Shown: piece after piece, positions 1 through 64,000 of the stretch | Layout: the number at the start of each line of letters is the position of its first letter | Numbering within the stretch: the stretch's first letter is position 1 | NCBI GenBank assembly: GCA_002050465.1 | Contig: MWYX01000060.1 | Span: 60,613-124,612, forward strand | From: Chitinophagales bacterium 65-1 | GTDB lineage: Bacteria > Bacteroidota > Bacteroidia > Chitinophagales > Chitinophagaceae | Direction of reading: 5' to 3' | DNA length: 64,000 nucleotides | Translations under genes and position numbers: made by a program | Notes under the pieces: generated by a model | Told to the model about the DNA's origin: nothing | What the model saw: only the letters and a program-made list of their open reading frames with translations | The model's database searches: none

Positions 1-1
1 C

Positions 2-1171
2 CCAATGGCCGTGCTCGATGTGATGTATGATGTAGGGGCGAGGGATGAAAGCCCTCACCAAACAGGGTTTGCTCATCTGTTTGAGCATTTAATGTTTGGT
101 GGAAGCATAAACATTCCATCCTACGACGAGCCCTTGCAGATGGCCGGTGGAGAAAATAATGCATACACCACCAATGATCTTACAAATTATTATATTCAAA
201 TACCAGCTGAAAATTTAGAGACTGCTTTCTGGCTGGAAAGTGACCGTATGCTCTCACTTGCTTTTGATGAAAATAGCCTGGATGTACAACGCAAGGTGGT
301 TGTAGAAGAATTTAAAGAGCATTATCTTAATAAGCCGTATGGTGATGTGTGGCATAAAATGCGTGCCCTTGCTTACCAGGTTCATCCTTATCAATGGATG
401 ACAATTGGCAAAGAGCTAAGCCATGTAGAAAATGCACAATTACAGGACGTTAAAAACTTTTTCTTTAAACATTATACGCCTGCCAATGCAATTTTGTGTG
501 TTGCAGGTAATGTAACAACAGAGCAGGTAAAACAACTTGCACAAAAATGGTTTGGCAACATTCCCCCGGGCGAAAAATATAATCGACGGATTCCACGGGA
601 ACCAAAACAAACAAATAAGCGCCAGCTGGAGGTAAAAGCAAGGGTTCCTTTGGATGCATTGTATAAATGCTGGCATATTTATCCCAGGCTTGATAAAAGA
701 TACTATACCGCTGACCTTATAACCGATCTTTTAAGCGGCGGGGGATCATCAAGATTGTATCAAAGCCTGGTTAAGGAAAAACAGTTGTTCAGTAATATTA
801 ATTGCTTTCATTTTGGAAGTGTAGATGCTGGTTTAATGGCAATAGAAGGCAAATTGGTTAAGGGCATACAAATGAAAGATGCAGAAAGGGCAATTGAAGA
901 AGAACTGGAAAAAATGAAATCCGAAACTGTCAGCGAAACTGAATTGGAAAAAGTAAAGAATAAAACCGAAAGCCTGATGGCTTTTGAAGATGTGCCATTA
1001 ATGAGTCGTGCAGGGAGTTTGGCTACTTATGAATTATTGGGAGATGCCAATCTTATGAACAAAGAGCTGGAGCACTACCAGGCAGTAACTGTACAGGATA
1101 TTCTACAGGAAAGCAAAAATATTTTTAATGAAAATAACTGTAGCACATTGTATTATTACTCAGAAAATTAA
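2..1171 (+). CDS. M16 family zinc metallopeptidase, catalytic subunit, 5' partial
   Basis: This is an insulinase/processing-peptidase type (M16) zinc protease. The zinc motif HLFEH lies about 24 residues into the visible part and the distal metal ligand is probably one of two Glu in VVVEEF, about 72 residues later, so the HxxEH...E signature is complete and the subunit should be active. The frame is open to the left edge and the first visible Met lies inside the N-terminal beta strand that precedes the zinc motif in this family, so the true start is upstream of the window. The companion M16 gene lies about 700 bases downstream, and the two are usually adjacent in Bacteroidota; here a toxin-antitoxin cassette separates them. 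The substrate is unknown; such pairs are usually periplasmic or cell-envelope peptidases. Confidence 0.93.
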   Translation, partial: PMAVLDVMYDVGARDESPHQTGFAHLFEHLMFGGSINIPSYDEPLQMAGGENNAYTTNDLTNYYIQIPAENLETAFWLESDRMLSLAFDENSLDVQRKVVVEEFKEHYLNKPYGDVWHKMRALAYQVHPYQWMTIGKELSHVENAQLQDVKNFFFKHYTPANAILCVAGNVTTEQVKQLAQKWFGNIPPGEKYNRRIPREPKQTNKRQLEVKARVPLDALYKCWHIYPRLDKRYYTADLITDLLSGGGSSRLYQSLVKEKQLFSNINCFHFGSVDAGLMAIEGKLVKGIQMKDAERAIEEELEKMKSETVSETELEKVKNKTESLMAFEDVPLMSRAGSLATYELLGDANLMNKELEHYQAVTVQDILQESKNIFNENNCSTLYYYSEN

Positions 1172-1237
1172 ATTGTAAATTTGAGAAATCATTTTTTCTA
1201 TGTTAACTAAGAAAAAAATAATTGAAGTATAAAAGCC

Positions 1238-1381
1238 ATGCCGGAAGATAATTTTGAGGACATTGATGTATTGCTTGAAAAAATTATTGTATTCGATAAA
1301 ATTGAAATGGGTTTAAAAGATGTTGATGATGGCAATATAATTTCTAATGAAGAAATGAAGAATGTAATTGACCCATGGTAA
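1238..1381 (+). CDS. orphan antitoxin-like small protein (47 aa)
   Basis: This short ORF is not in the ORF track. It encodes 47 residues and is closed upstream by an in-frame TGA. Its C-terminal half has the pattern KIEMGLKDVDDGNIISNEE followed by a final PW, which resembles the tail of the next protein (KLEQAEQDIQQGKVYTTDEA, then RWFR): an amphipathic helix, a D-x-x-x-G-x-[IV]-[YI]-[ST] turn, then an acidic helix ending in Trp. That pattern is typical of small antitoxins that partner RelE/ParE toxins. It has no toxin of its own, and only 21 bases separate it from the second antitoxin. It may be a leftover of a tandem module whose toxin was lost, or a second regulator of the same toxin. The family assignment is by pattern only. 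Confidence 0.6.
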   Translation: MPEDNFEDIDVLLEKIIVFDKIEMGLKDVDDGNIISNEEMKNVIDPW

Positions 1382-1402
1382 AGATTTAAAGAATAAAACT
1401 TT

Positions 1403-1591
1403 ATGTCAAATCAAAATATAAAAGCAGAAGTAACTAAAATAACTAAACAACTTTCTCTAGAAGATGCAAATGATATTTTTTACAAAATAATATTGGAAAA
1501 AAAATTAGAGCAGGCAGAGCAAGACATACAGCAAGGAAAAGTTTATACCACTGATGAGGCAAAAGAGAAATTAAAAAGATGGTTCAGGTAA
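1403..1591 (+). CDS. type II antitoxin paired with RelE/ParE toxin
   Basis: This is a 62-residue acidic-basic helical protein with the small-antitoxin tail (EQDIQQGKVYTTDEAKEKL, ending RWFR). Its stop overlaps the toxin start by 13 bases, which is usual for antitoxin-toxin pairs and suggests coupled translation. The expected role is to bind and neutralise the toxin and, with it, repress its own promoter. No clear DNA-binding fold can be named from the sequence; it could belong to the addiction-module component family common in Bacteroidota and Cyanobacteria. Confidence 0.78.
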   Translation: MSNQNIKAEVTKITKQLSLEDANDIFYKIILEKKLEQAEQDIQQGKVYTTDEAKEKLKRWFR

Positions 1592-1875
1592 TTTGGACTA
1601 AAAGAGCTGTTGCCGATTTAGATTCCATTGGTAAATATATTGCCATAGATTCCGAATATGCAGCACAAAAATTTGTACAGGAATTAATAAAAAAGGCAGA
1701 ATCGCTTATTAATTATCCGGAAAAAGGACGCCCGATTCCAGAAAAGATTACCGGAAAATATAGACAGATACTTCACAGGAATTATCGCATTATTTATAAG
1801 TTGATCAGAAGAAGAGTAATTATTTATTCTGTTTACCATCAAAAAAAATTGTTACTAAAAATAGATAATGCTTAA
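1579..1875 (+). CDS. RelE/ParE superfamily toxin
   Basis: This 98-residue protein has the RelE/ParE layout: an N-terminal strand VQVIWTKRAVADLDSI, two helices, the middle motif PEKGRPIPE, then RQILHRNYRIIYKL and the last strand VIIYSVYHQKK. The YRIIY strand and the VYH segment match the ParE/RelE core. It could be an mRNA interferase or a gyrase poison; the sequence alone does not decide. The start overlaps the antitoxin by 13 bases, and its stop overlaps the start of the next M16 peptidase gene by 8 bases, so translation of the peptidase may be coupled to the toxin. No truncation is seen. Confidence 0.88.
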   Translation: MVQVIWTKRAVADLDSIGKYIAIDSEYAAQKFVQELIKKAESLINYPEKGRPIPEKITGKYRQILHRNYRIIYKLIRRRVIIYSVYHQKKLLLKIDNA

Positions 1876-3145
1876 CAGAACAGTTTCCCCGCCAATAAAA
1901 CATGCAGTTGATTTTAATCTCACCTTAAAACCTTACGATAAAATTGTATTAAAAAATAATGCTCCTGTATATGCAATAAACGCTGGTGTGGAAGAGGTAA
2001 TGATGCTGGAGTTTGTTTTTTATGCAGGCAATTGTTACGAACAAAAAAACATTATTGCCGCAGCAACCAATAATTTATTAAAGAACGGAACTTCTGAAAA
2101 AACTGCTTTCCAGATAAATGAACACTTTGAATATTATGGTGCATATTTAAATCGGGCTTGTCATAACGAAACAGCAACGCTTACATTGCATTGCCTCTCA
2201 AAGCATTTAAATAATTTGTTACCGGTAATCAGGGAAATACTTTCCGATTCCATATTTGCGGAACATGAGTTAGAGATATTTAAACAAAACAGTAAACAAC
2301 AGCTATCTGTTAATTTACAAAAAGGTGATTTTGTTGCCAACCGGTTAATTGATAAATATTTATACGGCGAAGATCATCCTTATGGAAAATTTACTACACC
2401 TGAAAGTTATGATGCATTGCAGGCGAAGGAAATCAGAAATTTTTATACCGGCTATTATTTAAAAGGTAAGTGTATTTTATTTGCTGCAGGTAAATTACCC
2501 GTTGATTTTGAAGAACAGTTAAATAACTTTTTCGGAGACCTGAATTTTAATGAATCAATTCCGCCTCCGGCAGACATGGCAACACCTGCAACTGAGAAAA
2601 AGTTAAGGATAAAAAATGATCCCAACAGTGTACAGGGGGCAATCCGAATTGCCCGACCATTCCCCAACCGCCATCACCCAGACTTTAAAAAAGTAATGAT
2701 ACTAAATACATTATTCGGAGGGTTTTTTGGATCAAGGCTTATGGCAAATATCAGGGAAGAGAAAGGCTATACGTATGGTATACACAGCTATATACAAAAT
2801 CATATTCAGCAAACGGCATGGATGATAAGTACAGAAGCCGGGAAAGATGTTTGCGAAGCAGCAATTAAAGAAATATATAAAGAAATGAATTTATTAAAAG
2901 TAGAATTGGTGGATGACGAAGAATTGCTGTTAGTAAAGAATTACATGATGGGCAGCAACCTTGGTGACCTTGATGGACCTTTTCAGATCATTAACCGCTG
3001 GAAAAACCTCATTCTTAATGACCTGGACGAAAATTATTTTTATGATTCAATGAATACAATAAAAAATATTACCGGTAATGAACTTAATGATCTTGCAAAT
3101 AAATATCTTATACCTAAAGATTTTTTTGAATTGGTTGTTGTATAG
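1868..3145 (+). CDS. M16 family peptidase-like protein, non-catalytic subunit
   Basis: This 425-residue M16 family protein lacks the HxxEH zinc motif: the equivalent N-terminal part reads FVFYAGNCYEQKNIIAAATN. It keeps the C-terminal substrate-binding signature FGSRLMANIREEKGYTYGIH with the conserved Arg and Tyr. This is the pattern of the inactive partner in two-gene M16 peptidases, where the active chain carries zinc and the partner helps bind peptide. The active partner is the first gene in the window. The ATG overlaps the toxin stop by 8 bases, which is odd for a housekeeping-type gene and suggests that the toxin-antitoxin cassette arrived between the pair. Confidence 0.92.
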   Translation: MLNRTVSPPIKHAVDFNLTLKPYDKIVLKNNAPVYAINAGVEEVMMLEFVFYAGNCYEQKNIIAAATNNLLKNGTSEKTAFQINEHFEYYGAYLNRACHNETATLTLHCLSKHLNNLLPVIREILSDSIFAEHELEIFKQNSKQQLSVNLQKGDFVANRLIDKYLYGEDHPYGKFTTPESYDALQAKEIRNFYTGYYLKGKCILFAAGKLPVDFEEQLNNFFGDLNFNESIPPPADMATPATEKKLRIKNDPNSVQGAIRIARPFPNRHHPDFKKVMILNTLFGGFFGSRLMANIREEKGYTYGIHSYIQNHIQQTAWMISTEAGKDVCEAAIKEIYKEMNLLKVELVDDEELLLVKNYMMGSNLGDLDGPFQIINRWKNLILNDLDENYFYDSMNTIKNITGNELNDLANKYLIPKDFFELVVV

Positions 3146-3153
3146 TTACAAAT

Positions 3154-3909
3154 TTATTGGCGCTTAACTGCATTATAATAATTAAGAAATCGTATAACAT
3201 CAGTTTCTCTTTTAAAATCAATATTGTTTTCTTTTATCCAGTCATAAAACTTAGAAGAAGACGGAAGAAATGCAAGCACATTATCCTTACTTAATTTTTT
3301 AATCCTTTCAACTTTTTCGCCTGATTTTAAAAAATAATAACGATCATCGGAAAAGTAATACCGCTTTAATGTTCTAAACAGAGAATCACCTACTGAAACC
3401 TTTCTTTTTACATATTTCAAAAGCTGGTAATCACCATAATTTAAAACCTGAACAAAATCATTCAACTTTTTATTATCTAAAAACAAATTTGGAACATAAC
3501 TGATAAATGCAGCAGTGGTTATTGAAGTATCATTTTGCTTAAAAAAAATAATTGATGTTACAGGATTCTGTAATACTTTTTCTTCATCTTTTATTAAAAC
3601 ATGCACTTCATTAGTGGCCAGGTTTAATTTAAGCGGCACTATTCCTAACAGCGAACTGTTTTGATATAGTGCAGCAGATTGCCAATCATTGTTCCAAAAC
3701 CTGCTGCCTGTAATACGTGAATAAGGTATTTTATTCTCATTAATATTAGGAATAAATGTTTCTTCAATCACCCTGTTAAATTTGGCATCCCTAAGATTTG
3801 TAATTTCCCCAAATCTATTGAATTGTATAGTTGGCCCTTGCTGTTGTGCAATTGCAGAAGCATATATCATATTGAGCAGAATAATAACAAGTGTTTTTAA
3901 AAACTGCAT
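3154..3909 (-). CDS. secreted protein of unknown function
   Basis: This 251-residue protein has an N-terminal signal peptide (hydrophobic stretch about residues 5-20, ending ASAIAQ). No known family was recognised. The mature part is mixed alpha/beta and rich in Lys, Tyr and Phe, and it includes the segment YYFSDDRYYFLKSGEKVERI. The gene converges on the M16 gene with 8 bases between the stops. Such proteins are frequent single-gene species-level envelope proteins in this phylum; no function is proposed. Confidence 0.75.
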   Translation of the reverse strand: MQFLKTLVIILLNMIYASAIAQQQGPTIQFNRFGEITNLRDAKFNRVIEETFIPNINENKIPYSRITGSRFWNNDWQSAALYQNSSLLGIVPLKLNLATNEVHVLIKDEEKVLQNPVTSIIFFKQNDTSITTAAFISYVPNLFLDNKKLNDFVQVLNYGDYQLLKYVKRKVSVGDSLFRTLKRYYFSDDRYYFLKSGEKVERIKKLSKDNVLAFLPSSSKFYDWIKENNIDFKRETDVIRFLNYYNAVKRQ

Positions 3910-4008
3910 ACGGGATGTTTATTTTTGGTGATTTTTAAAGTTAACAAAAAAAAGGATGTAAAAATTATATTTTTTCTTTTAATTAGATATCTCCAACTAA
4001 AGAATCAT

Positions 4009-4016
4009 TACTTTTG
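4009..4016 (+). promoter_or_regulatory. Bacteroidota -7 element TACTTTTG
   Basis: TACTTTTG fits the TAnnTTTG -7 consensus of the primary sigma factor in Bacteroidota. It sits 16 bases before the ATG of the holin-like gene. The -33 TTTG box is not clear, so this is a moderate call. Confidence 0.4.
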
Positions 4017-4032
4017 ATTTAAACTTATTATT

Positions 4033-4371
4033 ATGAGATTCATTATCAATTTACTTATTACGGCTGTTGCAGTATACGTATTGTCAAAGCTTTTAGAACC
4101 GCATGTAGTTATAAACAATTTTACCACTGCCATTATCTTTGCGCTTGTACTTGCCCTTCTCAATGCGATTGTAAAACCGCTTATAGTTATTTTAACGCTT
4201 CCTATCACTATTATTACATTGGGCCTTTTTCTTTTGGTAATAAATGTTCTGATCATTTTGTTAGCTGATAAATTTGTTTCCGGAATTAATATAGATGGTT
4301 TTCTCTGGGCCTTTATTTTTGGTCTCCTGCTATCTGTTGTATCCGCAATAATTGACAGACTGGTAAAATAA
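4033..4371 (+). CDS. phage holin family IV / YvlD-like membrane protein
   Basis: This is a 112-residue, very hydrophobic protein with about four membrane segments and the motif ALLNAIVKPLIVILTLPITIITLGLF, which is the core of the family named phage holin family 4 (YvlD-like, PF04020). In chromosomes these proteins are not phage-linked; they are small inner-membrane proteins of unknown role. The segment DGFLWAFIFGLLLSVVSAIID near the end is also typical. No phage genes are nearby. Confidence 0.85.
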   Translation: MRFIINLLITAVAVYVLSKLLEPHVVINNFTTAIIFALVLALLNAIVKPLIVILTLPITIITLGLFLLVINVLIILLADKFVSGINIDGFLWAFIFGLLLSVVSAIIDRLVK

Positions 4372-4418
4372 AAAACTTTCCATCTTGGTTTTTACTTTGA
4401 ATAGTTGAAATTCGCAAT

Positions 4419-6422
4419 ATGCATTTCAACCGTAAGGATTTTTCTAATGAGGAGCTGATCAATCTGTACAAAAATTTACTTTTCCCAAGAATGATAGAGG
4501 AAAAGATGCTGGTATTATTAAGGCAGGGCAAGATCACAAAATGGTTCAGCGGTATAGGACAGGAAGCCATTTCAGTTGGCGCCACACTTGCCATGCAGCC
4601 TGACGAATGGATAATGCCTTTGCATAGAAACCTTGGTGTTTTCACCTCCAGAAAAATGCCGTTGCATAAATTATTCATGCAGTGGCAGGGGAGCAGGGAG
4701 GGATATAGCAAAGGAAGAGAAAGAAGTTTTCACTTTGGCAGCAAAGAACATTTTATCTGCGGAATGATATCCCATCTTGGCCCTCAGTTAGCCATTGCAG
4801 ATGGCGTTGCGTTGGCATATAAACTTAAAAAACAAAACAAAGTTTCATTGGCTTTTACCGGAGAAGGTGGAACAAGTGAAGGCGATTTTCATGAAGCATT
4901 AAACGTGGCTGCGGTTTGGCACCTGCCTGTAATTTTTATTATTGAGAATAATGGTTATGGGTTAAGCACACCAATCAATGAACAATATAGTTGCGAAAAA
5001 TTAATTGATAAAGCCAAAGGGTATGGGATGGAAGGGGTGCAGATTGATGGGAATAATATTTTGGAAGTATATGATACCATTAAGGGTGTTCGTGAATATT
5101 GCATAAAAAATCAAAAGCCATATTTAATAGAATGTCTCACGTTTAGAATGCGTGGCCATGAAGAAGCCAGCGGCACTAAATATATTGCTAAAGAAAGATT
5201 TGAAGAATGGAGTAAAAAAGATCCTATAAAAAACTATCAAAGGTTTTTAATTGAACAAAAAATTCTATCAGAAATAGAAGTCGCTGATATAAGAAATGAT
5301 TTTAAAAATGATATTGATGCTTCCCTAAATCCCACAAGTGGAGGAATTTCCGAAAGTTTTAGTATTGAAAATGAATTAAAAGATCTGTATGCAGAGAACA
5401 CGCCAAATGTGAAACGGCAAATGTCAGAAAAAAGTTCACGTTTTACTTCTCACGTTTCCCGACAACTTAAGTTCTTCGAAGCAATAAAAGAAGCCTTACA
5501 TCAAAGTATGAAGCAACATGCAAACTTAATTTTGATGGGACAGGATATTGCAGAATATGGAGGCGCTTTTAAAATAACGGAGAACTTTGTAGAGGAGTTT
5601 GGAAAAGAAAGAGTTAGAAACACTCCGCTTTGTGAAAGTGCAATTGTAGGAACTGCATTAGGATTAAGTTTAGAAGGTTATAAAAGTGTTATGGAAATGC
5701 AGTTTGCTGATTTTGTAACTGTTGGGTTTAACCAGATCGTAAATAATCTTGCCAAGATCCATTATCGCTGGGGGCAAAATGCTGATGTTGTGATAAGGAT
5801 GCCGACAGGTGGAGGGGTAGGAGCAGGCCCTTTCCACAGTCAAAGTAATGAAGCATGGTTTGTTCATACGCCGGGATTGAAAGTTGTATATCCATCATCA
5901 CCTAAAGATGCTAAAGGATTGCTTATCGCTGCCATCAACGATCCGAATCCTATACTTTTTTTTGAACACAAGGCTTTATATAGAAGCGTTACCGGTAATG
6001 TACCTGAGGAACATTATGAAATTGAAATAGGTAAAGCAAATATTGTAAAGGCAGGAGAAGATATAAGCATCATTACTTATGGTGCAGGCGTTCATTGGGC
6101 GTTAGAATATGCTGATGAGCATAAAAACATTTCAATACATATTTTAGATTTGCGAACATTGTTGCCGTTGGATTATACCGCAATAAAAGAATCGGTAAGA
6201 AACACGGGTAAAGTTTTAATTCTACATGAAGACACTCTTGTTGGTGGTATTGGCGGGGAGATATCAGCATGGATAAATGAAAATTGTTTTGAATGGCTCG
6301 ATGCTCCGGTTATACGTTGTGCTTCACTTGATACCCCAATTCCTTTTAACGTAGCTTTGGAGAAAAATTTCATGGCACATTTCCGCCTTAATGAATATGT
6401 TAGAAAACTTATTAATTATTGA
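4419..6422 (+). CDS. fused E1 alpha-beta 2-oxoacid (branched-chain) dehydrogenase
   Basis: This 667-residue protein fuses the alpha and beta subunits of the thiamine-diphosphate E1 component of a 2-oxoacid dehydrogenase complex, most likely the branched-chain type. The alpha part (about residues 10-320) has the ThDP motif GEGGTSEGDF...ENN and the RMRGHEEASG segment. The beta part (about 345-667) starts at LKFFEAIKEAL and has MEMQFADF and RMPTGGGVGAGPFHSQS. It would decarboxylate 2-oxo acids and pass the acyl group to the lipoyl of E2; E2 and E3 are not in this window. Fused forms are common in Bacteroidota. The linker (about 325-345) is polar, and its DNA resembles intergenic repeats. Pyruvate as substrate cannot be ruled out. 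Confidence 0.93.
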   Translation: MHFNRKDFSNEELINLYKNLLFPRMIEEKMLVLLRQGKITKWFSGIGQEAISVGATLAMQPDEWIMPLHRNLGVFTSRKMPLHKLFMQWQGSREGYSKGRERSFHFGSKEHFICGMISHLGPQLAIADGVALAYKLKKQNKVSLAFTGEGGTSEGDFHEALNVAAVWHLPVIFIIENNGYGLSTPINEQYSCEKLIDKAKGYGMEGVQIDGNNILEVYDTIKGVREYCIKNQKPYLIECLTFRMRGHEEASGTKYIAKERFEEWSKKDPIKNYQRFLIEQKILSEIEVADIRNDFKNDIDASLNPTSGGISESFSIENELKDLYAENTPNVKRQMSEKSSRFTSHVSRQLKFFEAIKEALHQSMKQHANLILMGQDIAEYGGAFKITENFVEEFGKERVRNTPLCESAIVGTALGLSLEGYKSVMEMQFADFVTVGFNQIVNNLAKIHYRWGQNADVVIRMPTGGGVGAGPFHSQSNEAWFVHTPGLKVVYPSSPKDAKGLLIAAINDPNPILFFEHKALYRSVTGNVPEEHYEIEIGKANIVKAGEDISIITYGAGVHWALEYADEHKNISIHILDLRTLLPLDYTAIKESVRNTGKVLILHEDTLVGGIGGEISAWINENCFEWLDAPVIRCASLDTPIPFNVALEKNFMAHFRLNEYVRKLINY

Positions 6423-6438
6423 TAAATTATGCGCAAGA

Positions 6439-7020
6439 ATGAAACATAATCTCTTTTTAATTATTCTTTTATGTTTTTTCGGTTCTGCTATTGGGCAGGG
6501 TAAAGTTTCAGCTGTGGGCAGGTTAAATAATTATAGTGACAGTGTTTTAAAAATAGTTAATAATTGTAGTTCTCAGGACAATGAAATTATCAAAGCTATT
6601 AAGGAAAAAAATGCAGGGGATATTGAAAAGCGAAGAATAGCATTGCTCCAATGCGCAACAGAAGGAATAAAAGAACTTACTGCCATTAAAAGCTTCGATG
6701 AGGATCCGGCATTAATTTATAGTTCCCGGGAAACATTGAATTTTTATAAACAAATTGCAGAATGGGATATTCCACAAATACGGGATTTTTTTATAATGGA
6801 AAAAAACTTTCTGAAAGCTAAAAAAGATTTTAAAAAGAAGTCTCTCAAAAAATATTCCCAGGCAGAAATATATGCTTATAATAACGAGGTTAAAAAATAT
6901 AATGAAGGGGTACTTCGTTATACACAGTTCAATGAGTTTATTGCTAATAGCCGAAAGAAAATTTGGTATAATTGGAATGCATCCCAAAAATTATTTATGG
7001 ATACCCATAGAGCTAATTAA
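6439..7020 (+). CDS. secreted protein of unknown function
   Basis: This 193-residue protein has a clear signal peptide (MKHNLFLIILLCFFGSAIGQ). The ORF track starts at 6391, inside the E1 gene; the ATG at 6439 is chosen because the signal peptide begins there and it lies just after the E1 stop. The mature part is helical with many Lys and Glu (NFLKAKKDFKKKSLKKYSQ). It resembles, loosely, the LIC11966-like surface protein group, but this is weak. Its nearness to the E1 gene is probably incidental. Confidence 0.7.
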   Translation: MKHNLFLIILLCFFGSAIGQGKVSAVGRLNNYSDSVLKIVNNCSSQDNEIIKAIKEKNAGDIEKRRIALLQCATEGIKELTAIKSFDEDPALIYSSRETLNFYKQIAEWDIPQIRDFFIMEKNFLKAKKDFKKKSLKKYSQAEIYAYNNEVKKYNEGVLRYTQFNEFIANSRKKIWYNWNASQKLFMDTHRAN

Positions 7021-7192
7021 TAAAATTTTGTTTCATACCAAATAATTTTTATACCTTCAATTTTCCGGCATACTGTGAGCTAAGTCACCCCATTTTTCTT
7101 AAAAAACCACTAACTGAAGAATCTCTGAAAATATTATTTGCTTTCCTGTGTAATAATACCCAACCTTTTTTAAAAAATTTAAATTTAAAACC

Positions 7193-7657
7193 ATGAAGCA
7201 ATTAAAAATTAAAAATTACTTTTTTGTTTTCTTTTCATTTTTATTTCTAATTAGCTGTAATGACACTGCAACTACTTCAGAAAAAAATAATGATACAGCT
7301 ACAACGGTTACTAAAAGTGACACATCCGATATGCCGGCATACGATGTTGCCATGGATCCATTAACAGTGGAAGCGGAATTTGCCAAAAAGCTTGGTGATA
7401 CATTGAATATAAAAGTGTATGAGGTTACGCTAAAGCCGGGTGATTCAGTCGCACTGCATACACATCCTGATAATACGCTGTATGTGCTACAGGGCGGTAA
7501 AATCATTATAACTCCTCAGGGAGCCGGCCCGCAGGAAATTGATGTGAAAGCGGGTATGGCAATAATTTCCGGCTCACAGACGCACTCCGGTAAAAACATT
7601 GGTCGTACCACGGTAAAGCTACTTGTACACGATATTTACAGGCCACGGGGAAAATAA
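7193..7657 (+). CDS. cupin-domain lipoprotein
   Basis: This 154-residue protein has a lipoprotein signal (hydrophobic stretch then FLISC, with Cys about residue 22) and a Thr/Asp-rich spacer. A single cupin domain fills residues 60-150, with metal motif 1 LHTHPDNTLYVLQGG and motif 2 region SGSQTHSGKN. The two His of the first motif and the later His could bind a metal. The protein would sit on the outer face of a membrane. The enzyme reaction, if any, is unknown; small cupins like this may be stress-related dioxygenases or sugar-binding proteins. Confidence 0.82.
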   Translation: MKQLKIKNYFFVFFSFLFLISCNDTATTSEKNNDTATTVTKSDTSDMPAYDVAMDPLTVEAEFAKKLGDTLNIKVYEVTLKPGDSVALHTHPDNTLYVLQGGKIIITPQGAGPQEIDVKAGMAIISGSQTHSGKNIGRTTVKLLVHDIYRPRGK

Positions 7658-7768
7658 AGTATATTGTAGTTTTGATACCTGTCAGTAGTTTGCAAAAGCA
7701 GGGACGGGCTTCATAGCAGTGTTGGGTCATCTTATGTGCACATGGGCCTTAGATACTGGCAGGATTCT

Positions 7769-9367
7769 TTACTTTTCATTATAAGTTTTATTCTTCCCAG
7801 CACCCGCAAGAGTAACTCCGCTCCTAACTCCTGTATGATTACCATTTTCAACTACCAGCTTCCCATTTACAATTACATATTTAAATCCTTTTGAGTATTG
7901 GTGAGGATCTTCAAAAGTTGCGATATCCTGCACTTCTTTTTCATCAAATATTACCACATCGGCAGCTAAACCTTCCTTTAATAATCCCCGGTCTTTTAAC
8001 TGAAATTTTTGTGCAGGCAATGATGTCATTCTCCTTATTGCTTCTTCCAGAGAAATTATTTTCTCCTCTCTTACATATTTGCTTAATACCCTTGCATTGG
8101 TACCATACCCCCGGGGATGTGGGACACCTATTTTATATTGCCTAATGCTTGCATCTGATGCAAACATGTTAAAAGGATATTGCATAATATTTTTTACATC
8201 ATTTTCACTCATACCATGAAATACCATCCCTGCTCCACCATTCAGCATTAATTCGATTATTGTTTCTGCTTCAGCTTTTGCTTTATGCTTTTTTCCTTTC
8301 ATAAGATTTATTTCCTCAATGCTTTTACCATTGTAAGTTGAATCGGCACGGTGTGATGCTACAACAGCATAACTAAAATGTTTTAATTTTCTTTTCTTTA
8401 ATTTACCAACCATGTTATTGATTACATAATTGCGTATCTCAGCCCGTTGCAATCTTGCTTTGACCGAATCTGAGCCATCTGATAAAATTTCTTCAGGTAT
8501 CATTGTACTTAATGATGTACTGCTGGCCGTATAAGGATATTGGTCGATAGTTACTTCCAACCCTTCATTTCTTGCGTCTTTAATCATTTGCAAAGTTTGC
8601 TTACTCCTGCCCCAGTTTTGTTGTCCGCCAACTTTAAAATGTGAGATCTCTACAGGAATATTTGCCTGCCTGCCTATATTTAAAGCTTCGTTTATCGCCT
8701 GTACAACACTATCTGCCTCATCTCTCATATGTGTTGCATACAAACCATTATATTGTGCAGCAATTTTTGCCAGCGCTACTATCTCTGCAGCATGCGAATA
8801 TGTTCCCGGAATATAGATAAGCCCGGTAGATAAACCCACTGCACCATCCTTCATCGCTTTTGCAACCAAAGCTTCCATTTGTTGCAATTCAGCTTGTGTA
8901 GGGGGCCTGTTGGCAGTGCCCATCACTTCTTTACGAACATCATTATGCCCGATAAGGGTAGCAACATTTATTGAAAGTTTTAAACTATCCAAATAAGTAA
9001 AATATTTTTGTATGTTAACATGGGAAGCACCACAATTACCTGTTACCACAGAAGTAACTCCGTCTAAAATAAAATTATTTGCTGTTGGCGTTTTTGCTTC
9101 ATCACCTTCAATATGCGTATGTACATCAATAAACCCCGGAGAAACTATCAATCCTGTTGCATCAATTATTTTTTCAGCAGGAATATTTTTTGGTTTTCCG
9201 GCATAGACAATTTTCCCCTTGCTAATAGCTACATAACCATAATACCAGGAGTTGCCGGTGCCATCAATGATACGCCCGTTTTTTATTAAAACATCTGCCT
9301 GCTGCGATAATCCGGTATGGCAAATTAGCATTAACAGAAAAAAATAAATGAGTTTTAATTTAATCAT
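7769..9367 (-). CDS. secreted N-acyl-D-amino-acid deacylase (D-aminoacylase)
   Basis: This 532-residue protein has a signal peptide (ending TGLSQQ) and an amidohydrolase fold. It has the metal motif GFIDVHTHIEGD, the D-aminoacylase Cys segment TGNCGAS, THMRDE, the DQYPYTASST segment, and a C-terminal beta-sandwich part LAADVVIFDEKEV. It should remove the acyl group from N-acyl-D-amino acids, or act on a related N-acyl or dipeptide substrate, in the periplasm. It lies back to back with another secreted amidohydrolase, so the two may be used for scavenging amide-bonded nutrients. The exact substrate cannot be told. Confidence 0.88.
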   Translation of the reverse strand: MIKLKLIYFFLLMLICHTGLSQQADVLIKNGRIIDGTGNSWYYGYVAISKGKIVYAGKPKNIPAEKIIDATGLIVSPGFIDVHTHIEGDEAKTPTANNFILDGVTSVVTGNCGASHVNIQKYFTYLDSLKLSINVATLIGHNDVRKEVMGTANRPPTQAELQQMEALVAKAMKDGAVGLSTGLIYIPGTYSHAAEIVALAKIAAQYNGLYATHMRDEADSVVQAINEALNIGRQANIPVEISHFKVGGQQNWGRSKQTLQMIKDARNEGLEVTIDQYPYTASSTSLSTMIPEEILSDGSDSVKARLQRAEIRNYVINNMVGKLKKRKLKHFSYAVVASHRADSTYNGKSIEEINLMKGKKHKAKAEAETIIELMLNGGAGMVFHGMSENDVKNIMQYPFNMFASDASIRQYKIGVPHPRGYGTNARVLSKYVREEKIISLEEAIRRMTSLPAQKFQLKDRGLLKEGLAADVVIFDEKEVQDIATFEDPHQYSKGFKYVIVNGKLVVENGNHTGVRSGVTLAGAGKNKTYNEK

Positions 9368-9414
9368 AATAATTATCTTATAAACTTAATTTGAAAAGAT
9401 TTGAGCAATGGATA

Positions 9415-9442
9415 TTGAATTTATAACAATAATTTACTTTTG
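9415..9442 (+). promoter_or_regulatory. candidate promoter TTG-N17-TACTTTTG
   Basis: TACTTTTG matches the TAnnTTTG -7 consensus, and a TTG lies 17 bases upstream. The ATG of the plus-strand amidohydrolase follows 45 bases after the element. The spacing is at the short end of the range, so confidence is moderate. Confidence 0.4.
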
Positions 9443-9486
9443 AAATACTCACAGGCCTATAAATCTATTTAGAAAAACTAAATAAA

Positions 9487-10506
9487 ATGAAGAATCTATT
9501 ATTTATATTATTTATTTTTTTATTTATTAAAATAAGTTACAGCCAGCAAAATAAATCTCAACAAGCAAAATTGCCCATCATTGATATGCACTTGCATGCT
9601 ATGAAAGCAGATGCCCAGGGACCTCCGCCCTTTGTATTTTGTTTGCCCCGGACTGATCTGGTAACATGGGATAACTCCAAACCATACCCTCTTGAATTTA
9701 TCAGGCAATTTGGTAATGGAGAATGCTCTCTTCGTATTGTATCTCCAACAACTAATGAAGAGCTGATAAAAAGGACATTGTCAATAATGAAGAAGCACAA
9801 TATATATGGAATGCTGAGTGGAACTGAAACAGAAAAATGGATGAAGGTTGCCCCCGAACGTTTTTTTCCCGGACTGCAATTCAATTTTAATAAAAACACA
9901 CCATCTGTTGATTCATTTAGAAAATTATTTACAAATGGTACTTTCAAAATATTGGGTGAAGTAGGAATTCAATATAACGGTTACTCACCCAGTGATAGTT
10001 TGTTCGACCCATATCTGAGTATAGCAGAAGAATTGGATATTCCAATGGCTATACACATAGGTACCGGTCCCGTGGGTGCACCATATCTGGGAAGTGTAAA
10101 ATACAGAGCCCGGCTACATTCTGCATTGGTGCTGGAAGAAGCTTTGTTAAAGCACCCCAAACTAAGGGTATATATTATGCATGCTGGCTGGCCTATGATA
10201 GATGATCTGCTTGCAGTATTATGGACACATCCCCAGGTATATGTTGATGTTGGTGTAATTTCTTTTGCACTGCCACGAAAAGAATTTCATAAATATTTGC
10301 AGCGCATTGTTGAAGCCGGTTTTGGCAAACGGGTTATGTTTGGCTCCGATCAGATGGTGTGGCCTGAAGCGATTGAATATGCAATACAATCTATAGAAAC
10401 TGCCTCATTTTTATCTTCTCAGCAAAAAAGAGATATCTTTTATAATAATGCAGCAAGGTTTTTACGTTTAAATAAAGAAGATATTAACAGGCATCACAGC
10501 CATTAA
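9487..10506 (+). CDS. secreted amidohydrolase-2 family hydrolase
   Basis: This 339-residue protein has a signal peptide (ending KISYSQQ) followed by a TIM-barrel metal-dependent hydrolase of the amidohydrolase-2 group. It shows DMHLHAM (first two metal His), MAIHIGTGP, YIMHAGWPM and the late Asp in MFGSDQM, then NNAARFL, typical of the last helix. Members act as decarboxylases, lactonases or amide hydrolases, so the reaction is open. It is divergently transcribed from a D-aminoacylase-like gene, with about 120 bases between starts that hold a likely promoter. Confidence 0.87.
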   Translation: MKNLLFILFIFLFIKISYSQQNKSQQAKLPIIDMHLHAMKADAQGPPPFVFCLPRTDLVTWDNSKPYPLEFIRQFGNGECSLRIVSPTTNEELIKRTLSIMKKHNIYGMLSGTETEKWMKVAPERFFPGLQFNFNKNTPSVDSFRKLFTNGTFKILGEVGIQYNGYSPSDSLFDPYLSIAEELDIPMAIHIGTGPVGAPYLGSVKYRARLHSALVLEEALLKHPKLRVYIMHAGWPMIDDLLAVLWTHPQVYVDVGVISFALPRKEFHKYLQRIVEAGFGKRVMFGSDQMVWPEAIEYAIQSIETASFLSSQQKRDIFYNNAARFLRLNKEDINRHHSH

Positions 10507-10533
10507 AAAATTAAAAGAAAAATAAATTTTTAA

Positions 10534-11289
10534 TTACTTCAATCCTTCGTGTTTTTTGAATGTTTCTGCTGTATTTAAAATGTATTCATAAAACTCAAGC
10601 TCAGAGGACGTAATAATAAATTCATACGTTGGCTTATATGTAAACATATATTTCTCAAGTGAATTCCCCGTTAATCCCGTTACCCGTTTTATCAAAGTAT
10701 TATTGAATTTGTAATTAACATACTTATCTTCTTCTTCCGCCAGTAATCTTTTTTGAAAGGCCAGGTTTTGTTTATTTCTTCTGAAGCGAAAAATATTAAT
10801 AAGCTCATTAATATCAATACCGGGAGGAGAGCCCGGTGTATAAGTTGAGCGCAACCCCGGCTTTTGATAATCAAATATTTTAGAATAACTAAGACGATTC
10901 TCTGCTGAATCCTGCCTGTAACTTTTAGAGAATATCTTAACTTCTTTTAATAGCCTGTATTTTTCAAATACCCTTACCTGTAAAGAGATATCAAAATCGT
11001 TGTAATTACTGATAGACTTAACCGGAAATTTTTGTGTTGGCTTATTAGCATAATAAAATGATATAGAATCATTTTCGTTTGTGTTGATATGATATGTTCC
11101 CAGCGAATCAGTAATAGTACTACCGCCACCGGTACTTTTTACTATTACCCCCGGCACTACATATAATTTTGTTGAATCGTAAACTCTACCCGAAATTATA
11201 GTTTGACCGGTTGCATAATTTATCAACAACATAAAAAATAAGAAGTAGCCGGTTATTTTAAACTCTGGTAAAAATGTAATCACGATCAA
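10534..11289 (-). CDS. carboxypeptidase-regulatory-like domain protein, unknown function
   Basis: This 251-residue protein has an N-terminal hydrophobic signal (FLFFMLLINYATGQ) and then a CarboxypepD_reg-like beta-sandwich (about residues 28-100: ISGRVYDSTKLYVVPGVIV, then TDSLGTYHI), followed by a helical tail with FRFRRNKQNLAFQKRLLAEEE. Small proteins with this domain are common in Bacteroidota next to the outer membrane, but their function is unknown. The first codon in the track is TTG; a GTG two codons later is also possible, and no ATG gives a full signal peptide. It converges with the amidohydrolase gene. Confidence 0.75.
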   Translation of the reverse strand: MIVITFLPEFKITGYFLFFMLLINYATGQTIISGRVYDSTKLYVVPGVIVKSTGGGSTITDSLGTYHINTNENDSISFYYANKPTQKFPVKSISNYNDFDISLQVRVFEKYRLLKEVKIFSKSYRQDSAENRLSYSKIFDYQKPGLRSTYTPGSPPGIDINELINIFRFRRNKQNLAFQKRLLAEEEDKYVNYKFNNTLIKRVTGLTGNSLEKYMFTYKPTYEFIITSSELEFYEYILNTAETFKKHEGLK

Positions 11290-11389
11290 TATTACAGTAA
11301 AGACAATTATCGATTTATTCTAAAGACATATTTAACTGTCATTTCGCTTTTTAAATATTTTAAATCCTTTATGAACTGATTTAAAAAAT

Positions 11390-12007
11390 TTATTGAAGTA
11401 AAATATTCTCGATTATGGAAGAGTAATATTTATGTTCCAGCATATGAACTTTTTCAGCCAGCGTTTCAGGGGTATCAGTTTTATCAACCTGGCATTTTGA
11501 CTGAAAAATAATTTTACCATGATCATATATTTCGTCTACATAATGGATCGTGATCCCGCTTTCTTCTTCTCCCGCCTTTAATACTGCTTCATGAACGAAA
11601 TTTCCGTACATATTTTTTCCTCCATATTTTGGAAGCAATGCAGGATGAATATTGATAATTTTATTCGGATAAACCCGGATAATTTCATTAGGTACTTTCC
11701 ACATAAATCCAGCAAGTACAATAAGGTCAATCTTATAGTTTTTTAATTCATCCAGGTAACCATCTTCATAAAATTTTTTTCTATCAATTATTAATGCTGG
11801 AATACTTTCTTTTTCAGCAATTTTTAATACGCCTGCGTTTGGATTATTACATACGATCAACACCACTTTTGCTCTGTTCTTTTCTGTGTTCTTGTTCAGA
11901 GAGCCTATCCCCATTTTTATAGAGGAATTAAAATGATCTATAATTCTTTGGGCATTACTTCCTTTACCTGAAGCAAAAATTGCTATGTATTTTGTTACGT
12001 GTTGCAC
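11390..12007 (-). CDS. purN: phosphoribosylglycinamide formyltransferase
   Basis: This 205-residue PurN transfers a formyl group from 10-formyltetrahydrofolate to GAR in purine synthesis (cytoplasm). It has the phosphate-binding loop IFASGKGSNAQRI, the folate and catalytic segment LAGFMWKVP, the signature IINIHPALLPKYGG with the catalytic His, and HYVDEIYDHGKI with the Asp. The start codon appears to be GTG, as no in-frame ATG lies near. It stands alone here, upstream of and divergent from the alternative complex III operon. Confidence 0.93.
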   Translation of the reverse strand: MQHVTKYIAIFASGKGSNAQRIIDHFNSSIKMGIGSLNKNTEKNRAKVVLIVCNNPNAGVLKIAEKESIPALIIDRKKFYEDGYLDELKNYKIDLIVLAGFMWKVPNEIIRVYPNKIINIHPALLPKYGGKNMYGNFVHEAVLKAGEEESGITIHYVDEIYDHGKIIFQSKCQVDKTDTPETLAEKVHMLEHKYYSSIIENILLQ

Positions 12008-12212
12008 AATTGTATTAAGGGCGTTTATAATTTTGAATTTATATTTATAAAGATGATAAAAATATACATCTAAAGTATATTAATAATTATAATAACAAGG
12101 CTTACAAAATAATGACAAAGATTAAAGCTGATATTATCAAATCTTCTGAAACCCACGCCAGATAAGGAGAAAAAAATTTTTAAAATGTTAACAGTATATC
12201 AACATCCTGACT

Positions 12213-12220
12213 TATTTTTG
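12213..12220 (+). promoter_or_regulatory. candidate -7 element of the alternative complex III operon
   Basis: TATTTTTG fits TAnnTTTG and lies 41 bases before the actA ATG, in the 250-base gap between divergent purN and actA. A good TTTG -33 box is not seen (GTTA lies near the right place). It is the best candidate for the start of transcription of the long respiratory operon. Confidence 0.4.
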
Positions 12221-12261
12221 CACGCAGCATAAGGAATTTATATCTTGACCAAGTTTAGCGC

Positions 12262-13521
12262 ATGAACCATTATAGAAGATTTATTGGTACAACCACCACA
12301 GGGATTTTCTTCCTTTTTCTATTCAGTTTTAATAATAATTTATTTGCACAGGATGGCCAGGCCATATTTAAAAGCTATTGCGCCAGTTGTCATAAACCTG
12401 ATGCTGAATTTACAGGTCCCCCGTTAAAAGGAGCCAGGGAAAGAGAAGCAGCAGCCGGATTACCTAAAGACTGGGTTTACAAGTGGGTTCACAATACCAC
12501 TTCTATGATAAACACTGACCCTTATGCCAAGCAAATGTTTGCGAAGTATAATTCAGTTATGACTGCTTTTCCGGATTTAAAAAATGAGGAAATAGATGCA
12601 GTATTGGATTGGGCTAATAAATATGAAAAGCCAGCAGCAGCGGCAAGCGCTACAGGAACAGGAACAGCTGGAGAAGACGATAATTCACTTTTATATGGTG
12701 TATTAACGTTAATACTTGCCGTTATTGCACTTATTTTATTGCAGGTTAACAGCAATCTTAAAAAACTGAGTGATGAAAAGCAGGGAATAAGAACCCCTAA
12801 TCCTGTTCCCTTTTATCGCAACAAAGCATATTTACTATTGGGTATTATAGTATTGTTTTTAATAGGCGGTTATTTTACCATGGAAGCAGCAATTGGTTTG
12901 GGCAGAACAAAGGGCTATCAGCCGGAACAGCCTATTTATTACTCCCATAAAATTCACGCAGGTACTAATCAAATCAGTTGTTTGTATTGTCATGGCGGCG
13001 CACAGGATAGTAAACACGCAAATATTCCTTCAGTAAATGTTTGTATGAACTGCCATATATCTATAAAAGAATATACAGGCGAGCCAATTACCAGAGAAGA
13101 CGGAACATCAGTAAATGGTACTGCAGAAATTCAAAAACTATATGAATATGCAGGTTGGAACCCCGATTTAAAAAAATATGACAGGCCGGGCAAACCAGTT
13201 GAATGGGTTAGAATACACAATCTTCCTGACCATGTTTACTTTAATCACTCACAACATGTAAAAGTTGGCCAGCAGCAATGCCAAACATGCCATGGTAACA
13301 TTCAGGATATGGGAGAAGTAGCACAATTTGCTGATCTTAGCATGGGGTGGTGTATCAATTGTCACAGGGAAACCAAGGTTCAGTTTAATGATAGTGCAGG
13401 GAATGGAAATAAATTTTATAGCATTTATGAAAAATTTCATGATGATATAAAAAATAAAAAATACGATAGTGTAACGGTAGAACGTATAGGTGGCACTGAA
13501 TGTCAAAAATGCCACTATTAA
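12262..13521 (+). CDS. actA: alternative complex III subunit ActA, multiheme cytochrome c
   Basis: This 419-residue protein has a signal peptide (ending NNLFAQ), a mono-heme domain with CASCH at about residue 40, two membrane segments (about 145-163 and 190-208), then a multiheme part with CLYCH, CMNCH, CQTCH, CINCH and CQKCH at the extreme C-terminus. That makes six CxxCH motifs. ActA carries electrons out of the quinol-oxidising core toward the oxidase or cytochrome c. It opens an operon with actB-F and oxidase genes in the order known for Bacteroidota. The N-terminal domain, CxxCH plus a TM anchor, looks fused to the pentaheme part. Confidence 0.93.
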   Translation: MNHYRRFIGTTTTGIFFLFLFSFNNNLFAQDGQAIFKSYCASCHKPDAEFTGPPLKGAREREAAAGLPKDWVYKWVHNTTSMINTDPYAKQMFAKYNSVMTAFPDLKNEEIDAVLDWANKYEKPAAAASATGTGTAGEDDNSLLYGVLTLILAVIALILLQVNSNLKKLSDEKQGIRTPNPVPFYRNKAYLLLGIIVLFLIGGYFTMEAAIGLGRTKGYQPEQPIYYSHKIHAGTNQISCLYCHGGAQDSKHANIPSVNVCMNCHISIKEYTGEPITREDGTSVNGTAEIQKLYEYAGWNPDLKKYDRPGKPVEWVRIHNLPDHVYFNHSQHVKVGQQQCQTCHGNIQDMGEVAQFADLSMGWCINCHRETKVQFNDSAGNGNKFYSIYEKFHDDIKNKKYDSVTVERIGGTECQKCHY

Positions 13522-13582
13522 ACGTGGATAGTTATTCGGTTAATCCGGGTAAACGTTTAAAGGGTAACAAATAAACGGTAAT

Positions 13583-16500
13583 ATGAATGAAATAAAGTAC
13601 TGGCAAAGTTTTGGAGAGCTGAACAAATCAGATGAATTTAAAAAGTCATTGGTAAATGAGTTTAATGATGAGTTGCTTCCATTAGAAGACATGAAAGAGA
13701 TATTGGATGCTAAAACTCCCCGCCGTGATTTCTTAAAGTATATAGGATTTAGCACAGCCGCTGCTGCACTTGCAGCCAGTTGTGAATCACCGGTTAATAA
13801 AGCAGTGCCATTTTTAAATAAAAGGGATGACATTACACCGGGTATTTCTAATTTTTATGCATCTACATATATAAGCGACGGCGATGTGGTACCGGTACTT
13901 GTTAAACAAAGAGAGGGACGCCCGATAAAAGTGGAAGGAAATACACTTTCGCCTGTAACAAATGGAGGTACATCAGCACAGGTACAGGCTTCTGTGCTAG
14001 ACTTATATGATACTTCACGACTCCGGTATCCTATGGCAAAAGGCAAGGAAGCCACTTTTGAAGTGATAGATAAAATGATAGCTGATGACTTAACTGCAAA
14101 TGCAGGTAAACCATTGGTGCTGCTTACTTCATCGCTAACATCTCCTACAACAAAACAAATAATTACAAATTTTTTAGCGAAATATCCGGGTGCCCGGCAT
14201 GTACAATACGATGGTGTTTCGTATAGCGGAATGATACAGGCAAATGAAGCTTCGTATGGAAAAAAAACCCTGCCTTCTTACCATTTTGAAAATGCAAAGG
14301 TTATTGTAAGCCTGGGCGCAGATTTCTTAGGTACATGGTTAAGCCCTGTTGTTTTTAACAGGCAATATGCTGAAACGAGAAGAATTAATGCACAGCATCC
14401 ACAGATGAGCAGGCACTTTCAATTTGAAAGTTATATGAGCTTAACAGGTGCTAATGCAGATGAAAGATATCTTCATAAACCTTCTGAAACAGGTGCAGTG
14501 GCACTTGCGTTACTGGCTGCAGTGGGGGGAAGTGTTACTTCAAATTTAACCGGCAATGCTGCAGAAGGTGTAAAAAAAGCAGCAGCAGAGTTAATGGCAA
14601 ATAAAGGTGCAGCCCTGGTTGTGTGCGGAAGTAATGACACTAATGTTCAGATAATTGTAAATGCAATTAACGAAGCGATCGGAGCAGGTGGTAAAACCAT
14701 AGACTGGGCTTCAACTGCAAATTATCGTCAGGGTGTTGATGTAGATATGGCCACGCTGGTAAATGATCTTAATGCAGGTAACGTTGGTGCGTTATTAGTG
14801 TACGGTGCCAATCCGGCCTATAATTATTTTGCAGCTGATAAATTTAAAGCAGGTATAAAAAAATGCCCTGTAACCATCTCATTCAACGAAAGGATGGACG
14901 AAACTACAGAGCTATGTAAATATGTTCTTCCTTCTCATCACTGGCTGGAAAGCTGGGGAGATGCTGAGGGCCAGGGAGGCAATATCAGTTTAATTCAACC
15001 ACTTATTCATCCATTATTCAAAACAAGACAATTCGAGGATTCATTATTAAAATGGATTGGCTCATCAACAGCAGTTACCAGTACTGATTCAACAGCTATA
15101 GCAAATACTTCTGCACAAACCGGCAACGATTATCAAACTTACTTTAAAAAATACTGGACGGCTAAAGTTGGCGGTGAGGATAATTTTAATATCGCATTGC
15201 AGGATGGTATTGTTGGATCAGGAACGGGTAAAAGATCATTAACTAATAATCCTGATTCAACAAATACAACTAACACAAATAATACTACAGATACAACTAG
15301 TATTTTAAAGAATGTTACAACTGCACTTACTTTATCCGGCGCATCGTTCAGCGGAAATGTTGCCGGTGCAGCTGCAAAGATCGCCGCTATAAAAAGTGGT
15401 GGAAACGAAATAGTGTTATATCAAAAGGTTTCATTAGGCACAGGTAACCAGGCAAATAATCCCTGGCTGCAGGAGCTTCCAGATCCCATCTCAAAAGCAA
15501 CATGGGATAATTATGCAATGATATCCTCTGCAATGGGTAAATCATTATTCAATATTGATATTTTCAACAGGAAGGATACTGATAAATATGAAGTAAACCC
15601 TCAAAAACCTGTTGTAAAAATTACAGCAAATGGTAAAAGTGTAACCCTTCCGGTTCTTATTCTTCCCGGAATACATCCTAATGTAATTGCATTAGCTGTT
15701 GGATACGGAAGAACAAGTGGTGACAATAATAAAACAGCAGAGTATATTGGCAGAGCAGCATATGGGGCAGGGGTAAATGTATATCCACTGGTTTCGTATA
15801 ACGGAACAAATGTTGATTATTATGCAGCCAATGCAACAATTGAAAAAACAGGAGACACTTATCCAATTGCACAGTCGCAGGTGCATAATGTTACAGAGGG
15901 CAGACCTATTATAAGAGAAACAACGCTGTCTAAATTTATTGCAAATCCAAAAGATCTTAATAAACACGAGGAAGAAGAATTAGCGGCTTATGGGGAAGAT
16001 TTTGTAAAGGATGCAACCATGTATCCTTACTACGATAAGCCAGGTATGAAGTGGGGGATGAGTATTGATCTGAATACCTGCACCGGTTGCAGTGCTTGCG
16101 TGGTAGCCTGCCATGCAGAAAATAATATTCCGGTTGTAGGTAAGCGTGAGGTTGCAAGATATCATGATATGCATTGGCTTAGGATCGATCGTTACTTTAC
16201 GGGAAGTCCTGAAAACCCTGACGTCATTTTTCAGCCGATGCTTTGCCAACATTGTGATAATGCGCCCTGCGAAAATGTTTGTCCTGTTACTGCAACAAAT
16301 CATAGCAGCGAGGGCCTAAATCAAATGGCTTATAACCGTTGCATAGGTACAAGGTATTGTGCTAATAACTGTCCATATAAAGTACGTCGCTTTAACTGGC
16401 AGGATTATACGGGCTCTGACAGCTTCCCTGATAATCAAAAGGGGATTATTTCTGACGCTACCATGATGATGAATGATGATCTTCCAAGGATGGTTTTAAA

Positions 16501-16891
16501 TCCTGATGTAACAGTCCGATCAAGAGGGGTAATGGAAAAATGCAGTTTCTGCGTTCAGCGTTTACAGGAAGGAAAGTTAAATGCGAAAAAAGAAAACAGG
16601 ACGGTAAAGGACGGCGAGATACAAACTGCATGTATGCAGGCCTGTCCAACCCATGCAATTGTTTTCAGTAATGTAAATGATAAAGAGAGCCGTGTTTCAA
16701 AAATCAGAAATGTTGAGCAAAAGGATAGAAAATTTTATGTGTTGGAGCAGTTGCATACGCTTAGCAATGTTAACTATCTTGCCAAGATAAGGAATACAGA
16801 TAGAGTAGTGGGAGACATTCATGATGATAGTCATGAGAAAGGAGATTTTCATGGAACGAAGGAAGCCAATTCAGATAAACAGGATCATTAA
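13583..16891 (+). CDS. actB: alternative complex III subunit ActB, iron-sulfur protein with molybdopterin-oxidoreductase-like domain
   Basis: This 1102-residue protein has a twin-arginine signal (PRRDFLKYIGF, about residue 46) followed by AASC, so it may be a TAT-exported lipoprotein. The first two thirds resemble a molybdopterin oxidoreductase; in alternative complex III this domain is known to lack the cofactor. The C-terminal third binds Fe-S clusters: CTGCSACVVACHAEN, CQHCDNAPCENVCP, CIGTRYCANNCPYKVRRFNW, CSFCVQR and CMQACP. A Thr/Asn-rich linker (NPDSTNTTNTNNTTDTT) interrupts the first domain near residue 560. It would pass electrons from quinol (ActC side) to ActA. It follows actA by 61 bases. 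Confidence 0.93.
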   Translation: MNEIKYWQSFGELNKSDEFKKSLVNEFNDELLPLEDMKEILDAKTPRRDFLKYIGFSTAAAALAASCESPVNKAVPFLNKRDDITPGISNFYASTYISDGDVVPVLVKQREGRPIKVEGNTLSPVTNGGTSAQVQASVLDLYDTSRLRYPMAKGKEATFEVIDKMIADDLTANAGKPLVLLTSSLTSPTTKQIITNFLAKYPGARHVQYDGVSYSGMIQANEASYGKKTLPSYHFENAKVIVSLGADFLGTWLSPVVFNRQYAETRRINAQHPQMSRHFQFESYMSLTGANADERYLHKPSETGAVALALLAAVGGSVTSNLTGNAAEGVKKAAAELMANKGAALVVCGSNDTNVQIIVNAINEAIGAGGKTIDWASTANYRQGVDVDMATLVNDLNAGNVGALLVYGANPAYNYFAADKFKAGIKKCPVTISFNERMDETTELCKYVLPSHHWLESWGDAEGQGGNISLIQPLIHPLFKTRQFEDSLLKWIGSSTAVTSTDSTAIANTSAQTGNDYQTYFKKYWTAKVGGEDNFNIALQDGIVGSGTGKRSLTNNPDSTNTTNTNNTTDTTSILKNVTTALTLSGASFSGNVAGAAAKIAAIKSGGNEIVLYQKVSLGTGNQANNPWLQELPDPISKATWDNYAMISSAMGKSLFNIDIFNRKDTDKYEVNPQKPVVKITANGKSVTLPVLILPGIHPNVIALAVGYGRTSGDNNKTAEYIGRAAYGAGVNVYPLVSYNGTNVDYYAANATIEKTGDTYPIAQSQVHNVTEGRPIIRETTLSKFIANPKDLNKHEEEELAAYGEDFVKDATMYPYYDKPGMKWGMSIDLNTCTGCSACVVACHAENNIPVVGKREVARYHDMHWLRIDRYFTGSPENPDVIFQPMLCQHCDNAPCENVCPVTATNHSSEGLNQMAYNRCIGTRYCANNCPYKVRRFNWQDYTGSDSFPDNQKGIISDATMMMNDDLPRMVLNPDVTVRSRGVMEKCSFCVQRLQEGKLNAKKENRTVKDGEIQTACMQACPTHAIVFSNVNDKESRVSKIRNVEQKDRKFYVLEQLHTLSNVNYLAKIRNTDRVVGDIHDDSHEKGDFHGTKEANSDKQDH

Positions 16892-16923
16892 TAATCCCGA
16901 TAGCCGGGAGATAAGTAATTGAT

Positions 16924-18375
16924 ATGTCATTATTAAAATATGAATCACAATTAAGGGAGCCTTTGGTAGATGGTGATAAAGATTATCACCAGGTTACTGA
17001 AGATATTTGCCGCCCTATCGAAGCAAGGCCTACTATGCTTTGGTATATTGGTTTTACTATATCAGTTTTACTTTTATTATTTGGAATTTATTCTGTTTAT
17101 AGGGAGGTTACGTATGGTACAGGAGAATGGAATTTGAATAAAACAGTAGGCTGGGGCTGGGATATTACAAACTTTGTATGGTGGATCGGTATAGGGCATG
17201 CCGGTACACTTATTTCTGCGATATTATTATTATTCCGCCAGGGCTGGAGAACAGGTGTAAACAGGGCTGCCGAAGCGATGACTATTTTTGCTGTGATCTG
17301 TGCCGCACAGTTTCCCTTATTTCACATGGGACGAGTTTGGATGTTTTTCTTTGTAATGCCTTATCCAAATAGCCGGGGTCCGGTTTGGCCAAACTTTGCT
17401 TCGCCATTGATGTGGGACGTATTTGCCGTATCAACTTATTTTACCGTATCATTATTATTTTGGTACTCAGGTTTATTACCAGATCTCGCCACACTAAGAG
17501 ACAGGGCAAGGACAAAATTCAGAAAAATGTTTTATGGCTTTACCTCATTTGGATGGAGCGGAAGCACAAAACATTGGCAGCGGCACGAAAGTTTATCATT
17601 GGTGTTGGCGGGAATAAGTACACCGCTGGTATTGTCGGTTCATACAATTGTATCCTTTGACTTTGCCACCTCTGTTGTTCCCGGCTGGCATACTACCATT
17701 TTTCCTCCTTACTTTGTTGCAGGTGCTATTTTCTCTGGGTTTGCAATGGTTCAAAGTCTGCTTATAATAACCCGTAAAGTTCTAAATCTTGAAGACTATA
17801 TAACCGTGGGCCACATTGAGGCAATGAATAAAGTAATTGTTTTAACCGGATCTATTGTGGGTTGCGCCTATCTCACAGAATTATTTGTTGCCTGGTATGG
17901 TCAAAACCAGTATGAGTGGTGGGCATTCAGGCAAAACAGGTTAAATCTTTTCAGCCCTTATGGCTGGGCATATTATGGTATGATGTTTTGTAATGTTGTT
18001 TCGCCTCAATTATTCTGGTCAAGAAAACTCAGAAGAAATATTGCATTTACTTTTTTCATGTCAGTATTGATAAACGTAGGTATGTGGTTTGAAAGATTCG
18101 TGATCATTGTTACATCCATCTACAGGGAATATCTCCCGTCAGCATGGAGTACTTATTACAGTCCTACTATATGGGAAGTTGGTTTTTACCTGGGAACATT
18201 TGGATTATTCTTTACCTGTTACTTTTTATTTGCAAAATTCTTCCCGGTAATTGCAGTAGCAGAGATAAAGGCAATATTAAAAACCAGTGGTGAAAATTAT
18301 AAAGCAAAAATGACAGAAACCGAGAAGATGGATGCTGATAAATTTTATATTGAGGAAGTAGAGCGTGCACATTAA
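16924..18375 (+). CDS. actC: alternative complex III subunit ActC, NrfD-like quinol-binding membrane protein
   Basis: This 483-residue NrfD/PsrC family membrane protein has about ten membrane segments. Typical stretches are WWIGIGHAGTLISAILLLFRQ and FPLFHMGRVWMFFFVMPYPN. ActC is thought to hold the periplasmic quinol site of alternative complex III. The soluble C-terminal tail ends EEVERAH. It lies 32 bases after actB; the gap that follows it carries two inverted palindromic repeats. Confidence 0.94.
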   Translation: MSLLKYESQLREPLVDGDKDYHQVTEDICRPIEARPTMLWYIGFTISVLLLLFGIYSVYREVTYGTGEWNLNKTVGWGWDITNFVWWIGIGHAGTLISAILLLFRQGWRTGVNRAAEAMTIFAVICAAQFPLFHMGRVWMFFFVMPYPNSRGPVWPNFASPLMWDVFAVSTYFTVSLLFWYSGLLPDLATLRDRARTKFRKMFYGFTSFGWSGSTKHWQRHESLSLVLAGISTPLVLSVHTIVSFDFATSVVPGWHTTIFPPYFVAGAIFSGFAMVQSLLIITRKVLNLEDYITVGHIEAMNKVIVLTGSIVGCAYLTELFVAWYGQNQYEWWAFRQNRLNLFSPYGWAYYGMMFCNVVSPQLFWSRKLRRNIAFTFFMSVLINVGMWFERFVIIVTSIYREYLPSAWSTYYSPTIWEVGFYLGTFGLFFTCYFLFAKFFPVIAVAEIKAILKTSGENYKAKMTETEKMDADKFYIEEVERAH

Positions 18376-18410
18376 GGCCCCCTCTAAATCTCCCCCGGTG
18401 GGGGAGACTT
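18376..18410 (+). repeat. palindromic intergenic repeat, GC-rich family, arm 1
   Basis: It begins directly after the actC stop and holds the hairpin TCTCCCCC-GGT-GGGGGAGA (8-bp stem, 3-base loop). The same type of sequence, inverted, returns 63 bases later, and a related copy lies inside the TIGR02757 gene at 36474. No protein-coding role is expected. Confidence 0.8.
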
Positions 18411-18472
18411 TCGAAGGCTCTAAAAATTTATATTTAATAAAAAATGGAAAGATTAAATAATTATAAACTTCA

Positions 18473-18508
18473 AAAATCCCCTCCACCGGAGGGGTTTGGG
18501 GAGGCTGC
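18473..18508 (-). repeat. palindromic intergenic repeat, GC-rich family, arm 2, with actD ribosome-binding site
   Basis: This is an inverted relative of the repeat at 18376, with hairpin CCCCTCC-ACC-GGAGGGG. Its outer end gives GGGGAGG at 18498-18504, seven bases before the actD ATG, which is an excellent Shine-Dalgarno match in a genome where few are seen. The two arms could pair with each other or fold alone, so they may tune actD translation. Confidence 0.75.
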
Positions 18509-18511
18509 ATT

Positions 18512-19099
18512 ATGTCTGTAAAAAAATTTGTAGTTGGTTGCTTTGATGATGAGAAGGTATTATTTCCTGCCATCAAGAATGTACGCCGTGCAGGGTATAA
18601 GATACACGATGTGTATACGCCTTTTCCTGTGCATGGATTAGACCATGCATTAGGCATCAGGGAAACCAGCCTACATGCTGCAGGATTTATTTTTGGTATT
18701 ACAGGTACAGCCACTGCCCTGGGTTTTATGGGATGGATATTTACGAGTGACTGGCCCATGGATATTGGAGGTAAACCCCATTTTCCTTTGCCGGCATTTA
18801 TACCCATCACTTTTGAAACAACCGTTTTATTTGCATCTGTGGGTATGGTTCTTACATTTTGTTATTTATGCCAAATGATGCCTGGTGTTAAAAAGCATCA
18901 TTTTCACCTGCGGGCAACAGATGACCTTTTTGTTATGGTAATTGAGTGTACTGAAAAAGCCAATGAAACCGAGGTCACAAGTTTTTTACAGAACAACGGG
19001 GCGATAGAAATAAATGTTCAGGAAGCAGAGACCGGATGGTGGTTTGGCAGATACGATAAACAACAAAAATTATATAGGCACGAAGAAGTTGGATATTAG
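18512..19099 (+). CDS. actD: alternative complex III subunit ActD (DUF3341)
   Basis: This 195-residue membrane protein of the DUF3341 family has an N-terminal soluble part with VVGCFDDEKVLFPAIKN and the typical DVYTPFPVHGLDHALG, then two membrane segments (about residues 62-82 and 105-125). It is a structural subunit of alternative complex III; no catalytic role is known. The start is set by the ATG seven bases after a GGGGAGG that is part of a palindromic repeat. Confidence 0.93.
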   Translation: MSVKKFVVGCFDDEKVLFPAIKNVRRAGYKIHDVYTPFPVHGLDHALGIRETSLHAAGFIFGITGTATALGFMGWIFTSDWPMDIGGKPHFPLPAFIPITFETTVLFASVGMVLTFCYLCQMMPGVKKHHFHLRATDDLFVMVIECTEKANETEVTSFLQNNGAIEINVQEAETGWWFGRYDKQQKLYRHEEVGY

Positions 19100-19110
19100 C
19101 TGTAATTGAA

Positions 19111-19130
19111 CCTGCCTGCCGGGAGGCAGG
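19111..19130. repeat. short palindrome CCTGCCT...AGGCAGG
   Basis: A 20-base palindrome, CCTGCCTGCCGGGAGGCAGG, lies in the actD-actE gap. A related sequence, GCCTGCCGGACAGGCAG, stands before birA at 52731. Such GC-rich palindromes are common as dispersed repeats in Bacteroidota genomes. Confidence 0.7.
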
Positions 19131-19155
19131 TATTGAGTGTTGAATATTGAATGTT

Positions 19156-19785
19156 ATGAAAACAATGAATCTTATTTTCGGAATTTTAATTCTTGTTACT
19201 ACTTTCATCAGTTGCCGCGATAAGCGTGATCCGGGAAGAGTATACATGCCCGATATGGCTTACAGCAGGGCCTATGAGGCCTATGCTGCAAATAATCTAA
19301 AGCAGAACGGAATTAATTATATCAATTATCCTGTAGAAGGAACAGTTAGAAGAGGAGACCTGTTTGCTTATACAATACCTAATGATTCCAATGGATATAA
19401 AATGGCTGTAACAGTAAAAAACCCATTAACCGCTTTGGATTCAAATCAAATGTTAGAAGCCCAAAGATTATATAATATTAATTGTGCTATTTGTCACGGT
19501 GAAAATATGGATGCACAGGGGCCACTGGCAGTATCCGGCAAGGTGGGCGGTATTGCTAATTTAAAATTAGATCAGTTTATAAAACAACCGGAAGGGCAAA
19601 TGTTTCATGTTGTAACTTACGGCAAAGGTAATATGGGAAGTTATGCAGCGCAGTTAGACAGAAAGCAAAGATGGATGGTAGTGCAGTATGTAAAATCGGA
19701 ACAGGTAAAGGGATCGGCAGCAGCAAAAGATAGCAGCAGTATAACACCTGCAGCAAAAGATACCAGTAGTACAGCACAAAAATAG
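19156..19785 (+). CDS. actE: alternative complex III subunit ActE, mono-heme cytochrome c lipoprotein
   Basis: This 209-residue lipoprotein has a signal ending in TTFISC and a class I cytochrome c domain with CAICHGEN at about residue 115 and a likely Met ligand in GNMGSYA. The C-terminal tail is Ala/Ser/Thr/Lys-rich with a short repeat of AAKDSS and AAKDTS. The ORF track starts at a TTG; the ATG three codons later (19156) is chosen. ActE is the second cytochrome of alternative complex III and may pass electrons to the oxidase. Confidence 0.93.
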   Translation: MKTMNLIFGILILVTTFISCRDKRDPGRVYMPDMAYSRAYEAYAANNLKQNGINYINYPVEGTVRRGDLFAYTIPNDSNGYKMAVTVKNPLTALDSNQMLEAQRLYNINCAICHGENMDAQGPLAVSGKVGGIANLKLDQFIKQPEGQMFHVVTYGKGNMGSYAAQLDRKQRWMVVQYVKSEQVKGSAAAKDSSSITPAAKDTSSTAQK

Positions 19786-19809
19786 AGATTAATATAAAAA
19801 TAGTTTTTG

Positions 19810-21060
19810 ATGAACAATCATTTTGTAATACCGGGGGGATTTAAAAAGTGGTCGGTTGGCCTTATGATTGTAGGCGCACTATCATTAGTTATCGGCATTT
19901 TTGCTTTACATCCCGGCGCAGGCTCACATGGAGATAATGTAAACAGTACCAGATTTTGGGCTGTGTTATTACAAAACAGTACTTATTGGTTATTACTGGT
20001 TAATACAAGTATGTTTTTTATTTGTATAACTACCTTGGCAATGGGAGGATGGCAGGTTGCATTTAGAAGAGTTACTGAAGCCATTTCCTCTCTTGTGCCG
20101 ATACTTGGCTTACTTACCCTCATCGTTATATTATGTATTGTATTAGGTAATCGCACTGATATTTATCCATGGCTTGATAAACATCATGTTGAAACTGATA
20201 AAATATTAAAAGGAAAGGCAGGATTTTTAAATCCAACCTTTTATACAATCGCCTCCATATTAACAATTGGGCTTTGGGTATTTATTGGCAGAAAGATGAG
20301 GCAGATGAGTATTGAATCTGATGAAAGAGGGGCAATGGATTATGAAACCGGAAAAGGATGGATAAAGAAAAATATTACATGGGGATCATTCTTTATTGTG
20401 GTATTCGGATTAACAGTTGGCTCTACCACTCCATGGCTTTGGCTGATGAGTATAGATCCTCATTGGTTTAGTACAATGTATAGCTGGTATACTTTTGCAA
20501 GCACATTTGTTTCAGGAATTTCACTGATAGTTCTGTTTGTGATTTATTTAAAAAATCGGGGTGAGCTGGAATATGTAACTGATGAACACCTGCACGACCT
20601 TGGAAAATTTATGTTTGCATTTTCTATTTTCTGGACATATCTGTGGTTTTCTCAATATATGCTTATATGGTATAGTAACCAGCCGGAAGAAACAATATAT
20701 TTCATTCAAAGAATAGGAACGGCAGAGCATGCAGGTCCATACAAAGGAATATTTTTCTTTAATCTGATAATAAATTTTGTTGCACCAATTTTGATATTAA
20801 TGAAGAAGGCCACTAAAAGAAATTATACCATAATGACCTTTATGGCTGTCTTAATAATTTTTGGACATTGGGTAGATTTTTATCAGATGGTTATGCCGGG
20901 AACAGTTAAGGGAAATCCGCATATGAGCTGGTATGAGTTTGGAATTCCGCTTGGTTTTGTAGGATTGATAATGTGGGGTGTTGGAAGATACTTGTCAAAG
21001 CATCCTTTAACCCCAAAGAATCATCCGTTCTTAAAAGAAAGTATTATTCATCATACATGA
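19810..21060 (+). CDS. actF: alternative complex III subunit ActF, NrfD-like membrane protein
   Basis: This 416-residue polytopic protein is related to ActC and has about ten membrane segments; typical stretches are STTPWLWLMSIDPHWFSTMYSWYTFA and FGHWVDFYQMVMPG. It is the second quinol-oxidoreductase membrane subunit of alternative complex III and may take part in proton movement. The ORF track begins at TTG; the next codon is ATG and is preferred. It lies 24 bases after actE. Confidence 0.93.
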   Translation: MNNHFVIPGGFKKWSVGLMIVGALSLVIGIFALHPGAGSHGDNVNSTRFWAVLLQNSTYWLLLVNTSMFFICITTLAMGGWQVAFRRVTEAISSLVPILGLLTLIVILCIVLGNRTDIYPWLDKHHVETDKILKGKAGFLNPTFYTIASILTIGLWVFIGRKMRQMSIESDERGAMDYETGKGWIKKNITWGSFFIVVFGLTVGSTTPWLWLMSIDPHWFSTMYSWYTFASTFVSGISLIVLFVIYLKNRGELEYVTDEHLHDLGKFMFAFSIFWTYLWFSQYMLIWYSNQPEETIYFIQRIGTAEHAGPYKGIFFFNLIINFVAPILILMKKATKRNYTIMTFMAVLIIFGHWVDFYQMVMPGTVKGNPHMSWYEFGIPLGFVGLIMWGVGRYLSKHPLTPKNHPFLKESIIHHT

Positions 21061-21114
21061 GCAGAGTTAGAGTTTAGAAGATTTGGAAATGGAGTGTTAA
21101 ATAATTAAGTGTAT

Positions 21115-21151
21115 GTCATCCTGAGCTTGTCGAAGGATGGTTGAATAAAGA
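21115..21151. repeat. dispersed repeat of the CTGAGCTTGTCGAAG family
   Basis: GTCATCCTGAGCTTGTCGAAGGATG folds into a stem CATCCT/AGGATG and is followed by GTTGAATAAAGA. The same core with a changed but still paired stem occurs at 25156. It lies in the 184-base gap between actF and coxB. Confidence 0.82.
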
Positions 21152-21244
21152 ACTAAAGCTGAACACATATTTTGAAGATGATAACTAAAAAAGTTTTTTA
21201 AAAAATGATTGAATAAAAGATAAAAACGATTTAGACAATAATTT

Positions 21245-22294
21245 ATGACTGACTTTTTTTTGATAGCGATAGTTGCAATGATCTTTCTTCTCATTTTTCA
21301 GATTGCGAAAGCAAGTGAATATGTGAGTGTATTAAAGGGAGAAGAAAAATCACGTAAGCAAACCAACAGAATAAATGGGTTCCTTTTAGTTGCGTTTTTA
21401 ATTTTAGGGCTAATTGGGGTTTGGTGGTGTAATCACTTATTTTATGGTAAAACCTTATTTCCACAGGGCTCCGCATCAATTGAAGGAGAGAGTATTGATA
21501 CCATGATGTGGATCACCATAGCGGTTACAGGTGTTGTGTTTTTGATTACCCAGGTATTATTATTCTGGTTTTCATTTAAATACCAGGAGAGTGATAAAAG
21601 AAAGGCATATTATTTTACACATAACCATAAACTGGAATTATTGTGGACTGGTGTACCTGCAATAGTATTAACTGTTCTGGTAGTTTTCGGATTAAAATAT
21701 TGGTTTAAATTTACAGGAGATGCTCCTAGGGATTCACAATTGGTTGAGGTTACCGGACACCAGTTTGACTGGGAGTTCAGGTACCCTGGGAAAGATGGAG
21801 TGTTTGGCAAGAAGAATTTTAAATTAACCAAACCAGAGGCAAGAAATCCACTCGGCGTAGATTGGACAGATGCGGCAAGCCATGATGATATTCATGTGCA
21901 AAAAGTAATGCATGCTGTGGTTGGTAAACCTATTAAAATGGTAATATATTCCCAGGACGTTATTCACGATGTGGGTCTTCCACATTTCAGGATGAAAATG
22001 GACGCTGTTCCGGGAATACCAACAACTTTATGGTTTACACCAAAATGGACAACAAAAGAAATGAAAGTTAGGACCGGAAATCCAAATTTTGTTTATGAGA
22101 TAGCCTGCGACCAGCTTTGCGGAAAAAATCATTTTAGTATGAGAGGAGAAATAATTGTAGAAAGCCAGCAGGAGTTTGATAAATGGCTGGCCGGCGAAAA
22201 GCCCGAGTACGAAAAAGCCATGACACCTGCTGAAGCACCAAAAACAGATTCAACTGTTACCGAAGCAAAACCGGTAGCATCAATAACGCAATAA
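21245..22294 (+). CDS. coxB: cytochrome c oxidase subunit II
   Basis: This 349-residue subunit has an unusual extra N-terminal membrane segment (residues 3-20), then the usual hairpin (about 45-65 and 85-112), and a periplasmic CuA domain. The CuA loop is CDQLCGKNHFSM, with both Cys, the His and the Met, and the earlier His lies in DVIHDVGLPHFRM. No CxxCH follows, so there is no fused cytochrome c; ActA and ActE hemes may donate electrons directly. The tail is Ala/Thr/Lys-rich. It lies in the operon between actF and coxA. Confidence 0.95.
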   Translation: MTDFFLIAIVAMIFLLIFQIAKASEYVSVLKGEEKSRKQTNRINGFLLVAFLILGLIGVWWCNHLFYGKTLFPQGSASIEGESIDTMMWITIAVTGVVFLITQVLLFWFSFKYQESDKRKAYYFTHNHKLELLWTGVPAIVLTVLVVFGLKYWFKFTGDAPRDSQLVEVTGHQFDWEFRYPGKDGVFGKKNFKLTKPEARNPLGVDWTDAASHDDIHVQKVMHAVVGKPIKMVIYSQDVIHDVGLPHFRMKMDAVPGIPTTLWFTPKWTTKEMKVRTGNPNFVYEIACDQLCGKNHFSMRGEIIVESQQEFDKWLAGEKPEYEKAMTPAEAPKTDSTVTEAKPVASITQ

Positions 22295-22327
22295 ATTATT
22301 GCCGCTAAGGCTTAAAATATTACTACT

Positions 22328-24133
22328 ATGAGTAACGAAGCAATTTTGCACGAACACCAAACCGGGGCACATGATGCAGGCCATGCTCATGAGCATCATC
22401 ATCATGAAACATTTATAACTAAATATGTTTTTAGCCAGGATCATAAAATGATCGCCAAGCAATTTTTGATTACTGGAATAATCTGGGCAATTATTGGCGG
22501 GTTATTTTCTGTTTTATTCCGGTTACAATTAGGATACCCTGAATCAACATTCCCGTGGTTAGAAGATTTTTTAGGTAATTGGGCAAAGGGCGGAAAACTG
22601 GATCCTGATTTTTATTATGCGTTGGTAACAATGCACGGAACTATACTCGTATTTTTTGTACTAACTGCCGGTTTAAGCGGAACGTTTTCCAACTTTTTAA
22701 TTCCATTACAAGTTGGCGCAAGGGATATGGCATCTCCATTTTTAAATATGTTGAGCTACTGGTTCTTTTTTGCAGCATCTATTGTAATGATGGCTTCCTT
22801 ATTCGTACAAACCGGCCCGGCAAGCGGCGGGTGGACTATTTATCCTCCTTTAAGTGCGCTGGGTGAGGCTTCGAGCGGCTCAAAGATCGGTATGGATCTT
22901 TGGCTAATAAGTATGTCATTGTTTATTATTAATGCATTGCTTGGCGGCCTTAATTATATTACTACAGTACTTAACATGCGAACCAAAGGAATGAGCATGA
23001 CAAGAATGCCTTTGACAATGTGGGCATTTTTCTTTACTGCAGTGTTGGGGGTATTATCATTTCCTGTTTTATTATCGGGTTGTATTTTATTATTGTTTGA
23101 CAGAAACCTTGGAACAAGTTTTTATTTAAGTGATATAGTTATCAATGGTAAAATTTTACCTAATGAAGGCGGAAGTGCGATCTTATTTCAGCACCTGTTT
23201 TGGTTTCTTGGGCATCCGGAAGTGTATATTATTATTTTGCCGGCTATGGGAATTGCCTCTGAGGTAATGTCAGTTAATTCACGAAAACCAATTTTTGGCT
23301 ATATGGCAATGGTGGGCTCACTTTTTGCTATTGCTGCATTGTCGTTTTTGGTTTGGGCTCACCATATGTTTGTAACGGGTTTAAATCCATTCCTGGGATC
23401 CTTCTTTGTATTGCTTACATTATTAATTGCAGTGCCGTCGGCAATTAAAGTATTTAACTGGCTAACTACTTTATGGCGGGGAAATATTCGCTTTACGCCG
23501 GGGATGCTTTTTGCCATTGGGTTTGTAAGTATGTTTATTTCCGGTGGATTAACAGGAATATTTCTGGGAAATTCTGCATTGGATATTCATCTGCATGACA
23601 CCTATTTTATTGTTGCGCATTTTCATATTGTAATGGGTGTAGCAGGTATGTTTGGCATGTTTGCAGGCTTATATCACTGGTATCCTAAAATGTATGGCAG
23701 GTATATGAACAATACTTTGGCATATATTCATTTTTGGGTGACGCTAATAGGTTCGTATCTTATTTTTTGGCCAATGCATTACGAAGGATTAGCAGGTATG
23801 CCACGTCGTTATTATGAATTTAGCGGATGGGAATCATTTAATATGTTTGGAGGTCTGAATCAATTTATAAGCTTTGTTTCTATAATCGTTTTTGCAGCAC
23901 AACTTTTGTTTGTGTTCAATTTCTTTTATTCAATTTTTAAAGGAAGAAAAGTTACAGAGTTAAATCCATGGGGAGCGGCTTCGCTGGAGTGGTCAACACC
24001 AATTCGTCCGGGTCATGGTAACTGGCCGGGAGAAATTCCTGAAGTGCATCGCTGGGCATATGATTATGGAAAAGACGGAAGGGATTTTATTCCGCAAACA
24101 GAACCTGTTGGTGAGGATGAAAGCAAACATTAA
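22328..24133 (+). CDS. coxA: cytochrome c oxidase subunit I
   Basis: This 601-residue heme-copper oxidase catalytic subunit has twelve or more membrane segments and a His-rich N-terminus (HAHEHHHH). The active-site motif WFLGHPEVYIIILP keeps the Glu of the A1-type D-channel and the His-Tyr pair, WAHHMF gives the CuB histidines, and HDTYFIVAHFHIVMG gives the heme ligands. It reduces oxygen to water and pumps protons. It follows coxB by 33 bases. Confidence 0.96.
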   Translation: MSNEAILHEHQTGAHDAGHAHEHHHHETFITKYVFSQDHKMIAKQFLITGIIWAIIGGLFSVLFRLQLGYPESTFPWLEDFLGNWAKGGKLDPDFYYALVTMHGTILVFFVLTAGLSGTFSNFLIPLQVGARDMASPFLNMLSYWFFFAASIVMMASLFVQTGPASGGWTIYPPLSALGEASSGSKIGMDLWLISMSLFIINALLGGLNYITTVLNMRTKGMSMTRMPLTMWAFFFTAVLGVLSFPVLLSGCILLLFDRNLGTSFYLSDIVINGKILPNEGGSAILFQHLFWFLGHPEVYIIILPAMGIASEVMSVNSRKPIFGYMAMVGSLFAIAALSFLVWAHHMFVTGLNPFLGSFFVLLTLLIAVPSAIKVFNWLTTLWRGNIRFTPGMLFAIGFVSMFISGGLTGIFLGNSALDIHLHDTYFIVAHFHIVMGVAGMFGMFAGLYHWYPKMYGRYMNNTLAYIHFWVTLIGSYLIFWPMHYEGLAGMPRRYYEFSGWESFNMFGGLNQFISFVSIIVFAAQLLFVFNFFYSIFKGRKVTELNPWGAASLEWSTPIRPGHGNWPGEIPEVHRWAYDYGKDGRDFIPQTEPVGEDESKH

Positions 24134-24144
24134 CCTCGCCCTAT

Positions 24145-24166
24145 CCCTCTCCATAAATGGAGAGGG
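24145..24166. repeat. perfect palindrome CCCTCTCCAT-AA-ATGGAGAGGG
   Basis: Two 10-base arms are separated by two bases, directly after the coxA stop. It is likely another dispersed palindromic repeat family; it has no T-run, so it is not a typical terminator. Confidence 0.72.
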
Positions 24167-24190
24167 TAAAGAAGAGTGATTAAAAATAAT

Positions 24191-24216
24191 ATGCCCTGAG
24201 AAATAAATCAGGGCAT
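24191..24216 (+). terminator. hairpin after coxA, possible intrinsic terminator or attenuator
   Basis: ATGCCCTGA and TCAGGGCAT form a 9-bp stem with an 8-base loop, followed by a short TTTTAAAT. The T-run is weak, so it may only partly stop transcription between coxA and ctaB, or protect the mRNA end. Confidence 0.6.
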
Positions 24217-24240
24217 TTTAAATATAATATTTTGATAGTA

Positions 24241-25146
24241 ATGAATAAGGAGGCACATGTGTTCACCGGATCCCGGTCATTTGTTTTAGCCAGCAAAGTG
24301 AAAGATTATTTTCAGCTGATTAAATTCACGCTGAGCTTTATGGTAGTATTCAGCTGTGTTGTTTGTTACCTGCTTGTGCCAAATATAAAGTTTGATCTTC
24401 TTTCAGTTCTTTTATTATTTACTGCAGGTATGTTGATCACTGGTTCAGCTAATGCAATTAACCAGGCAGTTGAAAAAGATACCGATGCACTAATGAAAAG
24501 AACAGCAACACGCCCCGTTGCTTCCGGAAGGATGACTCCCAATGAAGCTTATGCCTTTGCTATTATAACAGGAATTGTTGGTGTATTGATAATGTGGTAT
24601 TGGTTCAATTTTGCAAGTGCAATGATAGGATTGTTCAGTTTGTTTTTATATGCCTTTATTTATACACCTTTAAAAAAGATAAATTCTGTTGCAGTTTTAG
24701 TGGGAGCATTTCCCGGGGCATTACCCTGCTTAATTGGTTGGGTTGCAGGCGCAGATGAATTTAGCGCCGGAGGATGGATATTATTCGGGATACAATTTTT
24801 ATGGCAATTTCCTCATTTTTGGGCTATTGCATGGGTTGCCCACCAGGATTATTCAAAGGCAGGTTTTAAATTATTGCCAAGTAAAATCGGGCCAACAAAA
24901 TTTACCGCTGCACAAACAGTGATGTACTCAATGCTGATGATACCTGTTGGCATGTTGCCCTATTATTATAATATTAGTGGTGTAACTTCTATGTGGATTA
25001 TTTTGGCATGCAACCTTTGGATGGTGTATGTAAGTGTGATGTTGTTTATTAAAATGGATGTTTCAGCAGCAAGGAAGGTAATGTTCAGTTCATATTTTTA
25101 TTTAATGATCGTATTACTTTCATTGTTGTTTGATAAGGTGCATTAA
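24241..25146 (+). CDS. ctaB: protoheme IX farnesyltransferase (heme O synthase)
   Basis: This 301-residue UbiA-family membrane enzyme adds a farnesyl group to protoheme IX to make heme O, the precursor of heme A for the aa3 oxidase. It has about nine membrane segments, the prenyl-diphosphate motif NAINQAVEKDTDALMKR and the second Asp-rich region WVAHQDYSKAGFKLLP. The ORF track starts at TTG; the ATG at 24241 is preferred. No ctaA is seen in the window. The gene sits in the oxidase operon between coxA and the subunit III genes. Confidence 0.94.
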   Translation: MNKEAHVFTGSRSFVLASKVKDYFQLIKFTLSFMVVFSCVVCYLLVPNIKFDLLSVLLLFTAGMLITGSANAINQAVEKDTDALMKRTATRPVASGRMTPNEAYAFAIITGIVGVLIMWYWFNFASAMIGLFSLFLYAFIYTPLKKINSVAVLVGAFPGALPCLIGWVAGADEFSAGGWILFGIQFLWQFPHFWAIAWVAHQDYSKAGFKLLPSKIGPTKFTAAQTVMYSMLMIPVGMLPYYYNISGVTSMWIILACNLWMVYVSVMLFIKMDVSAARKVMFSSYFYLMIVLLSLLFDKVH

Positions 25147-25155
25147 ATTTAAATT

Positions 25156-25222
25156 GTCAGGCTGAGCTTGTCGAAGCCTTGTTGAATATAGAGATACTGT
25201 ACAAGAGTGCGACGCCAATGAA
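25156..25222. repeat. dispersed repeat, CTGAGCTTGTCGAAG family with extended tail
   Basis: GTCAGGCTGAGCTTGTCGAAGCCTTGTTGAATA shares the core of the repeat at 21115, but the stem is CAGGCT/AGCCTT instead of CATCCT/AGGATG. A tail GTACAAGAGTGCGACGCCAATGA follows, possibly a second repeat family. It fills the ctaB to subunit III gap. Confidence 0.78.
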
Positions 25223-25261
25223 GATGATTAAAGATTAAAAGATGACTACATAAATTTATTT

Positions 25262-25828
25262 ATGGAATTAATAATGACAGAGCAAAGAAAAAAAATACAT
25301 CCTCACAAATTTACGTTGTGGATTGCCATTGGCAGCATTACAATGATGTTTGCCGGCCTAACCAGCGCTTATATAATTAAACGTAATCAACCTAACTGGC
25401 TGGAGTTTGATCTTCCTGTAATTTTTTGGTATTCAACCGCAGCTATTATAGCAAGCAGCGTTACATTATGGCTTGCCGGCCGTTATTTTCGCGAAAGTGA
25501 TATGGCGAAATATCGAAGAATGTTGGTTATAACGTTCTTTCTTGGAATTCTATTTGTGACCCTTCAGGTTATCGGGTTTATACAATTATGGAACCTAGGT
25601 ATTACATTAACAAAAAATGTCTCTGTTTCTTTTTTATACCCTATTGTAGGTTTACATGCAATTCATGTTATAGGCGGCATAATAGCTTTAATGATCATGT
25701 TTTTAAAAGCTTTTAGCCGGAGGCAAAAAATATATTCGGCAGTTCCTATAGAAATGATGAGCACCTATTGGCACTTTGTAGATCTGCTTTGGATTTATTT
25801 ATTATTTTTTTTGATGATGATACGATAA
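25262..25828 (+). CDS. cytochrome c oxidase subunit III (first copy)
   Basis: This 188-residue heme-copper oxidase subunit III family protein has about five membrane segments. Motifs include FAGLTSAYIIKRNQPNW, GLHAIHVIGG and the closing TYWHFVDLLWIYLLF, the family signature near the end. It is shorter than the second copy and lacks the first helices of the seven-helix form. Two adjacent subunit III genes are common in Bacteroidota oxidase operons; each may form part of one subunit III unit. Confidence 0.92.
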   Translation: MELIMTEQRKKIHPHKFTLWIAIGSITMMFAGLTSAYIIKRNQPNWLEFDLPVIFWYSTAAIIASSVTLWLAGRYFRESDMAKYRRMLVITFFLGILFVTLQVIGFIQLWNLGITLTKNVSVSFLYPIVGLHAIHVIGGIIALMIMFLKAFSRRQKIYSAVPIEMMSTYWHFVDLLWIYLLFFLMMIR

Positions 25829-25873
25829 ACAAAGTTTAAAATTTTATTTTTGTACTAATTTAAAGTTAGTTTA

Positions 25874-26611
25874 ATGACGACAGCAACAGCACAACCAACA
25901 ACTAAATTATGGAGTGGTGGTAAAAGCCCATTCAATGTTAGCTATGGCAAGCTAATGATGTGGTATTTTTTAATGAGTGATGCTTTTACATTCGGAGCCT
26001 TTTTAATATCATATGGTACTATAAGATTTAGCCAGAATGTTTGGGCAGATCCTAACCATGTTTTCAATGCATTTCCTTTTATGGGACATGCTAATCTGCC
26101 TTTAGCTTTTGTAAGTCTTATGACCTTTATCCTGATCTTTAGTTCTGTTACTATGGTGTTGGCAGTACATGAAGGACATAAAATGAACAGAAAGGGGGTA
26201 GAGAAATGGTTGGTATGGACCATTCTTGGAGGACTGGCATTTTTAGGTTGCCAGGCATGGGAGTGGACACATTTGATTACAGGAGAACATGAAGTATTGG
26301 TAAACGGAGCTATTCAAAGCTGGGGAACTACGGTTACTCATAATCCATGGGGGCCGGAAGTTTTGTTTAACGGGAAGGAAGTGGCTACGCCTGGTCCTAT
26401 TGCATTTGGGGGATACTTTTTTGGAATAACAGGATTCCATGGTTTCCATGTATTTTCCGGCGTAGTAATAAATATTATAATGTTGATACAAACAAGAATG
26501 AAGGTTTTTGAAAACCGGGGCCATTATGAAATGATAGAAAAGGCCGGATTGTACTGGCACTTTGTAGATCTTGTTTGGGTATTTGTATTCTTATGTTTTT
26601 ATCTTGTTTAA
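25874..26611 (+). CDS. cytochrome c oxidase subunit III (second copy)
   Basis: This 245-residue subunit III family protein has the motifs WYFLMSDAFTFGAFL, WEWTHLI, GITGFHGFHVFSG and YWHFVDLVWVFVFLCFY. It contains a soluble insertion of about 45 residues (EHEVLVNGAIQSWGTTVTHN and after) between helices. It is separated by 45 bases from the first copy and by 13 from the subunit IV gene, so it is clearly part of the operon. Confidence 0.93.
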   Translation: MTTATAQPTTKLWSGGKSPFNVSYGKLMMWYFLMSDAFTFGAFLISYGTIRFSQNVWADPNHVFNAFPFMGHANLPLAFVSLMTFILIFSSVTMVLAVHEGHKMNRKGVEKWLVWTILGGLAFLGCQAWEWTHLITGEHEVLVNGAIQSWGTTVTHNPWGPEVLFNGKEVATPGPIAFGGYFFGITGFHGFHVFSGVVINIIMLIQTRMKVFENRGHYEMIEKAGLYWHFVDLVWVFVFLCFYLV

Positions 26612-26624
26612 TTAAATAGAAAGT

Positions 26625-27056
26625 ATGTCACAAGGTGCAACAGCTGAAGCCGGTCATCACGATGATGGTACGCAGATAAAAAGGATATGGAAAACATTCT
26701 GGATATTATCAGTGATAACTATTATCGAGTTGGGTATTGGCCTTTCAATATATACCATCCATAAAGGCGATAACCCTAATGAACTGTTGGTGTTAATGTT
26801 TAAAGGGTTGGTTTGTATTCTCACCCTTGCAAAAGCATTTTATATCGTTTCTGTTTTTATGCATTTGGGCGACGAAATAAGGAATATGATAATGACCATT
26901 ATTGTTCCATTGCTTTTATTCGTTTGGTTTATAGTTGCATTTTTATGGGATGGTAATGCATGGAAAAATTTAAAAAATACTGATGCCGGCAGCAGGGAGT
27001 ATAAAGAACAACCTCAGCAAAAACTTCCGGCAAAAGAAAAGGGTCATAAAGATTAA
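26625..27056 (+). CDS. cytochrome c oxidase subunit IV (caa3-type small subunit)
   Basis: This 143-residue protein has three membrane segments and the family pattern IKRIWKTFWILSVITIIELGIG, AKAFYIVSVFMHLGDE and a last helix IIVPLLLFVWFIVAFLWDG. It is the small bacterial subunit IV that stabilises the oxidase. The tail is hydrophilic and rich in Lys and Gln. A hairpin with a T-run follows, so part of the transcripts may end here. Confidence 0.9.
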   Translation: MSQGATAEAGHHDDGTQIKRIWKTFWILSVITIIELGIGLSIYTIHKGDNPNELLVLMFKGLVCILTLAKAFYIVSVFMHLGDEIRNMIMTIIVPLLLFVWFIVAFLWDGNAWKNLKNTDAGSREYKEQPQQKLPAKEKGHKD

Positions 27057-27085
27057 CTTCAATTGGAACAACATATTTAATACGT

Positions 27086-27115
27086 TAGCCATTGCATTAG
27101 TGATGGCTATTTTTG
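27086..27115 (+). terminator. intrinsic terminator after the subunit IV gene
   Basis: TAGCCAT and ATGGCTA form a 7-bp stem around a 10-base loop and are followed by TTTTTG. It lies between the subunit IV gene and the SCO gene, so SCO and DUF420 may be expressed at a lower level or from their own start. Confidence 0.65.
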
Positions 27116-27134
27116 TTTAGTAACCGAAATAAAA

Positions 27135-27854
27135 ATGAGTAAAAAAGCAATACTTGCTTTAATGTTAGCGGCCTTAATACCGGCAATAAGTTATTTACTG
27201 GTAAAGTTTTACAGTGACCGTGCTGTAAAAATGCCTCAAAGATATTTTTATGATAGCGTGACGGTTAATGAAAAAAAGGGTAAAACTATTTATGATACAG
27301 CCTGGCATCATGTAAAAAATATTTCATTTACCAATCAGCTTGGGCATCAGGTTTCATTACATGATATAAAAGGAAAAGTAATTGTATTGGATTTCTTTTT
27401 TACCCGATGCCCTGTAACTTGTCCTAATATGACTAAGGCGATGAAACGGTTACAGAATTCTTTTAAGAATAAAAATGATACTTCCTTTGTGCAGTTTATT
27501 TCTATTAGTGTAGATCCTTTGTATGATTCAGTTCTGCAGTTAAGAAAATTTGCAGACAAACATAAAATTAATCCTGATAACTGGTGGCTGGTAACAGGCA
27601 ATAGAAAAGAGATATATGATTTTGCTTTTAATGAAATGAAAGCAAATTTGGCTGATACCGATGTAGATACAAGTTTCATTCATACGTTGGATTTTTTTTT
27701 ATTGGACAGAGAAAAAATTATCAGAGGATGGTATAATGCATTTGATTCCACAGAACAAAACAGATTAGTAAGAGACATACCACTCCTGATGCTGGAAAAA
27801 GAAAGAAAAAAAACTTTTGGCGAATTCTTAAAAGAATTATTTGGAAGAAGCTGA
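27135..27854 (+). CDS. SCO1/SenC family copper chaperone
   Basis: This 239-residue protein has an N-terminal membrane anchor (about residues 4-24) and a thioredoxin-like periplasmic domain with the copper-binding motif TRCPVTCPNM and a likely His ligand in SFIHTLDFFLLD. SCO proteins help to load the CuA site of oxidase subunit II, which fits the operon. It follows a terminator-like hairpin; the next gene is DUF420. Confidence 0.92.
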   Translation: MSKKAILALMLAALIPAISYLLVKFYSDRAVKMPQRYFYDSVTVNEKKGKTIYDTAWHHVKNISFTNQLGHQVSLHDIKGKVIVLDFFFTRCPVTCPNMTKAMKRLQNSFKNKNDTSFVQFISISVDPLYDSVLQLRKFADKHKINPDNWWLVTGNRKEIYDFAFNEMKANLADTDVDTSFIHTLDFFLLDREKIIRGWYNAFDSTEQNRLVRDIPLLMLEKERKKTFGEFLKELFGRS

Positions 27855-27863
27855 TGCAAAACA

Positions 27864-27890
27864 TGAACGATAAACGTGAGATGCCGTTCA
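27864..27890. repeat. weak inverted repeat TGAACG...CGTTCA between SCO and DUF420 genes
   Basis: A 6-bp stem with a 15-base loop lies in a stretch with ACGTGAG and TTCACG elements, which resemble the linker DNA of the fused E1 gene. It may be a degenerate dispersed repeat. Confidence 0.35.
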
Positions 27891-27910
27891 CGAAAACTTA
27901 ATAAGATGTG

Positions 27911-28537
27911 ATGATACAAGAAGATATATTACTATCAAGTTCCCTTGATCCTGGCTTTCGGCCTTACTTAAAAAAGAATGATAGGGCAGCGAAGATATTT
28001 ATATGGGTTGTTTCTATTATTGTTTTTTCAGTAATCACAATTCTTGCAAGAGTAAAACTGAATGTTAGCCTGGGATTTGATCCTCATTTATTCGCTGCAA
28101 CAAATGCGATTTTAAATTCCTGCGTAACTGTTTTATTAATAGCTGGTTTATTAGCTGTTAGAAGAAAAAATTATGTGATGCACAGAAAATTAATGTTTGC
28201 CGCGATCATTCTTTCCTTTCTTTTTCTACTTTCTTATATCTGTCATCATTTATTTACCGGCGATACTAAATATGGTGATCTTGACAATAACGGAATTGTA
28301 AGCGCAGATGAAAAAACCTTGGCAGGTTCCATTAGAATTGTATATTATTTTATTCTATTATCGCATATCCCTTTGGCAGGAATCATTTTACCTTTTATAT
28401 TATTTACTTCCTACCGCTCTCTTACCGGCGAATATGAAAAGCATAAAAAATTAGCCAGGATTACATGGCCTGTTTGGTTATACGTAGCTATTACAGGAGT
28501 TATAGTGTATTTAATGATCAGTCCTTACTATGATTGA
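27911..28537 (+). CDS. DUF420 family membrane protein with EF-hand-like insertion
   Basis: This 208-residue membrane protein of the DUF420 group is found beside oxidase genes in many bacteria. It has about five membrane segments and the family motifs FAATNAILNSCVTVLLIAG, VMHRKLMFAA, and YYFILLSHIPLAGIILPF. Between two helices it carries the loop DLDNNGIVSADE, which fits a 12-residue EF-hand calcium loop (D1, D3, N5, G6, V8, E12). Most DUF420 proteins have a short link here. The ORF track begins at GTG; the ATG next to it is preferred. Its stop abuts the stop of the minus-strand alkyltransferase-like gene. Confidence 0.88.
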   Translation: MIQEDILLSSSLDPGFRPYLKKNDRAAKIFIWVVSIIVFSVITILARVKLNVSLGFDPHLFAATNAILNSCVTVLLIAGLLAVRRKNYVMHRKLMFAAIILSFLFLLSYICHHLFTGDTKYGDLDNNGIVSADEKTLAGSIRIVYYFILLSHIPLAGIILPFILFTSYRSLTGEYEKHKKLARITWPVWLYVAITGVIVYLMISPYYD

Positions 28538-28924
28538 TTATTTAATCTCCAGCTCTTTTGCCGGATCCCAGAACAATTTTTCAAAATCACTAATTGTATC
28601 TTCTTCCACTTTTATTTTTTCTTTCGCAAGAAGTTCTTCCATTAAAGTTGGTGTTGCAAAATGTGCTTTGCCGCTAAGCATTCCATTTCTGTTCACCACT
28701 CTGTGTGCCGGTACTTTTGGTTTTGCCGAATGCGCTGCATTCATTGCCCAGCCCACCATTCGTGCAGATAATTTGGTGCCAAGATAGTTTGCGATTGCTC
28801 CGTATGAGGTAACTCTGCCCTTTGGAATTTGCCTTACCACTTCATACACATTATCAAAAAAACTGTATTCCTTATTCAGGCTCCGTGGTTTCTCTGTGGA
28901 TTTTTTAAGTCCCGGCTTTTTCAT
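28538..28924 (-). CDS. alkyltransferase-like protein (MGMT fold, no active Cys)
   Basis: This 128-residue protein has the DNA-binding half of O6-alkylguanine-DNA alkyltransferase: VYEVVRQIPKGRVTSYGAIA and NAAHSAKPKVPAHRVVNRNG. The active-site PCHR is replaced by PAHR, so it cannot take up the alkyl group. Such ATL proteins bind alkylated bases and mark them for nucleotide excision repair. Its start overlaps the DUF5522 gene by 20 bases, in an apparent operon trmB-DUF5522-atl. Confidence 0.92.
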   Translation of the reverse strand: MKKPGLKKSTEKPRSLNKEYSFFDNVYEVVRQIPKGRVTSYGAIANYLGTKLSARMVGWAMNAAHSAKPKVPAHRVVNRNGMLSGKAHFATPTLMEELLAKEKIKVEEDTISDFEKLFWDPAKELEIK

Positions 28925-29099
28925 CTTGTCTTAAAGATAAGAGTTTACTTCTTGTGGTCTCAGAAACGTTCATATAATTATAAGGACAATGCCTGCACCC
29001 ATTACCACAGCATGTACCTCTTTGTAAAAGATATTTTTCTGTAAAAACCAATAAGCCGCTTTTATCCAGATAATAATCTTCTCCATCAATTAACTCCAT
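28905..29099 (-). CDS. DUF5522 small Cys-rich protein
   Basis: This 64-residue protein has the pattern DYYLDKSGLLVFTEKYLLQRG followed by CCGNGCRHCPY. Four Cys and a His suggest a metal or Fe-S site. This family is widespread in Bacteroidota and in some other organisms, with unknown function. It ends inside the alkyltransferase-like gene and starts right at the trmB stop, so the three are probably co-translated. Confidence 0.87.
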   Translation of the reverse strand: MELIDGEDYYLDKSGLLVFTEKYLLQRGTCCGNGCRHCPYNYMNVSETTRSKLLSLRQDEKAGT

Positions 29100-29792
29100 T
29101 TATTTGTTATTTAAAATTGCATTTAGTTTCTCATCATTATTGTCTATAATTTGAGGAAGTGTAAAACATAAATAAAAAACAGTATTGCTTTTTGCAATAT
29201 CCAGGTTTTCATAGTAGGTTTTGATTTTTAGTTCTTTTTTGACTTTTTCTATTTTGTAAAGATCATTAATATCGCAAACAGTTTTTAAACCATATAAGTT
29301 TATTACCGTTTTTGTGAAATGATAAAGATCAGGAGAATCTGTCTTAAGATGTATGTGCCCATTGGGTTTCAGGAATTCATGATAGAATCTCAAAAATTTT
29401 AGGTGAGTCAATCTTTTCCTTGCCTTTGATTTACGTAAATAAGGGTCAGGAAATGTTATCCATATCTCTTCAACCTCATCTTTAACGAAATATTGATTGA
29501 TCTTGTCGATCTGCGTTCTTAAAAAGACAACATTTTGCATTTTTTTATCAAGAGCTGTTTTAGCTCCGGCCCACAACCTGTTACCCTTTATATCTACACC
29601 AATAAAATTTTTACCGGGATATAATTCCGCTAAACCTAACGTATACTCTCCTTTGCCACAAGCCAGCTCAAGAATTATTGGATTATTGTTTTTAAAAAAT
29701 TCATTCCACTTCCCCTGCATGTTTTCAGGATATTCCAATACATTAAGGAATGATTTTATTTCTTTAAAACGTAAAAGTTTTTTTTGCGCCAT
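29100..29792 (-). CDS. trmB: tRNA (guanine-N7)-methyltransferase
   Basis: This 230-residue TrmB methylates G46 of tRNA using S-adenosylmethionine. It shows the SAM-binding motif LELACGKGEYTLGLA, the acidic end of strand 2 GVDIKG, the catalytic region WITFPDPYLRKSKARKRLTH and HLKTDSPDLYHFT. It leads a minus-strand set with DUF5522 and an alkyltransferase-like gene; there is no gap between it and the next gene. Confidence 0.94.
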   Translation of the reverse strand: MAQKKLLRFKEIKSFLNVLEYPENMQGKWNEFFKNNNPIILELACGKGEYTLGLAELYPGKNFIGVDIKGNRLWAGAKTALDKKMQNVVFLRTQIDKINQYFVKDEVEEIWITFPDPYLRKSKARKRLTHLKFLRFYHEFLKPNGHIHLKTDSPDLYHFTKTVINLYGLKTVCDINDLYKIEKVKKELKIKTYYENLDIAKSNTVFYLCFTLPQIIDNNDEKLNAILNNK

Positions 29793-29891
29793 TTTGAAAA
29801 CAAATGTAAATAGTACTTCAAAAGAAATTTTCCCTAAATTTTAACTGGCATAGGAAACATAAAGTGCTTAAATTTGTTATAATCCTTTACA

Positions 29892-30407
29892 ATGAAAAAT
29901 TCATTTTTAGCTGCTGTTAGCTTCTATATTATTATTACACTGATTTTGGTTATTATATGTAAATATTCTGCAGCGCAGCATATACAGTACAGGCATAAAC
30001 TAAATCCCGTCCCTGCCGCAAAAGCCGACCCCGCTCCTGTAAATACTACGTCTGTTGTTATTACAGAAGATACAATTAAAACCATGGCTATACGCAAAAC
30101 CGCATCTTCAATGAATCCCCGTCCCAAGAAAAAATATATAGAAGAGCAGAATATGTGTAATTTATCATCTCTTCCTGAACTCACTCCTCAATTGCCGGTT
30201 ATTATAAACAATGTAGCTCCTAAAATGATTATTGAATTAAAAAAAAGGTATATCGGCAGGTTGTATAGCATTACCAAACTTAATATGATAGATGATAGAC
30301 TAAAATATAAACTAAAGATATGCGATAATGATAATGGAAAATTTCGCAGTGAGTATCTTGATAACGCTGGCAATGTAGTAAATGATCCTGATCTGGATTA
30401 TGATTAA
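29892..30407 (+). CDS. secreted or membrane-anchored protein of unknown function
   Basis: This 171-residue protein has an N-terminal hydrophobic segment (about residues 8-25, then YSAAQ) and a Pro/Thr/Ala-rich spacer. A small domain follows with ELKKRYIGRLYSITKLN and LKYKLKICDNDNGKFRSEYLD. The last part looks like a short beta hairpin protein with a closing Asp-rich tail DPDLDYD. No family was recognised. A TAAATTTG element lies at 29869, 16 bases before the ATG. Confidence 0.65.
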   Translation: MKNSFLAAVSFYIIITLILVIICKYSAAQHIQYRHKLNPVPAAKADPAPVNTTSVVITEDTIKTMAIRKTASSMNPRPKKKYIEEQNMCNLSSLPELTPQLPVIINNVAPKMIIELKKRYIGRLYSITKLNMIDDRLKYKLKICDNDNGKFRSEYLDNAGNVVNDPDLDYD

Positions 30408-30433
30408 GTGTACAGTCTTAAAAAAATAGCTCT

Positions 30434-30465
30434 TTTGATTGAGCAGGCGGTTTGCTTTACATTTG
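30434..30465 (+). promoter_or_regulatory. promoter TTTG-N20-TACATTTG of polA
   Basis: Both boxes of the Bacteroidota primary promoter are present with 20 bases between them. The -7 box ends only 4 bases before the polA ATG, which would put the transcription start at or next to the start codon, so the mRNA could be leaderless. Confidence 0.6.
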
Positions 30466-30469
30466 CCTG

Positions 30470-33289
30470 ATGGAAAAAAAGTTATTCCTTCTGGATGCAA
30501 TGGCGCTTATTTTCAGGGCTTATTACGCACTGATTCGTAATCCGATCATCACTTCAAAAGGTAAAAACACCAACGCCCAATTCGGCTTTACCAATACACT
30601 TTATGAGCTTATAACAAAAGAAAAACCTACTCACCTTGCTGTTGCCTTTGATACTGCAGCTCCTACCGAAAGAAATACGGACTTTGCCGATTATAAAGCT
30701 AATCGCCAGGCTGCGCCTGAAGATATTATGCTGGCATTAGATGATATAAAAAAAATTATTAAAGGATTTAATTTACCGGTAATTGAATGTGATGGATTTG
30801 AGGCAGACGATGTTATAGGAGGGTTGGCACAGCAGGCAGAAAAACATGGCTATGAAGTTTACATGGTTACTCCTGATAAGGATTTTGGCCAACTGGTAAC
30901 TGATAAAATAAAAATTTATAAACCCGGTTACCAGGGTGGTAAAGTAGAAATTTTGGGAGCAAAAGAAGTTTGTGAAAAATGGGGTATAAAAAATGTATCA
31001 CAGGTAATAGATATTCTGGGATTGATGGGTGATGCCGTAGATAATATTCCCGGCGTACCCGGCATAGGTGAAAAAACTGCTTCCAAGCTTTTAGCAGAAT
31101 ATCATACACTTGAAAATGTTTTAGCAAATGCAGAAAATATAAAAGGTGCATTAGGGGAAAAAATAAAAGCAGGAAAAGACCTTGCTGTTTTAAGTAAAAA
31201 GCTGGCAACAATCGTTACTAATGCTCCGTGCGAATTTCATGAAGAAGATTTCAGGATAAAGGCATACAATACAGATGCATTAAAGGATATTTTTAATAAC
31301 CTTGAATTCAAAACGTTAGGCAGAAGAATTTTAGGAGAAGAATATACTGCTTACGCTGTTGGCGGGGGAGTGGTAGTTCAAACTGATCTTTTTGGTAATG
31401 CGATGGAGCAGCCAATTCCAAAACTGGAAGAGATTGCAAAGCAGGAAGAAAGGCCTGCCATTGTTGTAGATAAAAATATTAATAATACACCTCATCAATA
31501 TATTGCTATTGAGGGCGAAACGGCTATAAAAGAATTAATAGAGAAACTATCGAATCACACAGAAATATCTTTCGATACAGAAACTACAAGTCCTGATGCA
31601 AATAATGCAGAATTGGTAGGATTAAGTTTTTCCCTTGCACCAGGCGAAGGCTATTATGTTCCATGTCCTGCTGACATTATGGAAGTAAGTATTATTCTAA
31701 ATCATTTTACAGAGCTATTTAATGATGAATCAAAAATATGGGTAGGACAAAATATTAAATATGACCTGTTGGTATTGAAATGGTATGGTATGGAATTGAA
31801 AGGAAAAGTTTTTGATACTATGCTTGCACATTATGTAATAGAAAGTGAAGGCAGGAGAAATATGGATATGCTTAGTGCACAATACCTGGGCTACGAGCCT
31901 GTTTCAATTGAGGAGTTAATTGGGAAAAAAGGCAAAGGCCAGCAAACTATGAGAGATGTTGAGCTTGAAAAAATAAAAGAATATGCTGTTGAAGATGCGG
32001 ATATAACCCTGCAGTTAAAAAATGTTTTTACTCCGTTGTTAAAAACAAAATCTGTAGAAAAAGTTTTTGATGAGGTTGAAAGCCCGTTAGTGAAAGTGTT
32101 ATTAGGTATGGAATATGAAGGTGTAAAAGTAGATATGGATTTTTTAAATCAATATTCTAAAGAACTGGAAACCGAAGCAAAGCGTTGCGAAGAAAGTGTT
32201 TATCAGCAGGCAGGTGTACGATTCAATCTTGCCTCTCCGAAACAATTAGGGGAGGTGCTATTTGAAAAATTGCAATTGGATGCAAAAGGACGAAAAACAA
32301 AAGGGGGGCAATATTCAACCGGCGAAGATGTATTGCTTAAGCTGTCTCATCAAAATAAAATTGTAGAAGACATTTTAGGCTTTCGTGAGCTTACCAAGCT
32401 GAAGTCAACCTATGTAGATGCCTTACCACAAATTATAAATAAAAGAACCGGACGTGTACATACCTGTTATGGGCAGGCAATTGCAGTTACCGGCCGGTTA
32501 AGCAGCAATAATCCTAATCTTCAGAATATTCCAATAAGAACCGCAAGGGGAAGAGAGATCCGTAAGGCATTTATTCCAAGAGATTGTGACCATGCCATTA
32601 TTTCTGCTGACTACTCTCAAATTGAATTGAGAATTGTTGCCGCCATCAGTGGCGATCCGGCAATGTGTGATGCATTTAAGCAAAATAAAGATATTCATAC
32701 AGCAACTGCAGCAAAAGTTTTTAGTGTAGCCGAAGAAGATGTTACCAAAGAGATGCGTTACAAAGCCAAGAGTGTAAACTTTGGAATTATTTATGGGCAG
32801 GGAGCTTTCGGCTTATCAGAAAATATTGGCGTATCAAGAAGCGAAGCAAAAGAGATCATTGAAAATTATAAACAGCAATTTGCAAATATCCAGAAGTACA
32901 TGGATGAATCAATAAATTTTTGCAGACAGAACGGATATGTGCAAACACTAATGGGACGTAAGCGCTGGCTTAAAGATATCAATTCATCAAACTTCACCGT
33001 TCGTGGTTATGCAGAGCGAAATGCCATTAACTCGCCAATTCAGGGAACTGCGGCTGATATGATAAAACTGGCAATGATAAAGATCCATCATGAATTTAAA
33101 AAGCAAAAATTTCGTTCAAAAATGGTGATGCAGGTACATGATGAACTGGTATTTGATGCCCATAAAGAAGAAGTGGAAATACTAAAGCCTATCATTATCA
33201 ATTGTATGCAGACGGCCATGCAACTTCCCAATGATGTACCTGCGGATGCGGAAGTTGGGGTGGGTGAAAACTGGCTGGAGGCGCATTGA
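30470..33289 (+). CDS. polA: DNA polymerase I
   Basis: This 939-residue enzyme has all three domains: the 5'-3' nuclease (MEKKLFLLDAMALIFRAYYA; DGFEADDVIG), a 3'-5' exonuclease that keeps the DxE pair (SFDTETTSPD), and the polymerase with SADYSQIELRIVAA, KSVNFGIIYGQGAFGLSE and MQVHDELVFD. It fills gaps in repair and replaces Okazaki primers. The ORF track begins at TTG; the ATG at 30470 is chosen because the protein family starts with this MEKKLFLLD pattern. The two genes after it also concern DNA repair or redox. Confidence 0.96.
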   Translation: MEKKLFLLDAMALIFRAYYALIRNPIITSKGKNTNAQFGFTNTLYELITKEKPTHLAVAFDTAAPTERNTDFADYKANRQAAPEDIMLALDDIKKIIKGFNLPVIECDGFEADDVIGGLAQQAEKHGYEVYMVTPDKDFGQLVTDKIKIYKPGYQGGKVEILGAKEVCEKWGIKNVSQVIDILGLMGDAVDNIPGVPGIGEKTASKLLAEYHTLENVLANAENIKGALGEKIKAGKDLAVLSKKLATIVTNAPCEFHEEDFRIKAYNTDALKDIFNNLEFKTLGRRILGEEYTAYAVGGGVVVQTDLFGNAMEQPIPKLEEIAKQEERPAIVVDKNINNTPHQYIAIEGETAIKELIEKLSNHTEISFDTETTSPDANNAELVGLSFSLAPGEGYYVPCPADIMEVSIILNHFTELFNDESKIWVGQNIKYDLLVLKWYGMELKGKVFDTMLAHYVIESEGRRNMDMLSAQYLGYEPVSIEELIGKKGKGQQTMRDVELEKIKEYAVEDADITLQLKNVFTPLLKTKSVEKVFDEVESPLVKVLLGMEYEGVKVDMDFLNQYSKELETEAKRCEESVYQQAGVRFNLASPKQLGEVLFEKLQLDAKGRKTKGGQYSTGEDVLLKLSHQNKIVEDILGFRELTKLKSTYVDALPQIINKRTGRVHTCYGQAIAVTGRLSSNNPNLQNIPIRTARGREIRKAFIPRDCDHAIISADYSQIELRIVAAISGDPAMCDAFKQNKDIHTATAAKVFSVAEEDVTKEMRYKAKSVNFGIIYGQGAFGLSENIGVSRSEAKEIIENYKQQFANIQKYMDESINFCRQNGYVQTLMGRKRWLKDINSSNFTVRGYAERNAINSPIQGTAADMIKLAMIKIHHEFKKQKFRSKMVMQVHDELVFDAHKEEVEILKPIIINCMQTAMQLPNDVPADAEVGVGENWLEAH

Positions 33290-33306
33290 TATTACCAATA
33301 TTTCAC

Positions 33307-33978
33307 ATGACCTTTGCAGATAATATTCTTTCCTTTCTTAAAAACCTTCAACTGAATATGGATCTTCCACCGGAAGTTGAAGTAATGAATCCCTTCGCTG
33401 ATAAAAGTGCCATGCAGGTATGCGCCCAATTCTATAAAAAATATTATAGTGATAATAATTACCGGCACATGATAATTGGTATTAACCCAGGCAGATTTGG
33501 AGGAGGAATTACAGGTATCCCATTCACTGATCCTATACGTTTAAAAAATGAATGCGGTATTGCTAATACATGGGCACCAAGGCAGGAGCTGTCTTCCATA
33601 TTTATTTATGATGTTATAAATGCGTTTGGAGGAGCTGAAAAATTCTATAAAAATTTCTATATTACCGCAGTAAGCCCGCTTGGTTTTACATGGCATGGAA
33701 AAAACTTAAATTATTATGATGATAAAGATCTGCAAAAGAGTATTAAAAAGTTTGTAATTGAATGCATGAATAAGCAACTACAGTTCGGCATTAATAAAGA
33801 GGTTGCTTTTTGTTTGGGAGATGGAAAGAATTATAAATACTTATCAAAACTAAATGAAGAAGTAAAATTTTTTGAAAAGATCATTCCATTATCACATCCG
33901 CGGTTTATTATGCAATACAAACTGAAAAAGAAGGATGAGTATATTGGGTCATACTTAAAGAAGCTGGCAGAGATATGA
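33307..33978 (+). CDS. SMUG2-type uracil-DNA glycosylase family protein
   Basis: This 223-residue protein has the motifs GINPGRFGGGITGIPFTDP (active-site loop) and LSHPRFIMQY (the second loop), which fit the SMUG2 (DUF4918) family of uracil-DNA glycosylases. The likely role is removal of uracil or related bases from DNA, with PolA filling the gap later. The ATG at 33307 is preferred over the TTG overlapping the polA stop. Its stop overlaps the DsbA-like start (ATGA). Confidence 0.86.
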   Translation: MTFADNILSFLKNLQLNMDLPPEVEVMNPFADKSAMQVCAQFYKKYYSDNNYRHMIIGINPGRFGGGITGIPFTDPIRLKNECGIANTWAPRQELSSIFIYDVINAFGGAEKFYKNFYITAVSPLGFTWHGKNLNYYDDKDLQKSIKKFVIECMNKQLQFGINKEVAFCLGDGKNYKYLSKLNEEVKFFEKIIPLSHPRFIMQYKLKKKDEYIGSYLKKLAEI

Positions 33979-34628
33979 AGCCAACATTAATTTATTGCTA
34001 CGATGCATACTGCGGCTGGTGCTATGGATTTAGTGACATAATGAAAAAGGTAAATTCCGCATATAAAAATAAACTAGAAATAGAAGTATTATCTGGCGGC
34101 ATGATATTGCCGGAAGAACCTGTGCATATTGGTGCCACTGCAGGTTACATTAGTAAAGCGTATAAAAATGTAGAAAAATTAACCGGGGTTAAATTTGGCG
34201 AAGATTATTTATGGCATATCCATCATCCGGATATTAGCGATTGGTATCCAAATTCAGAAAAGCCAGCTGGTGCACTTTGTATTTTTAAGGAATATTTTTC
34301 AGATCAACAGGTAAGCTTTGCTGCCGATCTGGAATATGCTTTGCATTACGAAGGGAGAGACCTTACTGATGACGAAGCTTATCGGATCCTTTTAGAAAAA
34401 TATAACTTACCTGCAGAAGAATTTTATGAAAAGTTGATTGACCGAGCGTATAAAGAAAAAGCTCACGATGAATTTGCATTATGTAAACAATTGCAGGTAA
34501 CAGGATTTCCTGCCCTGCTTCTCCAGTTAAATGAAAACAAATTTTACTTATTGGCAAGAGGCTATACAGATTATGAAACACTAACCTCCAGGCTCGAAAA
34601 TGCAATTAATGAAATAGGCCCTTCATGA
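33975..34628 (+). CDS. DsbA family (FrnE-like) thiol-disulfide protein
   Basis: This 217-residue thioredoxin-fold protein has an insertion of helices typical of DsbA and the active-site CGWC in the segment YCYDAYCGWCYGF. There is no signal peptide, so it is probably cytoplasmic, as in FrnE-like oxidoreductases. The cis-Pro part reads TGFPALLLQL. It overlaps the genes on both sides by 4 bases, and the downstream partner is a broken hemoglobin gene. Confidence 0.9.
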   Translation: MKPTLIYCYDAYCGWCYGFSDIMKKVNSAYKNKLEIEVLSGGMILPEEPVHIGATAGYISKAYKNVEKLTGVKFGEDYLWHIHHPDISDWYPNSEKPAGALCIFKEYFSDQQVSFAADLEYALHYEGRDLTDDEAYRILLEKYNLPAEEFYEKLIDRAYKEKAHDEFALCKQLQVTGFPALLLQLNENKFYLLARGYTDYETLTSRLENAINEIGPS

Positions 34629-35011
34629 AAAAAGATATTGCTACAAGGCAAGACATTGAATTGCTAATGAATCTCTTTTATGAAAAGTTATTATCAGATG
34701 AAAGGATCAGTTACATCTTTACTGATGTAGCAAAGCTGGATATAAAAACACACATACCGGTAATTGCAGATTTTTGGGAAAGCGTTTTACTTAATAAAAA
34801 TATTTATCACAATAACACAATGAAGATACACCCGGGTCTTAATGATAAAAACTCCTTTAATTAAAAACACATTATGATGTCTGGTTAAGCCATTTTACCG
34901 CATCTATTGATGAATTATTTGAAGGTAATATTGCTCTATTGGCAAAGCAAAGGAGCGACATCAGTTGCAACATTTATGCAAAATAAAATTGCTCAGAAGA
35001 ATAATAATTAA
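34625..35011 (+). pseudogene. group III truncated hemoglobin, three frame breaks
   Basis: The first 75 or so residues match a group III truncated hemoglobin (LMNLFYEKLLSDERISYIFTDVA, IADFWESVLL, KIHPGL). Then the frame breaks. Skipping one base near 34850, one near 34866 and one near 34951 restores a good family reading: TPLIK, then THYDVWLSHFTASIDELFEG, then GATSVATFMQNKIA, ending at TAA 35009-35011. Two of the breaks lie in runs of five A. All three act as one extra base, so the frame returns to the original. Three sequencing errors in one gene are possible but less likely, since neighbours are intact. Confidence 0.78.
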
Positions 35012-35014
35012 ATG

Positions 35015-35044
35015 TATAAAAAAGGCCCCGAAATATTCGGAGCC
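35015..35044 (-). terminator. intrinsic terminator for the minus-strand Spy-like gene
   Basis: GGCTCCGAA and TTCGGGGCC (minus strand) form a hairpin with a short loop, followed by a run of seven T. It lies 25 bases after the end of the minus-strand gene. Confidence 0.75.
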
Positions 35045-35069
35045 TGAAAAAAATATTATTTATATTATA

Positions 35070-35444
35070 CTATAGTCCCGGAGGTCTTTGCCTTCCACGC
35101 TGACGCATTGCAGCATCCATTGCTTTAAACTTAGTGTACTGTGGTTCGGTAAGAATTATTTTAAGTTTTGCATCCCTTATTTCAATAAGCTTTTCTACTG
35201 CTGCTCTTTCTGGTCTTGTTCCCGGTGCAAATCCTTCTCTTAATTGATCCTGTGCCATATAAAATTGGGCAAAAGCTGCATTTACATCTGGTAATTGAGC
35301 CGTTGTTAATTGCAGACTGTCATTAACTCTGTCAACTGACTGTTTTACACGTTCTTCTACAGTACGTTTTTGAAAACCCTGGGCTTTAATACCAGAGATA
35401 CCGATAAACATTAACATAACAAATACTCTAATCTTGTTTTTCAT
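35070..35444 (-). CDS. small secreted Spy/CpxP-like protein
   Basis: This 124-residue protein has a signal peptide (ending GIKAQG) and a helical body with the pattern VDRVNDSLQLTTAQLPDVNAAF and KLIEIRDAKLKIILTEPQYTKF, ending in Arg/Gln/Pro-rich QRGRQRPPGL. The repeated 'L..TxxQ...' segments recall Spy/CpxP (LTxxQ) periplasmic chaperones, and several Bacteroidota copies lie near ECF sigma genes, but none is near here. The function is not certain. Confidence 0.75.
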   Translation of the reverse strand: MKNKIRVFVMLMFIGISGIKAQGFQKRTVEERVKQSVDRVNDSLQLTTAQLPDVNAAFAQFYMAQDQLREGFAPGTRPERAAVEKLIEIRDAKLKIILTEPQYTKFKAMDAAMRQRGRQRPPGL

Positions 35445-35585
35445 TTAGTTTAGTTTTATTTTTAAATCATTGTAAATATAAGACGGCAATTATTGCTATT
35501 GGTTGCGTTAACAATTCATTTAATGATAAATAGCTAATATATGACCTGTTATAAAGTACGAAGTTTAACCGGCAGATAGTTTTGT

Positions 35586-35861
35586 TTAATACTGTTTTCG
35601 GGTGTCTATTTTTTTCAGCTGCCTTTCAATAATTAGTTTAGCAATTATCGATGCAGTATCATTACTGATATTGTTCTTTAAGATCTGTTTCAATTTATCC
35701 TCATCTATATCTACTTTATATAAAATGGTTATAAGTTTTTGAAAATCCTGTTGTATTAACTCATTAATATAAAAAGCTAAAGCATCATCCAGATTGCCGG
35801 GTAAATTAATTTCCAGTGATTTTTCTATTTTTTGTTTAAGTAATTCAGGATGACTTTGCAT
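35586..35861 (-). CDS. small conserved-looking protein, unknown function
   Basis: This 91-residue, mostly helical, acidic-basic soluble protein (for example LINLPGNLDDA-like N-terminal part EINLPGNLDDALAFYINEL and KDNIS-like region LKNNISNDTASIIAKLIIE). No family was recognised. Its ATG lies inside the end of the next upstream minus-strand gene (17-base overlap), so the two are probably co-translated. Confidence 0.68.
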   Translation of the reverse strand: MQSHPELLKQKIEKSLEINLPGNLDDALAFYINELIQQDFQKLITILYKVDIDEDKLKQILKNNISNDTASIIAKLIIERQLKKIDTRKQY

Positions 35862-36102
35862 TTTTGTTAGTATTTCTAAAAACTTCCTTCACTAATTTCC
35901 ACTCAAAGGAACAGGTCCATAATATTCCCATAAATATTCCTGTAAAAATGTAACTTCCTACTGAATCCAAGGGTTCGTCTGGCCAAAGCTGCATCAAAAC
36001 AAATTCACTTAATGTCCAAAATAAGCACCAGAATATGAGAGTTATCAGCAAACGTTGTAACGGTTTGCACTTCTTATACCAATTATAAATTTGTTTAACC
36101 AT
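35845..36102 (-). CDS. small two-helix membrane protein
   Basis: This 85-residue protein (with the ATG at 36102) has a charged N-terminus and two membrane segments (LLITLIFWCLFWTLSEFVLM and YIFTGIFMGILWTCSF). The ORF track gives a longer version that begins inside the TIGR02757 gene; the shorter one is preferred because it lacks this overlap. The function is unknown; it overlaps the next small gene by 17 bases. Confidence 0.65.
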   Translation of the reverse strand: MVKQIYNWYKKCKPLQRLLITLIFWCLFWTLSEFVLMQLWPDEPLDSVGSYIFTGIFMGILWTCSFEWKLVKEVFRNTNKNAKSS

Positions 36103-36109
36103 ATGCTGT

Positions 36110-36916
36110 TTAAAACTTTTCCATTGCACCCAGCCCAAATAAAGCAAAATCATATTTTACAGGATCAGCTTCATCTAATTTACGAAGGTTTTTGGTTAGT
36201 TCCAATGCTGCCTGCCAGTCAGTTGCCTTTCGATCTAATAAATTAAAATGCCTGGCAACCCTTCCCACATGTACATCTATGGGGCAGATCAATTTTGCAG
36301 GTGAAAGATTTTTCCAGATTCCAAAATCAACTCCATTCCTGTCTTTTCGCACCATCCATCGTAAATACATATTTAATCTTTTGCATGTGGATCTTTTTTG
36401 CGGCGAGGCAATGTGCTTAACCGTTCGGGCAGGTGAATTTTCTAATGAAAAAAAATAGTTATGAAAATAATTCAAAGCCCCCTCTATCTCCCCCAAAGGG
36501 GGAAGAAACGGAGAAGATAATAGCGAATTTTTTTTATTAAAAAATGCAGATTCAAGAGATTTATTATTTGAATAATGATGTTTTAAAAATTCAACAAAAT
36601 ATAATAGGTCAGTAGTATTAAATGTGCGGTGCTTAAATCCCAATAATCTTTTTAAATCCAACAAATCATGGTTCAGGCAAAATTGATATGGCGCATTATC
36701 CATAAGCTGCATCAGTTCCCTGCTTTTATTTATGATTGTAGTCCTGTTACCCCAGGCAAATATGGCAGCGAAAAATGCCGCGATTTCTATATCCTGCTTT
36801 TTAGAAAATAAATGTGGGATGGAAATGGGGTCCTTTTCAATAAAAGAAGGCCGGTTATATTCAGCAACCTTCTTATCAAGAAATGTTTTAAGTGAGGCTT
36901 TATCAGAAAGCTTCAT
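36110..36916 (-). CDS. TIGR02757 family protein with in-frame repeat insertion
   Basis: This 268-residue protein matches the TIGR02757 family by CKRLNMYLRWMVRKDRNGVDFGIW and LICPIDVHVGRVARHFNLLDRKATDW. The fold is related to helix-hairpin-helix DNA glycosylases, but the function is unknown. In the middle, just before the conserved NYFHNYFF and RTVKHIASP parts, lies SPFLPPLGEIEGAL, which is encoded by a palindromic intergenic-type repeat (36474-36510). The reading frame is kept, so the protein is probably made. Only 2 bases separate it from the PLP enzyme gene upstream. Confidence 0.9.
   Translation of the reverse strand: MKLSDKASLKTFLDKKVAEYNRPSFIEKDPISIPHLFSKKQDIEIAAFFAAIFAWGNRTTIINKSRELMQLMDNAPYQFCLNHDLLDLKRLLGFKHRTFNTTDLLYFVEFLKHHYSNNKSLESAFFNKKNSLLSSPFLPPLGEIEGALNYFHNYFFSLENSPARTVKHIASPQKRSTCKRLNMYLRWMVRKDRNGVDFGIWKNLSPAKLICPIDVHVGRVARHFNLLDRKATDWQAALELTKNLRKLDEADPVKYDFALFGLGAMEKF
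36474..36510. repeat. palindromic GC-rich repeat inside TIGR02757 gene
   Basis: GCCCCCTCTATCTCCCCCAAAGGGGG is a close relative of the actC-actD repeat at 18376 (GCCCCCTCTAAATCTCCCCC). The hairpin is TCCCCC-AAA-GGGGGA. It is translated on the minus strand as a loop of the protein. Confidence 0.8.
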
Positions 36917-36918
36917 GA

Positions 36919-38109
36919 CTATACTGTTACTGCTGTTCTTTCAGTATTTGTTTTTAGCTGTTGTCCTTCTTTCCCAATGGCTGTGTCCAGGTCTTCAATA
37001 AGATCATCCACATCTTCTATACCAACACTTAATCTTATCAGAGAATCTACAAGCCCGTTTTTTATTCTTTCATCTCTTGGTATACTTGCATGTGTCATAC
37101 TTGCGGGATGGCCTATCAGGCTTTCCACACCTCCTAAACTTTCTGCCAATGAGAATAATTTAGTTGATGATAACACTTTAAAAGCTGCCTCCATGCTGTT
37201 ATTTTTTAAGGTAAAGCTCATCATGCCGCCGAAAGCTGTCATTTGCTTTTTTGCTATTGCATAATTAGGATGATCCTGAAAGCCGCACCAGTAAACCTTA
37301 TCAACCATTGGATTGCTGCGCAGCCAGTTGGCAATTTTTTCACCATTCTCACAATGTCTTTGCATGCGAATGTGCAAAGTCTTTAATCCGCGTAAAACCA
37401 AAAAACAATCCTGAGGGCCGGGAACGGCACCGCAACTATTCTGGATAAAGCGAAGCTTTTCTTCAAGTTCAGCATCATTCATTATCAAACAGCCATGTAC
37501 CACATCACTGTGGCCTCCTAAGTATTTTGTTGCCGAATGTAAAACGATATCAGCCCCTAAATCCAGTGGCGTTTGCAAATAGGGTGAGGCAAATGTATTA
37601 TCAACACAAAGCAAAATTTTGTGTTGTTTGGTAATTGCAGCAACAGCTTTAATATCTGTAATATTCATCATTGGATTAGTTGGTGTTTCTGTCCAGATGA
37701 GTTTTGTGTTGGGGTTGATATGTTGGTTGATATTATCAGCATCCTGCATATCAATAAAATGAAACTTTAGTCCATACTTTTCAAAAATTTTAGTGAACAA
37801 ACGATAGCTTCCGCCGTACATATCATTGGCAGCAATAACTTCATCGCCGGGATTTAAAAGTTTAATAACGGCATCGCTTGCTGCCATTCCGCTGCTGAAG
37901 CACAATGCGTACTTTCCATTTTCAATTGCTGCCAACGCATTTTGCAATGCGGTTCTTGTTGGATTTTGGGTTCTGGCATATTCATATCCTTTATGATCAC
38001 CGGGTGAACTTTGCACATAAGTAGAGGTTTGATAAATAGGCGTCATTATGGCCCCTGTTGAAGGGTCTGGCTCTACACCAGCATGAATTAATTTAGTGGC
38101 TAATTTCAT
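36919..38109 (-). CDS. cystathionine gamma-synthase/lyase family PLP enzyme
   Basis: This 396-residue Cys/Met metabolism PLP-dependent enzyme has the Lys motif SATKYLGGHSDVVHG, the substrate-side EYARTQNPTR, the FSSGMAA and DDMYGG-like N-DMYGGSYRLF, and the C-terminal SLGGVESLIGHPASMTHASIP. It could be cystathionine gamma-synthase, cystathionine lyase or methionine gamma-lyase; the sequence alone does not decide. The gene precedes the TIGR02757 gene. Confidence 0.93.
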   Translation of the reverse strand: MKLATKLIHAGVEPDPSTGAIMTPIYQTSTYVQSSPGDHKGYEYARTQNPTRTALQNALAAIENGKYALCFSSGMAASDAVIKLLNPGDEVIAANDMYGGSYRLFTKIFEKYGLKFHFIDMQDADNINQHINPNTKLIWTETPTNPMMNITDIKAVAAITKQHKILLCVDNTFASPYLQTPLDLGADIVLHSATKYLGGHSDVVHGCLIMNDAELEEKLRFIQNSCGAVPGPQDCFLVLRGLKTLHIRMQRHCENGEKIANWLRSNPMVDKVYWCGFQDHPNYAIAKKQMTAFGGMMSFTLKNNSMEAAFKVLSSTKLFSLAESLGGVESLIGHPASMTHASIPRDERIKNGLVDSLIRLSVGIEDVDDLIEDLDTAIGKEGQQLKTNTERTAVTV

Positions 38110-38114
38110 AAACT

Positions 38115-38669
38115 TTATTTAAATGCTATAGGCAAATTAGCTTTTACGTTGTCCCAATAGATAAGAAGGTTTGCGCCAGTTAAAGATTTTTCAAACAACA
38201 TCGTCATTACTTCAGTACTATCATTTTTAGCTGCCGGCACATCCAAACGCACTACATCTTTTGACGCATCATATTTAAAAGCCCCCCAAACATCTGTATC
38301 TTTATTAACCATTAATGTCCATTTATCTGCATAAGGAATACAGTACAAAGTATAACGGCCTTTTTTTATTTTTTTATTGTTAATGGTTACATCTTTAAAA
38401 AATTCAATTTCTGTTGCTTCATTTGCTCCAAGGCGCCAAACTTCTCCTAATTTTTGCAGGTCGCCAAAAACCTTACGGCCGTTTAATTGCGGTCGGCTGT
38501 AAATTAACCGCATAGCTAAAGGCTCAGTAGTTTTATTTTGAATTTTAAGAACCGGATATCCTGCCGGATAATAGCTCATATCCATAGGAGATTTATCTAT
38601 TGCCGGAAGTTTTTGAGCCGCAGCATGCAGACTTAGTGCCAATAATAATGATGTGATTATTCCTTTCAT
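38115..38669 (-). CDS. secreted DUF2911 protein
   Basis: This 184-residue protein has a signal peptide (ending LHAAAQ) and the DUF2911 pattern: SPMDMSYYPAGYPVLK, RLIYSRPQLNGRKVFGDL, EVWRLGANEATEIEF, KGRYTLYCIPYADKWTLMVN. The family is common in Bacteroidota and has no known role. It lies 5 bases upstream of the PLP enzyme gene on the same strand and has a likely promoter (TATATTTG) before it. Confidence 0.92.
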   Translation of the reverse strand: MKGIITSLLLALSLHAAAQKLPAIDKSPMDMSYYPAGYPVLKIQNKTTEPLAMRLIYSRPQLNGRKVFGDLQKLGEVWRLGANEATEIEFFKDVTINNKKIKKGRYTLYCIPYADKWTLMVNKDTDVWGAFKYDASKDVVRLDVPAAKNDSTEVMTMLFEKSLTGANLLIYWDNVKANLPIAFK

Positions 38670-38687
38670 ATGTATCTTATTTTATTA

Positions 38688-38695
38688 CAAATATA
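38688..38695 (-). promoter_or_regulatory. -7 element TATATTTG for the DUF2911 gene
   Basis: On the minus strand TATATTTG fits TAnnTTTG and ends 18 bases before the start codon. A clear -33 box is not obvious. Confidence 0.4.
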
Positions 38696-38701
38696 GACTG
38701 A

Positions 38702-39298
38702 TTAGGCAAGCAACAGGTTGCTTACATATTTAGAAGCAAATTTTTTGAGAGAGGGAAAAAAAATATCATAGCAATCTTTAAACTCAGCATAATGTTGATT
38801 AAAAACAGCAACTGCCGTTGCATACTCATTAATATAAGCTGCCCTGTAAACCAATCCCCCAAAGCTATTTTCAATACCGGAAGAATATTGATAATTAAAT
38901 AACCAGTTTTGCTGTTTCATATGAGGAAAAATTTTTCGAAAACCTTCCGGAAATAATAAAATATTTTCTTCCAGTATATTATAAGTTTGGATAGTAAATT
39001 TTTGCAAGCTGTGCGTATTCCTGAATTCATTTGTATCCAGTGCCAAAAAATGATCGTATACAATATCTACAAAAGCACCGGAGTATAAACGGTAAGCAGG
39101 ACGAAAAAATTCTTTTCCTTTTTTAGTGGCGGGATGTGCATCTGTAAATTCATCAATTGCCCTGTGAAGCGCTATGCCATTTTGTATTTGCTGCGGATAA
39201 TTAAATTTTGTTTTGCCTTTTACAAAATCGCTTATCATGTTGCCCACTAATATTTCCGGATGACTAAAAGAAAGATATGCGTGGGCAAGATAATTCAT
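38702..39298 (-). CDS. ACP phosphodiesterase family protein (AcpH-like)
   Basis: This 198-residue protein starts with MNYLAHAYLSFSHPEILVGN and continues with FVKGK, LHRAIDEFTDAHP and VDIVYDHFLA. These match the AcpH family (HD-like fold, His and Asp metal ligands) of acyl carrier protein phosphodiesterase, which removes phosphopantetheine from ACP. Bacteroidota homologues are common, although their activity has been little tested. Confidence 0.9.
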   Translation of the reverse strand: MNYLAHAYLSFSHPEILVGNMISDFVKGKTKFNYPQQIQNGIALHRAIDEFTDAHPATKKGKEFFRPAYRLYSGAFVDIVYDHFLALDTNEFRNTHSLQKFTIQTYNILEENILLFPEGFRKIFPHMKQQNWLFNYQYSSGIENSFGGLVYRAAYINEYATAVAVFNQHYAEFKDCYDIFFPSLKKFASKYVSNLLLA

Positions 39299-39323
39299 GG
39301 GAAGGGATGCATATTGGTATGAT

Positions 39324-39365
39324 GTTCAAGTGAGTGACACAACGATGATGCCATGAGAGACTGGC
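39324..39365. repeat. possible dispersed repeat GTTCAAGTGAGTGACACAACGATG
   Basis: This gap sequence looks like the tail of the repeat at 25199 (GTACAAGAGTGCGACGCCAATGA). The similarity is partial, so it is only a possible family member. Confidence 0.4.
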
Positions 39366-39380
39366 GCTAATAAATAAAAA

Positions 39381-40508
39381 TTATTTTAAAATCTCAGCCA
39401 GTTTATTTTCAAGATCTGCACCACGTAATTCTTTAGCAATAATTTTTCCCTGCGGGTCCAGCAAAACATTATAGGGAATACCTTCAATATTATACAAAGG
39501 CACTGCTGCGCTGTTCCAGAATTTAAGATCACTGATGTTAGTCCACGTAAGGCCATCATCCTTAATCGCCTTTAACCATGAAGCTTTTTCTTTATCCAGA
39601 GAAACACCAAGAATTGTAAAATTTTTGTCTTTGAATTTGTTATAGGAAGCAACTACATTTGGATTTTCTGCACGGCATGGACCACACCAGCTTGCCCAAA
39701 AATCCACCAATACATATTTACCTTTAAATGAGCTTAAAGAAACCGGCTTTCCATTTACATCAGGCATAGTAAAATCCGGGGCCATTATACTTTCAGAAGG
39801 ATTATTTCTATTTGTATTATTTTGTTGCAGCGATTGAATGTATTGATTTATTAGTTCATTAAGTGCTTTATGACCGGGAAATCGTTTTGCTAAACTGTTA
39901 ACTGTTTTTGTAATTGTATCAGGTTTAACCTGTTGGGTATATCCCAAAGCGAATAAGGCGATAACCGGACTAGCAGTAGTATCAATATAGTTTAAAATAA
40001 AATTATTGTATACGGAATTTATTTGCGCAAGACTGTTTTCTGAAGCTTTAATAAGGCTATCATCAGCACCTGAGCCAATTAAAGAAGTAATGCCATTTTC
40101 CGCGGCTTTTATGCCTCCCTGCAACGAATCCAGTATGCCTATAAATTTTTTAAGAGAGGCATTGGCAGGGGAATTAAATGTTTGTGATCGAAATCCTTCG
40201 TCAGTTGCATCAGCAGTAAACGCTATATCATCCTTATCATTTATAAAGATATATCCGGGGCCATTTTCGAGCCTGATCCGGTATAAACCTTCCTCTAAAG
40301 CATTGCTTTTAATAGTAACCTTTCCCTTTTCTAATACAGATGTATCTATTACAAGCGGAGGTTGCTGATTAAAATGAAGCTCTTCTAAAAATATTTTTTG
40401 ATCAGTTGCATTTTTTATTTCTCCTGTAACAGTAAGGTTACCCGTCGTTTTTTCATTTTTGCATGAAAAAAATATCACGCAGGAAAAAATAATAATTAAT
40501 TTTTTCAT
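39381..40508 (-). CDS. TlpA-like thioredoxin lipoprotein with DUF4369-type N-terminus
   Basis: This 375-residue protein has a lipoprotein signal (VIFFSC), an N-terminal beta domain of the DUF4369 kind (TVTGEIKNATDQKIFLEEL), a helical middle, and a C-terminal TlpA-type thioredoxin domain with the active site WASWCGPCRAENPNV. It would reduce or rearrange disulfides outside the cytoplasm. It is 8 bases after gatB on the same strand, which is probably incidental. Confidence 0.92.
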   Translation of the reverse strand: MKKLIIIFSCVIFFSCKNEKTTGNLTVTGEIKNATDQKIFLEELHFNQQPPLVIDTSVLEKGKVTIKSNALEEGLYRIRLENGPGYIFINDKDDIAFTADATDEGFRSQTFNSPANASLKKFIGILDSLQGGIKAAENGITSLIGSGADDSLIKASENSLAQINSVYNNFILNYIDTTASPVIALFALGYTQQVKPDTITKTVNSLAKRFPGHKALNELINQYIQSLQQNNTNRNNPSESIMAPDFTMPDVNGKPVSLSSFKGKYVLVDFWASWCGPCRAENPNVVASYNKFKDKNFTILGVSLDKEKASWLKAIKDDGLTWTNISDLKFWNSAAVPLYNIEGIPYNVLLDPQGKIIAKELRGADLENKLAEILK

Positions 40509-40515
40509 GAAATAT

Positions 40516-41964
40516 TTATTGATTTAATTTTTCAGTTAATATTTTATTTACAATTTGCATATCGGCCTTTCCTTTGCTTAATTTTTTTACTTCGCCCGAG
40601 AATAAACCAATTAATGCCTTTTTACCTTTTCTATATTCAGCTACTTTGTCTGGCATTTTATCCATCACTTCATCTATCCACAAAGTTACTGCATCATCAT
40701 TGCTCTCCTGTAATAAATTCAATTCAGTAATAAGCTGCATGGAAGTTTTGGCAGGCTCCTGTAACAATGCACTAAATATTTTAGATGAAGCAGTGCTAAA
40801 ATTTATTTTTCCTTCTTCTATAAGTTTAATCAGATCGGAAATTGTTTTTGCAGGCAGGGGAAATTTATTTATTTCAAGATTATTTTCATTTAAATATGAC
40901 CTGACAGGCCCTGAGATCCAGTTTGCTGCAGCTTTGTAATTATTAGTATACTGTATTATCGATTGAAAAAAATCGGATATTAATCTGTCTTCACAAAGAA
41001 TCTTTGCATCATATGCAGATAAGCCAAAGTCTTTCTGATACGTTATTTCCAGGTCTTTTGGTAAAGCCGGAATACCCTGTTTTACGGATTCCAGCATTTC
41101 ATCTGTAATAAAAAAAGGAGTAAGATCAGGTTCTGCAAAATAGCGGTAATCATTTGCTTCTTCTTTATTTCGCAAAGAGAATGTGGTACCCGTTTCTGCA
41201 TCAAAGCTTCTTGTTTGCTGAATAATTTCTTCCTTATTTTCTGATAAGCTGATAAGGCGGGTTATTTCATATTCCACAGCTTTTTTTACATTCCGGATCG
41301 AATTTAAATTTTTCACTTCCACCTTTGTTCTCAGCGTTTTTTCGCCTTGTGGCCTGATAGAAATGTTTGCATCACACCGCATACTTCCCTCCTCCATATT
41401 ACCATCGCAAATGCCTAAATACCTGACAAGCTTTCTTATTTCAGTCAGGTATGCAAAAGCCTCATCCGAATTATGCATATCAGGCTCACTAACTATTTCC
41501 AGCAAGGGAATGCCGGCCCTGTTCAGATCAATGCAGGTATAATTTTCATCTACATCATGCAAACTTTTCCCTGCGTCTTCTTCTATATGTATACGATTTA
41601 GTTTTATGTTTTTTTCTTCTGAATTAATCCGGATGGTTACATACCCATTTTTACAAATGGGAGTAGTGTGTTGTGAAATTTGGTAACCTTTAGGGAGATC
41701 AGGATAAAAATAATTTTTTCGGGCAAAATAATTATTTCGTTCAATATCGCAATTAAGGATAATACCTAACTTAATTGCATACTCAATCACTTTCTTATTC
41801 ATCTTAGGCAAGGTGCCCGGATGTGCCAATGAAATGGGACTGATATTAGTATTAGGTAAGCTGCCAAATTCAGTACTATCACCACTGAACAACTTGCTTT
41901 TGGTAAGCAGTTGCGTATGTACTTCCAGCCCGATAACAGCTTCATATTTTTCATTACCAACCAT
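40516..41964 (-). CDS. gatB: aspartyl/glutamyl-tRNA amidotransferase subunit B
   Basis: This 482-residue GatB has the N-terminal VIGLEVHTQLLTKSKLFSG, the zinc-free LPNTNISPISLAHPGTLP, YFYPDLPKGYQISQ, and the C-terminal YqeY-like tail (RKGKKALIGLFSGEVKKLSKGKAD). It converts misacylated Glu-tRNAGln or Asp-tRNAAsn with GatA and GatC, which are not in this window. Confidence 0.95.
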   Translation of the reverse strand: MVGNEKYEAVIGLEVHTQLLTKSKLFSGDSTEFGSLPNTNISPISLAHPGTLPKMNKKVIEYAIKLGIILNCDIERNNYFARKNYFYPDLPKGYQISQHTTPICKNGYVTIRINSEEKNIKLNRIHIEEDAGKSLHDVDENYTCIDLNRAGIPLLEIVSEPDMHNSDEAFAYLTEIRKLVRYLGICDGNMEEGSMRCDANISIRPQGEKTLRTKVEVKNLNSIRNVKKAVEYEITRLISLSENKEEIIQQTRSFDAETGTTFSLRNKEEANDYRYFAEPDLTPFFITDEMLESVKQGIPALPKDLEITYQKDFGLSAYDAKILCEDRLISDFFQSIIQYTNNYKAAANWISGPVRSYLNENNLEINKFPLPAKTISDLIKLIEEGKINFSTASSKIFSALLQEPAKTSMQLITELNLLQESNDDAVTLWIDEVMDKMPDKVAEYRKGKKALIGLFSGEVKKLSKGKADMQIVNKILTEKLNQ

Positions 41965-42056
41965 TTTGCTAAGTTATGAAAACCATTTTCAGCGATATAA
42001 AAGAGAAGGTCGCCTGGAAAGGCAGCCCCGTATTAATAAACACACTAGAGAAATTT

Positions 42057-43001
42057 TTACAGATCTGCCTTATTGATTTTTTTAGGAATTTTAATTTCAA
42101 AATTCATATCAGATCCATTTCTTTCAACTTTTATATTATAAGAAGTTTTATCTTTTACATCCCCTAATTCTTTTCTTACTTCATTAACATCTTTTACTTT
42201 TTTCCCATTCACTTCTGTAATAATATCATTCTCTTTCAATCCCGACTTTGCTGCGGCTGATTCATCATGTACTTCTGTAATTTTCACTCCACTATCATTC
42301 TCAGTATCCTCAATTCTAACTCCTAATCTGCCACGGCCAAATCCCCATGACATGGCAAATGGTTCGTGTGGTAATCTTGCTATCTCGGGCATATTAAAAT
42401 TAAAATTCCGGGGACCAATCATATTGTTATTAAACGCAAACGACCTTGAGAAATTTGATTCGCCAAGCGTTGCTTTTACATCGCCTGATTTACCATTTCT
42501 TTTATAAGAAATTGTAACGGCTTCTTTTGGTTTAAATGCAGTAACAGCCTCCATAAGCTCATTGGGATCATTAATGTTATTCTTCCCTACTTTAGTAATT
42601 ATATCACCTTCTTTAAGTCCCGCTTTTTCTGCAGCACTGCCTTTTGATATCTTCAGAATTTTTACACCATTATCACTTTTTTCGGTGGTTACTCCTAAAA
42701 AGGCTTTATTATCATGCAACCTTGTAGCAAGTAAGCGGCGGTTAGCTCCAGGCGAATATAAAAAATTGCTGTCGCTGTTAAAGCGTTGCTTAATAACTGT
42801 AACATCATCACCTTTATATTCGGAGGATGGCTTACCGTTTATAAATACGTTACCATCTTTGGTTTCAATGGTAAGTTTCTTTTGGTTATCACCATTTTTA
42901 ATAATGATTATTTCCCTGTTATCTTTTAGTTTTTCTTTTTGTGCATATAGCTTATAAGTAAAGAGTGGCCAGGCTAATGCTAATAATATTATCTTTTTCA
43001 T
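42057..43001 (-). CDS. secreted double-PDZ protein without protease domain
   Basis: This 314-residue protein has a signal peptide (ending YKLYAQ) and two PDZ domains: one at about residues 92-180 (FLGVTTEKSDNGVKILKI, GLKEGDIITKVG) and one at about 222-305 (RLGVRIEDTENDSGVKITEV, GLKENDIITEVNGK). No trypsin-like or other protease motif is present, so it should act as a binding or scaffold protein in the envelope. A likely -7 box lies 36 bases upstream of the start. Confidence 0.88.
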   Translation of the reverse strand: MKKIILLALAWPLFTYKLYAQKEKLKDNREIIIIKNGDNQKKLTIETKDGNVFINGKPSSEYKGDDVTVIKQRFNSDSNFLYSPGANRRLLATRLHDNKAFLGVTTEKSDNGVKILKISKGSAAEKAGLKEGDIITKVGKNNINDPNELMEAVTAFKPKEAVTISYKRNGKSGDVKATLGESNFSRSFAFNNNMIGPRNFNFNMPEIARLPHEPFAMSWGFGRGRLGVRIEDTENDSGVKITEVHDESAAAKSGLKENDIITEVNGKKVKDVNEVRKELGDVKDKTSYNIKVERNGSDMNFEIKIPKKINKADL

Positions 43002-43036
43002 ATTTATAAATTTTGTGTACGAAATATTTAGTAGAT

Positions 43037-43044
43037 CAAATATA
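43037..43044 (-). promoter_or_regulatory. -7 element TATATTTG for the PDZ protein gene
   Basis: On the minus strand TATATTTG fits TAnnTTTG, 35 bases before the start codon, in the alaS-PDZ gap. The -33 box is weak. Confidence 0.4.
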
Positions 43045-43095
43045 GAGACATTTTTTGGATTACGAAATTTTTCGCAGATATTTTTTATAAAGACT

Positions 43096-45726
43096 TTATA
43101 GGAGGGATTTTATCTTTTTAATTACCCCGGCAAGATGGCTTGGATCCTGTCCGCCTGCTGTAGCAAGTGTTTTTTGCCCACCACCGCCACCTTTAATAAG
43201 AGGAGCAATATGTTCTTTAATAATTTGGGGTGCTTCCCAGTTTTTATACCGTGCCACAGCCTCATCCAGCATCAAAACGATACTGGCTTTTCCTTCAATT
43301 TCTGCAGCCAAAACAATTATATAATCTTTTAATTCATTTTTTAAAGCAAAGCATATTTTTTTTAAAGCATCTGCGTTTGATACTTTCACGATTTCTCCAA
43401 TAAAATTTATTCCATTAACAGATTCGGCTTTCTGTATAAGCTCTTTTTTTATTGATTCTATATTTTGTACTTCGAATCTCTCAACAGTTTTTTTTATATA
43501 TGCGTTTTCGGTGGATAAATTTTCAATTGATTTAACCAGATCTTTAGGATTTTTTAGTGTTTCACGAATTAAACGAATGGTATCGAATTGGTGGTTAATA
43601 TAATCTTCTGCAGCTTTACCGCTTACAGCTTCAATACGCCGCAGGCCTGCTCCAATTGCTGTTTCCAGTTTTATTTTAAAGAGGCCAAGTTCTCCTGTAC
43701 TTCCCACATGAGTGCCTCCGCATAGCTCGATGGAATAATTGGGATCAATAATTACGACACGAACCACATCTCCATACTTTTCTCCAAACAAAGCCATAGC
43801 CCCTGTTGCTAAGGCTTCTTCTTTTTTCATTTCTTTTATTACTACGGGAATATTCCCACGGATCTTTTCATTTACCAATACTTCCACTTTTGTCAATTCT
43901 TCATCAGTAACTTTTGCAAAATGAGAAAAATCAAAACGTAAATATTCATCGTTTACAAGACTTCCTTTTTGTGCAACATGTTTTCCTAAAACGCTACGCA
44001 AAGCTGCATGCATAAGATGAGTAGCAGTGTGATGTACCTGTGTAGAAATTCTTTTAGCCGAATCTATTTTAGCAATTATTTTTCCTGAAATTCCAGATGG
44101 TAACTTTTGTGTGAAATGAATGATAAGGTCATTATCTTTTTTTGTATCTATCACTTCAATTTCTTCCCCGTCAAAAAATAAAGCACCTTTATCACCGACC
44201 TGCCCCCCACTTTCGGCATAAAAAGGGGTTTTATCCAGCACTATCTGGTATGCTTCCTTTCCCTGGGATTTTGTTTTACGATATTTTAAAACTTTGCTTT
44301 TTGTTTCAAAGGAATCATGCCCAATAAATTTGGAAGAACCGTTTTCATTTATAACAATCCAATCCTCTGTATCTACAACACCTGCCATACGGCTTCGTGT
44401 TTTTTGCTTTTCCATTTCTTTTTTAAAACCTTCTTCATCAACATTTCTTCCCTTTTCACTTGCTACTAATTTTGTAAGATCAATAGGAAATCCAAATGTG
44501 TCAAAAAGTTTAAAAGCTTCCTCTCCCGATATATCATGAGTTGCTTTATCAAGGATTGATAATCCTTTATCAACAGTTCTGAGAAATGCTTGTTCCTCTT
44601 CCTTAATAATCTTTGATATAAATTCCTTTTGCTTATCCAATTCAGGAAAAACATCTTTGAATTGTTTTGCAATAACTGGAATTAATTTATGAAGCAGTGG
44701 TTGCTTCTCATCTAAGTAAGAAAAATAATATCGTACGGCTCTTCTTAATATTCTTCTTATAACATATCCTGCACCTGTATTGGATGGGAGCTGCCCATCT
44801 GCAAGCGGAAATGCAATAGCTCTTATATGATCTCCAATTACACGAAATGCTATATCCTGCTTACTGTTAGTATTTGTATATTTTTTATTACAAAGTTTTT
44901 CAATTTCAGCAATGGTTCCGGTAAAAACATCTGTATCATAATTACTTTGCTTGTTTTGTAAAACTCTTACCAGTCTTTCAAACCCCATACCTGTATCAAC
45001 ATGTTTTTCGGGCAGCGGCTCAAGGCTGCCGTCTTTCTTCCTGTTATATTGTATAAACACATTATTCCATATTTCAATTACCTGCGGATGATCATTGTTT
45101 ACTAAAATTTTCCCATCAAGCGCTTTTCTTTCTTCTTCTGTTCTTGTATCCACATGAATTTCAGTACATGGCCCGCATGGTCCGGTATCTCCCATCTCCC
45201 AGAAATTATCTTTTTTATTCCCCATAATTATTCTGTCCTCAATCTCCGCCTCTGTAAAACCAGAGTCGGACAGGCACTTCTTCCAACAGCCAATTGCTTC
45301 CTCATCTTTAGGTAATTTTTCTTTAACATCACCTTCAAATACGGTTACATATAAACGGTCTTTATCAATCTTGTAAACTTCTGTCAATAATTCCCAGCTC
45401 CATGCAATTGCTTCTTCTTTAAAATAATCTCCAAAGCTCCAGTTACCCAACATCTCGAACATCGTATGATGATAAGTATCTACCCCGACTTCTTCCAAAT
45501 CATTGTGCTTACCACTTACACGCAGGCATTTTTGTGTATCAGCAACCCTGGTATGCAAAGGTTTTTTATTTCCAAGAAAATAATCTTTGAACTGATTCAT
45601 CCCTGCATTAGTGAACATTAAAGTAGGATCATCTTTAATTATAATAGGAGCAGAAGGAACAATGGTATGTTCTTTTGATTTAAAGAACTCAAGAAAATGT
45701 TGCCTTATTTCAGAACCCGTCATCAT
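43096..45726 (-). CDS. alaS: alanyl-tRNA synthetase
   Basis: This 876-residue AlaRS has the N-terminal class II catalytic part (FTNAGMNQFKDYFLG; TGPCGPCTEIHVD), the editing domain with HHTATHLMHAALRSVLG and the CGGTHV motif, and the C-terminal DHHA1-like tail with the Gly-rich GGGGGQKTLATAGG. It starts with MM; either Met may be used. The intergenic region to the divergent M23 gene holds a promoter for that gene. Confidence 0.96.
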   Translation of the reverse strand: MMTGSEIRQHFLEFFKSKEHTIVPSAPIIIKDDPTLMFTNAGMNQFKDYFLGNKKPLHTRVADTQKCLRVSGKHNDLEEVGVDTYHHTMFEMLGNWSFGDYFKEEAIAWSWELLTEVYKIDKDRLYVTVFEGDVKEKLPKDEEAIGCWKKCLSDSGFTEAEIEDRIIMGNKKDNFWEMGDTGPCGPCTEIHVDTRTEEERKALDGKILVNNDHPQVIEIWNNVFIQYNRKKDGSLEPLPEKHVDTGMGFERLVRVLQNKQSNYDTDVFTGTIAEIEKLCNKKYTNTNSKQDIAFRVIGDHIRAIAFPLADGQLPSNTGAGYVIRRILRRAVRYYFSYLDEKQPLLHKLIPVIAKQFKDVFPELDKQKEFISKIIKEEEQAFLRTVDKGLSILDKATHDISGEEAFKLFDTFGFPIDLTKLVASEKGRNVDEEGFKKEMEKQKTRSRMAGVVDTEDWIVINENGSSKFIGHDSFETKSKVLKYRKTKSQGKEAYQIVLDKTPFYAESGGQVGDKGALFFDGEEIEVIDTKKDNDLIIHFTQKLPSGISGKIIAKIDSAKRISTQVHHTATHLMHAALRSVLGKHVAQKGSLVNDEYLRFDFSHFAKVTDEELTKVEVLVNEKIRGNIPVVIKEMKKEEALATGAMALFGEKYGDVVRVVIIDPNYSIELCGGTHVGSTGELGLFKIKLETAIGAGLRRIEAVSGKAAEDYINHQFDTIRLIRETLKNPKDLVKSIENLSTENAYIKKTVERFEVQNIESIKKELIQKAESVNGINFIGEIVKVSNADALKKICFALKNELKDYIIVLAAEIEGKASIVLMLDEAVARYKNWEAPQIIKEHIAPLIKGGGGGQKTLATAGGQDPSHLAGVIKKIKSLL

Positions 45727-45746
45727 ACCAATGCTGTATTTTATAA

Positions 45747-45776
45747 TTGATTTTGCTTTTTAAGACTTTATATTTG
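45747..45776 (+). promoter_or_regulatory. promoter TTG-N19-TATATTTG
   Basis: The spacing and both boxes fit the Bacteroidota consensus. It lies between divergent alaS and the M23 peptidase gene, about 85 bases before the chosen ATG. Confidence 0.5.
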
Positions 45777-45860
45777 CTGGTTCGGACAAAGATAAGCACT
45801 GGCGCAGGTTACTACTGCAAGTTTTTTATTTTGATAATCGATCTCCAAAGATCACTGTGG

Positions 45861-46835
45861 ATGAAAAAAATAAAATACTATTATAACACCAATACACTTC
45901 GTTACGAAAAACTGGTAACGCCGTTTAGAGTAAAGCTCCTTCGGTTTTTTGGATTTATTGCCGCTGCACTAGTAACTGCCTTAGTTTTAGTTTCCATCGC
46001 CTTCAGATTTATTCCTTCACCGGAAGCAAAGATTGCAAGGGCACAATATCAAAGTATGAAGGAGAATTATGATGTGCTGAATAATAAAGTGCAAACATTA
46101 TTGCAGCAGATGAGTTCTTTGGAAAACAGGGATAACGAAGTTTATCGTTCTATTTTTGAGGCAAATCCATTACCGGATAGCGCTAGAGCAAAATTAATAG
46201 AGCAAAAAAAGGAGGTAGAAAAAATTGAGGCCATGAATGATGAAAAATTAGGAAATGAGTTAGCAAAAACCTTGAACAATCTTAGTGCACGGTTTAGTTA
46301 CCAAATGGACAGTTATAATGAAATTGAAAAATTAATAAAAAACCAGGATGATAAATTAGCCAGCATACCTGCCATTCAACCGGTAAGCAATCGTCACCTG
46401 GATAGAATTGCATCCGGTTATGGTATGAGGATCGATCCGATATATGGAACTCCTAAAATGCATAAGGGGCTTGATTTTACCTCACCGCAGGGTACACCCA
46501 TTTATGCTACCGGAAATGGAGTTGTAAAATTAGCAGGTTATATGGAAGGGGGATATGGATATCATGTTATTATCAAACACGGCTATGGATATGAAACATT
46601 ATACGGACACATGTTAAGAATGAAGGTGCGACCGGGACAAAAAGTAAAACGAGGGGAATTAATTGGCTATGTTGGCAGTACAGGTAAAAGTACCGGACCA
46701 CACGTACATTATGAAGTGCATGTAAACGGTAATGAAGTTGATCCGGTGTATTTTTTTTATAACGATCTTACACCTCAGGAATTTGACCTATTATTAAAAA
46801 AAGCTGCAACGGGCAGCGCTAAAAGCTTAGACTAA
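45861..46835 (+). CDS. M23 family metallopeptidase, inner-membrane anchored
   Basis: This 324-residue protein has an N-terminal cytoplasmic stretch (MKKIKYYYNTNTLRYEKL), one membrane segment (about residues 30-50), a coiled coil, and a C-terminal LytM/M23 domain with MHKGLDFTSPQGTPIYATG and GPHVHYEVHVNG. The zinc ligands H, D and HxH are present, so it should cut peptidoglycan cross-links. The ORF track begins at TTG 38 codons earlier; the ATG at 45861 is preferred. Its stop overlaps the MerR gene start (TAATG). Confidence 0.92.
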   Translation: MKKIKYYYNTNTLRYEKLVTPFRVKLLRFFGFIAAALVTALVLVSIAFRFIPSPEAKIARAQYQSMKENYDVLNNKVQTLLQQMSSLENRDNEVYRSIFEANPLPDSARAKLIEQKKEVEKIEAMNDEKLGNELAKTLNNLSARFSYQMDSYNEIEKLIKNQDDKLASIPAIQPVSNRHLDRIASGYGMRIDPIYGTPKMHKGLDFTSPQGTPIYATGNGVVKLAGYMEGGYGYHVIIKHGYGYETLYGHMLRMKVRPGQKVKRGELIGYVGSTGKSTGPHVHYEVHVNGNEVDPVYFFYNDLTPQEFDLLLKKAATGSAKSLD

Positions 46836-47347
46836 TGGCACCAGATCAGATAACCTTTGATTTTAATGACTTGGGTTCCGATAATAAGAAAGAGAAAAAA
46901 ATCAGGGGAGATAAAAAAAACGTGAATAGTGATAGTTTGAATTTCGCAGAGAAAACTAAATCACCCAGGGGTAGGAAAAACTTAAAAGATATTGTTGATA
47001 ACGATGCTATTGAGATACCTGAAGATGAAATACTTTTTAAGAAATCATATTATTCTATTGGCGATGTTTCAAAAATGTTTAATGAGAATGCATCATTGAT
47101 ACGCTATTGGGAAAATGAGTTTGATATTTTAAAGCCAAAAAAGAATGCAAAGGGTGACAGGTTTTTTCGCCCGGAAGATATAAAGAATCTAAAATTAATT
47201 CATCATTTGCTGAGACAAAGAAAATACACCATAGAAGGTGCAAAGGAATTTTTAAAAAATAATAAAACGGCCGCTCAAAAATTTGAGATGATACGGTCAT
47301 TACAAAAGTTAAAATCTTTTTTAAATGAGTTAAAAGCAAGTTTGTAA
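46835..47347 (+). CDS. MerR family transcriptional regulator
   Basis: This 170-residue protein has a charged N-terminus of about 65 residues and then a MerR-type winged helix: SYYSIGDVSKMFNENASLIRYWENEFDIL and KGDRFFRPEDIKNLKLIHHLLRQRKYTIEGAKEFL. The C-terminal part is short with no effector domain. In Bacteroidota this gene is often next to an M23 peptidase gene, as here, with a 1-base overlap. The regulated genes are unknown. Confidence 0.9.
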   Translation: MAPDQITFDFNDLGSDNKKEKKIRGDKKNVNSDSLNFAEKTKSPRGRKNLKDIVDNDAIEIPEDEILFKKSYYSIGDVSKMFNENASLIRYWENEFDILKPKKNAKGDRFFRPEDIKNLKLIHHLLRQRKYTIEGAKEFLKNNKTAAQKFEMIRSLQKLKSFLNELKASL

Positions 47348-47349
47348 AA

Positions 47350-47357
47350 TATCTTTG
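47350..47357 (+). promoter_or_regulatory. -7 element TATCTTTG
   Basis: TATCTTTG fits TAnnTTTG but lies only 6 bases before the ATG of the thioredoxin-like gene and overlaps the stop region of the MerR gene. No TTTG box is seen at -33. If used, it would give an almost leaderless mRNA. Confidence 0.35.
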
Positions 47358-47363
47358 CCTCCT

Positions 47364-47882
47364 ATGAAAACAACACTTTTATTTACCGGCTTTTTAATAA
47401 TGATAAGCGTTTGTGCCTTATCACAATCCCAATATGAGATTATAACTGATCCCAGACACCCCGGATCAAAAATTCTTAAGGGGATAATCAATAAAAATTT
47501 AATTAAAAATGATACTGCATATAAATGGTATGCAGCTAATCAAAAGTCTTATACAAAACCTGACACTACAATTATAGGAAAATTGAAAAGGGATAGTACA
47601 GTGAAGTACATCATCTTTGGGGGAACATGGTGCGATGATACACGGGTTATTTTGCCAAAATTTTTTATACTTCAGGAAAAAGCCGGGATTTCGGATAACC
47701 GTATAACACTTTTTGGCGTTGACAGACAAAAACAAACCATCGGTAATATAACTTCAGCAATGAATATTACCAATGTACCCACCATTATTGTAATGAAAGA
47801 TGGTAAAGAAATAGGTCGTGTAATCGAATATGGCAAAACCGGTAAATGGGATAAGGAGTTGTCAGAAATTGTAGGTAAATAA
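47364..47882 (+). CDS. secreted thioredoxin-like protein with CDDT active site
   Basis: This 172-residue protein has a signal peptide (ending VCALSQS) and a thioredoxin fold: IIFGGTWCDDTRVILPKFF and a cis-Pro NVPTIIVMKDGKEIGR. The first Cys is kept, but the second is replaced by Thr (CDDT), so it could act as a monothiol reductase or a binding protein. The ORF track starts at TTG; the ATG at 47364 is chosen. The gene ends tail to tail with the LpxH-like gene, 20 bases apart. Confidence 0.85.
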   Translation: MKTTLLFTGFLIMISVCALSQSQYEIITDPRHPGSKILKGIINKNLIKNDTAYKWYAANQKSYTKPDTTIIGKLKRDSTVKYIIFGGTWCDDTRVILPKFFILQEKAGISDNRITLFGVDRQKQTIGNITSAMNITNVPTIIVMKDGKEIGRVIEYGKTGKWDKELSEIVGK

Positions 47883-47902
47883 ATTATTGTTACTACTAAT
47901 GT

Positions 47903-48670
47903 TTAGGAGTCTAAATCCGTATAAAATTTTAATTCCACCTTTTCTCCATCAAATACTGCATAGCTAAAATACTTGATCCAGTCTCCCAGATTAATGTAGC
48001 GGGAAGTATCTGTTAATTTAAAATCTATTGGCAAGTGCCGGTGGCCGAAAATAAAATAATCATAATGCTTTGTTTTTAATTTCTCTCTGCTGAAAATGAT
48101 AAGCCATTCTTTGTCTTCTCCTAAAAATTGTTCATCGGTTTTTCCTGTTGCACCCCTGCTCTTGCTGCTGAAGTAATCAGCTAACCCAATTCCAAAACCC
48201 GGATGCAATATGCCAAACATCCATTGTGAAAATTTATTTCTAAAAACTTTTTTTATGAATTTATATCTATGGTCGCCCGGACCTATTCCATCTCCATGGC
48301 CAATAAAGAATTTTTTCTTATTCAGATCAAATTCCCGGGGATGGTAATAAACTATGATGTTTAGTTCTTTTTCAAAATACCCCTTCATCCACATATCATG
48401 GTTTCCCACAAAAAAATTTATTTTAATTCCTGAATCAGTTAGTTCAGCAAGCTTTCCTAATATTCTTATAAACCCTTTGGGAACAACTCGTTTATATTCA
48501 AACCAAAAATCAAAAATGTCTCCAAGGATAAATATTTGGGCTGCATCATTTTTTATTTTATTGAGAAATTGTACAATTCGTTTTTCCCGAATCAGACTGC
48601 TTTCATAATCAGGTGCGCCGAGATGGAAATCGGAAAGGAAGTATATTTTTTTATTTGGAGAAAGGATCAT
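47903..48670 (-). CDS. LpxH-like UDP-2,3-diacylglucosamine diphosphatase
   Basis: This 255-residue calcineurin-like phosphoesterase has the complete metal motif set: LSDFHLGAP, LGDIFDFWFEY, VGNHDMWM, GHGDGIGPGDHRYK and IFGHRHLPID. The motif order and the DHRYKF stretch match the LpxH-type enzymes of Bacteroidota, which cut UDP-2,3-diacylglucosamine to lipid X in lipid A synthesis. Its ATG shares one base with the stop of hepT (TAATG), so translation may be coupled to the toxin-antitoxin genes. Confidence 0.88.
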   Translation of the reverse strand: MILSPNKKIYFLSDFHLGAPDYESSLIREKRIVQFLNKIKNDAAQIFILGDIFDFWFEYKRVVPKGFIRILGKLAELTDSGIKINFFVGNHDMWMKGYFEKELNIIVYYHPREFDLNKKKFFIGHGDGIGPGDHRYKFIKKVFRNKFSQWMFGILHPGFGIGLADYFSSKSRGATGKTDEQFLGEDKEWLIIFSREKLKTKHYDYFIFGHRHLPIDFKLTDTSRYINLGDWIKYFSYAVFDGEKVELKFYTDLDS

Positions 48671-49023
48671 TAAATTTCTTCAGATAATTTTTTATTAATC
48701 TCAATTAGTCTTTCCTGAAGAATTTTTAAATCACTCTGAATAATTAACCAGACAATTGTATAATTTGTATCGAAATAATCGTGTATTAGGATATTTCTAA
48801 AATCTTTAACTTCTCTCCAGTTTATATTACTGTGCCTAATTTTAAATTCTTTAGATAATCTCGCAACTCCTTCTCCAATGATTTCAAAATTTCGGCTTAC
48901 AGCATCCTGTGTCTTGTTGTCTGTTAAAAAGTTATCCAGCGTTATAGCAGATGTGTACTCAAATATTTTTTTAATACTTTCCAAAATATCCTCTAATAAA
49001 AACGAATCGCTTCTTTCAGACAT
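48670..49023 (-). CDS. hepT: HepT-like ribonuclease toxin (DUF86)
   Basis: This 117-residue helical HEPN protein has the RNase motif RX4HXY in the segment RNILIHDYF, and the pattern AVSRNFEIIGEGVARLSKE. HepT toxins of this type cleave RNA and are paired with a MntA nucleotidyltransferase, which modifies the Tyr of the motif. The mntA stop overlaps its ATG by 8 bases (ATGTCTGA), and its own stop overlaps the lpxH-like ATG. It looks intact. Confidence 0.92.
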   Translation of the reverse strand: MSERSDSFLLEDILESIKKIFEYTSAITLDNFLTDNKTQDAVSRNFEIIGEGVARLSKEFKIRHSNINWREVKDFRNILIHDYFDTNYTIVWLIIQSDLKILQERLIEINKKLSEEI

Positions 49024-49297
49024 ATAGCAAATCAGGTTCTATATATTTCAGGTATTTTGATTTAATGGCCGGTTTAGATACTAAATCTACTTCTTTATTC
49101 AGGATATCTTCCAGATCATGAGATAGTCTTATAAACTCTATACCTACAGGATGTGTAAATTCTACCAAAACATCTACATCGCTATTTTCTTTAAAATCTC
49201 CTCTGCTAAAAGAGCCGAACACAGCAAGACTTTGTATTGGATATTTATTAAATAAATCCTTTTTATGTTCTTTCAATATTTTTAAAACCTCACTCAT
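49016..49297 (-). CDS. mntA: MntA-like nucleotidyltransferase antitoxin
   Basis: This 93-residue minimal nucleotidyltransferase has the exact GSX10DXD motif (GSFSRGDFKENSDVD) and a third carboxylate in EVDLV. MntA antitoxins transfer AMP to a Tyr of HepT and so block its RNase. It is the first gene of the set, overlaps hepT by 8 bases, and is followed through hepT by the LpxH-like gene. Classical MntA proteins are longer; this compact size is also common in such pairs. Confidence 0.92.
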   Translation of the reverse strand: MSEVLKILKEHKKDLFNKYPIQSLAVFGSFSRGDFKENSDVDVLVEFTHPVGIEFIRLSHDLEDILNKEVDLVSKPAIKSKYLKYIEPDLLYV

Positions 49298-49376
49298 TTC
49301 ATAAAATTAAAATTAATTATTTTAATGACTTAATAAAGAAAGGAGACTGTGTGGGTTATTGCAATGCGTACCAGCT

Positions 49377-50012
49377 TTATGCTTTATCCACTAAAAATAA
49401 ATACACTTCTTTTGGCCCATGAACACCAACCACCAAGGTCTTTTCAATATCAGCAGTGCGGCTGGGTCCTGTAGCAAACGTTACGGATGATGGTATGCTT
49501 CCATTATATTTTTCCTTTAATAACTGCAACGCCTCTTTTATATCATATACAAGCTGGTTAGTATAAGCAATACATATATGCACAGGAGCATATACACTAA
49601 TTGACCTGCCGGTTTGTGCTGTGCTCATTACAATTGTACCTGTACGGGCAATTAAATATTCGCAGGTTGTTATTGAAGCATCACAATCTGCAAGCATAGG
49701 TTTATCAACCTGGTAAAGAGCTGAATGGGAAATAACATGAAACAGTTTTTCTTCATTGCAATAAATATTTCCCCATTTTTTTTCTATAAATAACTCCTGT
49801 AATTGCTTTGAAAGGTCTGCTTCATTTATACAGAAAGCAAACTTGCCCAGCAGTTTTGTAAACTCTTCTGCAAACTGAATTTCCAGATCGTCTGTTTGTG
49901 GTAGAAATACAGAATTATTTCCTTCGCTTTTTGGAAACGGAACAGGCACCGGATGACTCAGTGCCTGGCGGATTTTTTTTAAAATATTTTCTTTTGAAGA
50001 AGATTCTTTCAT
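49377..50012 (-). CDS. LUD domain protein (LutC/YkgG-like)
   Basis: This 211-residue protein of the LUD family has an N-terminal helix SKENILKKIRQALSHP and the core TTCEYLIARTGTIVMSTAQ and TFATGPSRTADIEKTLVVGVHGPKEVYLFLVD. LutC helps lactate utilisation, but lutA and lutB are not here; in Bacteroidota this gene is often found next to ftsH. The relation to ftsH is by position only. An inverted repeat separates it from ftsH. Confidence 0.9.
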   Translation of the reverse strand: MKESSSKENILKKIRQALSHPVPVPFPKSEGNNSVFLPQTDDLEIQFAEEFTKLLGKFAFCINEADLSKQLQELFIEKKWGNIYCNEEKLFHVISHSALYQVDKPMLADCDASITTCEYLIARTGTIVMSTAQTGRSISVYAPVHICIAYTNQLVYDIKEALQLLKEKYNGSIPSSVTFATGPSRTADIEKTLVVGVHGPKEVYLFLVDKA

Positions 50013-50018
50013 CTAATT

Positions 50019-50091
50019 AGTCATTAGGTCAATGGTCAGTAAGTCAATTAGTAGAGATTATTCCCTTATTGACATAATTGACAAATGACTG
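50019..50091. repeat. imperfect inverted repeat built of GTCA units
   Basis: AGTCATTAGGTCAATGGTCA (50019-50038) and the inverted TGACATAATTGACAAATGACT (50070-50090) could form a long imperfect hairpin. It lies between the ftsH end and the start of the LUD gene. Repeats of the TGACCATTGAC kind are frequent between genes in this phylum. Confidence 0.6.
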
Positions 50092-50096
50092 TTTAA

Positions 50097-52157
<2,061 letters not shown>

Positions 52158-52223
52158 AACTACTTTTCTTGCAATGTTTATTTCTAATTCAGCAATTGCG
52201 AAAATTATATTTTAATTTATTAA

Positions 52224-52622
52224 TTAATGTTCCATAACGGGTGCATCGTTCCACATTTCCTCCAGGCTATAAAACTTTCTTGTCTCGGTGAGCATTACAT
52301 GAACAACAACATTCACATAATCTATCAATATCCATTGTTCCCCCTGTCTTCCCTCATGTTTATATGGCAACTCGCCACAATTTTTTTTTACTTCAAATTC
52401 CACTGAATCAGCAACAGCTTTTAATTGGGTATTATTGGTGGCTTCGCATATAATAAAAAAATCAGCCACAGCTTCTGGTATTTTACGAAGATCAAGACTT
52501 ACAATTTTTTCACCTTTTTTTTCCTGTATTGCGTGAATGATAGTTTTAAAAATCCTGCTATTTCTTGTTAATCTGGTCTGACTGTTTTTTTTTCTGTTAG
52601 CCAATACGGTTAAATTATTCAA
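52224..52622 (-). CDS. rsfS: ribosomal silencing factor RsfS
   Basis: This 132-residue RsfS/Iojap family protein has EKIVSLDLRKIPEAVADFFIICEA, the HEGRQGEQWILIDYVNVVVHVM core and FYSLEEMW. It binds ribosomal protein uL14 and keeps subunits apart in starvation. The start codon is TTG; no ATG occurs before the conserved part. It precedes ftsH, as in many Bacteroidota genomes, and is divergent from birA. Confidence 0.93.
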   Translation of the reverse strand: MNNLTVLANRKKNSQTRLTRNSRIFKTIIHAIQEKKGEKIVSLDLRKIPEAVADFFIICEATNNTQLKAVADSVEFEVKKNCGELPYKHEGRQGEQWILIDYVNVVVHVMLTETRKFYSLEEMWNDAPVMEH

Positions 52623-52724
52623 ATGTTTTTCTTTTAAATTATTATCTAAGTGATTTCTTCCCTAGAAAATAAGTTTATTCCTGTAGATTGCAGAGGTTTA
52701 TTAAAGTTTTTTAACTGCACCCAA

Positions 52725-52755
52725 AGCCCCGCCTGCCGGACAGGCAGCTAGCGGG
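52725..52755. repeat. GC-rich palindromic repeat upstream of birA
   Basis: CCCCGCCTGCCGGACAGGCAG followed by CTAGCGGG contains the palindrome GCCTG-CCGGA-CAGGC with outer pairing CCCG...CGGG. It resembles the palindrome at 19111. It lies in the rsfS-birA divergent gap. Confidence 0.72.
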
Positions 52756-52795
52756 ATTCGTTCAAAAATACTACTTCTTTCTCAATCATAAATCA

Positions 52796-53539
52796 ATGCA
52801 TTCAGCCGAAAATTCTTTTAAAATCCTAACCAGCGTGGACAGTACCAACAACTATGCCATGGGAATGATTCGTAACGGCTCGGCAAAGCACGGCACTGCG
52901 TGGTTTTCCTATGAACAAACACATGGAAAAGGGAGGAGGGGAAATACCTGGAAGACAGAAAAAGGGAAAAATATTATATTAAGTATTGCAGTAACAACAG
53001 GCTTTTTAACGCTTTCCCAACAATTTCATTTGAGCTTGGCAGTTTCATTAGCCTGTAGTGATTTTTTTAAAAAGTATGCAGGGGATAAAACTAAAATCAA
53101 ATGGCCTAATGATATTTTTTGGAATGACAGGAAGGCAGGAGGGATATTGATTGAAAATGTAATTAAAGGTAATAACTGGCAGTGGGCTGTAATTGGAATT
53201 GGAATAAATGTTAATCAAACAGAGTTTAATTTACATGCGGTTTTTAAACCCGTTTCTCTTAAACAAATAACAGGGAAAGATTTCAATGTTCTTGATCTGG
53301 CAAAAGAACTTCATCAAGCAGTAATGACAAGGTATGATGAATTACAGAATAATAGATTTGAAAAAATGCTTTTTGAATACAATCAATATTTATTTGGCTT
53401 GAATAAAAGAATAAAATTGAAAAAAGAGAATATTATTTTTGAAACAACGGTAAAGGAAGTTTCTTCGCAGGGAAAATTAATTACTACTGATATAACAGAA
53501 AGAGAATTTGATTTCGATGAAGTGGAATGGGTAAGGTGA
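52796..53539 (+). CDS. birA: biotin-[acetyl-CoA-carboxylase] ligase
   Basis: This 247-residue BirA has no N-terminal DNA-binding domain, so it is a ligase only. Motifs are TSVDSTNNYAM, the biotinyl-AMP loop QTHGKGRRGNTW, IKWPNDIFWNDRKAGGILIE, VIGIGINVNQ, and a short C-terminal SH3-like domain. It attaches biotin to carrier proteins such as acetyl-CoA carboxylase BCCP. It is divergent from rsfS. Confidence 0.94.
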   Translation: MHSAENSFKILTSVDSTNNYAMGMIRNGSAKHGTAWFSYEQTHGKGRRGNTWKTEKGKNIILSIAVTTGFLTLSQQFHLSLAVSLACSDFFKKYAGDKTKIKWPNDIFWNDRKAGGILIENVIKGNNWQWAVIGIGINVNQTEFNLHAVFKPVSLKQITGKDFNVLDLAKELHQAVMTRYDELQNNRFEKMLFEYNQYLFGLNKRIKLKKENIIFETTVKEVSSQGKLITTDITEREFDFDEVEWVR

Positions 53540-53784
53540 GGGATGGGAAATAAATTCAAAAGAGCAGCTAACGGATCAGGGCTTTGCGATGTGGTGCCAT
53601 TCCGTGTTCCGTCAGCTTAAACTTATTGATAAAGTTGAATAGGATTACAAACGCTTAGCACTTGCTCGTCAGCTACCAAACAACGCTTTTTTGTATTTGA
53701 TTAATTTTCATAATCTTAAAGTGAGTTTGGGGAGCAAAAACCGGAAAAACAGACGGATTACGTTTTCAAAAAAATACACTAATC

Positions 53785-54075
53785 TTAGCAATCCTCAGCC
53801 TCTCTTGCTTCTATTTCATACCTATTATGGTAGTACCCATGCTTTACGCTTTCCCATAAATATTTTATAATAAACACAATAAAGCCATTTTGCTCAAACT
53901 GCTTTACATGGCATAACTCATGCTTTAGCCACCTTTCATTTTGTAAAAATTGTTGCTTAGAGGAATTATAAAGATGGATGGTTTTACCTATTACGATGGC
54001 TGCATCCGGTGATTTTAATTTTCTTGCGGCAAGCTTTGCAATCCACGAATTTTCTTTGATAGAATAATCAGCCAT
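53785..54075 (-). CDS. small HExxH-containing protein (DUF4157-like)
   Basis: This 96-residue protein has the zinc-protease-like HELCH motif in WLKHELCHVKQFEQNG and a following pattern WESVKHGYYHNRYEIEAREAE, with a possible third ligand. This size and pattern are found in short Bacteroidota proteins of the DUF4157 kind. Activity is not known. The ATG at 54075 is preferred over a GTG at 54078. The stop of the next upstream minus-strand gene is 9 bases away. Confidence 0.78.
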   Translation of the reverse strand: MADYSIKENSWIAKLAARKLKSPDAAIVIGKTIHLYNSSKQQFLQNERWLKHELCHVKQFEQNGFIVFIIKYLWESVKHGYYHNRYEIEAREAEDC

Positions 54076-54084
54076 CACCCAAAA

Positions 54085-54456
54085 TTAATTATTTGGAGCG
54101 CCGCTGTTAATCCAGCAAATGATCTTGTTTTTTTGATCAGCAGTAAGGGAGCCTGTTTGCGGCATAAGTCCGGCTTCAATTTGGGATTTGATATCTGCCC
54201 GTTTTACAAAAATTTTATTATAATCTGTTAAGGCCCCTCCTTTGTTAGTGCTGCCTGTTGCATGGCAACCAGAATTAATGGCACAGGTTGCATCCATAAT
54301 TGGCTTCACATCTGCGGCAAATTTAAATGATAAGGTTGCACAGGGATTAGTTTGTGGTGGTGTGGGATCACCTCCTCCACTACTGCCTTTGCTGCAGCCG
54401 CTTATAATAAAAATAATACTGATGAATGTGGCAGTAAAAGTTAATTGTTTTGTCAT
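54085..54456 (-). CDS. cytochrome c-like lipoprotein with unusual heme motif
   Basis: This 123-residue protein has a lipobox (IFIISGC), a short Gly/Pro spacer and a domain that looks like a small cytochrome c (FAADVKPIMDATC, GGALTDYNKI, LMPQTGSLTADQKNKIICWINSGAP). The heme motif would be CAINSGCH, with five residues between the Cys instead of two. Related Bacteroidota proteins often have CxxxxCH. The Met in GLMPQ could be the sixth ligand. Whether heme is bound is unproven. Confidence 0.78.
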   Translation of the reverse strand: MTKQLTFTATFISIIFIISGCSKGSSGGGDPTPPQTNPCATLSFKFAADVKPIMDATCAINSGCHATGSTNKGGALTDYNKIFVKRADIKSQIEAGLMPQTGSLTADQKNKIICWINSGAPNN

Positions 54457-54471
54457 AAATAGATTTTTTAT

Positions 54472-54957
54472 CTAAATATTTTTTTGTTTATCAATTGCTT
54501 CCCAGGCTGCTAAAATCTCTTCGCTGTGCATTTTTGATCTTGGTTTTTTGAATATTTTTTTAATAATGCCTTTCTCATCAATTAAAAAAGTAGTGCGATG
54601 CAATCCCATATATTTTCTGCCATATAAATTCTTCTCTCCCCAAACCTGATACTCATCAATTATTTTTTTGTCTTCATCCGTAATCAAAGTAAAAGGAAGT
54701 GCAAATTTTTGTTCAAATTTTTTATGTTTCTTTTCATCATCCGGACTCACTCCTAAAACAACCACTCCTTTCCGTTTTAATAATGAATAATTATCCCTGA
54801 GATTGCATGCTTCAACAGTACACGTTGGGGTATCATCTTCCGGATAAAAGTACAGCACAACCTTTTTGCCTACATAGGCATTTAAGGAAACAGTTTTTCC
54901 ATTTTGATCCTTTGATGTAAAATCCGGAGCTTTATCCCCTTCTGATAAATTACTCAT
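54472..54957 (-). CDS. bcp: peroxiredoxin, BCP type (thioredoxin-dependent thiol peroxidase)
   Basis: This 161-residue atypical 2-Cys peroxiredoxin has FYPEDDTPTCTVEACNLRD with the peroxidatic Cys at residue 46 and the resolving Cys at residue 51. The Gly of the usual PGCT is Thr here. Also seen are VLGVSPDDEKKHKKF and GLHRTTFLIDEKGII. It reduces hydroperoxides in the cytoplasm. It is 15 bases before the cytochrome-like gene on the same strand. Confidence 0.94.
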   Translation of the reverse strand: MSNLSEGDKAPDFTSKDQNGKTVSLNAYVGKKVVLYFYPEDDTPTCTVEACNLRDNYSLLKRKGVVVLGVSPDDEKKHKKFEQKFALPFTLITDEDKKIIDEYQVWGEKNLYGRKYMGLHRTTFLIDEKGIIKKIFKKPRSKMHSEEILAAWEAIDKQKNI

Positions 54958-54998
54958 TGATTATTTATTAATACGTGCAGATATTTTAAAAAGTTGCC

Positions 54999-56735
54999 TC
55001 ATCTTGTGAAACGATACATTTTTGTAGTTTGATTTCCTGCTTCATCTTCTACGCTAACTTTTAATTCGTGATTACCCGCGGGGCACTTCTCATCAAATCT
55101 ATAAATAAAGCTTCTTCCTTTATCATTAGTAAAACGCAGCCATTTTCCATCAAGTTCTGCCCGAAAGTATTTTATTTTTTTCATATTGTCAGTAATGATA
55201 AATATTATTTGTGAGGCACGGGAAAGGCTAGCATTATCCCTGATTCCGATTGGAGAAATTACAGGAGGCAGACTATCAACCAGTAATTGAAAATTACCAA
55301 ACTCCCTGAATTTTCCCGAATACCATTCTCTGTCTGTTTCAGGTTTCACTACATCCATTTTACTTCCCCAGGTTCGTTGCATAATTATTTTATCAGAGCC
55401 AACCGGCAAAGCAACAGGTTTTAAGCGTATAGTAAAATGGCTATGAACCGGTACCACCGCCGTATGCACAGTATGCAATGCTGAAATTGATTTTGATATT
55501 GTTGAAGTTTTTTTTGTATAGAAAAAATTGATCGAGTCATACAGATCATTTTCTCCCAGTATTACTTGAATATCTTCTCTGTCAAATACATTCACAAACC
55601 CCGGACTAAATTTTCTTGTTTCTGATGAATCTTTTTTGTATTTATTTTCATTTATTTGTCCGCGTCTTATTGTAAACTGTAAAATTGAAATATTATCATA
55701 CGCATCTTTAACCTCTATTTTTATTTGATGAACACTATCATCCTCCAAATAAATGATCCCATCAGTCTCCACATCTTTATATACGCCTTCAGGAGACCCC
55801 GGTAGCCGGGAAAGATGCTGAACATAAGGACCTCCACCTGTTTTCAATTTATAATCGATATGAGCATTCATATACCTGGTTTCATTGTAGGAGATATTAT
55901 CTAATTGAAATCCAGCCATCGGCATACCATCAAAATATATCGTTGCTTCATAAATCCCATTGGGATTTGCAGAACCCGTATACCTGTCGAAAGCAGAAAT
56001 GCCAAAGCTTACTCTATCAGTATTAGTAATAATTGTAGAAGTTGAGGGAACGTATTGATTATGTAATTTTTTTAATGGATATAATTTTGGTATTTGTGAA
56101 TAAGTACTTATACACCGGTCGTACATAGCTAAGCGGATTAATGTTGGAGGTACATTATCCGGAACAGGGAAGCCAAACAATGAAGGATTAATAACCTTAT
56201 CGGTTTTGGTATTTCTTATTTCAAAATGAAGGTGGGGCCCTTGTGAGCCACCTGTATTACCGCTAAAAGCAATAAACTCACCTTGTTTTACAGGGAAAAG
56301 ATTTGGTGGAATATTTAAGAATACCTGCCATGATTCCAATTTATATTGCTGTTCTTTAACGTATTTTTCCAATGCAGGAAAAAAATTATTAAGGTGAGCG
56401 TATAAAGTAGTCAAACCATTGGGATGATTTATATAAATTGCTCTGCCGAACCCGCCCGGCTCAATTTTTACCTGTGCAATATAACCGTCAGCAGCGGCTA
56501 TAATTCCTGCATTTTCTTTTTGATCAGTTCTGCAATCCAGCCCCATGTGAAAATGATTGGGACGTAATTCCCCAAAATTTGCCGCCAGACCTATTTTTGC
56601 CTGTACAGGGTATATAAAATAACCTTTAGGATAATTTTTTGGAGGGAATAACTGAGCAGACAAAGAAGAAAAAAAAATCTGAAAACAAAAAAACAGGAAC
56701 GGTTTATGTAAGGTAATAATTCTGATGTTAAGCAT
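54999..56735 (-). CDS. secreted M23 family peptidase with C-terminal beta domains
   Basis: This 578-residue protein has a signal peptide (ending SLSAQL), an M23 domain with HFHMGLDCRTDQK and GPHLHFEIRN, and then a long C-terminal part of probable beta-sandwich domains with closing GNHELKVSVEDEAGNQTTKMYRF. The zinc ligands are present. It probably cleaves peptidoglycan or another matrix. It lies upstream of bcp on the same strand, 41 bases apart. Confidence 0.9.
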   Translation of the reverse strand: MLNIRIITLHKPFLFFCFQIFFSSLSAQLFPPKNYPKGYFIYPVQAKIGLAANFGELRPNHFHMGLDCRTDQKENAGIIAAADGYIAQVKIEPGGFGRAIYINHPNGLTTLYAHLNNFFPALEKYVKEQQYKLESWQVFLNIPPNLFPVKQGEFIAFSGNTGGSQGPHLHFEIRNTKTDKVINPSLFGFPVPDNVPPTLIRLAMYDRCISTYSQIPKLYPLKKLHNQYVPSTSTIITNTDRVSFGISAFDRYTGSANPNGIYEATIYFDGMPMAGFQLDNISYNETRYMNAHIDYKLKTGGGPYVQHLSRLPGSPEGVYKDVETDGIIYLEDDSVHQIKIEVKDAYDNISILQFTIRRGQINENKYKKDSSETRKFSPGFVNVFDREDIQVILGENDLYDSINFFYTKKTSTISKSISALHTVHTAVVPVHSHFTIRLKPVALPVGSDKIIMQRTWGSKMDVVKPETDREWYSGKFREFGNFQLLVDSLPPVISPIGIRDNASLSRASQIIFIITDNMKKIKYFRAELDGKWLRFTNDKGRSFIYRFDEKCPAGNHELKVSVEDEAGNQTTKMYRFTR

Positions 56736-56782
56736 ATTTACAGATACGCAAATCTAAAGCCTAAAAATTTAAAACATTTATT

Positions 56783-57061
56783 ATGACTAAAGGAAATACA
56801 ATAGGAGCACTTATTTTAGGAGCCGCTGTAGGCGTTGCTCTTCTTAAATATTACAGTATGTCTCCCGAAGAAAGACAGGAGTTTATAGCTCATTTAAAAA
56901 ATAAGGCTCACGATTTATTAGATGATGCTGAAGGAACTGTAGATAAGGTAAAACAACATTTTGCTGAAATTGATAGTAAACCCAGTCCCGTTGATAAACT
57001 TTTTGTATTTAAAAGATTAGTATCCGATTTATTCGGCTCAGAGAAAAGGTATTTAATATAA
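56783..57061 (+). CDS. small YtxH-like membrane protein
   Basis: This 92-residue protein has a short N-terminal membrane segment (GALILGAAVGVALLKY) and a helical charged body with FIAHLKNKAHDLLDDAEGTVDKVKQHFAEID. This resembles YtxH-type stress proteins, though it is not a strong match. It stands alone before carB. Confidence 0.68.
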   Translation: MTKGNTIGALILGAAVGVALLKYYSMSPEERQEFIAHLKNKAHDLLDDAEGTVDKVKQHFAEIDSKPSPVDKLFVFKRLVSDLFGSEKRYLI

Positions 57062-57095
57062 AATTTTATACTATATAATTCCACATTTGATTTTC

Positions 57096-57127
57096 TTGCG
57101 GAATTTAATTGCTGTGTAGTACTTTTG
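57096..57127 (+). promoter_or_regulatory. candidate carB promoter TTG-N21-TACTTTTG
   Basis: TACTTTTG fits the TAnnTTTG consensus with a TTG 21 bases upstream. The carB ATG follows 53 bases after the -7 box. Confidence 0.45.
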
Positions 57128-57179
57128 CCCGCCTTCTTCAAAGAATTCCTTTTTTTTTGACAATGAGGGGCAAAAAAAT

Positions 57180-60017
57180 ATGCCTAAAGATTCATCCATT
57201 AAATCTGTTCTTATCATTGGTTCAGGCCCGATTATTATCGGCCAGGCATGTGAATTTGACTATTCCGGTACGCAAGCTGCAACAAGCCTGAAAGAAGAAG
57301 GTATTAAAGTAATTCTCATTAACAGCAACCCGGCCACCATCATGACAGACCCAATGATGGCAGACAAAGTTTATCTTCTTCCTTTAACTATTGAGAGTAT
57401 TGAACAGATCCTGGAAGAAAATAAAATCGATGCTGTTCTTCCCACAATGGGCGGCCAAACGGCATTAAACCTTTGTAAAGAAGGAGATGAACTTGGTATT
57501 TGGGAAAAGTATAAAGTAAAATTGATCGGCGTAGATATTAAAGCGATTGATAAAGCGGAGGACAGGGAAAAATTCAGGCAATGGATGATAGAATTGGGCG
57601 TTCCTGTTGCTACAGCAAAAACTGCTAATTCATTTTTAGAGGGAAAAGAGTTTGCCCAAGAAATAGGATTTCCCTTAGTTATTCGTCCTTCCTTTACGTT
57701 GGGAGGTACCGGTGGAAGTTTTATACATAGTAAAGATGAATTAGATGAAGCGCTGAATCGTGGGTTACAGGCATCACCAATGCATGAGGTTTTAGTGGAA
57801 AAAGCCTTGTTGGGTTGGAAAGAATTTGAGTTAGAGCTTTTAAGAGATGCTAATGATAATGTGGTAATTATTTGTACGGTAGAAAATTTTGACCCGATGG
57901 GGATTCATACAGGTGACTCCATAACGGTTGCTCCTGGTATGACGCTGAGTGATACTGCTTATCAAAAAATGCGCAATACTGCTATTACTATGATGAGAGA
58001 CCTGGGCAATTTTGCAGGAGGTTGTAATGTTCAGTTTGCATTGAACCCTCAGACAGAAGAAATCATTGCAATCGAAATAAATCCCCGGGTTAGCCGATCT
58101 TCTGCTTTGGCATCCAAAGCCACAGGTTATCCCATTGCAAAAATTGCTGCAAAGCTTGCGATTGGATATAATCTTGATGAATTAAAAAACCAAATCACCA
58201 AAACCACTTCTGCATTTTTTGAGCCTGCCCTTGATTATGTTATCGTAAAAATTCCGAGATGGAATTTTGATAAATTTAAAGGCGCTAATGATACGTTAGG
58301 ATTACAAATGAAATCAGTTGGTGAAGTAATGGCAATCGGGAGAAGTTTCCCGGAAGCAGTTCAAAAGGCATGTCAGAGTTTGGAGAATGAAGCAGTAGGG
58401 CTCGGCTATTATGGCAAAAGCCTTATGTATGCTGAAGAGATAATTGAATATTTAAAAGTACCAAAATGGGATAGGATCTTTCGTATTAAAGATGCGTTGA
58501 TGATAGGGGTAAGCGTAAAAAGAATTTGTGAATCAACAGGTATTGACAGGTGGTTTATTTACCAGATACAAAAAATTTGTGATTGTGAAAAAGAGATCGC
58601 AAAATATGATCTTGATACAATACCTGATGATCTTTTAAGAAAAGCCAAACAATTAGGTTTTGGTGATGAGCAGATGTCAAGGATAATGGGCGAGGGTTAT
58701 ACGGATGAAGATATTTATCAAAAAAGAAAGTTATTAGGAATAATCCGTGTTTTTAAAATGGTAGACACCTGCAGTGCAGAGTTTGTGGCGAAGACGCCAT
58801 ATTTCTATTCAACTTTCGAGGATAATACAAATCATGAGCTATCAAATGAAAGTAAAATATCAGACAAGAAAAAAATAGTTGTTCTAGGTTCCGGACCTAA
58901 TCGCATAGGGCAGGGTATTGAATTTGATTACTGCTGTGTCCATGGATTACTTGCCATTAAGGAATGCGGCTATGAAGCTATCATGATAAACTGTAATCCT
59001 GAAACCGTTTCAACTGATTTTGATATTGCTGATAAATTATATTTTGAACCGGTTTTCTGGGAACACATCTGGGAAATAATTGAACATGAGAAACCCTATG
59101 GAATTATTGTTCAGTTAGGCGGGCAAACTGCTTTAAAACTTGCCAAAAGATTGCATGAGAAAGGTATTAATATTATCGGAACATCATTCGATAGTATGGA
59201 CATTGCTGAAGACCGTGGGAGATTCAGCGACATGCTGAAAGCACTGGAGATCCCTTATCCCAATTATGGAACAGCATATGATACAGATGATGCAATTGAA
59301 GTTGCGAAAAGTGTTGGCTATCCTGTATTGGTAAGGCCCAGCTATGTTTTAGGCGGACAAAGAATGCGTATTGTTTTAAATGATGAAGAGCTGGAAAAAG
59401 GAGTACTGAGTTTATTAAAACATCTTCCCGGCAATAAGATTTTAATAGACCATTTTTTGGATCGCTGCCAGGAAGCCGAAATAGATGCCATATTTGATGG
59501 AGAAGATTTTCATGTAATGGGAGTGATGGAACATATTGAACCGGCCGGTATACACAGCGGAGACAGCAATGCGGTATTACCACAGTTTAATTTATCTCCT
59601 TTGATAGTTCATACCATGGAGGAATATGCAGAAAAAATTGCGAGGAAATTAAATATTTTAGGACTTATCAATATTCAGTTTGCCATAAAAAACAATGAAG
59701 TGTTTGTGATAGAAGCAAATCCACGGGCATCGAGAACAACTCCGTTCATTGCCAAGGCATATCAAATACCGTATTTAAATATTGCCACTAAAATAATGCT
59801 GGGTGACAAAAAATTAAAAGACTTCACTTTTGATAAAAAGCTTACAGGCTTTGCCATTAAAGAGCCCGTATTTTCCTTCAATAAATTTCCAGGAGTTAAT
59901 AAAGAGTTAGGACCTGAAATGAAAAGCACAGGTGAAGCCATTCGATTTATCAAAGACCTTCGGGATCCTTATTTCAGGCAGTTATATAAAGAAAGGAGTA
60001 TGCATTTGAGTAAATAG
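57180..60017 (+). CDS. carB: carbamoyl-phosphate synthase large chain, short form
   Basis: This 945-residue CarB has the two ATP-grasp halves: GSGPIIIGQACEFDYSGTQA and RPSFTLGGTGGSFIH in the first, and GSGPNRIGQGIEFDYCCVHG and RPSYVLGGQRMRIVL in the second. It makes carbamoyl phosphate for arginine and pyrimidine synthesis. It ends soon after the second synthetase domain (DLRDPYFRQLYKERSMHLSK), so the C-terminal allosteric (MGS-like) domain of the E. coli enzyme (about 1073 residues) is missing. No carA is in the window. It may be intact but unregulated by UMP or ornithine. Confidence 0.95.
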   Translation: MPKDSSIKSVLIIGSGPIIIGQACEFDYSGTQAATSLKEEGIKVILINSNPATIMTDPMMADKVYLLPLTIESIEQILEENKIDAVLPTMGGQTALNLCKEGDELGIWEKYKVKLIGVDIKAIDKAEDREKFRQWMIELGVPVATAKTANSFLEGKEFAQEIGFPLVIRPSFTLGGTGGSFIHSKDELDEALNRGLQASPMHEVLVEKALLGWKEFELELLRDANDNVVIICTVENFDPMGIHTGDSITVAPGMTLSDTAYQKMRNTAITMMRDLGNFAGGCNVQFALNPQTEEIIAIEINPRVSRSSALASKATGYPIAKIAAKLAIGYNLDELKNQITKTTSAFFEPALDYVIVKIPRWNFDKFKGANDTLGLQMKSVGEVMAIGRSFPEAVQKACQSLENEAVGLGYYGKSLMYAEEIIEYLKVPKWDRIFRIKDALMIGVSVKRICESTGIDRWFIYQIQKICDCEKEIAKYDLDTIPDDLLRKAKQLGFGDEQMSRIMGEGYTDEDIYQKRKLLGIIRVFKMVDTCSAEFVAKTPYFYSTFEDNTNHELSNESKISDKKKIVVLGSGPNRIGQGIEFDYCCVHGLLAIKECGYEAIMINCNPETVSTDFDIADKLYFEPVFWEHIWEIIEHEKPYGIIVQLGGQTALKLAKRLHEKGINIIGTSFDSMDIAEDRGRFSDMLKALEIPYPNYGTAYDTDDAIEVAKSVGYPVLVRPSYVLGGQRMRIVLNDEELEKGVLSLLKHLPGNKILIDHFLDRCQEAEIDAIFDGEDFHVMGVMEHIEPAGIHSGDSNAVLPQFNLSPLIVHTMEEYAEKIARKLNILGLINIQFAIKNNEVFVIEANPRASRTTPFIAKAYQIPYLNIATKIMLGDKKLKDFTFDKKLTGFAIKEPVFSFNKFPGVNKELGPEMKSTGEAIRFIKDLRDPYFRQLYKERSMHLSK

Positions 60018-60077
60018 ACATCTTGTATATTTCCATACCGATTTATTAAGAAGGAATTGAATAGTTATCTTTATTGC

Positions 60078-61643
60078 ATGAAAAATTTGCTGTTTATACT
60101 CCTTTTATTCTATGGAAATGTATTTTCTCAAACCTATATCGTAAAAGATAATTCACAAACAGACCAGACAGGTGTATTACAAAGTGCTTTTAGTTCTAAT
60201 ATAAATACGGTAATAATCAGTACTAATACCATTGTAAATGGAACGCTCACAATTCCTGATGGTAAAATAGTAAAGTTTGAAGGCGGCAGAATATCGGGTA
60301 AAGGAACGATCAACGGGGGTATTATAGAGGCCAATTATCATACACAGATTTTTGATACTACATTAACCGTAAATCCTAAAGCTGTTAATCAATATTTTTC
60401 TGTAAAATGGTTTGGCGCAAAAGGAAATAATACGGATGATCATACAGCCATTCAGAAGTCAATAAACACCTGCATAAAAAATAATATCAGGACTGTTTTT
60501 TTACCCGTTGGAAAATATAAAATTTCCAACCCCCTGATTATAAGTTCAGGCTCTTTTTGTACCCTTGAAGTATTGGGCGAATCATCATTTTGGGATGCCA
60601 ACATGGGCAGTGAGCTATATCCCACCTTCACAAATACCTTTGCCATCGGCATACAAAATGGAAAAGGGTGTAAGATCAGAAAATTAAAAATTACAGGACT
60701 TTTTACGCCGCCCAATATGGGTGACCGCCCTAAATTTTTTAATACATCCTTCGAAAATTTTAAAGATAATATTTGCCGGGACAGCAGGTATTCCCCATAT
60801 GCAGCAATTGTAATTGATCCTTTTACTAATCTTAGTACTGATAAAATCCCTGCTGATGGAGGTTATCCGGGATTGAAGCCTTTTTATGGCATGTATAAAG
60901 GGTTTTGGTCAAATACAGGTAGCACCGGAATAGAAATTGAAGAAATGATCATTAATAATTTTGTGGTGGGTATTTGCTCTTCACCAAATGAGGTAACCAG
61001 AAATGCAGAAATAACGATCATTAACAAGGTTCAGTTTGAAAACTGCAAGCTGTGTATTTCAGGAGGGCAGGACCAGGAAAAAGCAAATGTTATTTCAAAT
61101 ATTTATTGCTGGGGCGGCACGCATACAATATTTGCCACAGGGTTATATGGTGGAGAAAGAATGGCCGGTAACTGGATCATTGATCATGCGAATATTGCGG
61201 GTGGCGTAATAAGATTTATTTACAATAATCAGCATGGATATTTTCCAACCTATATAAGTCATGTATTTGCCGAAAGCCTTGGCACATGGGGTACAATCAA
61301 TTCAGAAATTGCTTCTTCAATTTCCAACTGCCATATTGATTTCGAATATCAAAATGTTGCAGGTGCACAAACGTTAATTACTTCGTGGGGAGAAAATATT
61401 GTTTACAAAAATTGCAATTTCAGGTACTATGGTGAAAAAACTCCAATGAAGATTGAGGGGAATGCCGTTTTTGATCATTGTTATTTTTCAGGGCCTATAA
61501 TTAAAAAAAACGCCGGAATAAATACTTTTACTCCTTTTAAATCACCTTTTAATAAAATTACTTTTTTGTATGTGGTAATAGCATTGGTAATATTTGTATT
61601 ATTATTCTATTTTCTTAAAAAGAAATTTTGGAATTTTTCATAG
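60078..61643 (+). CDS. pectate lyase-like beta-helix protein with C-terminal membrane anchor
   Basis: This 521-residue protein has a signal peptide (ending YGNVFSQ), and a right-handed beta-helix with the pectate-lyase-3 entry motif VKWFGAKGNNTDDHTAIQKSI and KISNPLIISSG, then many repeat rungs. At the end is a membrane segment FLYVVIALVIFVLLFYFL followed by basic KKKFW. Beta-helix proteins of this type bind or cut polysaccharides. The ORF track starts at TTG; the ATG at 60078 is chosen. The C-terminal anchor is unusual for a secreted lyase. Confidence 0.88.
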   Translation: MKNLLFILLLFYGNVFSQTYIVKDNSQTDQTGVLQSAFSSNINTVIISTNTIVNGTLTIPDGKIVKFEGGRISGKGTINGGIIEANYHTQIFDTTLTVNPKAVNQYFSVKWFGAKGNNTDDHTAIQKSINTCIKNNIRTVFLPVGKYKISNPLIISSGSFCTLEVLGESSFWDANMGSELYPTFTNTFAIGIQNGKGCKIRKLKITGLFTPPNMGDRPKFFNTSFENFKDNICRDSRYSPYAAIVIDPFTNLSTDKIPADGGYPGLKPFYGMYKGFWSNTGSTGIEIEEMIINNFVVGICSSPNEVTRNAEITIINKVQFENCKLCISGGQDQEKANVISNIYCWGGTHTIFATGLYGGERMAGNWIIDHANIAGGVIRFIYNNQHGYFPTYISHVFAESLGTWGTINSEIASSISNCHIDFEYQNVAGAQTLITSWGENIVYKNCNFRYYGEKTPMKIEGNAVFDHCYFSGPIIKKNAGINTFTPFKSPFNKITFLYVVIALVIFVLLFYFLKKKFWNFS

Positions 61644-61675
61644 AGGGTTTCCTTTGCATGTAATCATAAAGAAAT

Positions 61676-62443
61676 ATGCGTATTATATCTTACAATGTTA
61701 ACGGTGTACGTGCAGCCATAAAAAGAGGTTTTATTGATTGGCTTAAAACTGATCCTGCTGATGTTATTTGCCTGCAGGAAGTTAAAGCACATAAAGGCGA
61801 TATCAATATTGCCGCTATCGAGGCATTGGGCTTTCATACGCATTGGTTTTGTGCGCAAAAAAAAGGTTACAGTGGTGTTGGCATTCTTAGTAAAATTAAA
61901 CCTGATAACACAGTTGAAGGATGCAGCATTGAGCAAAGCGATTTTGAGGGGAGGGTTATCCGTGCTGATTTTGGAGAGGTTACTTTAATAAATGCTTATT
62001 TCCCATCGGGTACCAGCGGAGAAATAAGGCAGGCTTACAAATATGTTTGGCTTGATGAATTTTTAGATTACCTGAATGCGCTTAAAAAGACAAGAAAAAA
62101 ATTAATTGTTTGCGGTGATTATAATATTGCCCATAAGGAAATTGATATCCATAACCCGGTTTCCAATAAAAAAACAACAGGATTTTTACCGGAAGAAAGA
62201 GCTTGGTTCGATAAATTTTTAGCCAATGGTTTTATTGATGGTTTTCGTGTTTTAAATAAAGAACCGCATCAATATACATGGTGGAATGTTTTACGACCCA
62301 CAACACGCCTGGAAAATAAAGGTTGGCGCATTGATTATATTAATGTCACAGAAAATTTAATAAATAAAATCAGGGACGTAAAAATATTTCCTGAAGTGAA
62401 ACACAGCGACCATTGCCCAACTTATATTGAAATAGATATATAA
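61676..62443 (+). CDS. xth: exodeoxyribonuclease III
   Basis: This 255-residue ExoIII/AP endonuclease has SYNVNGVRAAIKRGF, VICLQEVKAH, INAYFPSG, VCGDYNIAHKEID, LPEERAWFDKFL, WRIDYINV and KHSDHCPTYIEI. It repairs abasic sites. The catalytic Glu, Asp/Asn and His are present. Its stop overlaps the DUF4286 start by 1 base (TAATG). Confidence 0.96.
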   Translation: MRIISYNVNGVRAAIKRGFIDWLKTDPADVICLQEVKAHKGDINIAAIEALGFHTHWFCAQKKGYSGVGILSKIKPDNTVEGCSIEQSDFEGRVIRADFGEVTLINAYFPSGTSGEIRQAYKYVWLDEFLDYLNALKKTRKKLIVCGDYNIAHKEIDIHNPVSNKKTTGFLPEERAWFDKFLANGFIDGFRVLNKEPHQYTWWNVLRPTTRLENKGWRIDYINVTENLINKIRDVKIFPEVKHSDHCPTYIEIDI

Positions 62444-62748
62444 TGCTCGTATATAACATATCAATAAAAGTGAACCATGCCATTTTAAGCGATTGGATAA
62501 AATGGCAAACCGAAGAGCATATTCCGGAGATAATGGCTACAGCACTTTTTGACGAATATAAATTTTTTCGCCTGCTTGAAACAGATGAAACTGAAGGACC
62601 AACTTTTGTAATACAATATTTTACAAACGCAAGAAAAAATTATGATGAGTACATACTGAAACATGCCACACAACTAAGGAAAAAAGCTCTGCAAAAATGG
62701 GGTAATGGATTTATTGCATTCAGGACCTTATTGGAATCTGTGCAATAA
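62443..62748 (+). CDS. DUF4286 family protein
   Basis: This 101-residue protein has the DUF4286 pattern MLVYNISIKVNHAILSDWIKWQTEEHIPEIMAT and FVIQYFTNARKNYDEYILKHA. It looks like a small ferredoxin-like dimeric alpha-beta fold; function unknown. It overlaps the xth stop by 1 base, so it may be co-translated. Confidence 0.9.
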   Translation: MLVYNISIKVNHAILSDWIKWQTEEHIPEIMATALFDEYKFFRLLETDETEGPTFVIQYFTNARKNYDEYILKHATQLRKKALQKWGNGFIAFRTLLESVQ

Positions 62749-62831
62749 TTGTGCATAAATTAAAAAAAGATTTTTTTTATAATTTATCTAACGTGTTCCG
62801 ATAGAAGCCTTTGCTGTAAAGGACTTAAAAC

Positions 62832-62852
62832 CAAAGGGCTTAAAACCCTTTG
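62832..62852. repeat. palindrome CAAAGGG-CTTAAAA-CCCTTTG
   Basis: A 7-bp stem with a 7-base loop lies in the gap between DUF4286 and HU. No T-run follows, so it may be a repeat or an RNA-protecting hairpin. Confidence 0.55.
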
Positions 62853-62978
62853 TAGCACTGCATTACAAGTAACGAGAAAAAAATAAATTTTTCATTATCA
62901 AACATCATACCTTATATAAACCCTTACCACATGCGGATTTACAGAGATACTTATATTTTAAAAAAAGTGTAAAAAAAA

Positions 62979-63008
62979 TTTGTTACAGTTAAAAACCGGC
63001 TATATTTG
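62979..63008 (+). promoter_or_regulatory. HU gene promoter TTTG-N18-TATATTTG
   Basis: Both boxes of the Bacteroidota primary promoter are present, 18 bases apart, ending 28 bases before the HU ATG. This is one of the best matches in the window. Confidence 0.62.
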
Positions 63009-63036
63009 CTCACAATAAAAAATCAAACCTTTTACT

Positions 63037-63306
63037 ATGAACAAAGCTGAATTAATTACGAAAATTGCCGATGATGCCGGTGTTACAAAAACCCAGGCAA
63101 ATGCTGCCGTAGATTCTTTTGTAGGAGCAGTTACTAAAACCTTAAAAGGTGGTGGAAAAGTTACCTTGGTTGGTTTTGGCACTTTTTCCGTAAGCAAAAG
63201 GGCTGCCCGTAATGGCCGTAACCCACAAACAGGTGCGGTTATTAAAATTAAAGCTAAAAGAGTGGCTAAATTTAAGGCAGGCAAAGAATTATCAGGTAAG
63301 ATATAA
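63037..63306 (+). CDS. DNA-binding protein HU
   Basis: This 89-residue HU family protein has MNKAELITKIADDAGVTKTQANAAVDSF, the GGKVTLVGFGTFSVSKRAARNGRNPQTG beta-arm motif with the Pro at the tip, and KIKAKRVAKFKAGKELSG. It compacts DNA and helps bending. It ends at a perfect intrinsic terminator. Confidence 0.95.
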   Translation: MNKAELITKIADDAGVTKTQANAAVDSFVGAVTKTLKGGGKVTLVGFGTFSVSKRAARNGRNPQTGAVIKIKAKRVAKFKAGKELSGKI

Positions 63307-63322
63307 CCCTTGGCAATGCATT

Positions 63323-63358
63323 AAAAGCAAGATGCAGATTGTGTCTTGCTTTTTATTT
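63323..63358 (+). terminator. intrinsic terminator after HU gene
   Basis: AAAAGCAAGA and TCTTGCTTTT form a perfect 10-bp stem with an 11-base loop, followed by TATTTT. It is the most convincing terminator of the window. Confidence 0.85.
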
Positions 63359-63382
63359 TAAAATTAAAATTCAAAATAAGTT

Positions 63383-63493
63383 ATGGGACGTGGAGATAAA
63401 AAAACAAAAAAAGGGAAAACCTTTAAAGGCTCTTTTGGTAAAACAAGAACATCCAAAACTTCAAAGAAAACTGCTGTTAAAAAAGGAGCATAG
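63383..63493 (+). CDS. 30S ribosomal protein THX
   Basis: This 36-residue protein, not in the ORF track, is MGRGDKKTKKGK, then TFKGSFGKTRTSKTSKKTAVKKGA. The MGRGDxKTxKGK start and basic Gly/Lys/Ser composition match the small ribosomal protein THX of the 30S subunit. It starts 25 bases after the HU terminator. Confidence 0.86.
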   Translation: MGRGDKKTKKGKTFKGSFGKTRTSKTSKKTAVKKGA

Positions 63494-63559
63494 CTCCAAT
63501 TAGTATATAAAGTAAATAATGTATAAAAAGCAGATCGGCGAACAAACTTTATTTACTTA

Positions 63560-64000
63560 TTACGGCGCTAGCCTTTCTATTATCCAGTTATCATTACTAA
63601 GCCTGTATTGTAAACGATCGTGCAACCTGCTGGGCCTTCCCTGCCAAAATTCAATCCGGGTTGGCTTTACAGCATATCCACCCCAGTATGGGGGTCGTAA
63701 AATTTCTTCATTTCTAAATTGTTCATGGTATTTTAATACATTTTTTTCCAGTTCATCACGGCTCTGTATAACCCTGCTTTGCGCTGAACTCCATGCACTT
63801 ATTTTACTTAGTGCAGGTCTGCTTAAAAAATACGCAGAACTTTTTTCTTCATCCGTTTTTGTTACGGTCCCCTCTATCCGTACTTGCCTTTCCAGTTCTT
63901 TCCAGAAAAATAATAAGGAAGCAAATGGATTTTCAGTTAATTCAGTGCCTTTTCTGCTTTCATAATTTGTAAAAAAAACAAAGCCCTCATTGCTTAAGCC
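63560..64000 (-). CDS. pdxH: pyridoxamine 5'-phosphate oxidase, C-terminal part
   Basis: On the minus strand the frame from the window edge to a TAA at 63560 encodes 146 residues of Pdx[70 protein letters not shown] and RLHDRLQYR, ending with the typical RLAP. The N-terminus lies beyond the window. It oxidises pyridoxine or pyridoxamine 5'-phosphate to PLP with FMN. The plus-strand ORF listed in this region is a shadow of it. Confidence 0.92.

Follow-up and report, generated by a model that had tools for sequence, protein, structure and literature searches.

Palindromic repeats within protein-coding genes are as such already known, from the Rickettsia palindromic elements (RPE) and from REP sequences. 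The RPE (Ogata et al. 2000), as described in passages of a review (PMC10969869), are in-frame palindromes in unrelated genes, and they resemble the Chitinophagaceae repeat considered here in being short palindromes that lie both between genes and in frame in many unrelated proteins, where they are translated as extra segments. They differ in that they are about 150 bp long, occur in Rickettsia and have no linked nuclease described in those passages, whereas the present repeat is about 50 bp long, occurs in Chitinophagaceae and also forms the inverted ends of units carrying a DUF559 gene. Our repeat is RPE-like in the sense that a palindrome stands in frame in several unrelated genes, a likeness of description. 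The GTAG and CGTC REPs also occur within genes; uvrA is one of them, and in two Xanthomonas species recB carries a repeat at nearly the same place. RAYT transposases are the partners of GTAG REPs, and CGTC repeats have no dedicated transposase (PMC3733652). These REPs and the REPtrons share with the present repeat a gene flanked by inverted palindrome pairs, many solo copies and intragenic copies, uvrA included (PMC3733652), but the REPtron enzyme is a HUH tyrosine transposase, while the enzyme linked here is a Vsr/EDxHD-type nuclease, and the sequence class differs too. A further comparison is offered by the EDxHD homing endonuclease I-Bth0305I (PDB 3r3p; PMC3943268), which has a homologous catalytic domain and, like DUF559, a gene located within conserved host genes; it is, however, a group I intron homing enzyme, whereas DUF559 is in frame with its host protein and flanked by palindromes, with no splicing element recognised. 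Inteins likewise place a nuclease in frame in essential or housekeeping proteins, but the ends of the DUF559 units are palindrome-derived peptides and the insert seems to stay in the protein; NCBIfam scans of 20 DUF559 host proteins found no intein family.

The locus compared here lies in a 64,000-bp stretch of DNA from Chitinophagales bacterium 65-1 (the window); named relatives of its TIGR02757 gene place the host lineage in Chitinophagaceae. The host gene, at 36110-36916 on the reverse strand, encodes a 268-aa protein assigned from its open reading frame and profile matches to the DUF2400/TIGR02757 family (215.9 bits against TIGR02757, curated cut-off 139.2; 282.5 bits against PF09674 DUF2400, cut-off 25). 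The original prediction that it carries a palindromic repeat holds: GCCCCCTCTATCTCCCCCAAAGGGGG starts at 36477, has no second match in the window with up to three mismatches and is matched in none of 100 dinucleotide shuffles. The extent first given, 36474-36510, was correct in location but not in length, and comparison with other type A copies, of the form AGCCCCCTCTATCTCCCCCNNNGGGGGAGNAAANGGAGAAGAT....GCGAA, puts the ends at 36476 and about 36527, with a GGAGAAGAT....GCGAA tail. The element has the orientation GCCCCCTC... on the forward strand, antisense to the host gene, and contains a core hairpin CCCCC-AAA-GGGGG at 36490-36502. Positions 36476-36526 form a 51-bp palindromic repeat of exactly 17 codons, translated on the reverse strand as SLLSSPFLPPLGEIEGA (residues 131-147), and the frame is intact, as had been claimed. 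Neither GTAG nor CGTC, the tags defined in PMC3733652, was found on either strand of 36470-36530.

The expected new loop was also recovered by structure prediction. In the AlphaFold2 model (mean pLDDT 93.7), residues 131-140 have a mean pLDDT of 57 and form a low-confidence loop ahead of a helix at 141-155, and the palindrome-derived insert is, as modelled, a flexible loop. A Foldseek search with the model returned weak DNA-glycosylase-like matches, the best being Endonuclease III (1orn, HhH-type; E 0.1), so the function of the protein remains a suggestion.

In an alignment of TIGR02757 proteins drawn from 50 genomes across the genus, family and order of the host, about 45 lack the segment, which was found only in the window's genome (G000) and in the congeners G008, G010 and G015. 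Conservation across the whole family was thus not found among these proteins, and the segment is an insertion, as predicted, with the site empty in about 45 proteins and occupied only in four repeat-bearing species. These four form one clade in a tree made without the insert (ultrafast bootstrap 92, SH-aLRT 88). The distance between the SLE and YFFS blocks is 31-34 residues in the outgroup congeners read at codon level, 38 in G000 and 40-41 in the other three; since the net gain is below 17 residues, the insertion at this site was accompanied by loss or replacement of host residues. In the TIGR02757 gene of G028 a possible second repeat (FFGGVWEGVDEAC) matched weakly and was left out of the counts. 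The fragmented, 80% complete state of the G000 assembly could raise the thought of a chance low-complexity loop or an assembly or annotation artefact, but no shuffle matches the repeat, which was found again in four independent genomes, all with an open-frame insert at the TIGR02757 site; this explanation is already refuted, its probability being negligible.

The window also contains an intergenic copy of the repeat superfamily, between actC and actD (18377-18418, forward strand, CCCCCTCTAAATCTCCCCC), recognised by sequence comparison. The TIGR02757 repeat had been called closely related to it; the two are indeed related, but not of the same subtype, the former being type A and the latter type B. 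The type B copy is followed, about 60 bp further downstream, by a second, inverted palindrome of the same grammar and another subtype (18478-18505, reverse strand, CCCCTCCACCGGAGGGGTTTGGGGAGGC). Genome-wide, the strict repeat pattern has about a dozen matches in G000 and a reversed-pattern control has none; among 20 congeners the strict pattern is confined to the same four species. We collected 149 C-rich hairpins from these four, and at least 34 of them, besides the TIGR02757 copy, stand in frame in Pfam-matched proteins, so that the claim that the repeat can enter genes is confirmed well beyond the locus where it was made. An initial mechanical count of copies in open reading frames (71 of 149) was dropped because it included spurious ones, such as an antisense frame over 18391, and was superseded by a list confirmed with Pfam, which comprises 35 copies including that of the window; coding and intergenic copies were counted on sequence stretches extracted around them. 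The hosts include UvrA, IcmF, EPSP synthase, the isoleucyl-, valyl-, methionyl- and leucyl-tRNA synthetases (IleRS, ValRS, MetRS and LeuRS), SpoT, GcpE, PurH, UbiD and proline racemase. Type B copies are mostly read antisense as KVSPxGGDLEGA, and type A copies either antisense as SPFxPPLGEIEGA or sense as APSxSPxGGG or PPLSPPxGE. These belong to the frames that are usually free of stops, which is expected if survival is limited to frame-preserving inserts.

Several loci display other arrangements. Six type B repeats stand in tandem at positions 3043-3311 of locus L197 (G010:C165), and their spacing of 53-55 bp suggests a unit length of about 53 bp. In four G000 loci (L141, L142, L144 and L147) a second palindrome is nested in a B/C-type repeat, namely CCTGCC..GGCAGG, or CGATAG..CTATCG in L147; in L142 and L147 the nested palindrome is itself in frame within a coding sequence. 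In three species (L026 in G000, L193 in G010, L161 in G015) one region of UvrA has received several separate palindrome inserts. Type D palindromes form inverted pairs at positions 1508 and 1626 of L019 (G000:C31) and 264 and 415 of L163 (G015:C162); their spacing of 118-151 bp is too small for a full-length DUF559 domain, and the pairs have the appearance of MITE-like derivatives. Such short inverted-repeat units without a nuclease gene resemble MITEs, but neither a parent transposase nor a target-site duplication was identified for the present units.

In two host proteins of the Pfam-matched set the repeats adjoin a DUF559 domain (PF04480). DUF559 lay mostly within long open frames in the genus search and was matched in 161 of 299 Chitinophagaceae genomes; frames of at least 300 aa, tallied from the match listings, account for 97 of 150 among the family matches listed and 25 of 136 in a phylum sample. 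The proteins hosting it include LeuRS, MetRS, MetH, IcmF, AroC (chorismate synthase), CinA, ArgB, TrpA, HsdR, AcsA and tryptophan dioxygenase. LeuRS-type genes with two DUF559 domains at separate places in one protein were also seen (L202, L219, L234, L236 and L241, from G018, G157, G235 and G033). When the left flank of the domain was compared with the reverse-complemented right flank, the inverted-repeat score reached at least 15 in 76% of 55 DUF559 elements; of 1100 random bodies 0.3% did so, and none of the shuffles. Low-scoring genes (e.g. L203, L208 and L239) were retained in the statistics. A control with cross-paired flanks is harsher than the random bodies, because C-rich palindromes are common to all elements; the paired ends around DUF559 usually match in subtype. 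The inverted-palindrome pattern was present, though weaker, at twelve DUF559 loci in other members of the phylum.

The type A repeat itself forms an inverted pair around DUF559 in the sister species G008, where type A, DUF559 and inverted type A follow one another in frame in AcsA, about 179 aa replacing a variable loop. This complete element was found in G008 alone among 20 congeners; in the other 19, the two halves of AcsA are not separated by a DUF559. The 80% complete assembly of G000 yielded no DUF559 gene with type A ends, and its sole DUF559, in IcmF, has a palindrome that differs from type A. No target-site duplication was seen at the AcsA or alpha-2-macroglobulin junctions, where the host sequence has diverged; no clean junction was defined, and host residues were lost at the AcsA, TIGR02757 and alpha-2-macroglobulin sites. 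The first reading was right about the repeat and missed the wider system, in which, as the DUF559 flanks and the AcsA element of G008 indicate, the palindrome is the end of an element with a DUF559 nuclease.

Across the 299 family genomes, the palindrome class CCCCTCTCC..GGAGAGGGG (not type A) and a strong DUF559 match occurred together in 54, the palindrome only in 12, DUF559 only in 73 and neither in 160, an odds ratio of 9.9 (p=1.6e-13, with the genomes taken as independent and kinship ignored). The class stands without a strong DUF559 match in 12 of 66 genomes, and solo palindromes are far more numerous than DUF559 nucleases. Alternatively, REP-like palindromes could be mobilised by RAYT (Y1_Tnp/HUH) or another transposase, with DUF559 as a hitch-hiker or as a gene that prefers inserting into palindromes. 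PF01797 genes occur in all 20 congeners, and GTAG and CGTC REPs are known within genes, in some cases with two species sharing a similar position in one gene (PMC3733652); yet none of ten inspected PF01797 loci is flanked by the present repeat, two of the ten have a different GCCCC..GGGGC hairpin nearby, the window element lacks the GTAG and CGTC tags, and the matched inverted pairs around DUF559 far exceed controls. We consider this alternative unlikely, and RAYT/Y1_Tnp was rejected as the mobility partner, being present in all congeners yet without a flanking repeat at the ten loci. Y1_Tnp (RAYT-like) genes near a GCCCC..GGGGC hairpin, at position 1311 of L136 and position 1381 of L113, possibly represent a separate REP family.

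On the comparison of profiles and models, the DUF559 domain is homologous to the EDxHD homing endonuclease I-Bth0305I. The DUF559 profile matched the catalytic domain of that enzyme (3r3p) with E 6.2e-6 and PDB 3hrl with E 7.5e-34, and a Foldseek search with the DUF559 structure model (mean pLDDT 85.3) returned 3r3p with E 6.1e-5 and a weaker match to Vsr. A comparison of 52 DUF559 copies showed E19, D48, E59, R38, Q39 and other positions to be invariant. The EDxHD enzymes form a recognised family of homing endonucleases whose targets reach nearly 60 bp (PMC3943268), and a repair role has been proposed for VsrA, a DUF559 protein in Caulobacter (PMC12907096). The latter proposal, together with the catalytic-site columns kept in the embedded copies, would also suit a fusion of domains that is beneficial, perhaps in defence or repair, with the palindromes acting as transcription or mRNA hairpins that have no role in mobility. 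The host proteins, however, are unrelated in function, AcsA contains DUF559 in only one of 20 congeners, and the element ends are repeats that also occur alone across the genome, which makes such a fusion very improbable.

We therefore favour, with a probability of roughly two in three, the reading of the TIGR02757 segment as a terminal palindrome, here solo, from small mobile elements that carry a DUF559 endonuclease gene and whose mobility would be driven by DUF559. A complete element consists of a palindrome, a gene for a DUF559 (Vsr/EDxHD-type) endonuclease and the same palindrome inverted. Both complete elements and solo palindromes would insert between genes or, where stop-free frames permit, in frame within genes, a solo palindrome yielding a loop and a complete element an extra nuclease domain. 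The DUF559 nuclease may cut at or near such sites, the element being copied in during break repair in a homing-like manner.

The history of occupied sites could be followed in three genes. The TIGR02757 inserts lie on one strand in all four species and differ in subtype, being type A in G000, C-like in G008 and G010 (GCCCCCACCAAACCTCCCCC...) and B-like in G015. An alpha/beta hydrolase has type B in G015 and type A in G010, immediately ahead of GHSMG. The CCA-adding enzyme bears an insert in all four species and in none of the outgroup congeners, the G015 copy being type B in the opposite orientation and the G000 copy having a nested second palindrome, CCTGCC..GGCAGG. By sequence, this turnover favours old insertions that were later replaced. 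The TIGR02757 insertion would most simply be older than the split of the four species, kept because it is located in a tolerant loop and replaced later by type A in the G000 lineage; resident palindromes may be re-cut and converted, which would account for type A in G000 against B and C types in the sister species. Each species could instead have acquired its own element at the same permissive TIGR02757 loop, with no conversion in place. The difference between A, C-like and B-like inserts, with boundaries one codon apart, and the several separate inserts in the UvrA loop agree with this, but the TIGR02757 and CCA-adding enzyme sites are occupied in all four species and empty in outgroup congeners, and the inserts of G008, G010 and G015 have a tail sequence in common. 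We regard independent insertion as rather doubtful; it concerns only the history of the TIGR02757 site and is compatible with the DUF559 link. The suggestion that the repeat had been domesticated as a useful new part was not supported; sites that stay fixed while subtype and orientation change, and the disorder of the loop, indicate a tolerated, still-evolving insertion.

A nuclease partner of intragenic palindromes appears to be undescribed in the open-licence literature, in which we found no prior account of DUF559 with palindromes or of its in-frame insertion. More tentatively, and with slightly less than even confidence, these units may represent an undescribed class of homing-type elements, in which a Vsr/EDxHD nuclease between inverted palindromes is kept as an unspliced, translated domain in housekeeping proteins, seeds solo palindromes as loops and re-converts sites over time. 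Matched inverted ends tie a nuclease of homing-endonuclease ancestry to intragenic repeats, and complete elements stand in frame in essential proteins with no obvious splicing device. If the proposed link is true, it would offer a route by which selfish DNA extends core enzymes with loops and entire domains, provide a testable enzyme for repeat mobility, and account for the odd proline/glycine-rich peptides and DUF559 domains in housekeeping proteins of Bacteroidota.
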